Below, one piece after another: positions 1 to 64,000 of a stretch of 64,000 nt of DNA (positions are counted from its first letter, which is position 1; every line of letters begins with the position of its first letter). Made by a program: the position numbers and the translations under genes. Under the pieces are notes generated by a model, which searched no databases, was not told where the DNA came from, and saw nothing but the letters and a program-made list of their open reading frames with translations. The stretch is from NCBI GenBank assembly GCA_036874045.1, contig JAZBRI010000009.1, forward strand, positions 3,534,001 through 3,598,000, in the 5' to 3' direction. The DNA is from Cymodocea nodosa (taxonomy: Eukaryota > Streptophyta > Magnoliopsida > Alismatales > Cymodoceaceae).

Positions 1-304
1 GAAATTGATAAATTAAAATTTTTTTTAATTTCTTTGTAAAATAGAGAATAACAAAATTTGTTCTATATATCTCTTGTAATATCACTTCTAAACTACTAAA
101 GACATAAACAATTTTCATATCAAAATTATATACCGCTAATATATTTTATGATAATTTACCTTTTTATTCCTCTATTTTAATGAAAGAAAATTTTTCATAT
201 ATACGAGAGAAAATGGCAAAATCCTTTAGAAATCTATTTGATGCACAAATGCTTAGAAAATGACAGAAACATTTTCTATTATTTTCTAAGTACACAAACA
301 CCAC
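1..304. mobile_element. Harbinger-type MITE, left end outside the window
   Basis: AT-rich non-coding sequence whose right end (TAAGTACACAAACACCAC at about 287-304) matches the terminal inverted repeat family of the MITE that follows at 308. Its body also resembles that neighbour: the opening AAATTGATAAATTAAA recurs near 506. It stops directly at a TTA (305-307), the usual PIF/Harbinger target. The left end lies before the window, so length and first terminal repeat cannot be seen. Confidence 0.55.
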
Positions 305-307
305 TTA

Positions 308-937
308 GGGAGTAATTGTGCACCTTGAAAATGGTGAAAAGAAAATGATATAAAGTAATGAAAAGTCAATAGAAAATCAAGGTGTTTGTGCACAGAACAA
401 AAAATGATAAAATTTGAAATACGTGTATTTGTGCACAAAACAAAAAATAACATAAAATCATAAAATGTGAAATATATATGTTTATTCATAAAATAAAAAA
501 TGTTGAAATTGATAAATTAAATATTTTTTATATTTATCTATAAGATAAAGAATAACAAATTTGTCATAGATAATATAATATAGAGTTATTTGCGACAATA
601 GTTACAACATAAAATACATTTCATACATCTTTAATGTTCTACACAATTTTCATCTACTAAGGATATAAACAATTTTTATATTAAAATTACATGTCGTTAA
701 TATATTCTATGATAATTCACATTTTCTTTTATTTAATTTTTCATCAATTTCAAATATCAGAAGGTCAGAAAATGAAAAAAAAATATTTCTTATATACCAA
801 AAGAAAATAGCAAAATTCTTCGAAAACTCATTTGATGCACAAACACTTAGAAAATAGTGTAATTTTTCTTAAGGAAAATTTTCCAACATTTGCCTTTTTT
901 AAGTTTTTCATTATTTTCTAAGTACACAAATACTCTC
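308..937. mobile_element. Harbinger-type MITE with TTA target duplication
   Basis: A 630-bp non-coding AT-rich element. It begins GGGAGTAATTGTGCACCTT and its end, read on the other strand, begins GAGAGTATTTGTGTACTTA, giving imperfect terminal inverted repeats. TTA stands on both sides (305-307 and 938-940), the three-base duplication typical of PIF/Harbinger. There is no open frame of note, so it would have depended on a transposase made elsewhere. Related termini recur across the window (5768, 37062, 49535, 60175). Confidence 0.7.
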
Positions 938-1982
938 TTAAAGTATGAAAATTGACGTAAATGAAAATTAGAAAAAGCTAGAAAACTAAAAATAATAGAA
1001 TATAATAAAAAGTAAAAAAAGTAATAAATGTTTATCCATGTTTAAGAATTTAAAAAAAAGTAAAAGAAAGTGTAGTAGAGCATTAGATGATAGTCTTACA
1101 TTGATTATGATGTAATAAGCTTAAACCCAATATTGTGACGAACCTTCCTCTCAAATATTTAATTAACTTTTGAGAGTAAACTTAACACTTTCTGATGATA
1201 GTTTCGCTGTTTTTGATAATATCACTATTTTTCTCATAGATCGTATGACTAGTATCATAAAATGATATACTGAAAGACACCTACGGTAATAAAATACTTT
1301 GAATATTTATAGGGAAAATGTATTTTTAGAAAAACTACAAGTCTGGTCGAGAACATTTTGTTGCTCTATTCTATAATTGCAGCAAGCTGTGTGCTAAGAT
1401 AATTAATAAACGATGATAATTGTGTTATCCTTTTTGGGAAAAAAGAAAAAAACCATCCTCACTGATACAAAATAAAATATTTAATAACATAAACCATGGC
1501 TCTCTGGCACTGCATTTTGGGTTTTCATAAGGTGTAATGGCAGGAAAAGGTCAAAATCGAGGTTTGATTAGAATAATTGTGGAAAACAGGGATTACACTA
1601 ATCATCCACTTGATTCAGACGATAACATTATAGTTATTATCATAAAATTTGATTGGTACAGGTAACTCTTTCATCGCTGTGGTGGAAATAGTCTAATATT
1701 GTTTAAGTAAAAATTGAATTTAAAGTTCTATATACGTGTTTCCATAAAAAGGAAAGAGACAAATGAAAACTCACTATTTTGCTTATTTGGTTGACTCTCG
1801 TTAAGGATAAATTGACGAACTCTGGACAATATCCGAAAAGTATAAAAAATTTCAGCTAAAGTTAGCGAAAGTATATATGAAAAATACATGAATCTCTCGG
1901 GAAGAGAAAGAAAAGGCAAAAGAATTGAAAGGGGAGAAAGCAGACGCTGCGCAGGCGTCGTTATCTACATGAATGCAATATT
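938..1982. other. AT-rich spacer downstream of the kinase gene
   Basis: No gene recognised. This is the 3' flank of the minus-strand CIPK gene and should include its 3' UTR and polyadenylation region. The short open frames here have no domain signature. Confidence 0.5.
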
Positions 1983-3458
1983 CTATTCGGTGTCGGAAGC
2001 AATGCCGGAGGCCACATCGCTGTTGGCGGCGGCGGCGACGACGGCGGCGGATGGCTTGTCGTAGACGAGATTCTGCATCCCAGGTTTGAGTTCGTTGTTG
2101 CAGAAATCCTCGTATTCTCCCTTGTCCCCACCCTTCTTCTTAACCTCCACCATAACCAGAGATGGGGTCAACTCGAATATCTCTGCGGCGATCGTCAGCG
2201 GCCCCTTCTCCCCCTCCCTCGTGCCCTCCAACCTCATCTGGCAATCCTTCTTCCTGACGGTGAAACTCACAAGCTTGGCGATCTCCTCCAGCTTGGACAC
2301 GATCTTCGTCACCGGCTCCCCGGAGACAAACCTCGACCGCTCCCCATCCTCCTCGAACAGCCCTGACAGATCGAACCCCCTCGAGAATGATATGATGTCG
2401 AAGGCGTTGAGGCTCGCCGGTCTTGGCAGACTCCCAAGGCCCACCCTGCTCGTACTCCTCCCACCCTCCGAACACTCCGACTCCGACTCCGAGCACGATA
2501 CACCGCTGTCCTCGTCCAGCCCATCGACGCCCACGTTGTAGAAGCGATCGTTCTCGATGTAGAACCTTACGTGCCGGAATCCCTTCTTGAACCACCGGTT
2601 CTCCATGATCTCCGATATGGTGATCCTGGTGTTGGGGTTGGTGTCGAGAAGCCTGGACACCAACCGCGTAAGCTCCGACGAGAACCACCTCGGGCAGCGA
2701 AACTCCCCCCTGTAGATCTTTTTGTATAGGGCCATGATGTTATGGTCGTGGAAGGGCAGGTACCCCGCCATTAGCACGAACAGGATCACCCCGCAGCTCC
2801 AGATGTCGGCCTTGGCCGCGTCGTAGCCCTTCTTCGACAACATCTCGGGCGCGACGTAGGCGGGTGTCCCGCAGAAGGTGTGGAACAGCCCGTCCTGGCG
2901 AGTCTTATCGGAGACGGCGCTAAGCCCGAAGTCGGAGACCTTGAGGTCCCCCTTCTCGTCCAGCAACATGTTCTCGGGCTTGAGGTCCCGGTGGTATACC
3001 CCCCTGGCGTGGCAGAACCCGACGGCGGAGACGAGCTGCTGGAAGTATTTCCTGGTCGTGTCCTCCCTCAGCCTCCCCTTGGCAACCTTGTTGAAGAGCT
3101 CCCCCCCCTTCACCAACTCCATGACGAAGTAGATCTTGGTCTTCGTGGCCATTACCTCGTGGAGATGGACGATGTTGGGGTGCCGGACGCGGCGGAGGAT
3201 GGCGATCTCGCGCTTGATGTGTCCGACGAGGTTGCCCTTGAGGATCATCTCCTTGTCCATGACCTTGATGGCCACGGGCTCGTCGTTGAGCGCCTTCTTA
3301 GCGACATATACCTTGGCGAAGGTGCCCTGGCCGAGGAGCTTCCCGACCCTGTAGCGGCCGAGGAGGAGGGAGGAAACGGTCGGGGCGGTGGAAGCCGGGG
3401 ATCTGGTGGCGTTGGACGGTAGGAACAGGCCGGCCATGCCTTGGGCGTCTTCGGACAT
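1983..3458 (-). CDS. CBL-interacting Ser/Thr protein kinase (CIPK12/CIPK19-like)
   Basis: Intronless gene for a 491-residue kinase. CIPKs (SnRK3) are activated by calcium-bound CBL sensors and phosphorylate ion channels and transporters at membranes. The N-terminal kinase domain shows the glycine loop GQGTFAKV (43-50), the ATP lysine in VAIK (65), HRD (156-158, as YHRDLKPEN), DFG (176-178) and APE (203-205). The CBL-binding NAF motif is at 351-353 (SLNAFDIIS), followed by the PP2C-interaction region at about 379-412 (KKDC) and the family tail motif ending SDTE. Length and order are normal for the family. Closeness to CIPK12/19 is judged from memory of the conserved regions. I chose the ATG at 3456-3458: the open frame continues 13 codons upstream but only from a TTG, across a run of about 11 G. 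Codons are GC-rich against AT-rich flanks. It looks intact. Confidence 0.95.
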   Translation of the reverse strand: MSEDAQGMAGLFLPSNATRSPASTAPTVSSLLLGRYRVGKLLGQGTFAKVYVAKKALNDEPVAIKVMDKEMILKGNLVGHIKREIAILRRVRHPNIVHLHEVMATKTKIYFVMELVKGGELFNKVAKGRLREDTTRKYFQQLVSAVGFCHARGVYHRDLKPENMLLDEKGDLKVSDFGLSAVSDKTRQDGLFHTFCGTPAYVAPEMLSKKGYDAAKADIWSCGVILFVLMAGYLPFHDHNIMALYKKIYRGEFRCPRWFSSELTRLVSRLLDTNPNTRITISEIMENRWFKKGFRHVRFYIENDRFYNVGVDGLDEDSGVSCSESESECSEGGRSTSRVGLGSLPRPASLNAFDIISFSRGFDLSGLFEEDGERSRFVSGEPVTKIVSKLEEIAKLVSFTVRKKDCQMRLEGTREGEKGPLTIAAEIFELTPSLVMVEVKKKGGDKGEYEDFCNNELKPGMQNLVYDKPSAAVVAAAANSDVASGIASDTE

Positions 3459-3551
3459 CGGATGGAAGGGGAGGGGGGGGGGGTGGTGGAGCAACAAATA
3501 GTGGAGATCTGATCTGGCCTTGTGGGGTCCACCTCTTCCTGTTTAGAACAA

Positions 3552-3558
3552 ATTTATA
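3552..3558 (-). promoter_or_regulatory. Possible TATA box of the CIPK gene
   Basis: On the minus strand this reads TATAAAT, about 95 bases upstream of the chosen ATG. Position is plausible for a plant core promoter, but the surroundings are AT-rich, so chance occurrence is likely. Confidence 0.3.
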
Positions 3559-4908
3559 TTTATTTAAACGTAGATATTAAAATGATTTATTTTGAAATTT
3601 AAAGTAGTCAAATTATAATCCAGTAAAGCTCAACACGTCAACAAAACAATTACTCTTTTTTAATTTTATGCAGTGTATGGAAATTATGTTATTAAAAAAC
3701 AATGTATGAAAATTACGTAATAAGTAAAAAAAGCATTGAATACATGTGCATAATTTAGGAAATGTTTGTTTTATGTAAACATGCGGACAATCAAACCATG
3801 CTTTTTACCATCAAAAAATTAAATCTACCGCATAAGTTCAATTAATCAACAACGATAGTATACATTCGTAATTTTCAACTACCAATATGAAAAATATTAT
3901 CTAGAGTTTTTCTTTTAATGTTTTCTCTCTCACGAAATTTGGTCGCTTTGGTTTAAACACCGTGGGATTCTTCTTCCAGAAGATTCCTTAATTTATATGT
4001 ATCCTGCTCTCTCTCTCGGGATTCGAACTTACGGTTCTAACAAGAATAAATCGTGAAAATTATAATAATAATACGGACGGCGGAGCGGCAAGTCCGACGA
4101 CCTCACCGTACGCAACCAAGCGGCCGACCGGCCTCGATAAGTGCAGGCACGCGTCGCCGACCATGGAAACGTGTGCATGGAAGCACGGGCCATGAATAAC
4201 CGACGACAACGCGCCCACCCAAGATGCTGCTGGCGTAGGACCGCCGAACTCCACTTCCACAACCGCGTTGCTTGGAGCGACAGACGTGATCTGTAAACCA
4301 GACGGGAGGGAGATGGTAGGTTCTGCCGACTACTAAATTAAACGGTATCAACGAAGTGTAAGGAATGGACGGTCGGCGGAGGCGGAGGCGGCGGCGGTGG
4401 CCCCATGCGTGGTGCTTTCGACCTTGGCTGGCTTGTCGACAACGCAACGATTGGTGCTTGGGAACTTGGCATCCACGTCTCCGCCTCCCCCCCCCCCACC
4501 CCTCCGGGTCGAGGACTTCTCTGGTTCCACGGCTGGGAGGTCGATCGCGCATGGGTTTCGGCGAACTTCCGGGTAACCTGGGTGATAATATTTTGTACTG
4601 GGTAGTTGGATCGGCATTAATTAATGTTTACATTTTGGTCATACGTATCGATTCTTATAATTGATAAGATTGATTCAGTGTCGAATGAGATATGAATCGG
4701 AATCATGCGACCGATCCTTCGACCATTCCTAAGAAGGCAGATGTGTTGATCACACACAAGCTAGCATTACGTACTCACCCTTCATTTTTAATATCAACCA
4801 TGCATGCGAACGGTAAATGACCGGGTCATCAGAGGAGGAGAACGGTAAATTCCCTTTCTTTCCTTTTCTTTTTAAGGATTTGCGTGAGTCTGAATTTGTG
4901 AAAAAGAA
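3559..4908. other. Upstream region of the CIPK gene with a GC-rich island
   Basis: About 4080-4620 is conspicuously GC-rich (many CGCC/GGCGG blocks and a run of C near 4489) inside AT-rich DNA. Open frames exist on both strands there, but none shows a known domain. A CT-repeat lies at about 4005-4017. It could be a distal promoter or CpG-rich control region of the minus-strand kinase gene, a leader exon, or a captured fragment. The sequence alone does not decide. Confidence 0.4.
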
Positions 4909-5334
4909 TTCAAGAATTAATGTATTTGTACACAATGAAATTAATAAAAAGAAAATTTTAATTTCTTTTTTATGTAAATAATTTTACATTCCTTTCTTTT
5001 GGAAAGTCGTTTTCTTTGACCTACAATCTCACCTTCTTACTTATTGTAAGGAGAAAAGGTAAAGAAAAATGAGGAGAAAATGAAAGAATAAGTAGATAAA
5101 TAATAATAAATTACTAATTCTATAGTCTTTTGATAATAAAAATAAAATAAAATGAAAGGATAAATAATAATAAGGTAATCTTATTTTCTCTTTTTTTTCA
5201 TATTCCAGCACACATAAAACTCTTTACTTCAACTTTCTTGATTTTTCATCACATTCATGAATCCTTTACTTTTTCTTAACTTTCTATTTTTGGCTATTTT
5301 AAACTTTCCATCTTATACAAACAAACTCTTGATT
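4909..5334. mobile_element. Probable Harbinger-like MITE
   Basis: Non-coding AT-rich segment. The left side (CAAGAATTAATGTATTTGTA) and the reverse complement of the right side (TCAAGAGTTTGTTTGTATAA) resemble each other and the terminal family seen at 308-937. No clean target duplication was found and the ends are approximate. Confidence 0.35.
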
Positions 5335-5767
5335 TTTGTATGTACTCGTCATCTCCTTTGTCACTTCCACAACCTTTACTACCTTCGATGTTACCATAGC
5401 CAACTATTGTTGTGACTACTGTCATCCTTGTGTCAACATTTCCTTTATCAGCCTCCCCAAATAACATATTGTTGCCATCATAACAGTTGCTTTAATAAGT
5501 ATACAAAGGAAAGGACCGTCAACTATGGCCGGTGGAAGAGGCCAGCCAGCTGATCTCTTGATCTTAGCATAAATGCTTAATGGAATCCTAACTGTTGGTT
5601 ATTCTTTGACTTAGTTGTTTCATTGGACTTTCTCTTTTTAATCTATAAAATCTTATATTAATTGTAGTTTGGTAACTATAGCTTATTTATCTAAGGTTAT
5701 ATCTGAGAACAATTCTAGAAATGGGAGTTGTAGAGTTATATAAGTAAAATGATGTAACTATTGATAA

Positions 5768-6338
5768 GTAGGTATTTGTACATTTAGAAAATAATGGAGA
5801 GAAAATGACGAATATCATCAAAAATGATGAAAAGAAAAATAAAAGAAAATAACGAAAAGTTAGTAGAAAATCAAAATGTTTGTACAAAGAATAGAAAATA
5901 ATGAAAAATCACAAAATGTAAAATATGTATGTTTATTTATAAAATAGAAAATGTTAAAATTGATAGATTAAATATTTTTTGTATTTATTTGTAAGATAGA
6001 AAATATAAAATGTTATCATAGATAATACAAGATAGAGTCATTTATGACAATAGTTATAACATAAAATATATTTTACATATCTCTCATAATATCAACTTTC
6101 ATTCATTAAAAACATAAATAATTTTAATATCAAAATTACTAATATATTCTATGGTAATTTACTTATTCTATTTCTTTATTTTCCATCAATTTTGAAAATC
6201 AAGAGGTTAGAAAATAAAATATAAATTTTCTTATATATAAGAAGAAAATGGCAGAATTCTTTAGAAATCTATTTAATACACAAACGTCTAAAAAATGATG
6301 AAAAATCTTTTCGATATTTACTAAGTACACAGATACTT
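5768..6338. mobile_element. Harbinger-type MITE
   Basis: About 570 bp of AT-rich non-coding DNA. The left end reads GTAGGTATTTGTACATTTAG and the right end read backwards is CAAGTATCTGTGTACTTAG, the same terminal family as 308-937. The interior (about 5940-6300) also matches the interior of that element, for example the stretch around AAATTGATAGATTAAATATT. A TAA precedes the left end, but the right copy is degraded. Confidence 0.55.
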
Positions 6339-7517
6339 GAAATTCTATTTGAAAACAAATAGAGATAATTCTTAAAATTTATGGACTTACAAAAATGATA
6401 TTGACCATAGAATAGTAATTTCATTGATAATTCCTATTTAATACATTTATGATTATTATTAAAATAAACTTATTAATAATAAAAAATAAATTTATTTGTG
6501 ACTGTTACTTAAAATAAATGATTTGATTTTTTCATACATGACTAGTATTTAAAATTATTGTAGTATTAGATGTTCACGTTGTCCATACCTGTATTCTTAA
6601 CAACAGTACGCAGCTTATTTTTTTTGTAGGGTTTGCTAAAGCTAGTCTGGAGGGGAAACCTTGATCATATTTTTGTATCACAGTAAAAGTTACGAAGGAC
6701 GTGCTTAGATTGCCAAGTTGATTACGAACTGCTTTTTTTTTTCAATCTAGTGATTCTTCTTCTTATTCTTCTTTCTTTCTTTCTGCGGTTCATCTTCTTT
6801 ACTCAGTACTTCGGTAGCTGAGATAGGCTGCTTTGGCACCAAATCCATTTGGATTTCAGGAGTCAATCTCTTGACGATGTTTTGATTTTGCTTGGAGCTT
6901 TTTTTGTCGCTATTTTGCATCATCAAGTATTCAAGTGAAAACTTGTGATGATTGACCAAGTTTATATGATGGACGATGGCTCATTTACTCGTTTAATACC
7001 ACTATCGTCATTGTTTCGTGTATTTCTCTTACATTAATTGGTACCATCACGAACCCCATCGGTGTTGCAGTTGCTATTTTCAGGTTGGTTCTTGCCTTTT
7101 GATCCTTTATCATGTTGAAACTTGCTCTTAAAACCTTCAAAAAAGCAACAAAATACAGAAAAATAACAAAGTAAATGTGAAAATAGGTTCATTGCCTTTC
7201 AGTTTGTTGTGCAATTGAATTTGCTTAGATTGATCTCGAAACCACACTATTAAGTTTGCAAAAAGGCTCAAAATATGGGCATGCATTTCAGAACGTGCTA
7301 CAGGTTCGCTAATGGTTATGAATTTATCATAGAAATGATCGTGTTTGCAAGCGGAGGTGCAGGAAGAGGAAGGCTTTGTGAGGGAGGGTTTTTTGCAAGG
7401 ATCTGAGAAGTTTTTTTGTCAATCATATGTTCATGGACATCAAAGATTATGCCCATTTTTTAGAACCGAGGAACCATTTTCTTAATTCCTCTTTTTTCTT
7501 CTGGCGAAGATTGTGAA
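6339..7517. other. Anonymous AT-rich DNA upstream of the GSK3 pseudogene
   Basis: Contains one short minus-strand frame of 70 codons (6747-6959) ending in a lysine-rich tail, without a recognised domain or neighbours that would support it. About 7340-7430 is purine-rich and could belong to the 5' leader of the old plus-strand kinase gene. Nothing else is supportable. Confidence 0.35.
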
Positions 7518-10411
7518 GTGACCGCACTGCCTCCGGGACGTCAGCGTCAACCAGCAGCAGAATGGCAACGATGGTTTGGGGAAGCGTCAGGGAGTGAAGC
7601 AGATGGGGGAGGCAAAGGTGGGTTGCTTTCTTCGTGTTCTCTGATCTGCATTGCCAGCTCGAGAATGGGTCCTTTCTGCTTGGATTTTTTGTGGGTTGGG
7701 TTTGCATTATTATGGTCATGATTTGGTTTCTGATCTGTGTGGGAGTTGGGTTTTTTTGACGTTTGGTGCTCATGATTCGGGAATGTATGGTTTTCTGGGA
7801 TGGATTGAATATTTTAACCTTTTGTTTTGTGGCTGGCTTTGTTGGTGGGGGAAGTGGGGGTATTGGTTCTTGCGGTTGCTCCCTTATCTGAAAGATGCCG
7901 TATCTTGAGGCTTCTTTCTCATTTTGTTTGTTTTTGATGTTTTTCTTATTCTCAGACTGTTCACCGGTCCTGGTCTTGCTATGTACCACTGGCCCCGTCT
8001 TGAAGATGCTGGCTTCGTTGTCCACAACAGTGATCTCCCAGCGGTCTCTGTATACGTTTTGAAATACATCTTTGCTTTTGTTATTATTTGTTAGCTTCTT
8101 TATTTCCTTTCTTTTCCTTATTTGCCCATCTATCATGTTTTATTCGTTGCGAGGATTCGCTGGAAAGAGAGTTCTGTAGTACCTTGATGTCCTACTTCTC
8201 TCATAGGCTTTTCTATGGTGTTTGCTTGTCCTATTGGTAAAGTTGATGCAGTTAATCCTTTAGTATGTTGTCGTCTTACCAGCACAATCTGTCTCTTAAA
8301 CAAGGCAATCAATGTTGTATTGCAAGAGAAATATGGCACAATTCCTTCGAAGTTGATGGCATCCCTTGCCTTTCTATAGATGATTTGCTGTGTGAAATTC
8401 TATTTTAAAATTAATTGACAATGAGTAAAGAGATTCATCATATATTAATCTAAGTTCAATTTTTATATTAACCGATCGATATGAGGTTATTTTCACACTT
8501 CCCTTCACTTATGGCTTATTTTTTATGCCTACAAGTGTTCTTATGGGTAGAAGTATGTAAATTTATTTTGATACTATGTGAAATTTTATCTCAAAATTAA
8601 TTGATAATAAGTGAACAGATTCATCATATATTAGTCCATGTTCAATCTTCATATTAACTGATACATGACTATTCTCACATATTGATATTGTGCAAACATT
8701 TTCATAGGAGTCATCTGTTGTCAAGGGAAATAAGCCACTCACATTTCATATCATTTCAACAACCATTGGAGGAAAGAATGGAGAACCTAAGCGAGTGAGT
8801 TGCTTTATCTTGAGATATTCATCTATCTTTAAAATTTATGCCTATATTTAGGACAGATATTGTTTCCAATCATCGCTAAGAAAGTGGTAGTATTTTAAAT
8901 AGACCTAAACTCTTAAAGTATGGAAAAAATCAGCTTAATGCTACTGTATCATGTAGACCACCAGTTATGCGGCTGACCCTGTTGTGGGCACTGGGTCATT
9001 TGGAATTGTCCTTCAGGTATAATTATGCCGTTATTGTCTCCTCTACCTACATCTTCATCCTTTCCTTGCTCTTAAAAGGTTTTATTTAATATTCCACAAG
9101 AAAAATGCTTGGAGACAAGAGAGTCTCTTGCCATAAAGAAGGTTCAACAAGACAGGAGACATAAAAATCGTGAGCTGCAGTTAATGTGTTCTATGGATCA
9201 CCAAAATGTTATCTCTCTGAAACTGTGTACCATGTTTGGGGACATTATAGCAGTGTCAACCAGCGAATGGCACTTATTTTTTTATGGAAATTATCAGCTG
9301 TGAGCAGGTCTGTATACGTATTTAGGGCCTTTTATTGGATTAAAATGAACCTCATTCCTCTACCCCCAATTCAAGTTATTCAATAAGTGGAATTTAGATA
9401 TTTTGCCTACCAGGTTGATAGACATATTTAGGGCCTTCTATTGTATTAAAATGAACCTCTTCCCTCCCTCCAATTCAAGTTATTCAATAAGTGGAACTTG
9501 GTTATTTTGTCTACAACCAATTTCCTTGTTGAGGTCCAAGTTGGAAAATGATCATTTGATTATTAACTATTGCTATGCAATTACACCTTTAAATCCTCAA
9601 GTCTCTTCATGATTTGTGTCTCGAATTTTACTGTAACAAATACAAGGCAAACCTTTGTCCATTGCAACTTGATGTTTATTTTGACTTTTTGAGATTCATT
9701 TTGTTCATGTTTTTATTTTCATTGTGAAATTATAAATTATTTCATCAATTGTCTTGTTGGGGTCCACTTTGGGAAGAAATATTTATTGAAGTACCAAGGT
9801 ATTTAACAATGAGTTTGACACTAGAAACCTAGGTGCTTAATGTCATGCCCCCACAATAGGCAACCTGAGGTTGGGCACCAAATCAGCTCACTATAGGTCA
9901 TTGACTAGAAAATGTTGCAGTAAGATTCTACTTCAATAGGTCATAAAGTTTAGCAACAGAGTTCACATGTCACAAGGAACTTTTGAACGCTAGTGATTGC
10001 AGGAGGAGAAGGAACGCTTAGGGTGAACCAAGCCATGGGGCTGGTTAGGTGGGTCTGGACATTTATGGCAAGTAGTTGTCAAGGAGCATCATAGATAGTT
10101 ATCTTCGTTTCAAGGGTCAGTTCCCTTCTAGTGGGTCTGAAATTTTTGTGCGGTAATGATTTTCATCATCCTCAAAGTTGGTTTCTGATGAGTGGGGATG
10201 GGATTGTCTTTGTCACCCTCAAAGTTGTCATCATCCTCAATGTTTTTGTTACGGTTGCAAGTGATTATGGTTACAAAATAATTCTGTGTTTAGTGAAAAC
10301 TACGTCCATCTATAAAGATCATGTTGGGAGCTTCCCCTGAGCTTATCAATAAATTCATATCTGAACATGTTCGACATGAATCTAGTTTTAATTTCATGTA
10401 TCCTGTTTGCA
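7518..10411 (+). pseudogene. GSK3/SHAGGY-like kinase pseudogene (BIN2 group), internally deleted
   Basis: GSK3/SHAGGY kinases of the BIN2 group act in brassinosteroid signalling. Five exon remnants can be read. (1) 7518 to about 7613 resembles the variable N-terminus (TALPPG...), with GTG where ATG is expected. (2) 8708-8794 encodes HIISTTIGGKNGEPKR and has a good AG acceptor and GT donor. (3) 8957-9016 encodes the glycine loop VVGTGSFGIV. (4) About 9100-9307 encodes [18 protein letters not shown] and DHQNVISLK, then jumps in another frame to ETVYHV and NQRMALI. About 28 residues between these are missing. Its acceptor AG is now AA (9098-9099). (5) About 10325-10411 encodes the C-terminus, ASPELINKFISEHVRHE to a stop. 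The exons for the HRD and DFG catalytic motifs are gone. It cannot encode a kinase. Introns are retained, so it is a decayed gene copy, not a retrocopy. Exon 1 is the least certain part. Confidence 0.8.
9320..9522. repeat. Direct tandem duplication, 106-bp unit, about two copies
   Basis: ATTTAGGGCCTT occurs at 9320 and 9426 and the sequence matches for most of the unit (for example CAATTCAAGTTATTCAATAA in both). It sits just after the last kinase-like exon remnant of the GSK3 pseudogene. Both copies can be read as ..FRAF.., faintly like the next SHAGGY exon (QIFRAL), but this is too short to rely on. Confidence 0.7.
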
Positions 10412-12059
10412 TATAAGGAGATGATATTGTGGTTGTACTTACGGTGCACACACCAATCCAATGCTGAAAGTTTCACGAGAAGAACTTGTGTCCTTGAAAG
10501 GGTGGATGCGAAAAAATTTGCTGCAATGTTGTTGAAAGGACCCAGCAAGCTGTTTTATTTTGGGGAGTGGGGGCTTGAAGCACCGGTGCTTATTATCAAT
10601 CTTCTAAGATAAACTTGAAGACATGGCTTTGGATTTCTGATGTGAGATATGTAGGATGGCTGGAACAGGGGGATCATGTAATACTTATGGCTTTGTTGTA
10701 TCTTATTGGAGACTTGGCAAAAGGGAAAAGGTATTTTGCTTTACCCCTTCTTATTTCCAATTTTAATTTAGTAAGGTTAGTCATCTTTGTAGTTTCAGGA
10801 ATTATTGGTGATGTACGTATATTGTAATTTGGTGAGCCCCCATCCCATGGCTTGCTCTCTTGCGGTAAGGCATATTTGTTCAGAGCCAATGTTGGCATGC
10901 TGACTTCTCGAGAAAAAGATTTTGATAGGAATCATCTCTTCTTCTCTGTAACAAATGAGTGCGAATTAAATGTGAGGGAAGTGGGCATGAGACAGACATC
11001 AGCAAAATTGATTTAATCTTGGTATGTCAGTTGCTGGTGTTCATCCATGGCAAGTTTGATGGTACCACCAACTAATGATTTTTCTACCATTGTTTTCCTG
11101 CTTTGTACAGAGAGCTTCTGTGTTCAGTGTGAATTCTGTAGTTCTTGCCTCAGTGTAAACATGACATCTATCATTCTATTCAATTGCATCTTCTCTGTTG
11201 GCAGCTCTCAGATGTAAATAAAGCATGGAAATAAATTTCTCTCGGCCAGCAAAAGAAGGCTAATAATTTCATGCATGAGCACCATCTTTTCTTGGTATAT
11301 TCCTGGGGCGTGTTTGGATTTGTGTATTCCATCAGCCTTTGTTCCATATTGTCAATTGCTTGTGTGCAGGACATGGTAATGGTAATGAAATCTCAACCGT
11401 GCTAACACCCATCTCCATGTATTTTCACTCATCAAAAGTTTCAATCACTTTTGAACTGAGTGCTCTTCTACTTCAAGTTTACAATTGAACTTTAGGCTCT
11501 CTTGGCATATAAAGAAAATTTTCATAAAAGTAGATTTTGGATACCGAAGGATTTCATATGGATTGAAAAATGCAAACAAAAGGTGGTTTTCTATCTCCTA
11601 TTTTCTTAATGTTGTGCTTAACTAAGAATCCAAATGAAACTGTAATTTAATTTTTCACAAAGATGATGATACATATTATATGCTAATGCTTATTTCATGT
11701 AATTTGTTGGGGCTTTATTTAATATGCACTTTTGTTGTTGCTTGCATGTTGTCCAGCTTAGTTCCACCCTCATTTACTACCATCAAGAATAAATACCATA
11801 GTTAGTGTGACTTTTGATGTGTATTCTACTTCCTCCATACACTTATCTGACTTCAACATCAAACGAGACAAGGCCAACCTCATGTGAGTCAATGTTGTCT
11901 GCTATTTTGCAAGTCGACCACTTAATCATTCAACATAAGTGTTCTTATCACAATGTAGGTAATAAATTATTTCCATCAATGGCACAAGTTCATAAAATCT
12001 AAGTTGTAAGTGAGTCTTTGTAATGGTTGACTAGATAAAAGATGAGAACATAAATGAGT
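10412..12059. other. Anonymous DNA after the GSK3 pseudogene
   Basis: No domain recognised in the short frames here. The first part may hold the old 3' UTR of the kinase gene. A GGGGCGTGTTTGG motif near 11307 resembles transposon termini, but no partner end was found. Confidence 0.35.
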
Positions 12060-14900
12060 TCATTTGTAGAAAGTAACAGAAAGAAAGCTACAAAAATTGA
12101 TAAAAAAAAAAGTTATATAAAGTAACGAAAAATTAGTAAAAAATATAAATATTTGTATATAGTTAAGAAAATGATAGAGAATAACAGAATATGAATTGAA
12201 TAAAATAAAAATATTTAATACTCTTAGTAAGTTTATGGAAAAATTCATAAGTTAATAATATTTACATCTTTACAACAATACAATATACATTCTCTATTTG
12301 TACTTTCATAAGTTTATTTAAGATCACGATCTTTAAAATATTCTAACTTATCTTAAAGGTTTTTAAGTAAATTTTCTTTATCTATTTTACAAATAAAATT
12401 GTGAAGTAGAAAATATGCATACATAATCTTTACTTGAGTTTCATATGAAAATAACATATAACCACATAGAATTGTAAAGCAATGCTTTATAATTTCAAAT
12501 GTATGCTTGATCACTATTTTTATTGTAAATATCTATAATTGAAAATTTTTATGGTATTTGTTAGAAATCAAGACATATCATAATTAGATAAACGATATCT
12601 AATACCTCTAAATAGACAAATAAATTCTAGTTGATTTAAAAAATCAACCTCTACTAAGTAAAATTTACTTACATTAAAATAATTATTAGTCTAACTCGCT
12701 CTTACTTAAATATAATTTAACTTATATTTAAAAATTTTCAAAACTATTTAACAAGTAAAACTTGAAGTTCATTAGGCCAAGATATTACATCTTGAAGTAT
12801 TCTAGTATCAGTGGCAGATCATTTCCATCCAATAAGAATATAAACAAATTTCATATAAAAATTACAAATGCTAGTATATTTTGTAACAATTCACCTTTTA
12901 TATTCCTAAATTTTACTATTTTTGTTCTATAAATGATTTTTTTAGATGCTTGCTATCTATTGCACCAATTCAATCATGTTAACAAATATAAATAAAGCAT
13001 TACTTAAAATAAGATCAATGTTATTAAAAATAAAGAAATGGTAATAGTAGTTTACCTTGAAGTATACGAAGACATTTACATCATTATAGATTCTATTATG
13101 TGTTCACAAGGAATGCTTCATTAGAAGTAATTGACTTAAATATAGTATGTCATTTAACATTTCATTAAAAACATGACCAATAGTGTAAGCTAAATGATGA
13201 AATTGTTTTCATATTATTCTATATCTTTGATTTTCTCCGATTGTTATTGAAAATAATGTTAATTTCTCATCTACATTAATATTATTATCATTATATACTA
13301 CATCTTTTCTCGATAGGTCACAAAATTGTAGGAATATAAGCTAACTCATATATTATATTTTTTTATAATTATATGTTTGATTTGGTAAATTAGGATCTAA
13401 TAATCTTTTGACATAATTTTACCCATCTTTATTATAGATGCTATTAGTAACAATTAAATTACTATTAGAATGACATATAATTACACTAAAAATACTTCAT
13501 GTACACATCATTATTTTTTGCCTTTTCTTTACTTTTTCCTCCTTTTCTTCTAATAATAGCCTTAATTAGTGAATGCCTTTCTTTGAATTTATTTGCAAAG
13601 AATGTCACCTATAAAAACGTCATAATGTATGTTACTTGATTGCACATGTATAAATAATATTTATAAGGTAATGCATTTAACACATTGATATAAACAGTAA
13701 TATAAGAGTTTATCACATTACATCAAACAACGATATAAGAGTTTATTATATCAAATAATAATATAAGAGTTTATCACATTACATATAACAACATCAATAA
13801 CTCTTTAAAATATTGACATAATTTTTCAATTACTCATCTACTAACAAGTGAACCACATCAAGTCAAATAAAATATCAACCACACTACTTTCTTGTCATCT
13901 GATTTGACCAAAACTTATTTTTGCATTTTTGTACTTTATAATAATCTGGTTGTTTTGAATTGCTCACTATTAATAAGTTTAGATAGTGAGAATAATATAT
14001 TCATCACATCGTCAATTTTCCTTGATGATATATGTTGCATATGTAACATTTCTTGTTTTACTTTATATAATCTATCCATAATTTTCAATCTTTCCTATAC
14101 AATTTTATATAATTCATCTATTATTTCTAACCTATATGTGTTCCTTCAATTGTTCATTTCAAAATATTCTCTAAATACAGTTATTATATCTTAAACTGGA
14201 TTAGACATTAGCTTTTGTAATTTTACATGTGGTTGAGGTTGTTTGTCCTTTTTAGACACATCTATTGATGATGCATTTGTTAGTGGTGAATTTGTTTACA
14301 TTTGAGAAGTGTCATTAATTGAAACTTCATCAAATACTAAAGTAAAAATGTATCAATGCTATCATTGTGCAAATTGATATTTGTATCTTCTTCTTCAAGT
14401 TGTGTATATTTTTTAGGATGTTTTGCTTGAGAATCAAATATAGATATAGTAAAGTTTTACTTTACATTACTTACAATCAAGATGTTTCTACATTTGAGAA
14501 GATGGATTGGTCAAGTCAATGTCATATAATCAACAAATACAAATAATTATAATTCATTACATTAACAAATTCTTTCCATATTTATTCAGGTATATCAATA
14601 TACTCGTTTATGTAGTCTTAACCTTATCCACATTGACTTGAAATTTTTTTTATAATTTTTATACATTAATTGTCAAGTTTTTATGTGACTGTCTACATTT
14701 TTTCTTGTAATGTTACATTTTGGCTTCTTGTGGTATTATTTAATGGCTTTATCCCAAGTATTAGCTCTTATTTTTTCATCAATAGATCTACCAAAATATT
14801 TAAAATAAATTTATCATTTGTTATACATAATTTCATCCTCCACTCTTTCTCTTATATATATATATAATCCTACAAGAAACATAAAGAAAATTTTTTTTTG
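12060..14900 (-). mobile_element. PIF/Harbinger element remnant with transposase and Myb-like ORF
   Basis: On the minus strand, about 12670 down to 12360 decays from a Harbinger DDE transposase. Recognisable are KFYLV (start), ICPFRGIRY, YRYLQ-like and the conserved C-terminal block ending ILFVK, the counterpart of the usual LHNFIR. Upstream on the same strand, about 14870-13890 resembles the Myb/SANT-like accessory ORF of these elements (for example RLEIIDELYKIV, SRKIDDVMNIFSL). Both are broken by stops and frameshifts. Autonomous PIF/Harbinger elements carry exactly this pair. The left edge is placed at a terminus-like TTCATTTGTAGAAAGTAACA. The right edge was not found and may lie beyond 14900. 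Confidence 0.6.
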
Positions 14901-17649
14901 ATTTTGCACAACAATTTGTAGTTCATTATTTGAAAATTTAAGAATCAACAATTTTACTAAAAAGGAGAATAATAAAGTCTAAACAAATTTCACATTTCTT
15001 TTAATATTGAAAAAAGAAGTTAATTATAAGTGCAAACTTGAGAATTTAAAATTATGTCAATAATATAGTAAAAAAAATTATTACTACTAAACATAAGGCA
15101 CATGGAAGAGAGTAAATTTTTAGAAAGTTTAAGATACACTTTTACATATGACATAAATAAAAAATAGAGGGTTAGGCACTATTTATCAAGATCAATGAAG
15201 GAGATTAGTACAATTAAGATGACAAACAAAAATCCATGACAGTATAAAGTTAACTCCTACATGTTTGCATTTTATGTATCATGAATTGAGGGTTAGAGGC
15301 TTTCAACAATAAAATAACTCTATGTATCAAAAGTCACCATTATGTCATAAAAGAACTTATCACTGAGTAATGAAAAGTACAAGATTAACTTAAAAAGTGT
15401 TTTTTGCTACAAAAAATGATCCAAATGCTCACCATGAAATTGGTGAAGCTTTCAAGAACTTGTAAGAGAAATGGCAACAAACAATTATGCATTGATAGCA
15501 AGGAAAAAGAAAATAATAGTATGAAAAGAGGAAGAATCCTTATCTTCCATTTTGCTTCTTGATAGGGTTGGATGTCTTTTTGGGAGAGAAAATCCAGAAA
15601 AGTGATAGGAATATTTTGACAATTCCATCTAGAGGAAAGAAATAGAGTAAATGTTTAAAAATATTAGGACATACCTTAAGATTAAAGGGGGAATGTTTCA
15701 TCTCCCTTTAAAAACATCAAGGTGCCATTAGTGTATGGGAGAAAGTTTAGACGTAAAAGAAATTGAAAGTTCAAACGAAAAAAAAAAATAGAATGTCTAT
15801 AATATCAAAATTCTCATAAGGATTTAGTGCATTTATTGAAAAATTTGAAAAGCTAGACTTTATAGTTTGAAAAGGCTAATGGTTTGACTTTCATCTTTCA
15901 TGCTATTAATTCATAATACCCTTGGAATTGCAATTATTTGAAAAAAAACATAAGTGCATGAATTTGCTTAGCATGAAATCCTAATGCTACTGCTTTAGAA
16001 ACCACTAGAACTGAATTAGTTGTAAACATCTTTCATATACATTCAAGCTTTCTTGTAATCTCATTAATCTTGTTGTTTTAATCTTCAACAATTGCCTTTT
16101 GAATACAAATTTTTCTTCCATGGAATTCTACATTAGTCAAAGGTTTCATGAACATATGATTTTCATTTCTCTCTTTCATGAAAAATGGAAATAGTATTTA
16201 ATGAAATCCACACAATGAGAAGTAGGTACACCATGCTTCTTGTTAAACCATCACAAAGACAACTCCTTAAGAATTGAAAATTAGTACAAATTGCACAAAT
16301 TTTAGAAAAAAACTTAATCGTACAAATTAAAAATTAACTTTTGTTAGTTTATATGTCTTAATTCTAATGTATGGGGTAGGCAAAACCATTTACATTTATT
16401 TGTAGAGAATATTTTGTTTTAGATAGTTAAGCATGAGAAATTAGCAATATATTAATTGGACGTGGAATTCCATGCATAGATTGTAAAAAATGACCATAAT
16501 CTTATAATAGATAACGTGAGACCATGGAAGACCACTTAAGATGAACTTTCTCAAGAATAGGAGAATGCATTCCAAGAATAAGAGCACAAGTGTTCCATGG
16601 CTCTTTCTTATGTATGAGGTTGAGAAAGTGATAGATACTTTTTGTTATTTTCAGGTGTACACAAATAATAAGAATTCAAGAGTTACTTTTCAAACTTTCT
16701 TAATGGATTTGAAGTTAAGAAAAATTAGATCATAAAATGGCAAAACAATAGGAAGATCAAGACCATTATGGGAGAGAATTTAATAGTTACTTTTAAAAAT
16801 TTTCTTTTACTTTCTGGCATGCATAAACCCTCCTGAGGTTATAAATAAACAAAGTTCAAGTTACAAATTTCTTAATGAGTTTGAAATTATGGAAAGTCGA
16901 GTTAGAAAATGTAAAATCAAGTTATAGATATTTTTTCTTGAAGATCAAGACTATTTGAATTTGAAATATTTTTATAATATCATAATGATCAAGGGAGAGA
17001 TTTGTGCTATTAAGAAAGATTTAAAAATTTTTCTTGACTTTCTTAGTATTTTTGTCACCTAGAAAAGTTGAGAATTTCCAAATATACAAGAAGTAAACTT
17101 TGGAACTTTTTCAATTCTTTTGGTCTAAAAGTTGAGAAAGAACTTCATGAATGTGTTTTTTTGATAAAAACTCGTATAAAATAATATTATATGATATATA
17201 TAAATATTTATAATTCGTATAAGTTAATATAGTATATATCAATATATTATAATTATATTTAAATATATTATAAATATGATGATATATTATAATTAGTTAT
17301 ATATGTTAGAATTATAATTATAAATATATATGCTATTATTTATTTATTATTATAATTACAACTATTATATTTTTGTTCATATCTATATGATATTTATTAT
17401 TATTATTTATATGTTAATAATTACATTATTATTTATATAATTATTATCATATTATAATTAGTTAATTATTAATGCTTCATGATTTATTATAAAGTCAATA
17501 ATATTAATATTAATCTTTAAATTATTTGTTGAAATTTTAAATTATATAAAATTTCTAGCTTTTTAATAACAACATAAATAATTTCAAAATTCACTTTTTT
17601 AACTTTTTATTTATTCAATTTCTATATTTTCTGATATGACACAAATAGA
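14901..17649. other. AT-rich intergenic DNA
   Basis: No gene recognised. About 17160-17560 is almost pure A/T low-complexity sequence. The part next to 14900 may still belong to the Harbinger remnant. Confidence 0.4.
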
Positions 17650-18911
17650 CTTTAAAAGTTAAGGTAATAACTAAAATCTATGATATTAAAGTTGAAAGGA
17701 CCTTTGAATTTTGATAATATCAAAATCTATGTGAGGGTTTAAAATGTATTTCATAGGTTCAAATGAAGTGACAAAAATCAACCAAATATCAAAAAGCAAG
17801 TCAAATACTAATTCAGTAGAATTCTAAAGATAATCATTGAGCTGCAAGAAAATTAGATAGTTTCCAAGTAATTGGATAGTTTTAGAATTGATTAGAAAGT
17901 TCCCTTGCAAATCAGATTGTTTCATAGTTGAACAGAATGTTTCAAGTTAAAATGTTCAAAATTTGGATTACAAAAATAGCTACAAAGAAGGACAGGTCAA
18001 TTAGATAATTTTAGATAAAATTGGAAGGTTTCAAATTAAAAATTTTGAAACTAAGTGATCTCACGTGCCCAACTTAAAGACTCATGTGACAAGTATGAAG
18101 GAAAGCTTTCTCAAGACTTTAGATAGTTTCAAGATGTTTTTCGGAAGGTTTTAAATGAAACAGTCCAAAAGACAAGTGATTTTGGAAGGTTTCAAATCAA
18201 ACAAACTAAATGAAAGTGATTTCACATGACAAACTTAAAAACTCACGTGTCAAGCATTAAACAAAAACTTCTCAAACTTTCAGATAGTTTTAGGATATTT
18301 TTGAAAGGTTTCAAATGAAATAGTTCGAAGAATAGAAAAATTTAGAAAGTTTCAAAAAGACATTATATTGAATGGTAATTTTCTATTTTTGAGATTGAAA
18401 GATAACAATTAATCACATATACAAACAAATATAGTGAGAGCTACAGAGTGAAATAGAAAAGTCAGAATTCTTACAGATTCAACAAGCTCAAGTTGAAGAT
18501 CTCTTATGTTGATTTAAGTGAAAAAACTTTCTACGCATAAATCTTTGATTGAAGGAAAATTATTGGTTTGCTGAAGTTTCTATTAGAAAACTTTTAAGGA
18601 GTGTTGGTTAGAGGTATGACTAGAAAGTTTAAGTATGGTTGATTTTTACTTTGGCTTGAAAGTAAAATCTAATAGTAAAACCTAATGTGTACCTTGAAGG
18701 TAGATTAACCGTTAAAGGTGAACTACCTAAAATTCTTTGTGTGTCTTTGATTCTTAATTCGTTATTCTTTATTATGCTTAAACTTATTAGACTCTTGATT
18801 ATTTAATCAAACTTAAACTATTAAGCTATTTAATATAAGATTCAAGAAAATTACTAAAAACATTCAATTATTATTATTCACCCCATTATGGTAAACCATC
18901 TAATCCTAACA
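17650..18911 (+). mobile_element. Copia-type long terminal repeat (probably solo)
   Basis: The 3' portion resembles the end of plant copia LTRs: ATTCACCCCATTATGGTAAA and then CCATCTAATCCTAACA, after which a degraded primer-binding site (AAAGTGATGTA) seems to follow. No gag or pol frame follows, so it looks like a solo or stranded LTR in plus orientation. The left end is approximate. It contains the 161-bp tandem repeat listed separately. Confidence 0.5.
18053..18374. repeat. Tandem repeat of 161 bp, two diverged copies, inside an LTR
   Basis: AGTGAT followed by TCACRTG and AACTTAAARACTCAYGTG recurs with a spacing of 161 bp (18054 and 18215). Each copy also holds CAGATAGTTT- and GGAAGGTTT-like motifs that recur in the copia LTR at 56170-57074. 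Confidence 0.65.
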
Positions 18912-19469
18912 AAAGTGATGTATTTTAAAGTTTAAAATACTAAAGTCAAAATCAATAATAGTTCAGCGTACTGTCGAAGAATTTATTTTGTATTAAAATA
19001 ATAACAACAGAAATGTATCGAAGTAATGTATATTAAAGTTTAAAAATAGTAAAGTAATAATCAAATAAAAATCAAGGCACTAGTGTAATATTTTTCTACT
19101 CTATTAATCTACTCTCTTCATCATGTTTTTCCAACTTTTCTGATTTTGTGTTTTTTGGTTAAGTTCTATGTTTCTTGACTTTGATGGTCTGGGGTGAACT
19201 TTATTGGTTGTGGTCTTTTTCAATTATATATCTTACCTACCTTTTTCGAAAAAAAAGGGTATAAGTAATTATTAAATTTTTTACATTTAATTAAGGAAAA
19301 TAACCCAGTTCAGGTTTGCAACCTATCTTGGGCTTAATATTAATTTTTATGAAAGAAAAGGACCAATGTGTAATTCTCTAAAATACAAATGCAAAACTGC
19401 TTGTCCATTTGGTTCTCCTGACCTTCATATTTCCCAATCCAGGCTGGTAGAGTTCGCGTCTGTTTCCAC

Positions 19470-19477
19470 TAGGGTTT
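19470..19477 (-). promoter_or_regulatory. Telo-box in the RPN7 leader
   Basis: TAGGGTTT here is AAACCCTA on the other strand, 19 bases before the RPN7 start codon. Telo-boxes are frequent near the transcription start of plant genes for ribosomal proteins and other housekeeping functions. The role here is inferred from motif and position only. Confidence 0.4.
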
Positions 19478-19495
19478 TCGGCGAAGGAAGAAGAA

Positions 19496-22400
19496 ATGGA
19501 AGAGCAAGAGGTCCAGCTCCCCCACTTCGCCCTCGCCCACAAGATCTTCCTCCTCAATCATCAGGACGTCTCGGATATCGACAAGATCCGCCTCCGCGAC
19601 GAGGCACTAGCCACCATCAAATCCGACAGTAATAAAGGCTTCTTCTTCTTCTACTGCTTATCTTCGCTCTTCTCGTTGTTCGTTCTCGTTGTTCTAGTAG
19701 GTTTGGTTTGTCGCAGATATGGTGTCGCTCTATGAGTCGCTAGCGGGGGCTGGCGTGCTGGAGATGGACGAGGGCGTGCGGCAGGCTATGCGGAAGTCGA
19801 ACGAAGAGGAACTCCAGAAGCGTGACGAAAAGTTCGTCCCTTTACCCTCTCCCTGCTCATTCCTCTCTCGAAGATTTTAATGTATGATAATTAGGTTATT
19901 TGTTAAGTGTGTTTGTGGTGTATCATTGTATCTTTTGTAGAGCTCATTCTGGTGGTACCAAGCAGACCACGGAAAACATTACAGATCGATGAATAGGGCT
20001 GTTAATTTAGATTTTTGTTATGGATAAAGAGCGGATTGCGACCTTTTAGTAGCTAACACTTATTTTAGAAGAAGAGAGGAGCATTTAGTTACATTGAGAA
20101 GTGGTTCAAATGTAAGCCAAATAGATTTTTTTTACTTGCTAGAAAAATAGATCAAAAATGTGTAAAGATTGTAATGTTATTTGAGTAGAAAACTTAACTA
20201 CACAACATAGGTTGCTAGTATTAGATGTAATATCAAGATTAGGAAGAGAAAAAATAAATCATATAAGAATCCAAAAATTAATTGGTGAAATCTAAAAAGT
20301 GCAAGTAAAATGATATTTAGAGATAACTTATTAAAAGAAAGAATATGGAATTAGATGGAGAGGTAAATGAACTTTCGAATGAAATTGCTACTTGTATTAA
20401 AAATATTTCTAGGGAAATTTTAGGAGAGTATTGTAGCGTAATTCCACTAGGTGAAGAAGGTGGTGGAATGAAGATGCATGGAAGATAATAAAAGAAAAGA
20501 TAGAATGCTATAAAAGCTATCATGAATGTAGAAATGAGAAAAATTTGGAGAAGTATAAACTAGCAAAAATTAATGCTAAGAAAATTTTTAGTGGAGTTAG
20601 AAATAAAGTCTACAAGGAATTATATGATAATTTGAACCAAAAATAAAAATAAAATAGAATATATAAATTGGCCAAGGCTAGAGAAAGAAAATTAGGTAAA
20701 GTTTTGGTAAAAGAAAATGAAAGAAGAAGAAAGTGTAGATATTTTAGTAAACTTTTTGATGAGTTTATCATAGAAAGCTTTTGCATGCAAAATTTGGGTA
20801 GCAATACAAAGGATAGGAATTGTAATTATTTTAGAAGAATTAGTAGTTTGGAGGTAAAAGAAGATATTAAGGAAATGAAATGTGAGGAGTCTATTGTACA
20901 AAATTGTATTCCTGTTGAAGTGTGTAAGTGTATAAATGAAGTAGGAATTAAGTGGTTAACTAAACTTTTTAATATAATTTTAAAGAGAAAGAAGATGTCA
21001 GATGATTGGAGAAAAGGTAATTTTAATACCTATATTTAAGAATAAGGGAGATATATAGAATTGTAATAATTATTGTAGTATTATGTTAGTAGGTTATACT
21101 ATGTAACTATGGGAAAAAGTAATTGAACAATGACCAAGGCATGTAACGAAAATCATAAAAACTCAATTTGGGTTTATGCAAGGTAGATGAACAATGGAAG
21201 TTGTTCATTTACTTAGACAACTAATCAGAGATTTTATAATTAAGAAAAAAAACCTTCATATGGTTTTCATTGATTTAGAAAAAGCTTGTGATAGAGTACA
21301 TAAAAACTATTGTGGTGTGTTTTAGAAAGAAAAGGAGTACCCATAAGAGATATTGATATTATAAAATACTTGTATGAAAAGGTAGCTACTAGTGCTAAAA
21401 CTGTATGAGGAAAAATTAAGGAATTTCCAATAGATGTACGTTTGAACCAGGGGTCCTCTCTAAATCGATATCTATTAATCTTGGTTATGAATGAAATTAC
21501 TGAGAAAATTCTAAGAAAAATACCTTGATATATGCTATTTTTTAATGACAGTTTTGGTTAATGAAAGTAAATTGAGTTAGTTCTAAATTAAAATATTGAA
21601 GAAATATTATCAAGTCCAAAGGATTTACACTAATTAGGTCAAAAATTGAATATATGGAATGTAAGTTCAATGAAAGTAGGAATAATGATGTAGGTATATT
21701 TTTAAATGGTCATAAGATTCATAAAAGTAAGTCTTTTAAATGATTAAGTTCTATAATAAGTAGTGTCACATCATTGCTACTCTCTTATTAGGAAAGTAGT
21801 AATGATGTGTCAAGTAGTAATGGTGAAATTATAGAGAATGGGTTAAAATAGGATGGATAAATTGGAGAAATGTTTGTGGAGTGTTAAAATATTGAAGAAA
21901 TACTTAAGAGTCCAAAGGATTTACACTGAGTATATCAAAAATTGAATATATGGAATGTATGTTCAATGAAAATAGGAAATAATGATGTATGCATATATTT
22001 AAATGGTCATAAGATTCATAAAAGTAAGTCTTTTAAATAGTTAAGATCTATAATAGGTAGTGTCACATTATCACTACTCTCTTATTAGGCAAGTAGTAAT
22101 GATGTGACAAGTAGTGGAGAAATGGATTAAAATAGGAGAGTAGTGATGATGTGACAAGTGGTAATGGTGAAATTATAGAGAATGGATTAAAATAGGATGG
22201 ATAAATTGGAGAAATGTTTGTGGAGTGTTATGTAATAGGAGGATATCTTTTAAATTAAAAGGAAAGTTTTATAAAATTGCTATTTTCCTAGCTATACTTT
22301 ATGGTTCAAAATGTTGGACTATGAAGCATGACTATATGCAAAAAGTTAATGTTGTTGAAGTATTTATGCTTAAATAAATGAGTGATAATATTATAAGGGA

Positions 22401-25400
22401 TAAGGTAGAAATGATGTTGTTAGGAATAGAGTAGGAGTTACACTTATTGAAGAGAAGAGAAAATCAACTTAGTGGTTCGGTCATATCCTTAAAAGGCCAT
22501 GAAATGCATCAGTTAGGAGAGAATAATTTATTAGTGTATAAGAAAGTAAAAGTAAAGGTGGATCTACATCTTCTTGGTTAGAAATTGTAAGAAAAGTTTT
22601 AAATTTATGTAATTTGGCTGAATATTTGACAATAGATAGAAATACATGAAAAAAAAATCATGTGATTGACTCCATGCAGTGAGATTATAGCTCAGTTTGT
22701 TGTTATATAAGGAATAACTTCTAAGCTTTTGTTTGCTTAATAATAATCATTGGTAGAATGGTTTTTGTAATTACTGGAAAGATTCTTGTTTTGCTTTGAC
22801 ATGCAGGTTGTGTGTTGTCATTATTTTTCAGAGTGAGACTGTAGACTTACATGATAGCATAACTTGGGTAGGTACAATTGAAGTGTTTTGTTCATTTGAC
22901 TGTCCTGTGATAACATAATTAAAAGGAAATCAACCGGATTTGGCACTGATACACTGTATTTGAAATCAACTGAAAATAGGTGTAGTTTGCAAGTTATAAT
23001 ATTTGTTATGTTGAATAGAAGAAGGAAACAAATAAAAAATTTTAACCTTTTTCTTTCGCTTCTAACTGATAAAAGCATAATATGCTGAAATTTTTGTGGT
23101 TTTACTCAACAACTACTTGTTACATTATGGATCATTGCATGGATAATTGGATTGGGCTAAATGCATGAATAATAGGTACAATTCCTTGTTATATGGTATA
23201 TTCCATATGAATATATTATTTGGAGATAAAGAGTATATCAATCCATGCCAACTAATTTAGATAGATGTGAAGATTTCACGGTTATTTTGACACTTCAAGA
23301 AAAAATACATAATACACAACAATTTTCATATGGGAGTATCTACTCGAGTCTTGAGTAACTTTGCCTTCCTTTGTTGCTCCCTGTTGCGAAGCATCCATTC
23401 TTTTAAACTATGAATGTTTGGAAAAATTTTAGTTATTGATTGAAGATACCCATAAAAGCCTGATAATTTGTTTTCCTAACTCATGATGATATGTCGTTGT
23501 ATAAGCATATGTACTTGTAAATGTAGTTATTGTAGTGGGTGGTAATTGTAGCAACTAGCAAGGTAATTTTTGATGATCCATTTTATTTGTAATGTCTTGT
23601 TAATTTTATTTATTTTTAGGATTGCTGATGCTGAAGAAAACTTGGGTGAAAGTGAAATCCGTGAAGCACATTTGGCAAAGTCACTGTATTACATTCAGAT
23701 AGGTGATAAGGTATATTTTCATCTTGCATGCATTTACTAAGCCATTGGAGGGAAAGGATTCATGTGGTTGACCCCACATAATAGAAGGCATTGGTTGTTG
23801 TTAATATACATACTAAGGCATCAGCCTAGCTGTCGGGCTGTGATTAAAAGGGTGGTCATTCCATTGACTGGAATATGATTTTTCCTTTACCCATTTAGAA
23901 ATATCTTCCTAATTTGGTTCTATCTTGCTGTTCATTTTGTATTTCTATATTATACTGTCCAAGTGGCCATTTGAGTTTATGATGGATATATATCAATTGA
24001 TAATTGCGTAATGATATAATACTCATTGTAGAAACTGACGTCTTAATTTTTTGGTTGTGGGCTGCCATGCCAAAGTCTACAACCTGTGTCTTGTTGCCTT
24101 AGTGACCTTCATCTTCCACACTGTATTATGTCTTATCTTTTAAATTATCTCTTATCTTTTGCTTTTTGATATACATTAATCATAAATTTCTGATTATTTC
24201 AAAAATTCATTGCTTTAAATAACTAATTGTTTTATTCTAGTATCTAAATCTTAGTTCTTGTTCGTTATTATTACATTAAGGACAAAGCATTGGAACAACT
24301 TAAATTAACTGAAGGAAAAACAGTTGCTGTTGGACAAAAGATGGACCTAGTGTTTTACACCCTGCAATTGGGATTTTTTTACATGGACTTTGATTTGATT
24401 TCAAAGAGCATCGACAAAGCAAAGAAGTAAGAGCACTAGGATTTGTAATGTAGTTCTGTATTATATTGTTTACTTTAACAAAATTAAATTTTACATTATG
24501 TAATTTTGTGCATCTTGTAGATTATTTGAGGAGGGTGGTGACTGGGAAAGGAAAAACCGTCTGAAGGTATACGAAGGTCTATACTGCATGTCAACCAGGA
24601 ACTTCAAGAAGGCTGCCAATCTATTTCTTGATTCTATATCAACCTTCACGACATATGAACTTTTTCCATATGATACTTTTATCTTCTACACTGTCCTAAC
24701 GAGCATTATATCCTTGGATCGAGTTTCACTTAGGCAGAAGGTACCTCAGACATTTCACAACTGGCTGGCTTTTCTATGGATTTCAAATTGATTAAACAAA
24801 ATTTCTTGCAGGTGGTAGATGCGCCAGAGATCCTAGCTGTGATTGGCAAGATACAACATCTTTCGGAGTTCTTGAATTCTCTTTATGGATGTCAATATAA
24901 ATCATTCTTTTCTGCATTCTGTAAGCTGATTTAGATTTTGGCAAATTTCTTCTGCACAAATATGTTTATTTATTTGTTGCATCTGTTTAAATGTTCGAAT
25001 TCTGAGTTGCCATGCTTTTCATAAGGATGAAATGATGACACACACACACGCACACCATTAATTGGTTGCATTCCTTAGGTAAGGGTATATTTGTGGAGAG
25101 TGATGGATCCTCATCCTAGGGTCCGTACAGAAAACCACTGGTAATTTAGAATTTGCAGTTTTAGAAAAATCTAAGTTTACAAAGTTTTCATTTATTATCA
25201 TTTTGAATAAATTAACAATTAAAAATTATGAGTAGTTAACATTCTTACCATAAATATAGGATATTGTTGTTATTATGATAGATTAATGTTTTTAAAAGTT
25301 AAATTTTTGAGGCTGCTATTCATTTTTGCATCTCTTTTTAAGGTAGTTTTTTCCTAACATTAATATAGTATATGAAAGAAACCATGGAAATTTTGTTTTC

Positions 25401-28400
25401 GTAATAGAAATGAAGAGAGAAATTAAAATTTAGACTATAGCGTAGCTTGACTTTTTATAGCTAACACTTATCTTAAAAAAAGAGAATAGTATTTAGTTAC
25501 ATTTGGAACTGATTTAAATGCTAATAAAATAGATTTTTTTATTTAAAAAATAGATCAAAGAATGTATAAAAATTGTAAGGTTGTTTCAGAAAAAAAATTA
25601 TACAACTTAAGTTGTTAATATTAGATGTTAATATCAAGATTAGAAAGAGAAATACTGATGTATATAAGAATCCAAGAATTAAGTGGTGGAATCTAAAAAG
25701 TGAAAATAAAATGATATTTAGAGATAACTTGTAAAAAAAAAGGAATTTGGAAACTATAGTGTGCTCTAGGTATTCCCACTGTCTGCAGTTAGTATTTTTT
25801 TTGAAAATTGAATGTCGGTGAACATCTGTGTTGTTTTTACTGAAATTGTTATGGATATTTTGTCATGCTGTACAACACAGTTAGGGGTTTATGTTTTTGG
25901 TGCTACTTAGGGGTTTTGCTCACCATGTTTACAAAAACATGATTTATTGGTTAGTTCTGCTGAAAATGAAAAAAATTTCCAGAGGATGGTCAAGGATGAT
26001 AGGATGTATCCACATTAACAGAAATCTCATACACGAGGAGTACCACATTAAATTTTGATGCTTGTAAGAGTTTTTTTTTTTATGATAGTATTTTTGCTTA
26101 AATTTGAATTGAAAACTTCTCTCATAATATAGTGAAAGATCGATTACACTATTGTGTTATAAATAATAATTATTATAGAAAAACAGAATTATCTAGAAGG
26201 AAATAAAGAAAATATTTGTGCATGTCGGAAAGTTATGAAACAAAAGAAATGGAAAATCTAGATTTCTATAAAATGAAAAGTTTAGATTCCTATTAAAAAT
26301 TGGGGTGTTTGTGCATGTTTCGAAAAGTTAGGAAAGTCAAAATTTCCGAAGTTATTTATGTTAGAAGGAATGATTAGAAATAAAATATAATTTTTTAATT
26401 AAAGTATTTCAATAATTATTTTTTTACTTTTTATTTAATCTATTTCTTCACTTCATAATACTTATATTTTAAGAAAAGTTATCAATACTATTTATTTTTA
26501 TTATTAAGTGAACTTATTTATTTATTGATAATGTCATAAAGAAATTGAAAAAATGTTGTCTTGTCCATTAACTAGTTGAACATAACATATCACAAACCAT
26601 AGTTAATAACATAAGAAAATATGTTGTTAGAAACAATAATATGACCCACAACCTTAGAACAATAATATGACCTAAGTATGGCATAATCAAGTATACATAT
26701 GCATTTTCCATGTCCCATCCATGCTGATATATAATATAAATGCATTACCAATAATAATCAATGGAAAAATCATACAATAATCAACAAAGAAGGTGCAATG
26801 ATAAATAACATGAAAAATTTTGGACTAAATAATTGGAAACTTACAAGGCCAAAAATTGTAATTTTTTGAAATGCCCCCTTCTACTTCCTCTACCTCCTCG
26901 TCGCTCCCAATGAATCCAACGATTTCTTCCTTTTCCACACACAAACTAGGAGCCAACCAAACAACAACTCAATGCCCTCCACACATGGAAGCTTCTCCAA
27001 CCAAATGCTCATCACACGTCGCACCTATGCGAGGATGGAGGTTGGTTGTGTCACTTCCCAACACATGAATAACATCTCCACTCATTGGACAACTTACCTA
27101 CGATGCACCACCACCATTAATAAGCAACTATACGATGTTGATGATAGCGATAAGGATGATGATGATCTCTCCTTCTCACCTAGGGCTTGATTGGATGAAT
27201 GGGGGAAAAATTTGGCCTAGTTATAAATCGTGAAATCACGCATGATTTTGCTTATGCTATGCTCAGGAGAGATGACAACGGGCGTGCCTAGAAGAGATGG
27301 TAGTGGGCGTGCTCGAGAGAGATAGTAGTGGGTGTGTTAAGGAGAGATGGTAGTGGGTGTGCTTGGGAGAGATCTTCGTGCTCAAGAGAGACGATAGTTG
27401 ACGTACCTGAGAGAGACAAGCACTTAAGATTTTTAGACTTTCGAAGGGGATGGATTTTGAAAGTCCAGATTCCCATTTCTTTTATACCTGGGAAATTTTT
27501 TAACTTTCCCAGGATTCTAGTATTTGCATAAACACATCAAATCATTTCTTTACTTTCTTTTTCTAAACTTCTTGGAATTCTAGAAGGCAAAAACCCCCCC
27601 TCCCCAAAAAAAAAAGTCCCTTTGTGATCTTACTAGCCAAAGGTAGCATGCAAATTCCAAATTGCTAGAAGTACATCATGAGGTAGAAGACAAGAAATTT
27701 TCATTGCTGAATTATCAATGCCATTGAAATCATGTTTGTTGTAATATCGTTGGATCGAGATTGTTTAGAAGGAGGGTGAATTAAGGAGACTATCTTTTTG
27801 TAAAACTTTTTATTCTTTTTGAAATACAATTGATCAAAACATTAAATACTTTGAGAAACCACGAAAATAGAACATACAATATTTTATAATAGTTCTTCTA
27901 AATCAGGTATGTCCACTCTTTGAGTTTCACTTAAGATTTCACTATACACTTGGAGTTTTTTGTTCATTTGACAATTTGATGTTACACCTTGTTTTCCTTA
28001 ATTCAACATTGACCATAGTTTAAAGATAAACACCATGATGCACAATACTCGTGTTCATGTAAACCCTATAAAGACATCAACTTTCAATATTTAAACACTA
28101 CGAACTAATGAAATATCCTTTTTGTTAAGTTCGTCTTCTACTAACAACCTTAATAGAATAGGTTTAAGGAAACTATTGTAAGTTCAAGAGAAAAACTTAA
28201 AAGATTAGAAATATACGCAAAAATTCGTTTTTCTCAAAAACAATTGAAGTTCAACTGAGTTGGAAAGCCTTTTTTGGATCTTCTACAAACTTCAAGCTCT
28301 CCAAAGATTAATTTTCACAAAGCTCTTGATTAGGTGTTCTTGTGTGGTTGCTTTAGTGGTGTTTTTCATATTCTGGTGGTGTTACTTTTTACCTCAATAT

Positions 28401-31400
28401 TATCACGTATTTATAATCATGTATAAATGTACACGATTAAATGCATGTTTAATCATGATTTCTAGTTCTTTAGTAATAAATGTGGAAGATGTGAGTTGAT
28501 AGTCACTCTTTCACGATCTTTGAAAAAGTCTATTTGATTTGAATTTTAAACTGCATGTCTCTTTTTATTTGCTGTGTCTTTTGACTTGGTCAATATTAAC
28601 TTATGTTATTTTTCTTGTTAAATTGTTTCTGCAATAAAATACAAAATGAATTTTCTTGTAAAACTAACTTTCATAAAATTCGTTAAATAATCTGGAACAA
28701 CAATTCATAAAGTTATAACAATAAACTTCAATAAGAAGTACATCATTATATTCATGGAGTTTATCTAAACATAATGAATTACTCCGTTACATTTAGACTT
28801 GTTGTTTTTCTATTGTAACAATGTTCATGTGTATAAAGGTTAAACATAATGAACTAACTTCATTAAGTTTACGTAAAAATTACAAGCACATGTTTATGTA
28901 CATCAATGATAAATACAGTGAATTAACTTTGTTAAGTTTACGTAAATAGCGTGAGCATACATCTAAGTGTAAAGAATAAACATAACATACTAACTTCTTT
29001 GAGTTTATATAAACATCACGAGTATCTTATAGAGTTTACACAAGTCTAAACACAATAAAATAATTTCATTAAGTTTATATGAATATCATGAATTCCTCAT
29101 GAAAGTTATATTCATAAACACAATAAACTAATTTCTTTGAGTTTATGTAAACTTCACAAACTATTGTGGGGTTAACATATACTCAAATACAACATCCTAA
29201 CTTTGTTTACACAAACATTATGAACTTATTCTGTTAAGTTTGTACTTGTAAAATTTTAATATGCAGTTCTAAGTTAGACTTCTTTAGCTATAGTTTCAAG
29301 ACACAAATAAATAAATAAATTATTATTAAAACAAAAATACAATCCATAATAAACACCATATCTAAGAACCCTTATCTTAGAGCAAAGGCCATTGTTTCAT
29401 ATTTCCCTACCGAATTATGTCATTAACAAATTTCTGCAATCAACAATTAAAACTATGTGCTGTGTTCCCATAGCAATTAGAAAACTATGTCCAGGGTTCA
29501 TATCTTTAAAATGCTGATTTTTCAGTGAATGTTACTAGTTAATATTAATGATCATTATTCATAATTTAATGAATAACAGGCCGTTTATAAGCAGTGCATA
29601 ATGTACTACTATAATCAGGTCATTTATATTCAATGAAAAAATATACTGTTATATCATTAAGGAAGTTATAGTGATTAGTAGTATAACGAAGAAACTCAAA
29701 TTATTTAGGGGTTTCTATATCATTAAAATGCCTTTGTCGTGCTACATGAGGGTTATTTTGCTAGAAATTTGAAGACTAGTTATAGTAATTAGTAGTACAC
29801 ATAGGAAAAAAATTTCAAATATATGTGCCTGTTCAATAATTAATAGATTTTGGAGTTGTTCTTATTTTAATATAGTTGTATATGCATCTTTGTCTTTTAT
29901 ATATTAATTGTAGTGGTATGTGCATCCTTAGGAAATGACTAGTGCCAATGGAAAGAAAGGTAGAGGATGAAGTCATTGTAGTTAGAGTGCTAGGGCAAAT
30001 GAGATGATATTGAATATTCTATGTGAAGCCATCAAAGAAGGAAATTGTAAAACCCTTGGCAGAAAGATATGAATAGAAATATGAAATTATGTAATAAAGA
30101 AGTACAATGAAGATTCAGTAGCAATAATGAAAGAAAAAAATTGATAGCTGGATAAAGACATGACAAAAAATATATAAGAATTATACAAAAATTAGGAGTT
30201 AAAGTGGTTGGGACTGAAATTATATTCATGGTTGTACTAATATTCCTAATGAAGTATGAAATAACTTTGTTGAGGTTATTTTATTTCTATACAAATAATT
30301 ATTTGTGACATTAACAATGTATATGATTTTAACTTATCCTATTTTTTGGCTATAGAAACATCAAAAATGTATTCCATACAAGGGGAAGGCCTGCCTAATT
30401 TACGATCAACTTCAAGCCGTATAGTCTTGCAAAAGGGATATGTAGCAACCAACCAACAAATCTTCTAGAAGCCATTAATTTGAATGATGATATGAACGAT
30501 AACTTGAATACAATGGCTAATCAAATTCATATAAATTTTAAGTCTGAAATTAAAGGAAACTCTATCCACATTGAAAGACATGGGTGCAATATTTGTGAAT
30601 TTCATTGTAGAAGATAAGGAAAAGACTTCAAAAAGGTTGGTTTTCATCAAGTGTATGACCCAAGTTCAAGAGTATGGTTGAATTTACAAGAAAAGAAGAT
30701 ATAGGGTAAGTTGATTACCTAGAGCACATTGTGTTCAACAACTGGACGATAGGATCTCATTGGAATTTGCACTCACGATGTTTGGAGAATGATGTTGTGA
30801 TGGATGACCTTGAGCGAAAATGAAATGTGAGTTGAAGACAACCTACGAGTTTTCGATGACCTCACGAGTGGAAGAAGCAACGTCTGGAGAAGGGAGGGAG
30901 CAATGACTAGAGAATGCGCAAATGGGTGAAGGAAAGGGTGAGTGTGCATCAAAGAGGGGAGGATGGAAGTTTGTAGGTCAGATAAGATGTGAAATGAAGA
31001 GGGGTGAGGGTAAGAATTCTAATTCCCTCAGGTATTAGAATTCCTTTTCATGGTGTGTGCACAAACATCCCTCACCTGAAATTGGATGGAATTTACATTC
31101 CTTTTTGACCAAATTTCAGGTGCACGAACCCCTCTTTAACTTTGAATGTTGTATGACCATATGCAAAAATTTAATATTGCTATGATGCATATACCTAGAT
31201 GGATAAGTGGTAATATTATAAGAGATAAGTTTAAAAATGATTTTATTAGGAGTAGAGTAGTTGTATTTATTGGGCAGAAGAGAAGATAAAAGAAAGTTGG
31301 TTTAATTGTATTCTTAAGAGGTCAAAGAACACATTAATTAGGAAAGAAGAATTAATTAGTGTAAAAGAATTTAAAAGAAATAATAAAAGGCCTAATGATA

Positions 31401-32184
31401 CTAAGAAATTGTGAGAATAGTTTTAATTCTATGTAATTTAATTGAAGATTTGACAATAAATAAAATTACATAGAAATCAAAAAATTCATGTAGTCAATCC
31501 TATATAGTGGAATTATAATTTGAATTATTCTTGTATTGCTAATTATAAATTAGTCATGAAAAACACGTTATAAAAAAGTTTTATATATATATATATATAT
31601 ATATGAAAGTTTGCTACATCTTCATTGATGAATGATGATTAGATTTATTATATATTACATTAAAAGCGGTGTTAGTGAGAGTTGCTTCATTTTTGATGTT
31701 TTTTCACAGCTGGTTTGACGGAGCAAATAAAGCTTGATCGCTATCTGCAGCCGCATTTCCGGTACTACATGAGAGAAGTTCGCACGGTTGTATATTCCCA
31801 ATTTTTGGAATCCTACAAGAGTGTAACAATGGAAGCAATGGCAAATGCATTTGGAGTGACCGGGCACTTTATTGATTTGTAAGTGTCTTGTGTTCTGTTC
31901 TTTTGTATTAAATGTTGTTCATGGTATCTAGTATCCTCAAATCTTGTTTCCATAATATACGTCAGTTGATTTAGATTTAATGTTTTATAACGGTCAATCA
32001 TAATCGCAGGGAGTTGTCTCGTTTTATAGCAGCTGGGAAACTTCATTGCAAGATTGATAAAGTCGCTGGGGTCCTCGAGACAAATAGACCTGATGCAAAA
32101 AATGCTCTCTATCAGTCGACCATCAAGCAAGGGGATTTCTTGTTAAATCGGATCCAGAAGCTTTCTCGTGTGATAGATCTGTGA
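19496..32184 (+). CDS. RPN7: 26S proteasome non-ATPase regulatory subunit 6 (RPN7), eight coding exons
   Basis: RPN7 is a PCI-domain subunit of the lid of the 19S regulatory particle and helps hold the deubiquitinating lid together. Coding exons: 19496-19628, 19717-19831, 23620-23710, 24281-24426, 24521-24740, 24812-24920, 31710-31878, 32010-32184. All introns are GT-AG and the joined length is 1158 bases, giving 385 residues plus TGA, close to the family length. Hallmarks are [17 protein letters not shown] (exon 3), [16 protein letters not shown] (exon 4), [20 protein letters not shown] (exon 5), [20 protein letters not shown] (exon 7) and the PCI end [16 protein letters not shown] to the C-terminal RVIDL (exon 8). 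The N-terminal 80 residues are the most variable, as in other plants. Introns 2 (3.8 kb) and 6 (6.8 kb) are filled with transposon remains. No coding lesion is seen, so it should be functional. Confidence 0.96.
20038..22715 (+). mobile_element. RTE-type LINE, decayed, in RPN7 intron 2
   Basis: Plus-strand reverse transcriptase remains. In order: a frame at 20668-21039 with the pre-RT region (SDDWRKGN near its end), then [34 protein letters not shown] (about 21264-21300), LNQGSSL (about 21444), the C-terminal EYMEC-like region and [20 protein letters not shown] (about 22255-22310). The 3' end shows the RTE signature: GATTGACTCCATGCAGTG, then a TTTGTTGTTA tail at about 22665-22710. Many stops and a lost YADD box make it dead. 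It has the same orientation as RPN7. Confidence 0.8.
23728..23815 (+). mobile_element. RTE LINE 3'-end fragment in RPN7 intron 3
   Basis: GATTCATGTGGTTGACCCCA, then CACATAATAGAAGGCATTGG and TTGTTGTT. This is the characteristic 3' terminal block of plant RTE LINEs, here as a short 5'-truncated insertion just after exon 3. Confidence 0.6.
25437..25745 (+). mobile_element. RTE LINE fragment in RPN7 intron 6
   Basis: Matches the 5' portion of the intron 2 element: TAGCTAACACTTAT, AGTATTTAGTTACATT and AAAATGATATTTAGAGATAA occur in the same order at about 20046-20330. It covers only this part, so it is a truncated relative. Confidence 0.6.
26205..27540. mobile_element. Non-autonomous Harbinger-like element with inserted sequence
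   Basis: Left side ATATTTGTGCATGTCGGAAA, with a second terminus-like copy GGGTGTTTGTGCATGTTTCG at 26304. Right side TTGCATAAACACATC ends at about 27538. The interior holds a C-rich coding-like stretch (26871-27068: an ATG frame rich in Ser/Thr/Pro) and then a G-rich minisatellite at about 27250-27420 with AGAGATGGTAGTGGGYGTG units. No transposase is visible. Edges are approximate and two elements may be nested. Confidence 0.45.
27737..29270 (-). mobile_element. Copia-type LTR, minus orientation, in RPN7 intron 6
   Basis: Read on the minus strand, the segment ends ATTCACCCTCCTTCTAAACA and then CTCGATCCAACGATATTACAACA, the typical end of plant copia LTRs carrying a 'CACCC..CTAGAT/CTCGATCC' block. 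No pol frame adjoins, so it is probably a solo LTR. The far end is approximate. It carries the tandem array listed next. Confidence 0.45.
28730..29260. repeat. Diverged tandem array of about 66-74 bp units, seven copies
   Basis: The core AACTAACTTCATTAAGTTTA and variants recur near 28777, 28851, 28921, 28987, 29057, 29125 and 29194. The units are strongly diverged, so the array is old. It lies within the LTR-like segment of intron 6. Confidence 0.6.
29890..31139 (+). mobile_element. Harbinger-like element with Myb-like ORF remnant
   Basis: The plus strand around 29930-30650 has decayed frames that loosely fit the Myb/SANT-like accessory protein of PIF/Harbinger elements ([20 protein letters not shown], then a region with [12 protein letters not shown]). 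The right end at about 31080-31137 is a Harbinger-type terminus: read backwards it starts AGAGGGGTTCGTGCACCTG. About 30840-30990 is G-rich. The left end is uncertain and the protein match is weak, so the family call rests mainly on the terminus. Confidence 0.4.
31140..31570 (+). mobile_element. RTE LINE 3'-end fragment in RPN7 intron 6
   Basis: Parallels the last 400 bases of the intron 2 LINE: ATGACCATATGCAAAAA, TAATATTATAAGAGATAA, AGGAAAGAAGAATTAATTAG, and the terminal block TTCATGTAGTCAATCC followed by a degraded TTG-rich tail. It joins directly to the end of the preceding Harbinger-like element. Confidence 0.65.
31582..31604. repeat. TA microsatellite before RPN7 exon 7
   Basis: A perfect TA run about 105 bases upstream of the exon 7 acceptor. 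Confidence 0.9.
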
Positions 32185-32497
32185 GAGGATATATAAATTT
32201 GCTTGGTGAAATTTGAATATTTCAATCTCTACGCAGAAGTATGCAATATGTTCACGATCCCAATCTTTCATAGATTTTTGTTGATCCGTTTCCGAGCTTT
32301 TTGTTGGGCCTTGTAAGGCTTGCGAATCGTGATAAAAATCTTGGAGGATTCTTGCAATTTGATAGTTTCTTTATGGGGCAATAGTAGCGTAGGGTTTGCA
32401 AAATCAGTGTTTTAGATGAAAATTGTTGCATAAAAGATTTCATGTCTTGAATGGTTGCATTTAATGTGATACATAACCATGCCGGTGTAATTTGTAC

Positions 32498-32503
32498 AAT
32501 AAA
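32498..32503 (+). terminator. Candidate polyadenylation signal of RPN7
   Basis: AATAAA 314 bases after the stop codon, following T-rich sequence. Plant signals are loose, so this is a likely but unproven choice. Confidence 0.45.
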
Positions 32504-32509
32504 GGTGAA

Positions 32510-33642
32510 GAGGAAAATAAGAATTTTTTACGGTGGCTCTGTGCTGAGAAATAGCAGCCAAAATGATTGCCTCTCTAATTCTATTGTCTAACCACAGGAA
32601 TCCAAAATCTGTAGGAAATCAGTGCACTTGCAATAAATTCACGTCGAACTGATCATGAACGGTAGTGGCATCAAGAGAATTCGATTTATACATGGATAGG
32701 AAAGGTAATCTATTCGTGATTAGGAAATTTTGCCAGAATCTAAAAACTTTGAAAATTAGAAATGAACGTCAAGGTGAATTGTGGTGGAAATCTGTTTGCA
32801 AGTGAAAATTTTCTTATATATATGCTGTGTTGTGTTGGTTCGATTTAAATTGAATCATATTTAATACCATTCATATTGTGTTGTCTCCTGGTGCATCAAA
32901 TTACGGAAGACTTAATGGCGTTGATCCATCGTGTCGTGCTTTTTGACATTACATCGAATTATTGAAGTTTAAATTTCAAAACACATGACAAAAAAATTTA
33001 AAAAAAATAAGAAAGAGAAAAAATACGTGGCAAGGGAATAATTACATTATTACAAAATAAAAATAAAAAAGTAATTCTTTACTCTTAGCCTATTTTTATA
33101 TTCATATTTGTAAAATTATCTATTTAATCATCTTGTTCTTATTGATTGTGATGGCAAACAATGTAACGTATATTAAAACTTTTAAAATATTTACTTTTGG
33201 CTTAAATATTTTTTTATTTAAAATGTTACTACTAATGCAAAAAACTTATTTACATGTTATAGAAAATGTCATACTTTATTTTATATACCAAATTAAAAGA
33301 ATCGCATATGAAATCAAATTATTCTTATTTTCTACCAAAATTAATAATGTCAGACAATACTTACCTAATGTAATCAACATAATCTCTTATTTTTATAATG
33401 TCATCCAGAACCATAAGATTAATAATATGTAATCAAAAAACAAAAAGAAATTATACCTATATATCCTATTTTTATTCTATTTATAAATTTTAATACTACT
33501 CATTACATTAATCAACTATTATCTTTATCAAATTAAATTGAAAAGATAAAAACTAAAAAACAACTTTTTTAAAAAATAAATATTTTAAAATAATATGCAA
33601 GTACTTTCCTACAAAATTTTCAAAGAAAAATCAACAACTAGC
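32510..33642. other. Intergenic DNA between RPN7 and the X8 gene
   Basis: AT-rich. An open frame at 33133-33432 reaches 99 codons but is made of A/T-rich codons without a domain. No supported gene. Confidence 0.45.
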
Positions 33643-33645
33643 ATT

Positions 33646-33695
<50 letters not shown>
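33643..33695. repeat. Compound TA/GA microsatellite
   Basis: A TA run is followed immediately by a GA run of about 16 units, about 680 bases upstream of the X8 gene. A shorter GA tract occurs near 33863-33884. Confidence 0.9.
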
Positions 33696-33698
<3 letters not shown>

Positions 33699-34296
33699 AA
33701 CCAGCCAGACGGACTGTGGCAACACAGTCTAATCAGCTAGAACAACCTCTGGCACAACCTAGAAAATCAGATTGCATAGTATGGATTGATCATTCCTGAC
33801 GGCCTCATTGGAACTAACCCGAATGACATCTCTATTGCTGTGGTTCTCTTCTTTCATTCTCAAGAGAGAGAGAGAGCTAGAGAGAGAAACGGTATGAGTG
33901 TAGCAGAAGCAAAAAGCAAATCGGATGAAAAGCATGGCAAAACCACCACACGGTGGCTTTTCAATTTCTCTAAGATCAAGCAAGCACATATACCAAAACA
34001 AAAAGATGCTGAGAGGCCAAAACTTTCAGGTTTTATTACCAACTAAAGGCAATAATATCTATGATTTCAATCAGAATTTAAATTAAATATCGATAAAACT
34101 AAACACACACACATTCAAGCACCGAACTTGGCCTTGAATCAAGATCTTTAATCCTTTTTTATTCTTGGACTGGTGTCGCAAAAGCCAAGAAAAGAGAGCA
34201 GGGAAGAATCCTCTTTAGCTAGGCAGTGGCAACACTTTGTTGCCATCACAGATGTCTTCTTTTTCTTTTCAAATCCTCCCCAGCTCGTGTGAGCTT

Positions 34297-34303
34297 TATA
34301 TAA
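34297..34303 (+). promoter_or_regulatory. Candidate TATA box of the X8-domain gene
   Basis: TATATAA 71 bases upstream of the start codon in otherwise GC-balanced sequence, a normal position for a gene with a short leader. Confidence 0.45.
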
Positions 34304-34373
34304 CTGTGGCGGTGCACTGGTGGCACAGATCAGTTTCTTCTCGTTTGGGATCCAAAAAGCTCATCATAGCAAT

Positions 34374-35668
34374 ATGGAGAGGCTGCCGAAACACCAAATG
34401 TTGCTGTTGCTCACTTTTGCAATCCTACACCTGTGCCTTGGAACCTCATTCTTCGCTCGCTGCGGTAAGCACACATTCCATCTCCAAACTCATTCATGGG
34501 ATGATATATATATATATATATATGTCCCAGCTAGGGAGGGGGGAATTAAGAGGCAAAGGCAGAAGAAGGGCTTTCCATGGAATTCAATTTCTGAGAATAC
34601 ATCACACAGTAATCTACGTTAATGTCGATAGTTGTTAGCGAATTAAGTATAGAGTTTGCTCACTGGGTCTTCAGATTTCTTATTGTTGGGACGATGCACG
34701 CAGGAGGAGCAGCATCAGAGCAATCCACGCCTAGAGAGCAAAGAAAGGTGAAGATGGTGAGCCGCATGGATTCCCCGAATGATGACCCCTACAACTATGC
34801 GTATGCAGGCTCTCCTTTCAGGCTGCCCCCATATGACGACGTCATGGGCTCGCCTTCACCCTCTTCCTTACCCCAACATGACGACCCTGTTTATTGCGTT
34901 TATCCTCCGCCTCCACCACCCGCCACCGCCTGCCCTTCACCTCCAACCACCGGCATTCCACCACCCGCGAGCACCAGCCCTTCACCTCCAACCACTGGCC
35001 TTGCACCACCACCACCACCACCACCACCACCACCACCACCACCATCGCCGCCTTCACCTCCCCAGTACCCATTAACTCCAAGCCCACCTATCCAACAGCC
35101 AAGCCCACCAGGTCCCATCATCGTCAACCCAACCCCATCGACCCCTCCACCAACCCACGAGTTCCCAAGCCCGCCACAGTTCGTCCCCGCGCCACCGGTG
35201 TTCCAGCCCCCGATCGTCTACCCTCCGCCTTCCGTACCTCCACCGCCGTCGTCTCCGGGTACGAATTACAATCGCTTATGGTGCGTCGCGAAGCCCTCGG
35301 TCCCCGATCCAATCATCCAAGAGGCCATGAACTACGCTTGTGGGTCGGGAGCCGACTGCGACTCCATCCAACCCAATGGTTCGTGCTACGAGCCCAACAC
35401 GCTGATCGCACACGCCTCCTTCGCCTTCAACAGCTACTGGCAACGGACGAGGGTCGTCGGAGGGACCTGCGATTTCGGCGGAACCGCGATGTTGGTCACC
35501 AAAGACCCAAGTATGCGCCACACAACTTGGAGCGCATTCGATTACTTTTATTATTATTTTTCGTAAAACTATTCTTACGGTTTTGAACGTCGATTTTAAA
35601 AAGATTTCAATTCATGATTGCAATTTATTTTTACAGGCTTTGACGGCTGCCATTTTCAACGTGCTTGA
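34374..35668 (+). CDS. Secreted proline-rich protein with X8 (CBM43) domain, three exons
   Basis: Exons 34374-34464, 34704-35510 and 35637-35668 join in phase (930 bases) to 309 residues plus TGA. All introns are GT-AG. Residues 1-30 form a secretion signal (MLLLLTFAILHLCLG core). About 92-216 is a low-complexity Pro/Ser/Thr linker with 13 consecutive prolines (132-144). Residues 223-304 are an X8 domain with six cysteines (224, 243, 249, 258, 286, 304) and the usual WCVAKP, ACG, DC, NSYWQ, CDFGGTA and DGCHF landmarks. X8 domains bind callose (beta-1,3-glucan), as in plasmodesmal callose-binding proteins and the tails of some glucanases, so a cell-wall or apoplastic role is likely. It ends five residues after the last cysteine, so there is no C-terminal GPI-anchor signal. 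The last coding exon is only 32 bases, as is common in this family. Proline-rich architecture before a terminal X8 is less usual. Confidence 0.9.
35006..35044 (+). repeat. In-frame CCA microsatellite coding polyproline
   Basis: Thirteen CCA codons in a row within exon 2 of the X8 gene. Such runs vary in length between alleles without breaking the frame. Confidence 0.95.
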
Positions 35669-35751
35669 CAGAAGAAATTACGAAGAATTTTTTGTGGCAG
35701 ATCTCATGGGCTTCATATATATATATATATTTATAAAAAAAAAAAAAAAAA

Positions 35752-36660
35752 CGATTGTGAAGAAGTTTAAATTACACCTTTGCAGAATAATTCTCACTTT
35801 TTTCACCTGTAAAAGGCTCCATGTTATTTTTTCTAGTATGAAATAAGTCACCCCAAATTTTCTTTTTCTTCGCTGAATCAAAAGGTTCACTTGTTCGACA
35901 TCAACAGTTCAGTGCAGCAAGAAAATCTTGCCACTCCACTTTTCTTTTTCACATACAATAATTGAAGTAAAATCTTTTTTTTAAAAAATAATATATTTAT
36001 AAAAATAATCTGTTAACGTATAATCATCTCTTTCAAACAAATGCACCTTGAGATACATGAAAGCCTTCAATTTCATAAGCGACGTATAACCATCAAAATG
36101 TGTTTTTGAAATTTGCATTTTTGTTGAAATAAATTAGGCTGTCCGTCCGGGTTGCACATAAAAACCATGCTCTAAAACCTATATTTTTAAATTAAAAATA
36201 TGATTGCAGAAAGTTTCATTTCATTTTCGAGGAGTTATTACACTAATTTAAAATTTACTTGATTACCACTTTACCATTAATTAATTGTGAACTTTAAAAT
36301 GCATCACTTTGACGCCCAGCTCTATACCTCGTCAGTCACATTAGTATTTCCACCAAGTACTTCAGCTTGTTATTCCCCCATCAAGATGAAGAATATACAA
36401 CTGAAAAGATGCCATTATTTTTAATTATATGCCTTGTCGTCGTCACTTCGTCGACAGGATCCCTCCTTGTAGACAATGATATCCTGAAGAACCACGCGCT
36501 TGCCTCCCAACGCTCTTATCAAAATATAAGCTGATATGAAATGAGAACCATCTCCTTCTCCTTTTAAGGAACCAATTCAATTCTTCAGTCTGCCCTTTTT
36601 CCATTATAAGATTCTAACAGAAGTTGGAGGCAAGAACCAGATAAAACAAACCTATCCAAA
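35752..36660. other. Spacer between the X8 gene and a gypsy element
   Basis: No gene recognised. The right part should include the 5' LTR of the gypsy element that begins with the primer-binding site near 36675, but its left end could not be placed. Confidence 0.4.
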
Positions 36661-37061
36661 GTCCTTGCATCAACTTGGTATTGAAATCGTACGAATAAGA
36701 TAGTGAGAGGTGTACTAATGATCATCATTGATTGGAGATGGCAGAAGAACAAACCATTATCGAGATGGTTCGGTTGTTGGGTGCAAAAATGGACGCTCAG
36801 ACCACATTGTTGGAGGGCAAGATCGAGTCTGTCGCAAGTTTGATGGCCATGCAAGGTTAGGAATCAGTGGTAACTACAAAACCCTAATCCTAATTAACAA
36901 TGGGTGAGGGTGTTAGCATTTCCAAACCTAAAATTTGGACTTGTTACTCTTTGATGGGTACAGCGATTTGGAGGAGTGAGTTCATATGATGGGTGATGGT
37001 GGTGAACATTAACATGTGTGGTATGACATCGCACTGGTTTAAGGCATTCAAGAGCAATTAA

Positions 37062-38939
37062 GGGTTTGCTTGTGTACTTGAAATTTGAATTCTACATAAT
37101 TTAAATTTTAATGGAATTTGAATTCTATAAAATTTGATGGAAAGAATTTAAAATCTGGGTGTTTGTGCATGTTCAAGAATTTGACGAAAATTAAAATTTA
37201 GGTATTTGTGCACATGACAGAATTGAACATAATTGATTTTTAATAAAATTAAGTAACGAATTAAAGTAATTAGTAAAAATGTAATTAATTTATTAATGAA
37301 TTATTTACATTAATAAATGAACATATTATTAAATTAAATATTTATATATCATTTATCAATTAATTAAATATATCATTATATAAAATAAATCAAAAATTAC
37401 AGAAATTGATAACTTTTTGGTTATATTACATGTTTAAAACAACAAAAGGTTAATTATAAATTCCTCGTAATGATCAAAAAAAGGTATATTATAAAAAATC
37501 TACTCATTATGATGTTTATAATATTCTCATTCACGACTATCTCATATTGCATACATAATATTTTCACGAAATTTATCTATAATTTCTTTTTTTTACTCTT
37601 ATGTGTTGTTCTCAATAGTGTTAACTATTTCATATTGTCCTTCTACATTTATAGAGTCTTTAACTTATATATTACGTTCATCTTGTTGTACTTCATCTTC
37701 AAGATCTTGACATAAGTCTGTTTTATCTGCATTACGAATGAAGTTGTGAACTAAAAAATATACTAATACTATTTTTGCTTGAGTTGTGAAAGGAAATGAC
37801 ATATATCCTTGTAATATTGCAAAATGATGTTTGACTACTCCAAATGTATGTTCAATTAATGTCTACAACTATGAATGTCTATAGTTGAAGTTTTCCACTG
37901 CATTTGTTGGTTGTCAATTTTATTCATATTTTGATAAGTGATATCGAACACCTCGAAATGGACATATAAACTCAAGCCTATTTGGAAATTCAGCATCAAC
38001 TAAGTAAAATTTACCAGTAAGTAATTATTCGATACAGTGATAAAAAATAGCAAGTTTCTCCTCTACACTCATATTTTGACTATTTGATAGTACTTTCATA
38101 TTTCTTAATAATCTACAAAATTGTGAAAAAACATTTTGACTTATTCGATAAATTTTTCTATAGTAAATAATTACCAGTAAGTAATTATTCGATATAGTGA
38201 TCAAATAAATTAATTACCAGTAAGTAGTAACACTTCAAGGAATCACGTCCAAGGAATCACGTCGACAGTGTCAACGAATGTTTTGATGGCCAGTAGGGCC
38301 TTGGCGTCGTTTTCGCTCCCTCTCTCCGACCCATACATGCCAAAATGCAAGGAAAGGAGCATGAAGATGTTGGAGATCACGGTGCTCATCTGGGCTCTCA
38401 GGCTCCTCTCTCTTCTAATATTCTTCTTCTTCTTCTTCTACTACTACTTTACCACTATTGTCCTATTTGTGGATCATGGTTTTGCTCCCAGCTACCCTTG
38501 GTTTTCCTCGACGTTAGGTGAGTGCGAGGGCGTGGGCGAGGGTGCAGGTGAGTGTGAGGTGCGAGCGAGTGCAAGGGCGTGGGCAAGCTCGAGGGCGCGG
38601 GCGAGTGTGAGGGCAAGTGCCGAGGGTGCAGGTGAACATGAGGGCCCGGGCGAGTGCAAGGGTGAGCGTGCAGCGCAGGCAAGTGTTGAGGGTGCAAGGG
38701 GTGAGGTCGAGCGTGAGGGGGCGAGGCCAAGCGGGAGGGCGAGCGTCGAGCAGTCTGTCGGAAAATGAATTCCGACCTTTTGGGTTGGGAATTCATTTTC
38801 CCAACCTTTACACATGATTGGAATTCAAATTCCTTGAGGGTTGGGAATTTGAATTCCAAATGATACAAACACCTCATGATTTGGAATTTGACGGAAAAAA
38901 TTTTCAATTCCATCAGGTTCCAAGTGCACAAATTCCCCC
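37062..38939 (-). mobile_element. PIF/Harbinger element (1.88 kb) carrying a GC-rich foreign segment
   Basis: TAA duplications flank it (37059-37061 and 38940-38942). Terminal repeats are GGGTTTGCTTGTGTACTTG and, read backwards from the right, GGGGGAATTTGTGCACTTGG. On the minus strand about 38020-37480 is a decayed Harbinger transposase (GKFYLVDAEFPNRLEFICPF, GVRYHLSKYE, LIEHTFGVVKHHFAILQG, VHNFIRNADK), with the catalytic N-terminal half missing. Between it and the right end lies a GC-rich stretch (38240-38770) unlike the rest of the element. It includes an ATG frame from 38268 with a hydrophobic segment and then a G-rich minisatellite. It is inserted in the gag region of a gypsy element. Confidence 0.75.
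38515..38770. repeat. G-rich degenerate minisatellite inside the Harbinger element
   Basis: Short units of the GAGGGCGWGGGCGAGTGY and GTGAGGGYGCAGG kind repeat irregularly. The plus-strand frame through it yields Glu/Gly/Ala/Arg low complexity and is probably not coding. Confidence 0.6.
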
Positions 38940-39709
38940 TAAGATAGGATGGAATGAGGGTAGTTGGTGGAAGGGCTAATCACCCATTTTGGCAAGAGTT
39001 CACTCCATAATTATAAGGCAAAACTTTTTAAGTTGTAACAACAGGATACAATGACACAAAATACCTAATCAATTTCAATGCTTAGTCCACACAGGTCACA
39101 AGCCTCTTTAAGGATGGCTTGGAGGTGTTCTTCATTGGTAAGAAATAGGAGGACATTAGAACAGATGTTCAATATTTTCAACCATTAGATTTGGTAATGG
39201 CGATCTCTTTCACATGTTTGTAAGAATTGTATAAGGGAGTTAGGGGTTTTGGAGATAAGGTGGGGAATTTTGCATGGCATGGTCAATGTAGGGAAGAAGG
39301 GGTATATAGATAATTTAGGTCAGACTTAGAGCAACTTATGGTCTACAATAGTGAAGGATGATAAGTTCTCAACGTTTCATAGGAGTGGAGCAATGATGGG
39401 GGATACAAGGGTAGCCACCAGGGAGAAGATTTCATATAAGAGGTGACACCCACATTGTAAGATTGTCTCATGAGGAAGAACAATGACGAAGGGAGATGAT
39501 GTTGTACTTTTGCTATGACAAAAAAAACTTCACAAGGAACACATTTGCAAGGCAAGGGAACTACTTTTGCTACATGAAGTTGAGTTAGATGATAGAAGAG
39601 AAGAGGAAGAGCTAGTGGAAGATGAAGGCAAAGACTCATTATAGATGTCACTACAACGCTCTTATGAGAGATTCTCATCCAAACATTGTCAAATTATAAA
39701 GGTAATTAT

Positions 39710-41830
39710 GTAAGGAGGACGTTATCAATGTTGGTGGATCTAGGGAGCACCCATAATTTTATTAGCCAAAACATTATAAAAAAACTGTGTTTGCCCATTA
39801 ATGTTGGAAGAACTAGAAGTGGCCAATGTAGAGGAAATCTTGAGGAAAACTAAACATATCTCCTTCATAGTTTTAATTGAAGGGGAGAGGATTGAGGGAG
39901 ATTCACCGAAGTAGGATAAGTAGGAACCCCACAAAGTGACAAAAATTTCAACAGATTTTTTCATAACCTATGAGATTGCTAGTAACAAGGACGTATGATC
40001 ACAAGATTATGCTAAAGGATCTTAACAAGACAATGGCAATAAAATCACATAAATATGCTTATTTTCAATGTAAACAAATTAAGAAATAGATAGGAACTTA
40101 TTGTTAAATCAGCAAATATGACTTAATATGGGTTGAATTTGCATCACCAATATTGTTAGTTAAAAAAAGGGTGATAGTTAGAGAATGCACATTGATTACT
40201 ATGAATTAAACAAAACTATAATTAAGGATAAATATCCAATGCACATAATAGATGAATTGGGTAGGGCCAAGTGATTTTCAATGATAGATCTTAGATTTGA
40301 CAACCATCAGATTTAAGTGGTAGAAGTTAGTACTTCTTATGATATGCCTTTGAAACACACAATGGCCATTATGAGTTCATTATTAAGTCATTTAGATTAA
40401 GCAATGCTGCACCTACGACTTTTTAGGCTATCACGAATGATTTATTTAAACCTTATTTGAGACAATTTGGGTTGATCTTTTTTGATGATATTTTGCTATG
40501 TAGTGTTGCTTATAACAATCATTTACAACATTTGAGGAAGGTCTTGTGGATTTTGTTGGCTAACAAAGAATGTAATGCAAAAGGAGTAAATGTCTGTCAG
40601 TTTACATTTAATACAATATCTTATTTAGGACACGTTGTAAGACCTCAAAAGGTAGCAATGGTGGTAGATAAAGTGTAAGTCAAGCTCTATTGGTTAGTCT
40701 TTAAGACATTTAAAGCTCTGTGTAGCCTTGTCAAGTTGTTAGGCTACTATTATAGGTTCATATGAGATTATGGTAAAATAGTTGAACCTTTGAACGCCAC
40801 TCATCAAAAGGAGAATTTCCATTGGGACGATGAAAAGTAACTTGCATTTCAATCACTCAAGGAGGCACTTTACTAAGGCGCCATCGGTAGTTCTTCTAGA
40901 TTTCTCTAAGACATTTGTCATTGAATGCAGTGCTTTGGGAGTTGGGATGGGCACAATATTAATGCAAAGGGGTCACTTAACAACATACATGAATAAGATT
41001 GATAAGAAATGGCACACCCATTTATGAGAGAGAAATGTTAGCCATTTTAATAGCCATCAGCAAGTGAAAACCACTTTTGTGGGGTAGCAATTTACATTTA
41101 GAACCGATCATATTAGCTTAAAAGTACTTGGAGGATTAATAGATCAGAATGGTAACGTAAGAATGTTGGCTCGCCAAGTTAGTAGGATTCAATTACAAAA
41201 TAGAGTACAAGCTAGATAGAGACTACCGATAAAGAAACAGATGCACTGCTTAGACGAAAAATCTAATCAGAATGGTTTTAAAAAGTAAGGGAGCACCACA
41301 ATAACTCCTTGCCTTATGCAGAGCTCACGGCATTTTGATGGGATGACCATTTAAATACTAACAACTACAATTATTTTAAAGTTTAGAATTAAAAGTTTAA
41401 GGTAATAACCAAAGAAAATTGCTATTGCAAGAATTTTATGATTCTTCAGTGATGAGTCATGCAGGCTTTGAGAAGAGCGCTCAAAAATTTAAAACTAATG
41501 TATTTTGGAAATGGTGGCGACAAGATCTAGAGCGGTACGTTAAAGAATGCGATGAATGTCAACAAATCAAGTACGACAGTTTGTCTCTAGTTGAATTATC
41601 ACAATCACTAACAATTTCTAAAGTTAAGTTGAACAGATACCGGGCATAAACTTCGTAGAAGACCTCCTTAATTCTGAAGGTGAAACTTACATTATGGTTG
41701 TTGTGGATAGATTCACAAAATATGGTTATTTTTATATCTCTTACACGTCTATTTTCAGCAAGAGAGATTACATAAATATTTTGCAGAATATATTGTCGAG
41801 TTAGATGACATTCGGAAGACAAGAGATCTT
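39710..41830 (+). pseudogene. gypsy pol pseudogene
   Basis: Recognisable in order: protease LVDLGSTHNFIS (about 39735), RT with YYELNKTIIKDKYP (about 40195) and FFDDILLCS (about 40480, the F/YxDD box), SYLGHVV (about 40620), RNase H start FSKTFVIECSALGVGMG (about 40905), the integrase zinc-finger region with SHAGFEKSAQKFK and ECDECQQ (41450-41570), and integrase core VVVDRFTKYGYF (about 41695). Many stop codons and frame changes. Dead. Confidence 0.75.
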
Positions 41831-43929
41831 TACCTTTTAAAAGAAAATTATTTACGTGTCAACAGGAATTACAGTTGTATATGTTTTGAACATATCGCCT
41901 TCAAAACAACCTCATGATTAGATGCACTTGCTACCATAGGTGGAATGTTGATGTAATGCAATTGTCCACAGTGTTGCATGCAGGTCAAACTCTTCTTGCA
42001 GGATTGTATGGGGTTCGCCTATTCTTGCATCTTGCTTACATCTTACCAGACATCAGATTGATACAAAATTGTGTAATCAAGACAAGAGGTCATCTACAAC
42101 TGACTCCAACATTGGGTGTATTTAAAGCTTCAATTGTACTGACAGCAATTGGTGGTGACGCTCAGCTCGGCAGAAACTCATGGTCTGTCGTTATCACAGG
42201 TCATTTTACTTACGGGAATTGACAAGATCACATATCGTTTAACGACTAACCTTGGTTTCGGAGAGATTCCGTCTGTCTTCCGCGTGTGATGGTTGTGCAG
42301 ACGGACAAGATCGACGTAGAGGTTGAGTGATAGATATATAATAGATCTGGCAGGTATGAGTTGTAAAGCAAACGTTTGGATGTTGCAGTTTTCGAGTTGA
42401 TAAACCCTTACTCTTGAGGTTTTCACTCTCGAGGTGTGGTGTTTTCCATAGCTCTCGTCCAGGCCGAGGTCGTCGCTCCGAGCACGGACCGACGAAGTAC
42501 TCGCATCAAAAGGAAACCCTAAAGGATCCTCTCCCACTCCCACCTTACCGGCCTCGTCGGTCGTCTCTGGAGCTGATTGCTTCGATGCTCGTGGTTTTGA
42601 AGCAGGCAGGCATGGTCGGCGCCGTCGGGGTTTTCTAAAATCCTTCGGTGACGTTTTTTCCCAGCTTGCTCTCAACATTTGCCTTTTTTTCTTTTGTTTC
42701 TAAAACCAAAAGAAGATTTGCCTTTTTTTTTTTTTTCTCCTTTTTCTGCTTGGTTCCTTCCTGTTTTCGTCTTCCAAACCTGAGCAGAGAATACGAACAG
42801 AGGAGGCGTGCTACTGTTAAAGATCCATAGCCATTTATTTTTATCATCTACCTGCTCTTTTATCTTTGTTGCGGTGGCTTTTGGACGCTGAAGTGGTTCA
42901 CCGGGGATCATCCTCTCGTGACCTCAATCTCTTTTTTTACTTCGAACTGGTGTTTAGGTTGGCTAGTTTTCTCTTCGGCATTTCGATTTTCACTTTTGTG
43001 GAACAACGAACAAGATGAGTGAGATTCGACACTATCTGTCCAGTCAGCTATTTCTTTTTTTTTTCTCGATTGCCAGATTGGATGCTTTCATCACGAATGT
43101 AACCTTATTATCAAAATTGTCAAGATTTTCACTTTTGTGGTTAACATGTTTGTTTCTACCTTGCTACTGGAATCAAATATAGAATTTTATTGCAGTTTCG
43201 CAATGCTCAGACAAGGGCTCCGTCCGTGCAAGTGATCCTTTTTATTTCCTCTGTCATTCCTTTCTACATCAAGAGATACAGGGACTAGGACTTGCTGAAA
43301 ACGACAACTCTAAAGGTATGCTTTGGATTAGATGATAAGCTTGAAGATTATATTGGATAGTCGAGATTTTGCACATTATTTAAGGTATTTAAAATTTGTA
43401 GTTTATGGTTGTGTGAATTTGTCCTATTCATGGAAATGGAACATTTGGATGAGATGATAGTTTGGCATAGGATTTTGAGATAAATGTAATGATTAAATTG
43501 CTAATGTACACTATGTTGACAATAAAATAATAATTTTCTACTAATTAATATAATTTATATTAAGTAAAATAACTATTAATAATATTTTTAAATTATTAAT
43601 GAATAATATGATTAATACTGTTATGATGTTATTTACTATAGTTATTAATGATTGATAACTATTGTTAGTTATAAATATTACTACAAATAATAATTATGTA
43701 TTAATTATTATTAAGTTAACATTAACATTAATGGTAATAGATATTATTATAATTAGCAGTGTTATTAACCTTATTATTAATACCATATTATTATAGTTAT
43801 AAAATTATTAATTGTAATGATACTATTTATATTGTATTTAATTACAAATAATATTTGGTTATTGTTTTAATTAGTATTAACCTAGAAAATAATTAATTCA
43901 AGTAATATTATTTAATATTAATTATAGTT
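41831..43929. other. Anonymous region with a GC-rich block
   Basis: An ATG frame of 102 codons (41914-42222, plus) has no recognised domain. About 42230-42640 is GC-rich with frames on both strands (166 codons on the minus strand from 42678), again without a known domain. It could be the leader or promoter of a lost gene or a captured fragment. About 43480-43930 is AT-rich low complexity. Confidence 0.35.
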
Positions 43930-44340
43930 TAGAATATAAAGTACAACAACAACAATCTGAATCATAATATCACTATATGAGGTATGCCACATAAATCTTT
44001 TTCTTTTATGTATTTCTATTTATGTTCAAATCTTCAATTAAATTACATAAATTTAATTTTTTTTTCATAATTCCTAGCCAAGTAGTTTTAGACTTTCCTC
44101 TAATTAATTCTTCTCTCATAATTGATGTATTCTTTGGTCTCGTAAGGATACGATCAAACCACTTGAGCTGATTTTCTTTTATCTTATTTTTAATTGATTC
44201 AACTTTTATTCTATTTTTAATAAATTTATTTTTTAGTTTTTCCCTTGTAGTATTATCACTCATCCGTCTAAACATTCACATCTTTGTAATACTAATTTTT
44301 TACATATGATCATGCAAAAATGACTATTATCATATTCATA
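43930..44340 (-). mobile_element. RTE LINE 3'-end fragment
   Basis: The minus-strand frame 44275-44006 reads FRRMSDNTTREKLKNKFIKN, then ENQLKWFDRILTRPKNTSIM, the C-terminal region after the reverse transcriptase in RTE LINEs (compare QLSGSVI / RRMSDN-like text in the intron 2 element). The plus strand shows ACAACAACAACAA at 43944, the complement of the TTG-type tail. It is 5'-truncated. Confidence 0.75.
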
Positions 44341-47300
44341 ATAATACTAATAGTTGAACAAGTGCCAAACGTTCTCTATAACCTCTAGCTTGAATATATG
44401 GATAACCTAGCAAAGCCTACCAACATCTTCAAATAGATAAGAATGAAAAGAACAAGTGCTACCTTGTCTTCACCTTTTCATAGTGGAACCCAAATATACT
44501 GGCTAAATGGAAACCATGCTTATGCAAGACAACCTACATGGATACCTCATTATATCACATCTGCCATGCAAAAAAATTGATCCTTGGGTGAGATATAGGA
44601 GTTCCAAACAAATTTCCACACTTTCATTTGCACCCTTCCATAAGATAGGATGAGAAGAATGATTAGATAACTAAGAAGACTACCAAAGGTTGTTTTTGAG
44701 TCACATGGTTCCTTCTAAATTGGAAATCCCACACTATTTTTGCCCAGAAATACCTGGGGCTATCAAATGAGGCAAGTTGAGTTAGACCCAATCCATTTTT
44801 ATTTTACCTAGCTATAAATGGGCTGGATTAGACTTGACCCTTTTATTAAATGGGTAACACTTTTGGTACCCAAATTTGACCTATGGTCCAAGAAGATACA
44901 TTAGAGCTGGCCCAACATTTAATGGGTTTAATGGGTAGGTGGGTATGACAAGTGCCTTGTTGGTAAATGGGTATTTGGGTAGATAAATGGTTATAGCTTT
45001 GTGGGTATATATTATTCTATGATCAAATTACAATTAAATCTACAACTTCCAAACCAACATTCAAATCTATAAATATAATAATTGAATATTTAAACCAACC
45101 CAAATATAAACTTAACAAATACTGCCAATAAATAAGAAGACAAATTTTGAAATTTTCAATCCACATTACATGTCCACACATCACTTAGTTACCATAGTCC
45201 ACATGTATTCGTACCATCCTTTTTTAATAAAACACTGTCCACGCTCCACAACATAACACATAACATAGTCACATGGTGTAACACTGTCTACCGAGGCATG
45301 ACCTTTGCTATAAGACTTTAAGGGTGAAGAGAGGAGAAGATTTGAGTTTTTCATGTAGTTTAATTAAAGCTAAATTAAGAAAAACCTATATGTAAGTGCA
45401 AAATGACTCTTAAGACGTATAAGGTTATAGTCTATGAAGTATGAGCTTAGGTAAGCACTTAAGGTATACATAAGGAAAGTGTTAGATGCCTCGCCTAAAT
45501 TACTTGTCCTCTTGTTTTCTCCAAATAGGTTGCTTGCTGGGTGTTTAAGGTGAGGGGGTTCTATCCTAAGGTTAAGTAAATGTTAAGTGATAAGCCTAAG
45601 TATAAACTGTGAGAGGTGAGGTATAGGCCCATGTGGCTCATATGAGATGACGTAAGATGAGGAGAAAGGATTTACAAAGACTAAGAGAGAAAAGTTGTGT
45701 AATAATTTCTCATTCACATGTAGCTATGAAGGGACATATTCTAAGTGCAACTAAAGTGTCATAATCATGGTGTGTGTATGGTTAAGTTAGTCTAAGGAAA
45801 ACAAAAGAACATAAGGAAATAATGCAAAAAAAATTAGCAAGGCATGAATGAATGCATGACTAAGTATGAGGATGCGATATGGATGTAAGAAGAATAAAAG
45901 CTAACAATTAAATCAAAGTTGGTTATTAGTATTTTAGTTATAACTGGTGGAAAAGACTGTGGGCTCCCATGAAATCCCCCAAGTGGCCTAAAATGATTGG
46001 TGGTGGTGATTTTTATTATTAAGTGAATAGGGTTTTCATTTATTTAACGTAAGTATACATGAGATGAAAAGATGAGAAATAGATATGCAAGCAAGATGAG
46101 ATTAGAGGTAAGCCTATGGGGCTTGGAACGAAGAGATGAGAAGGAATATGCATGATTCTAACTTATATGTAATTAAAGTCAAAATAAATATACATTCCTA
46201 ATTAGAAGGAAAGAAGAGAGGAGAGCTTCATAAAATCCTATAAGGAAGAAAGGAATTGGAGATGAGAAAGAGTGAAGAGGAGGAGTTAGGATGAAATGAG
46301 ATGAGAAGGGGATGGCAGATTAGAGAGCTATATGCTTCTAAACTATATCCCATTTAGGATGGGAATGCGATTAACTAAAATATATTTATTGTGAATTATG
46401 ATTAAGGATCAAAAGAAACAAAAAAAATAAAACCTAAAAGCTAGGATGAATGCATGAGCATGAATGAAATGATGTGAAATTATGCAATAATATACATGAA
46501 AACATGAGATGGCATGCATTAATATTACATGAAAAGAAATGCATTAATTAGTATGTATGAGTCTATGTGAATATGCATGGATATGGATGAAGGTATGGAA
46601 TTTTTTGATTATGGGGGGAGAAAAATAAAAGGAAAATAAAATGATTATGAGATGGGTAAAATAAGGTGATTATGAAGATGAAAAAATAAAATGATTATGG
46701 TGGTGGAAAGTAAAATGGTTATGGAGAGGATAAATAAAGCAATTATAGAGATGGTGAAAATAGGATTATTAAGAAGAGGAAAACAATAATTATGAAAATA
46801 ATGGTACATTAGGGAAAATGGTGATTAAGGGTAATGATGGGTCGATTAAGGGAAATAGTGGGTGAAGGAAATTAGAAAATGCACACTTAGCAAGAGGGAA
46901 ATGACTTGTTGTCTGATGATGTAAATTAATCATTAATCTTTAGAGTGGGATGTCAACACAATCCATATTAAATGTTTACAACTTTGGAAAGTCTAACGGA
47001 CAACAAAAACCAACAGTTAAAGAAAAATAAGTCATATGAGACACATGGTCTAAATGTCCAAGGTAACACAAGTCCAACCACAATAAATAAACACATGGTT
47101 CATAAATCACAGCTTCACATCTTCACATTGCACCACAGCACGCATATACCTGAAAATAATGAAAGAAAACATAAGCAAAATCGCAAATCAGTAAAACACA
47201 CCATTTGATGTAGAAAAATAAGATAAATCAGACTTGATAAACAAACATAAATCTGTAAATGATGAGCAATTAGACTTTAGTCAATATAAGGAAAAAAGTA

Positions 47301-49226
47301 ATATTCTTCAAATAAAAATTATTGTATATGCAAGTGATATGCACTTAAAATATCTAACATAGCTATAAATAATTTTGAAATCTTTGTGTTGTCAAATCTG
47401 ATTAAAAGTCTAAGAAAGAATGTTTAACGAAAATTGTCATCAAAAGGAAAGCTGGAATGGAGTTGATAACATGTTATAGACGTTGATATTTGCAGATAAC
47501 AAATATTAAGCCTGAGGTACAATTTGCAAATTATTTTTTAAGTACGAAAAAGACAATTGATAAATAATATAATGACATTTGAGAAAAATGATCCACACAA
47601 TTTAGGGGCTTGGGTTCCACATAGTTGCTAAGTAGCCCTACAAAGAAAAATAAAGTTAACTTAGAAACATAGAATATCTTGCAGCGTGCACACTAAATAA
47701 ATCGGCATACATTCATCCAAAATCAATGACAATATTCCAAAACAATTGGAAGATAGATAATTGGATAATCTAATAAGTATTATCAAATGAAGTAAAGAAC
47801 TATATTAGTAATGTTTAGTGATATAGCTAATATATCTCAAGTTGTATGTAGGGTAGTAGAATTTTGAGTTTTGGTTTCCTTGATCTTCCATTATCATCAC
47901 TTCTTTGGTGAGTTTTTCCATGGTATATTCCATAGTACCTTGTAAACAAACATTGAGATATTAAAATAAATATCTCATTCCTTATAAGTTTAACATAAAT
48001 AAAAATACTTTACTTTTTCTTTCAAACAACTAATCTTGAGTGTATATTTCATGATTACAGTTGTCAAACCTCCTCAATTTTAGCAAGTATTGCCAGTTAT
48101 TTTCGGAGATGCATATTGTCAGATCCCATGCCGAGGTTGGTTTTGAATCTTGTAAATTTTTTTTGTTTATTTGCTTATCAATTCTCAATGAGATTTCAAT
48201 TTCTGGTTCACTCTCGTTGGCATACTTGTACCAGGAAAATCGATCATCATTTTCTATTGCCTTTATTGTCTTGTAAGGGATCATATGAGTCATATCATTG
48301 TGTTTTTTCTCCAACAGACAATACAAACTGACTTAAAAAAGCTTGGGCATAAGATTGAACATCATGAGGGAAACCTGAAGTTTTTGAGGGCTCAATCAGG
48401 AAATATAGAAAAATCAATTCATAGTCTTCAAGGTTAGTCATTGAAGGTAGAAGATTTTCACAAGAAACACATATATTTAGCCTAGTTAATTGATTCGTAT
48501 TTTGTAGGTTGTATTAGATTTTTACTTCTTATGAATAATGACTTTTGGAATGTTTCAAGATGCTAAAGTTAATATTTTGTTTTTTCTTAAATTCATTCTT
48601 CACACACCCAATGGATGGCAAAGATGAGAAAAATTCAAGCCAACAAACGTTATCTGGAATTTCCTTTAGATTCCAACTTGTAGCTAATAGTTTCATTTAT
48701 TACTTAAAGTCTTGCAAGAGGAGGTTCCATGCCAAGCTTATTACTTCAAATGAAGGATTAAGTTATGACTTTAGAATAAAAGTGAAGAGAAATGGCCTTA
48801 AATTTACATGCAAAAAAGATACAATGATCTACTTACTATTTATCAATTCATTCCCCATACCGTACTTGCTTAAATTCTTTTATTTTCAGCTTTCAATTGA
48901 TAGAATAACTTACACAACTTTCATTGTTACAGCAAGGCAATGATTGTTGTTCCTTGGGATACTTGAGATAGGGAGGGCTTTGTATTGATCAGTTCTAGTC
49001 ACTACATGTGCTTCCTTCTTGATGAAAAATCTACTTTATTTCCATAGAATTCATTACCTTTCCATGTGTAAGTTAGAAATACTTGTCAATGTAATTTCTT
49101 CTCATCATATCAATCTTCAAAAATATATTGTGGTAAGGTCTGATATGAAAACACTCAATTGCATTCCAAACTTGACAAGCAACTATCTTAAGACTAATGA
49201 GGGCCAAGCGAGACTTGGATATCGAA
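44341..49226. other. Long anonymous AT-rich region
   Basis: No gene could be supported. About 44770-45000 repeats AAATGGGT/AATGGGTA motifs on both strands, as in some hAT-like elements, but ends were not found. Frames at 48030-48326 (minus) and 48545-48943 (plus) start from non-ATG codons and show no domain. Confidence 0.35.
46600..46810. repeat. 25-bp minisatellite, about seven copies
   Basis: AAATGATTATG-type cores start at about 46643, 46668, 46693, 46718, 46740, 46764 and 46789, a spacing of 22-25 bases. Units diverge by several bases. Confidence 0.6.
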
Positions 49227-50999
49227 TGAAGTAGATTGCAATGGTGTTCTCAGTATCTATACATCAATTGGATGAAGGATCAATAAATTGTCTTGTTGAT
49301 GGATGAGTCACTAATGTGGGCTTTGTATTAGGGATTGATAGATGAGTTAGGAACTTAGGGTTAAATTGTCTTAGCGTGGAATATTGATAGACGAGTTAGG
49401 AACTTAGGGTTAAATTGTCTTAATGTGGAATCTATCTCCAAACATGGAATGAAAATAAAATTACTTTCAATTAAACAATACACCTAGTATATCAAGATAA
49501 ACTTAATTAAAATTATATGTATTAATTTAGAGTATGTGCATTGTTGGAAAGTTAAGATAGTTAAGAAACAGAAAATCAGGAGAGTTAGAGAATGGAAAAT
49601 TAGGAAAGTGATATTAGTAGTTTGTGTCCTTAGAAAGTTAGGAAAGTTGTATATGTAAAATTTTTTTATGAATAACTTAAACATTAATATTATTAACCTT
49701 ATAATAAATCATGAATTATTAATAATTAAACTACAATACATATTTCCACAAAATCTAAGTAATTTGAAATAAAAATTAATAGTGAAAAGTTCTCATATAA
49801 TTTCTTACATTCAAATATTAAAAATGTATCAAAACAAGTTTATCAATTAAGAAATTACAATATTTTGAAAATGACTTAATAATTTTGATTATCTTACGTA
49901 GATTTTATAATTGTTTTATGCATTTGATCTGCTATTATTTTTCTTTATTCTAGAGTGTTACCAATAATATGTATGTCTCATTTTCAATGTCTTGGAACTT
50001 TAATTTCATCATCATTTCTAATTTTTTCTATTTCATTTTGAAAATATTTAAGTAGATTTATTTTATATGTTTTACGAATAAAATTATGGAGTAGAAAATA
50101 AGCTTGAACAATATTAACTTGTGTTATATAAGGAAATGACATATAATCTTGTAAAATTGAGAAATGATATTTTATTACTTTAAATGTGTGTTCAATGATT
50201 GTTTGTAATTGTGAATATTTATAATTGAAAATTTTAATAGCATTACTTGAAAGTTGATTAATATCATACTCATTTAAGTGATATCAAACATCTTGAAATT
50301 TAGTAATAAATTCTAATTGATTTGGTTGACCAACATAAATCAAATAAAAATTTCATGCATACAAAAGTTATGCCAAACCAATTGTTAAATGGTTAAAAAT
50401 AATATTTAAGTGCTTTGATACGGTTGAGATGGTGGAAGAAGAAACAAGATAGATTCAAGCATACATGAATACAAGAATTTTACATGGTTTAGTAGAATAA
50501 CCTACGTCTATGATGGTGCTAGTAAGTTCTCTTCCATTATATTGGAATACATCCATTTAAATAAGGAAAAATCTAAGAAATCAAGCATTCATTACAATAT
50601 TATAAAGATATCCTCTCTATGCATAAGCAATATCCTAATAACTAACAAGACATGTGACAACTTAACAAAACATGTAAGGGTGCCCAAGTAACAACAAACA
50701 TTTTTATTGTTTGGTTGAACTCCATCGGACAATCACATTTGTCTGATGAAGATCAGATTCTTTGATCTTCACATTCAGAGTATTCAGATAAAAGTTTAGA
50801 CTTTCCTGATTTCTCTGATTAACCTTTAAAGCAATCTAATTTCTCTAACAATTCTTCTTGTTTGTTTGCTTATGCATTCATTTTAAGTAAACTCCTCTCT
50901 GGTCTGACTGAATTACTTGTTTGGTTCAACCAAACTCTTTTTCAGTTTGACTGAATTGCCTCTTTAATATGACCATTTATGTGTTTGGTTTGTTTGAAC
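49227..50999. repeat. Duplicated block, copy A (Harbinger remnant plus copia LTR)
   Basis: Matches 59935-62008 in order and orientation, from ATTGCAATGG on the left to TGCATTCATTTTAA near 50990. It differs by a 49-bp tandem duplication here (ATTGATAGAYGAGTTAGGAA at 49334 and 49383), by a SINE present only in copy B, and by small indels. It includes the transposase remnant at 49985-50363 and most of the LTR at 50383-51029. Confidence 0.8.
49985..50363 (-). pseudogene. PIF/Harbinger transposase C-terminal remnant (copy A)
   Basis: The minus strand reads FYLIYVGQPNQLEFITKFQD, YHLNEYDINQLSSNAIKIFN, LQTIIEHTFKVIKYHFSILQ, YFLLHNFIRK, nearly open with a single stop. This is the conserved C-terminal part of Harbinger DDE transposases. 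It is the best preserved of the four such remnants in the window. Confidence 0.75.
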
Positions 51000-51920
51000 C
51001 TTTAACTTTGGTAGTCTCCACACTTAACAATCTTCTACTTGGAGATTGACGGTTAGCTTAGTTGTTACCTTATGTAGATCTTTTGTAAAGCTTATGGATA
51101 TTACCAATACTATCTTCTTCTTTAAGTACCTTAAAGGCCAACTAAAGCTACATACAACTCTAGCTTTTGAGTGGTTACAATCTTCATTAGCATGTTTATT
51201 GCATTTTTTGTGTATGTAATCTTCTACATAGATAGTGTACCATCTTCAGCTAACTACCTGATGAAGTGGTACTTCCTCTTAACACTCCAGCTATCATAGG
51301 ACAAAATGTTGTTGATTTGTTCTTTTTCTAGCAACATAAGTAGGTTCTTTAACCAAATTAACTCCTTTACAACTTTTGCTACTACCATGTATTATACCTC
51401 TATAGTGGAAAGAGTTGCATTTTTTTTGCAATTTAGAGCACCAACTAATTGCAATTCTTTTAAGAGTAAATGCATAGCCTATTATACTCTTACTCTCGTC
51501 TTTGTCTCCACTTAGATCTTCATCTCCACTTAGATCAACATTACAATAGCTTTGTAGTATTACCTACCTCCTTTTAAAGCATAAATGTATGTTTACAGAC
51601 CCTTTCAAATACCTAAGAATCCCTTTCATTGCTTCCTAATGATCGTTGCCTAGATTTGATATGAATCTATTAACTACTACTATATAAGTAATATTTAGTG
51701 TTGTGCATACCATTATACACATCATACTTTTGACAATTGAAACATATGGTATGACAGACATTTCATATTTCTTCTCTTCACTCTTAGAAGATCGCTTCTT
51801 GGTTAACTTCAAGTCACTTCCTAAAGGAATGTCTTTGGGCTTCTATGTTGAATTTGGCTAACACCTTTTTTATGTACTTTTCTTGAGATAACAATAATAT
51901 TCCTGTTAATGTGTATATGA
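50383..51920 (-). mobile_element. Ty1/copia remnant: 3' LTR and RNase H/RT end
   Basis: The LTR at about 50383-51029 is bounded by TGTTAAATGG and CACTTAACA, next to a purine tract on the minus strand (AAGTAGAAGAT). To its right the minus strand carries broken copia pol: AELYMVVAKVVKELIWLKNL-like RNase H text (about 51440-51370), RYLKGS (about 51610), and the end of RT. The upstream part is cut off where the next copia LTR starts at 51921. Confidence 0.6.
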
Positions 51921-54900
51921 TGTTATGTCATGTCTTTTGGATCCATTTAGAATATAAATAGATACCCATTTATATTGTAAGGGTATATATACCCTCTTTT
52001 AACCTATTTTGTGGCATTGAATCACAATTCTCTCCTTCTTCTCAACTTGGTATTAGAGTTAAGTTAAAAAAAACTCAAATCAATGTTTTCTTCTCAGTCA
52101 GCCTCGTCGACCTTCCTTTCCTTTCTCAATTGCAAGGCTATGACCAGTGATTTCTCCTCTTCCTTAATCAACGGCTCGCTGGCCTTCCTTTCCCTTCCAT
52201 AGTCGATGTCACACAGTCAATGTTGATCAACAACTTTTTGTTTTTGATGATGCATGGCTAATAGTGTGGTTGACTAGATTCTATTGCCAGTCTCCTTCTG
52301 GCCAGTGTCAAATTGCAGGAGGAGGTTTCCATTTCACATCATCAATCTCATCCCTCCGTGTTGGAGTCAAGCCACAAGAGGAGGCCTTTATTGCATTCAT
52401 CGTGTTTGTCCTCTGTGGTGCTTTGCGTGCCTCGTGTTTGTTGCATCCATCCTTTGTAGTGATGTATGTGTTGCAATCACCACACTCTAGCATCTGAAGT
52501 TTGCCTTCAAGTTCTCTACAGTCTTCCTCACCTGTCGTTTACACAGGAACTTCCAGATCAAAAGTTTTAGTCCTTAAGTTTGTTTGTCATGTACAATGAC
52601 TTCCTCTTCCTCATTTGGAAGCTTTAATCGTGGTGATGATTGTTTAGAATGAAATTATGCATAATATTAGTAGTTAATAAATGGTTAATGACATAATATT
52701 TAGCTTATCAGATGAGAATTAAGTCATTATGCTATATTTACACAATTATAAGACTTAATTGAAGAATATGCATAATTTAAAGGAATTAGTGTCAATTAAA
52801 GTATCATTTATGAATGATTGAAAATTACTTCTGTTGCATATTATTAAATGTTGTATACATATTGCTTTATTAAACTATAGAATTGGACAAGTTCGTTGAG
52901 TTAGTAGTTAAGTCAATGGAGTAAGTCTGTTGAGTTACGATAGTTCTACAGACCAGTTATTATCTAATGTGCATCTGTGAGTAGTTTGTAAAAAATGCAT
53001 AGGAAAATTATGTTTCATGATTTACGCCCATGATCTCTATTGTAAAACGAAAGAGCAATTATAGTTGTTGATATGTAGTAAAGAAAAATCCAACTAGTTA
53101 TTCTGATGGCAATAATTATTATGAAAGAGAAATATAAAAGGATTGAAAGAAATTGAAAGAGTAGGGGAGAGATTGTTGCGTTTACTGCAAAAAAATGTTG
53201 GACATTTCTTGAGATATCTCCCATCGCTACCTACCATTTATTGGAGGTCTGTGAGGATAATTTTCAAAGTTAGATTGATTTTAAGCGAAAATTGTGATGA
53301 CTGACAATCATTGCGAAGGAGTGATGGTGTCATAGGAATGAAATGCTTTTTTATCAAGTATTGAATCATCTCTTAAGAGGCATGTAAAACTTTTAACTTT
53401 AGTTTTGGGTTAATACCGTTTTGCTAAAGAAGAGATCATCTTACAAAAGTTTAGGTTCATAATTCAATAAGGAGAGGAGCATTTGATAGTAAATAGTTAA
53501 GTTTTCAGAGGTGTAACCATGTCGTAAGTAGTGTCAGAAGTCTTTTATTTTTAATAGAGAATTTACCATTCATAAATCATCCACCTTAAGGAACATATAT
53601 GTTTACATTTACATCACTGTATTTATTATGTTTTGTGGTTGTATTGTTTGTGTTTGTATTGTTTGTTAATAATTGTTAAATGTTGTGTGCTTATTTTATT
53701 TTAGTCAATATAACATCGTATGATTTTATTTTGAAACCAGTTAATTTAAATCTCTAAGATCGGGCTTAACTTGTTTATCATTTGAAGTATTTGAATGCTA
53801 AAATTACTTAGTGTTAAATCTAAATATAAGTAGCATTTAGAAAGCGTAAGAGTGTTGTTTGCATTCTTTGAGATCGTCCAATGGATGATTGTATTTCTGT
53901 GCAACCAACAGTAGTAAGAGTAAGTTATCAAATTGCTTGTTGAGTTAAGTAGTAGCTCAACGAAGGTAGTCCATTGAGTTATCTATAATTTAACGAACTT
54001 AGTTCGTTGAGTTAAGTAATAATTCAATGGAGTGAGAGGTTTAGTTAGTAAACACTACATTCTGTTTATAGCAATTTAGAATTTAATTTCAATCACTCAT
54101 TGTGGATTTGACCTGTTGTATACTTTTTACAACTGACGCTGTGCACTTGCAGTAAATTAAATGAATAGATTTACTGAATTTAAATCTTGTTCGGGAATTG
54201 CTTGTTTACTTATAAAAATTATGTTTAAGCCAACAAGACAGTGATCTCGTGATTTGAAGCTTTTCGGGCATTTTTGAGAAGCTTAATGAATCAAATTACT
54301 TACTCTAGGCCTAAAGCTTTGAGAGGATTGTCATTACTCATTGTTAGGAATGCCATCTTTTTCTTCTTCTACTTGATGTTAAAGATGTTGAATATAAGGA
54401 TTGATATATTGATTATGTTGGTATCAACTCATAGATGTTGACTAGTATGGAGCCTCATGTTGCTTGTGGTGTTTCCATGATAAAAATTGCCAAAGAGATT
54501 TAGAACAGTTTATGTCAAACTTATGGTCATGATAAAAATATTTTAAAGATTTTTTAGGTGTATAAATACTTGCTTAAAATCAAGTAAGAAGACAAGACAC
54601 ATCAGGAGCATTATAGCTTGTTTAGAGGATTGATAAATAAGTTGAATATTTATCAAACTCCCACTTCTGGTATTGCCACTTTTCAGTGTTATCGTGAAGA
54701 ATTTGTAGTTATGTTTTAGTTTGTTAGTATCAATCTAGAGGTTGCTTCATAGATTTATGGAGATGTTTTAGGAGTTGACACGATGCCTAATTTAGTAGGG
54801 ACTTTTGCTAAGGTGATGCGTGTTTCCACTTTAGCCCCTCAAACATTGATTTCATCAATTATAAACAATAAGGTTGTTTCTATGTTTAGTCATAAATATT

Positions 54901-56105
54901 ACATTATGTTTATTGATGATTATTCTCGATTATCTTAGGTGTATCTGTTGAAGGATCATTACAGTGTTCTTGATGTATTCAAACATTTTCATGTTGAGAT
55001 ACAAAATTAGTTTTTTGTTTGTCTAAAAATTTTGTGTATTGATAATACACTTGAACTTGTACAAACAGATTTTTAGTCTATTTGTTCTTCATTAAATATT
55101 ATTCATTAGACCACGTGCCTTTACACATCTCAACAAAATGAAGTTATTGAATGCAAACATCGTTATATTCTTGATGTTGTTTGTACTCTTATGTTGTAGA
55201 TGCATGTTTCAAAATTTTTTTAGTTTGATACTATTTTCACTGCTATTTATGTAATCAACTGTATGTCATTTACACCTTTCGGAAGAGCAATCCCTCTTCA
55301 TCGCTTGTATCCTAAAGAAGACTTGCTTCCTATTGCCCTTAAGGTATTTTATGTTGCCTTTGTTTAGGATCATTCTCCTAATCTTGATAAATTGTTTCCT
55401 TATGCTATGAAATGTGTTTTTATGAGATATTTTTATACTCAAAAAGGATATCATCTCTATCATCTACTTACAAATATTTTACCTCTATAGATGTTATCTT
55501 TTTTGAGTATCAATCCTATTTTATCAATAATGAAAGGTCATCTCATTCTACCTCTTTTGAGGAGCAATATTCTTCGTGTCTTCTCACATTTGTTGAGGTT
55601 TTGTGTGACTAGCGTTCCTTTGTCACACCTTTTGAAGATACCATTGTGCAAGACAATACTAGTTAGCAACCATTGAAGGTATATTATCGTCAACCATGTA
55701 CTCTATCTACTACTCTTGTGTAATATCTAGTCCTAAAAGCAAGCTTGATTCCTCATTCACTATTGCTAGTCATCCTACTCAAGATGATCTTCCTATTGCA
55801 TTAAGGAAAGGTACCTACTCATACACTCAACATCCATTATTTGGTATTGTTTTCTATATTTGTCTTGATCCTATATTCTGTCACTTTGCCTTAGCTATTT
55901 CTTTAGAATCATTACTTACAAATTATTAAGAATCAATTCAATTCTCATTCTAGAAGGCAACTATAGATGAGAAAATGAATGCTCTTTTATCTCGTGGTAC
56001 TAGGAACTTTGTTCTCTATCTTGAAGGTGCCAATGTAGTTTCTTATAGATAGTCTATATTATCAAATGTTACCCTAATGATGGTATTGTTATTAATTGAT
56101 TCAAC
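51921..56105 (+). mobile_element. Ty1/copia element with short LTR, decayed
   Basis: A short LTR (51921-52044, TGTTATGTCATG to CTTCTCA) with an internal TATAAATA is followed by the primer-binding site TTGGTATTAGAG (52047). An ATG gag start comes at about 52084 (MFSSQSASSTF). gag resumes at about 54480 with TYGHDKNILKIF, EHYSLFRGLINKLNIYQTP and FAKVMRVST. Integrase follows (MFIDDYSR at 54905, YTSQQNEVIE at 55125, HSPNLDKLFPYAMKCVF at 55370-55420, TQKGYHLY at 55440). Then comes the linker to RT (LPIALRKGTYSYTQHP at about 55790). RT is missing beyond 56105. There are many stops. Short LTRs suggest an Ale-like lineage, which is an inference. Confidence 0.75.
52630..54290. mobile_element. Unidentified insertion in the copia gag
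   Basis: The gag homology stops near 52630 and restarts near 54300, leaving 1.66 kb of AT-rich non-coding DNA. Both flanking parts contain related motifs: GTTCGTTGAGTTA at 52889 and 54000, and TTAAGTCAATGGAGT / AATTCAATGGAGT shortly after each. These may be remnants of terminal repeats of a non-autonomous LTR element. No target duplication was established. Confidence 0.4.
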
Positions 56106-56169
56106 GTTTATTCTATTTTTAATAAAATTATTGAAGGATATTTAAGGAAGACTTGGATATTGAAGGAAG

Positions 56170-57074
56170 TGTTGAACTTGAAATGGATCATTTAGTTAAC
56201 CTTCTATAGCACGATATTGAAACACTCAGCTTTAAACTCATTGAAGCTAGGAGTGAAGAGTTGATGAAGAAATAATACAGAGAAGAAACAAGATTTACGT
56301 AGTTCAGCAACAGTCTACGTCTACGGAAAGTTGAAGGTTCCTTTATGAGCTTCGACACAATAACTGTAATGTTTTACAACATCATAAATGTTTATATATT
56401 AACCAACTTAGGGTTTATAAACCTTTAATTACATAGAAGCCATTACAGTAGAGAAATAATGCTTCGGAGAAGAGATTCTTAATTTTGGAGTCTTATCTTC
56501 TTATCTTTTCGAAATCTGCAACATTTCAGATAGTTATAGACTTAACTATTCGAAGAGAAACTTCTTTCTGAATGGGTGGTACTGTAGCAGGCTAACTGTC
56601 CAAAAAGATTCGGTATTTCAGATAGTTACAGACTTAACTATTCGAAAAGTCACTTCTCTCTCTCTGTCCTTTCGGAAGGTTCTGCTAATAACTCTCTGAA
56701 AATTGCATGTCTTTCGGATAGTTATATCTTAACTATCCGAAAACTTACTTAAGTGTCTCTTTAGGCATTTCAGAAGGTTTTGCTGATAACCTTCCGAAAA
56801 CTTATGAATTTCGGATAGTTACTGGTTAACTATTTGAAGATCTACTTAAGTCACTTCTTTTTGGATACTTGGCTTCTTAACTATCTGAAGATCCACTTAA
56901 GTGTCTGACTTTCGGATAGTTAACTCAAAGCTTCTGACTGAACCTTTATTTTCGGATACTTAGGTTTGCAACCTACCGAAAATATAAAATTGTTGGATAC
57001 TTACTGTTAACAAGCTTCCGATTGAACCTGGACTTCTTATGACATACTCCACACCTGTACTACTTGCCCTAACA
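56170..57074 (-). mobile_element. LTR of a minus-strand Ty1/copia element
   Basis: It begins TGTTGAACTTG and ends CTTGCCCTAACA, a TGTT..AACA pair. It is followed on the right by a minus-strand polypurine tract (AAGTAGGAGAT), which fixes it as the 3' LTR of the pol remnant at 57075-59930. The interior is unusual, with alternating TTCGGATAGTTA and TAACTATCCGAA blocks between about 56520 and 56990. Confidence 0.75.
56712..56742. repeat. Perfect 13-bp-arm hairpin in the copia LTR
   Basis: TTTCGGATAGTTA (56712-56724), loop TATCT, TAACTATCCGAAA (56730-56742). Imperfect copies lie on both sides in the same LTR, for example near 56526, 56620, 56815 and 56920. Confidence 0.85.
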
Positions 57075-59930
57075 ATCTCCTACTTCGAATTTAACACAAT
57101 GATCGAAAGAAAAATCAATCTCTACACTTGACTTACAGATTATTGCAACAGCTGCTTAAATAATCATCAACTCTTCATCTCCTTCTTCTTTTCAATTTTT
57201 CAGGAGACCAATTAAGGCCATATAGAGCCTTAATTTCTGCAGATTCAGAACTTTGGTTAGCATATCTGCTGTATTTTCAGATCCAGCAATCTTCCGCAGA
57301 TCTAACCTGTTCTACTTTATCTCTTCTCTTATGAAACGAAATCTCATTATTATTTGCTTGGACCTTGAATGAAATTTTGGATTCTCAGCTAAATAAATTG
57401 TACTTTGATTGTCACAGAACAGAATGCTTTTGTTTTGTTTGTACTCTAATTCGGCTAGTACATTCTCTAACCAGATTCTTTCTTTAGCTACCTCTGCTAC
57501 TGCAACATATTCAGCTTCTGTGGTTGAGAGTACAACAATACTTTGCAACTTGGATCTCCAGCTAATTGCAGTATTTCTTATGCAGAAAACATAACCTGAA
57601 ATACTTCTGCTTTTATCCAACTCTCTTCCTAAATCAGCATCATAGTAGCCAATCAATTCAACTGGTCATTTTTTGAAATTCAGATCTACATCTAGGGAAT
57701 ATCTGAGATATCTGAGTATCTACAGTATTGCAGACCAATGCTTAGCTCTTGGTTCTGCCATATCTCTACTGACCACTCTCATTGTATGAGATATATCAGG
57801 TCTTGTGCATATCATGACATACATTAAACTTCTCACTACTGAAGTATATGATATTCTGGACATTCTTGTCCTTTCTTCTTCAGTCTTAGCTGATTGATAT
57901 TTAGACAACTTGAAGTAGGGTCCGAGAGGTAGTTCAGTCTTCCTTTCATTTGAGATATTAAATCTCTTTAGTACCTTTTCTAGATACTTCTTCTGATTTA
58001 ATCTCAAAGTGTCTGTCACTCTATCTCGGATAATTTTCATACCTAAGATTTTCTTGACTTCTCCTATATCCTTCATGTCAAATTCTTTTGACAGTTGTCT
58101 CTTCAATTACTTAATTTGTTCCATACTAGAACAAGCAATTAACATATTATCTACATAAATCAGTAGAATAATAAAACAATCATTTAGTAGTTTTATGTAG
58201 CAGCAATAGTCTGTATCACATCTTTTGAAGCTTAGGGTATAGATAAATGTATCAAATTTCTTGTACCATTGTCGTGGTGCTTGCTTCAAACCATACAGAT
58301 TTTTCAGCAATCTACAAACTGTCTTTCTTTTCTTACCAATAACTGCAAATCTTTTTGGTTGCATCATGTAAAGTTCTTCTTGTAAGTCACCATATAGGAA
58401 TGCTGTCTTTACATCCATTTGCTCCAAGAGTAAATTTTCTACAGCAACAATGTTTAAGACTATTCTAATAGTATTCATCTTCACAACAGGAGAGAATATT
58501 TCTATATAGTTTATATCTTGAATTTACTGAAAACCCTTGACGACAAGTCTAGCTTTATATTTTTTGCTGTCATCTGGTTGTTCTTTCATCCTGAACACCC
58601 ACTTGTTTCTTAGGATTTTCTTTTCTTCTGGCAAAGAAGTTAGCTCATAAGTATTATTTTTCTCTAGGGATCTCATTTCTTTTTTCATTGCTAACTCCTA
58701 TTTGTGTGCATCACTTTCACAGATTGCTTCCTGATATGTTTCAGGTTCACCATCATTCGTCAATAATAGATAATTGAATGATGTTACATACCTTTTTGGT
58801 TGTTTGGAAACCCTTCTAGACCTTCTAAGTTGTCTAGTAACAACTTCATCTTCTTGATTATCTAGATGTTCTTGATGTTCAGCCTTTGGAAGTTGAATTT
58901 CTTCTACAGGTTCCTTCTGAGGTTGTTTAATATCATTATCTAGATTGATTTCAGTAGTACTTCCAGATTGAAGCTCTGACTGCTGTTCATCTCCACTTTC
59001 TCTGTACTTAAACATCTTGGATTCAATGAATATGACATCTTTTGCATGAATTATTTTCTTGGTTTCTTCTATCCAGAATTTGTAACCAAAATAATCCTTA
59101 CCATAGCCAATGAAATAATATTTTTGTGATTTTGAATCCAACTTGTCTCTTTTGTCACTATTCAAGTGGACAAATGACTTGGATCCAAAGACTTTCAAGT
59201 GAGCATAGTTGACATCTTTCTCTGTTCACAACTCTTTAGGGTTCTTAAGTCTCATTGGGACAGATGATCCTCTATTTATTAGATAGGCAGCTGTATTAAC
59301 AGCTTCTGCCTAGAATGTTTTGGGAAAACCTACATGTAGTCTCATGTATCTTGCTCGTTCATTCAAGGTCCTGTTCATCCTTTCAGCAACTCCATTTTGT
59401 TGTGGAGTTCCAGCTACAGTCTTCTGTCTTCTAATCCCTTGCTTCTCACAGTAAACTTTAAATTCATGGCTATCATATTTTCCTTCATTATCTGACTTGA
59501 TGGATTTGATTTTTCTTCCACTCTGATTTTCCACTTCTGCCTTTTATTTCTTGAAGACTTGGAAAATTTTAGACTTCTGTTTTAGAAAATAAACCCATAC
59601 CTTCCTTATATTGTCATCAATGAAGGTGACATAATAAAGAGCACCTCCTAAAGAACTGATAGGAGCAAGCCCCCACACATCCGTGTGAACTAGCTTAATA
59701 TCTGTGACTTAAGATCATGAGGATTTCTGGTAAAGTTGACTTTCTTTTACTTTCCCTCAATGCAGTCTTCATATATCCTTAAATTGACATTCTTCAGCTT
59801 AAGGATTTTCCCTTCTGCCACTAAAACTTTCAGTCCATTCTCATTGAGATGTCTCAATTTTTTATGTCATAAGTCAGTGTCTTCAGTAACACTGACTGCT
59901 GCAATAGTCATCTTGATCTAATGTTAAATA
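57075..59930 (-). pseudogene. Ty1/copia pol pseudogene (integrase, RT, RNase H)
   Basis: Read on the minus strand from 59930: pre-integrase HKKLRHLNENGLKVLVAEGK, and integrase core with SDNEGKYDSHEF and QQNGVAERMNRTLNERAR (59310-59534). Next are the integrase C-terminal region VFGSKSFVHLNSDKRDKLDS (59198-58698) and RT with MDVKTAFLYGDLQEELYM and YGLKQAPRQWYKKF (58484-58107). The catalytic box reads YVDN in place of YVDD. Then come MKIIRD (58106-57720) and RNase H with STTEAEYVAVAE and CDNQST (57656-57312). There are several in-frame stops and gaps. gag and the 5' LTR are absent, and the element is cut at about 59930 where duplicated block B begins. Confidence 0.85.
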
Positions 59931-60611
59931 TAAAATTGCAATGGTATTCTCATTATTCATACATCAATTGGATGAAGGATCAATAAATTATCTTATTGAT
60001 GGATGAGTCACTAATGTGGGATTTGTATTAGAGATTGATAGATGAGTTAGGAACTTAGGGTTAAATTCTCTTAATGTTGGAATCTATCTCTAAACATGCA
60101 ATGAAAATAAAATTACTTTCAATTAAACAATATACCTAGTATATCAAGATAAACTTAATTAAAATTATCTATATTTACTTAGAGTTTGTTTGTGTACTAT
60201 CGAAAAGTTAAGATGGTCAAGAAACAAAAAGTTTGGAGAGTCATGGAATAGAAAGATAAGATAGTTAGTAAATAGAAAATTAGGAAAGTGATATTAGTAG
60301 TTGTTTGTGACATCAAAAAGTTAGGAAAGTTGTATAAGTAAAATTTTTTCATGAATAACTTAAAACATTAATATTATTAACCTTATAATAAATCATGAAT
60401 TATTTAATCGTTAAACTAAAATACATATTTCTACAAAATCTAAGTAATTTGAAATAAAAATTAATATTGAAAAAATTCTCATATAATTTCATACATTCAA
60501 ATATTAAAAATGTATCAAAATAAGTTTATCAATTAAGAAATTACAATATTTTAAAAATGACTTAATAATTTTGATTATCTCACATAGATTTTATAATTAT
60601 TTCATGCATTT

Positions 60612-61027
60612 TTTATTTTTTTATTTTAAGGGTCCTCCTAGACACTCAAACAACCTAATGAACACTAGGAGCATCCTTAGAGATGATAGAAGGTGAACCT
60701 TCATGGACACTCAAACAGCCTGGTATACATCAGGAGTATCTATAGAGGTGATAACATGTGAGTCTCAATGGACACTCAAACGGCCTGGTATACACCAAGA
60801 GTATCTAAGGAGACGCGAGCTTGTAAGGGGCCTTGCTAGGCCTACTTTGGTAGGTAATGCACACAGCTACAACTTGCCAATGCTTAAGTAGAGCCAACAC
60901 TACTGCCCATAGGTACTGTACGAGAACTTCCCAAGTGATCACCCATCTTGGTTCTGCTCCCACCCAAACACAATTAACTCCAGTATTCTTATAGGAGTCA
61001 GTACTTGGTAGTAGGTGTAAATGCACC
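60612..61027 (-). mobile_element. 5S-rRNA-derived SINE with 15-bp target-site duplication
   Basis: The element reads on the minus strand from 61027. Its first ~115 bases (to about 60912) align throughout with plant 5S rRNA. The A-box-like GAGTTAATTGTGTTTGGG lies at 60980-60963 and the C-box-like GATGGGTGATCACTTGGGAA and following GTTCTC at 60946-60922, at the 5S spacing. These are the internal RNA polymerase III promoter elements. A ~300-bp body follows, ending in an A-rich tail (AAAATAAAAAAATAAAAAA, complement of about 60611-60628). TTATTTCATGCATTT flanks both ends (60597-60611 and 61028-61042). The paralogous block has no insertion at about 49911-49925. A 5S head, A tail and long target duplication together indicate LINE-mobilised insertion of a 5S-headed SINE. 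A Cassandra-type LTR also contains 5S sequence but would have about 5-bp duplications and no A tail. Confidence 0.82.
60641..60810 (-). repeat. 65-bp tandem repeat in the SINE body, 2.6 copies
   Basis: GACACTCAAA starts units at 60641, 60706 and 60771, exactly 65 bp apart. The units share the pattern GACACTCAAACRRCCTRRTR and a following AGGAGYATC. They lie between the 5S-like head and the A-rich tail. Confidence 0.85.
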
Positions 61028-61130
61028 TTATTTCATGCATTTGATGTGCTATTATTTTTCTTTGTTCTAGAGTGTTACCAATAATATGTATGTCTTGGAA
61101 CTTTAATTTCATCATCGTCTCTAATTTTTT

Positions 61131-61470
61131 CTATTTCATCTTGAATACCTTTAAGTAGATTTATTTTATTTGCTTTATGAATAAAATTATAGAGAAAAAA
61201 ATAAGCTTGAATAGTATTAACTTATGTTATATAAGGAAATGACATATAATCTTGTAATATTAAGCAACAATATTTTATTACTTTAAATGTGTCTTCAATG
61301 AATGTTTGTAATTGTGAATATTTATAATTGAAATTTTTAATGACATTACTTGAAAGTTGATTAGTATTGTACTCATTTAAGTAATATTAAACATCTTGAA
61401 ATGAAATAATATATTTTAATCTATTTGGTTGATCAAAATAAACCAAATAAAATTTTCATGCATACAAAAG
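61131..61470 (-). pseudogene. PIF/Harbinger transposase C-terminal remnant (copy B)
   Basis: Same region of the transposase as at 49985-50363, aligned base by base with it but with more stops and frame breaks. It is part of duplicated block B. Confidence 0.6.
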
Positions 61471-62008
61471 TTATACCAAACCAATTAAAAGCCAACTTAA
61501 TGTTAAATGGTTATCATGTAGTGTAGAGAAATACACTCACTTTCTCAAGTGCTCTCGGACAGTTGACATGGTGGAAGAACAAAGAAACAGATTTAAGCAC
61601 ATATGGATACTAGAATTTTACGTGGTTTAACAGAATAGCCTACGTCTATGATAGTGCTAGTAAGTTCTCTTTCATTATATTGTAATGCATCCATTTAAAT
61701 AAGGAAAAATCTAAGACATCTAGCCTTCATTACGACATTGTAAAGATATCCTCTCTACGCATAAACAATATCATAATAACTAATAAGACACATGATGACT
61801 TAACAAAGCATGTGAGGGTGCCCAAATAACATGAGACATTTTTATTGTTCAGTTGGACTCCACTAGACAATCACATTTGTTTGATTAGAGTATTCAGATA
61901 AAAATTTAGACTTTCTTGATTTCTTTGATTGACCTTCTGAGCAATCTATTCTCTTTAACAATTCTTCCTGTTTGTTTGCCTATGCATTCATTTTAACTGA
62001 ACTCCACC

Positions 62009-63119
62009 TATAGAATATGAGGTTGAATACCATTAAGACCTGATTAGCACCTAGTTGAATGAGAACCTTAGTGGGTTGAATACCATTAAATCCTAGGTTC
62101 ACATAAACACCAGATGACATAACATTTACTCCTGCTCCTAAATCTATCAATGCTCAATCAAAATAGGTATCTTCAATTGTACAAGAGATGGTTGAAGTGC
62201 TTGGATCACTAAACTTCTTAGGCAAGTCTTGACAGAAATAGACCCTAATGGATTTAGCTAAGCACACTTTCATAGGTGTCTTCCTAGCTCGTTTCTTTGT
62301 ACATAATTCCTTTAAAAACTTGGCATAGGCAGATATTTACTCTATTGCATCTAGTAATGGAATGTTAATACTAACCTGTTCAAAGATTTCTCTCATCTTA
62401 ATATTCTGATCAATATCTTTATGTGGAGTTCTTAATTTATGGGGAAAAGTGACAGGTTGACTTTCTAAAGGGATACTTACCTCGGATAATTTACCTTTAC
62501 CCTTTTTATTACCCAATAAAATTTCATTTTCAGATTCTTTATTTAGTTGATTGGATGAACCTAAATCATCTATAGGAACATTCATCGGTACAAAAGGAGT
62601 TTCCTTTTCAAGAATGCTCACCTCTCTCCCAGACCTTAAAGCAACATAAGTTTCAATTGATTCATCCTCAACCAAGGATGTTGATCTTAAATCTATGTTT
62701 TCATAACCATCTATGTCAATGGAGGCACTAGAGGCTTTTGCTAAGTTTAATAAATCCATAGAGGTGTTAAGTTCAACAATTGCCTTAGCTAAGTTGACTG
62801 AAGATTCAGCATAGGGAATATTTCCTATATACTTTTTCATTTTAATTTCACAACTATAGCTACTAGTGTCATAAACATCAGTATTATAATTTAAATTTGG
62901 CATAGATAGGCTAACATTAGAACTAGAACATGCACCTACATTGCTATTTAGCATATAAAATGGGCAATCAGCATCAACGTGATTATTCAATTTACATTTG
63001 GAATATGTAGGTGTCAAATCAAAATTAAATTCATCTATATTATAAATTAAATATTTATCTAGAATGGCATGCAAATTTTCAACTAAATGAACAAACCGAA
63101 TGTATTCAATCAAGCACAA
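62009..63119 (-). pseudogene. Ty3/gypsy gag-protease remnant
   Basis: The minus strand from 63119 keeps a 260-codon open frame. It has a CKLNNHVDADCPFY zinc-knuckle-like segment, then VALRSGREV and FPHKLRTPHKD, KMREIFEQVSINIPLLDAIE. In the Athila-type gypsy family this text lies between gag and protease. Past a stop it continues YAKFLKELCTKKRARKTPMK (about 62330-62270) and the protease-like DPSTSTISCTI, ALIDLGAGVNVM (about 62155-62118). The frame starts from a TTG and lacks the rest of gag. It is cut at about 62008 by the LTR in block B. Confidence 0.7.
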
Positions 63120-64000
63120 TCTTCAAGTGATTTAAGCAAATCTGCAACATAATAGAGAAATTGATAAACAATTATTTTTTCTTTTACTTGAAACTTAATT
63201 TTTCGTAGATTCATTCATTGACTATTCTATTATCATGCCACTAAATTCTAGATACAAACAGTAAAGCATATATCTTGCAAACATTGTATATAATCTGAGT
63301 TTCATCTAAAACAAGTAGTCATGAAATTTCTGAAACTAAACTGTACTACCTTGGCTTAAACGTTTTCTACAGAAATTCATATAGCATGTAAATTCACAAA
63401 TAAATACTCTTCTGGAAGGTAATTAATTCTAGTTTCTAAGAAAAATCAGAGACAAAAATTCCCAAAACTGAAGTGTTGTCAAAATCGGGTGAAACTCAGA
63501 TAACTCAGAATTCGTAATCTTCAGAACATGTCATCTTAGAAAAATTCTCCAGAAATGTATATAAATCCAAATATAACGTATAATACCTTGTTTGAAAGGT
63601 AAATTCGTGTAGTTTCATGGAAAAATTTCAAAAATAAGTTTTATTTAAATATGTATTTGCAGTTTCAAATATAAGAGTTCAGATAAAATTGTTCTGCACC
63701 AGAAAATAACCATCCTAAAAATATCAGCGAAAATAACTATCCGATTTTATTGTTCAATCGGATAGTTATGGGTGTAACTATCCAATTTTACTGTACAATC
63801 GGATAGTTATGCCCATAATTATCCGATTTTCATAATGTTGGTTAAATCTGATATGTCAACTTTAAAAAATCACATAGAAATTTATATAAATCCAAATGAA
63901 GCATATAAATACTTGTTGGAAAGATAATTTCATCTAGTTTCTGGAAAAAATCACTGAATTAAATTTTAAATACTTTCATAATATCATATTTTCAAAATTC
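63120..64000. repeat. Non-coding retrotransposon-like flank with repeats and hairpins
   Basis: A motif of about 80 bp (ATAAATCCAAAT.., then TTGTTGGAAAG.. and CTAGTTTCTGGAAAAA) recurs near 63370-63450, 63550-63640 and 63880-63960. Between them, 63734-63768 is a hairpin (TAACTATCCGATT / AATCGGATAGTTA) followed by a second at 63775-63809 and a further arm at about 63816. This may be the upstream region of the gypsy element or an LTR. It runs off the window. Confidence 0.5.

Follow-up and report, generated by a model that had tools for sequence, protein, structure and literature searches.

A 5S rRNA-headed SINE family in a flowering plant and its proposed L1-dependent spread into telomere repeats

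The 64,000-nucleotide stretch of plant DNA analysed here (the window) carries an insertion on its minus strand that begins like 5S rRNA and ends in an A-rich tail. A preliminary description had taken it for a SINE with a 5S-derived head. In the portions of the literature searched, 5S promoters in plant mobile DNA are known only from the LTRs of Cassandra. We consider it very probable that it is an old copy of a large, recently active family of 5S-headed SINEs, with a proposed Pol III and L1 cycle that would reach into telomere repeats.

The edges of the insertion were defined by two identical 15-bp direct repeats that are separated by 416 bp on the minus strand (Table 1). No second pair of perfect 15-bp direct repeats spaced 380-480 bp from start to start occurs in the whole 64-kb window, and chance as the origin of the flanks was rejected because of this uniqueness. 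The site was also found unfilled. A paralogous block at 49235-50895, which matches 59935-62005 at about 81% identity, lacks the insert and runs uninterrupted through its copy of the site. The insertion with its perfect flanking repeats, its A-rich 3' tail and the empty site in the duplicated block are therefore all as they had been described. The coding traces of the duplicated block resemble PIF/Harbinger, and shorter pieces related to it lie at 12323-12687 and 37683-38029.

Table 1 The SINE insertion in the window, its parts and its empty site (all on the minus strand).
Feature	Coordinates	Strand	Remarks
5S-headed SINE copy	60612..61027	-	416 bp; extra A at 61028 possibly part
5S rRNA-derived head	60910..61028	-	full-length RF00001 match, positions 1-120
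Head part matching 5S internal control region (A box, IE, C box)	60930..60979	-	consensus compared with host 5S
SINE body, non-5S	60627..60909	-	three degenerate 65-bp tandem repeats with CCTGGTGTATACCAGG-type hairpin
A-rich 3' tail	60612..60627 (about)	-	read from sequence
Target-site duplication, 5' copy	61028..61042	-	AAATGCATGAAATAA
Target-site duplication, 3' copy	60597..60611	-	AAATGCATGAAATAA
Paralogous empty site	49911..49925	-	AAATGCATAAAACAA, uninterrupted

To characterize the head, we aligned it with the Rfam 5S_rRNA model (RF00001, cmscan) and with the 5S genes of the host. The model aligned over its positions 1-120 with 61028-60910 of the minus strand at 34.7 bits, below the gathering score of 38 and with an E value of 1.9e-5 for the 551 bp searched, and at the gathering threshold it had no match anywhere in the 64-kb window. 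Among 20 other loci, chosen by hand and each with a full or nearly full SINE copy, 18 held a copy above the gathering score (38.5-47.7 bits). The 5S genes of the host lie in an array at about 9.26-11.27 Mb of contig C1. The SINE consensus was identical to the host gene at 29 of 48 positions in the first part (1-48), 42 of 50 in the middle (49-98) and 12 of 21 at the end (99-119). It is closest in the middle part, which contains the internal promoter, with its boxes in the order A box, IE and C box. These names are also used for the 5S promoter in the available parts of PMC10853983 and PMC10886601. The full-length match and the best agreement in the promoter region are in keeping with the earlier claim that the head follows 5S from its first bases through the A box and the C box.

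By sequence homology only, the head belongs to a type of Pol III gene with an internal promoter. The tetranucleotide TTTT, an early Pol III stop, was absent from the SINE consensus, and the promoter region of the copies was no better conserved than the remainder (4.18% and 2.5-5.7%, respectively). At 17 of the 119 positions, the host 5S deviates from the usual angiosperm 5S; here the SINE agrees with the host at 6, with the usual base at 7 and with neither at 4. The head thus derives from a plant 5S, perhaps from a point partway along the host lineage. The body matches itself at a 65-bp offset, with three repeats at consensus positions 246, 311 and 376 and a hairpin. If the element were merely retrocopied or left over from the 5S rDNA of the host, with no SINE family behind it, this would explain the 5S head and the closeness of the host 5S unit spacing (about 508 bp) to the element length, but such an origin is scarcely credible and was rejected: of 119 aligned positions, the consensus head differs from the host gene at 36, the body matches the 5S spacer only at the chance level of 8-13 bp, and the same body recurs in copies with separate duplications.

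We then searched the genome that contains the window (G000; 374.6 Mb in 28 contigs). The search with the element returned at least 51 matches, mostly full length and at about 90%, with 40 of 950 first-look candidates scored. The first 25 bases of the SINE, with up to 3 mismatches, were found at 488 sites (252 forward and 236 reverse) and in the reversed-pattern control at none, while the exact 14-base start was found at 283 sites (control 1). Forty-five copies were compared, namely the window copy and 44 copies above the cut-offs in 38 fetched stretches, a sample biased towards the copies nearest to the window copy. Their 5' ends were nearly uniform, with the first one or two bases deviating in four. 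Nearly all of them end in an A tail; one (L047) ends in CCTTTAA without a long tail, and another (L056) stops short of the tail. Divergence from the consensus ranged from 0.8 to 9.4%. The window copy is the most diverged of all, at 9.4%, and is by this measure an old member of the family. The family itself has moved recently, since 18 of the 45 copies diverge from the consensus by no more than 2.5%. Two diverged relatives, 68-70% identical (L011 2963-3261 and L020 3947-4347), probably represent an older subfamily of the same SINE; judged by eye, their head retains more of the 3' part of 5S.

Most interior copies are flanked by target duplications. Exact duplications of at least 8 bp, ranging from 8 to 17 bp and differing in sequence from copy to copy, were found in 25 of 30 interior copies, and two of the remaining five have 12-15 bp with one mismatch. 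In these 25, the first base of the duplication is A in 23 and the second is A in 19, and the preceding base is T or C in 21. The nick pattern Y|AA is that of the L1 endonuclease. In 13 of the 25, the duplication is separated from GGTGC by one additional A, so that the element may start at AGGTGC and be 417 bp long. The copies are short, non-coding and repeated, with a uniform 5' end, an A-rich tail and variable duplications, as in other SINEs, and with a 5' region derived from 5S rRNA, as in SINE3. The genome search thus found what had been expected of a 5S-headed SINE family in a plant: many copies with a common 5S start, A tails, differing duplications and a shared 3' body. Together these features mark a real SINE family with a 5S head, distinct from Cassandra. 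Cassandra is the known plant mobile element with 5S sequence (PMC10886601 and PMC10853983, in the parts available), and the 5S-like stretch could in principle be a piece of it, as a solo LTR or a truncated element, but we regard this identity as refuted and give it next to no weight, as the 5S sequence lies at the first bases of the element and not in the middle of an LTR, the ends are GGTG...(A)n, the duplications are 8-17 bp and not 5 bp, and none of the copies read has an LTR pair with an internal region.

Analysis of the flanks showed that many copies lie in telomere repeats. CCCTAAA repeats surround 14 of the 45 copies; a fifteenth that was flagged by the script (L040) is interior. Genome-wide, CCCTAA within 12 bases before GGTGCATTTACACC gave 46 matches at 38 distinct places (control 0), which places 38 of the 283 exact SINE starts directly behind TTTAGGG-type telomere repeats. 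The 38 junctions are distributed over 18 contig ends, none of them more than 109 kb from its end, and the 5' end of the SINE faces the contig tip in every one; 35 lie in fetched stretches and the other 3 are known from the pattern match alone. Among 100 listed exact starts (contigs C1-C7), 14 were within 60 kb of a contig end where 0.52 would be expected, and among the 99 usable of 100 listed 25-base sites, 12 were near contig ends where 0.66 would be expected. Twelve contig tips were read. Three of them (C17 left, C1 right and C14 right) consist of telomere repeat alone. Some of these ends, at least, are thus true chromosome ends. Of the others, seven read N throughout and two (C16 right and C13 right) hold other sequence.

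In the telomeric copies, the poly(A) is joined directly to CCCTAAA, at differing junctions. Neighbouring copies at the contig ends each have the ends GGTG...(A)n, their own poly(A) and their own telomere-repeat flank, with no LTR-type internal region between them. Among the copies compared for three marks of a young subfamily, 5 telomeric and 7 interior ones carry all three. A telomere-only SINE subfamily was accordingly rejected, and the SINE lands at telomeres as well as elsewhere. One interior copy, L040 (C17:6057622-6058039), ends in (A)nCCCTAAACCCTAAA(A)n, with two telomere repeats within the A tail and before an imperfect duplication. A genome pattern search found this tail nowhere else. 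L040 looks like, and is likely, a descendant of a telomeric copy with a transcript that extended into the telomere repeats.

L1-type LINEs stand between and beside the telomeric SINEs where the chains were read (of 20 loci, L088, L089 and L090 gave no row at the script cut-off). Read from the tip inward, the chains open with a LINE that terminates in AGGACTATCCCCTGATGAAT...GGATAG...(A)n. Telomere repeats come next, then one or more SINEs, each of them with an (A)n and telomere repeats of its own, and at several ends a further LINE. At the right end of C1, 4.4 kb of terminal telomere lie outside the LINE, with the stretch between read in part. At locus L023, one LINE copy encodes a reverse transcriptase (RT) and a zf-RVT domain, and a neighbouring copy encodes an endonuclease (EN), which barely passes its cut-off (25.6 bits against 24.5), and an ORF1 with DUF4283. 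The set typical of a plant L1 (EN, RT and zf-RVT, a DUF4283 ORF1 and a poly(A) end) is thus present when pieced together from the two neighbouring copies. The best relative of the LINE protein, among 120 listed after scoring the 7953 candidates sharing most words, is a metagenome protein with 53% identity; named plant proteins are 30-43% identical.

We next examined where the LINE lies in the genome. The exact LINE 3' motif was found at 64 sites (control 0), of which 36, spread over 19 contig ends, lie no more than 100 kb from the end, and 35 of these 36 have the 5' end towards the tip. The sole LINE 3' end in the opposite orientation near a contig end (C12:21896194, L119) is followed by a TA repeat. 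In the stretches retrieved because of their telomeric SINEs, and thus selected for this context, 10 of 10 LINE 3' ends run into telomere repeats, and among 12 further LINE copies at contig ends, 10 run into telomere repeats, one into the next LINE and one, the misoriented L119, into its TA repeat. The other 28 of the 64 are interior, at ordinary sites at least 562 kb from a contig end, and none of their A tails runs into telomere repeats. Strict telomere specificity of the SART/TRAS kind was therefore rejected for this LINE. The single orientation near contig ends is SART/TRAS-like in both elements (35 of 36 LINE 3' ends and 38 of 38 SINE junctions). The comparison of the SINE 3' end with resident L1 LINEs that the preliminary description had proposed showed poly(A) in both, together with a brief stretch of similarity close to the 3' end; beyond these, nothing clearly common was found in the 3' sequences.

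The telomeric copies could have arisen without cutting of the telomere. In this scenario, an element attaches to the open chromosome end by pairing of its poly(A) with the TTT of the 3' overhang and is then capped by telomerase. The orientation is as this would predict, successive SINEs are often separated by no more than about 15-40 bp of telomere repeat, and 9 of 26 telomeric copies have no flank match of at least 10 bp. Against this, the two flanks of several telomeric copies share identical variant telomere bases, most clearly in L045, where AAACCCTAAACCCAA spans the border between telomere and LINE. Flank agreement was also higher for matched than for permuted flanks, although weakly so, and duplications inside telomere repeats are hard to distinguish from the repeats themselves. 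For the 27 copies counted as telomeric, among them one (L052) that is interior, the agreement was 10.67 for matched and 7.87 for permuted flanks, with 0 of 1000 permutations as good; for the 26 copies without L052, it was 10.42 and 8.48, with 64 of 2000 permutations as good. The flank duplications favour insertion over end attachment, clearly in L045 and moderately overall, and we consider end attachment unlikely.

A stronger competitor is that the excess at contig ends is passive. Insertion would then be general and show no preference for telomere repeats, and copies would survive or multiply at the ends because selection there is weak and subtelomeres exchange sequence. The same young subfamily is present in arms and ends, 28 of 64 LINE 3' ends are in the arms, and 83 of 100 listed SINE starts are more than 120 kb from a contig end, all of which a passive excess would predict. 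It accounts less readily for copies that lie inside telomere repeats at 18 ends, with differing poly(A)-CCCTAAA junctions and with one orientation in 38 of 38, or for the fact that 0 of 28 interior LINE 3' ends enter telomere-like repeats, a raw count that is unscaled by the availability of such tracts in the interior. On balance, we see a passive excess as a real possibility, if a somewhat doubtful one.

The reading that we favour is insertion by an L1-type machinery, in the arms and in telomere repeats alike. Pol III would transcribe a SINE copy from its 5S-type internal promoter, and an L1-type LINE would take up the A-tailed RNA in trans. The L1 endonuclease would nick one strand at TT|R, which reads Y|AA on the SINE strand, and the L1 reverse transcriptase would copy the SINE RNA from the nick. 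We infer copying of the L1 type from the duplications of 8-17 bp, the A tails and the nick pattern. Members of the same L1 family, like the SINE, also land in the telomere repeats of the host, where CCCT|AAA offers a nick site of the L1 kind once per 7 bp and on one strand only. Because CCCT|AAA has Y|AA on one strand only, insertion there would give a single orientation, with the 5' end to the tip and the A tail to the centromere. The L1 that neighbours the SINEs in the chains is the presumed partner, and exchange between chromosome ends may have multiplied the copies found there.

A further step can be put forward only tentatively, and we hold it to be somewhat short of an even chance: that a telomere-homing L1 and a 5S-headed SINE parasitic on it build chains at many chromosome ends of a flowering plant, probably a monocot, with the telomeric SINEs as source genes. 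Such chains would give flowering plants a LINE/SINE system alongside the terminal telomere repeats, and, if real, they would possibly help to buffer chromosome ends. Two testable questions follow, namely whether the ordinary preference of an L1 endonuclease suffices to direct elements into TTTAGGG repeats, and whether plant chromosome ends benefit or suffer from their presence.

The window also holds host genes. A gene for a CBL-interacting protein kinase (CIPK) is located at 1983-3497 on the minus strand. Its protein is 70-79% identical to the 120 proteins listed after scoring the 7995 candidates sharing most words; the named ones are from flowering plants, and none of the 120 is close. In a tree with 54 proteins picked from these 120, it was placed among monocots on a long branch, with supports of about 0.88-0.97. 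A gene for a proline-rich X8-domain protein lies at 34622-35566 on the plus strand, and a fragment with a retroviral polymerase SH3-like domain (Pfam PF25597), presumably of Copia origin, lies at 58698-59198 on the minus strand. A search for the maturase family gave 7 matches, the best of which were taken, by their long open frames, as nuclear maturases.

5S-headed SINEs of the SINE3 type are also found in fish and mammals. SINE3 and Cassandra were described by Kojima 2024, the available part of which places SINE3 in Lepidoptera and states that it arose several times (PMC10886601). The accessible text on the fungus Aspergillus fumigatus reports 5S-related SINEs (PMC5063351), and that of Maiwald et al. 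2024 mentions 5S-type promoters for SINEs in animals (PMC10853983). The family described here resembles SINE3 in being a short non-LTR element with a 5S rRNA promoter at its 5' end, and differs in its host, a flowering plant, whereas the cases described in the literature searched are from animals and a fungus. An origin independent of the animal SINE3 families would be expected, since SINE3 arose several times according to the part of PMC10886601 available. With Cassandra TRIMs it shares a 5S promoter in a non-autonomous plant retroelement; however, the 5S sequence of Cassandra lies inside LTRs, and the SINE has no LTR features. The plant SINEs of the Au, SaliS and Angio-domain families have tRNA heads and insert in the L1 manner, and the present family is like them as a plant SINE with L1-type insertion but carries a 5S head. 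Angio-domain SINEs are cited in the available part of PMC10853983. Among the matches listed in the open-access literature, titles and the starts of abstracts revealed no 5S-headed plant SINE. A plant family would mean that the 5S promoter was captured again, this time on an L1-type SINE.

A single orientation, with the poly(A) towards the centromere, is known for some LINEs of telomere repeats. In the available part of PMC10088271, Viridiplantae are represented among the retrotransposons inserted at telomeres by Zepp of Chlorella, and the paper makes no mention of a SINE. The accessible portion of PMC4700185 does not contain the word plant, the passages of PMC9498494 mention no SINE and no plant LINE at telomeres, and PMC6784883, in the part available, reports telomere repeats only. 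Titles and abstract starts among the open-access matches listed likewise included no LINE or SINE within flowering-plant telomere repeats. The elements described here resemble SART and TRAS of insects, Zepp, the fungal MoTeR, Tx1-1_ACar, and HeT-A and TART of Drosophila as retroelements at or within telomere repeats. They differ from telomere-repeat LINEs in that the host is a flowering plant, a SINE is involved and the L1 lies only preferentially near chromosome ends. If the proposed pairing is correct, the L1 and the SINE would be a plant counterpart of SART/TRAS in insects and of Zepp in Chlorella, with the SINE as a third party.
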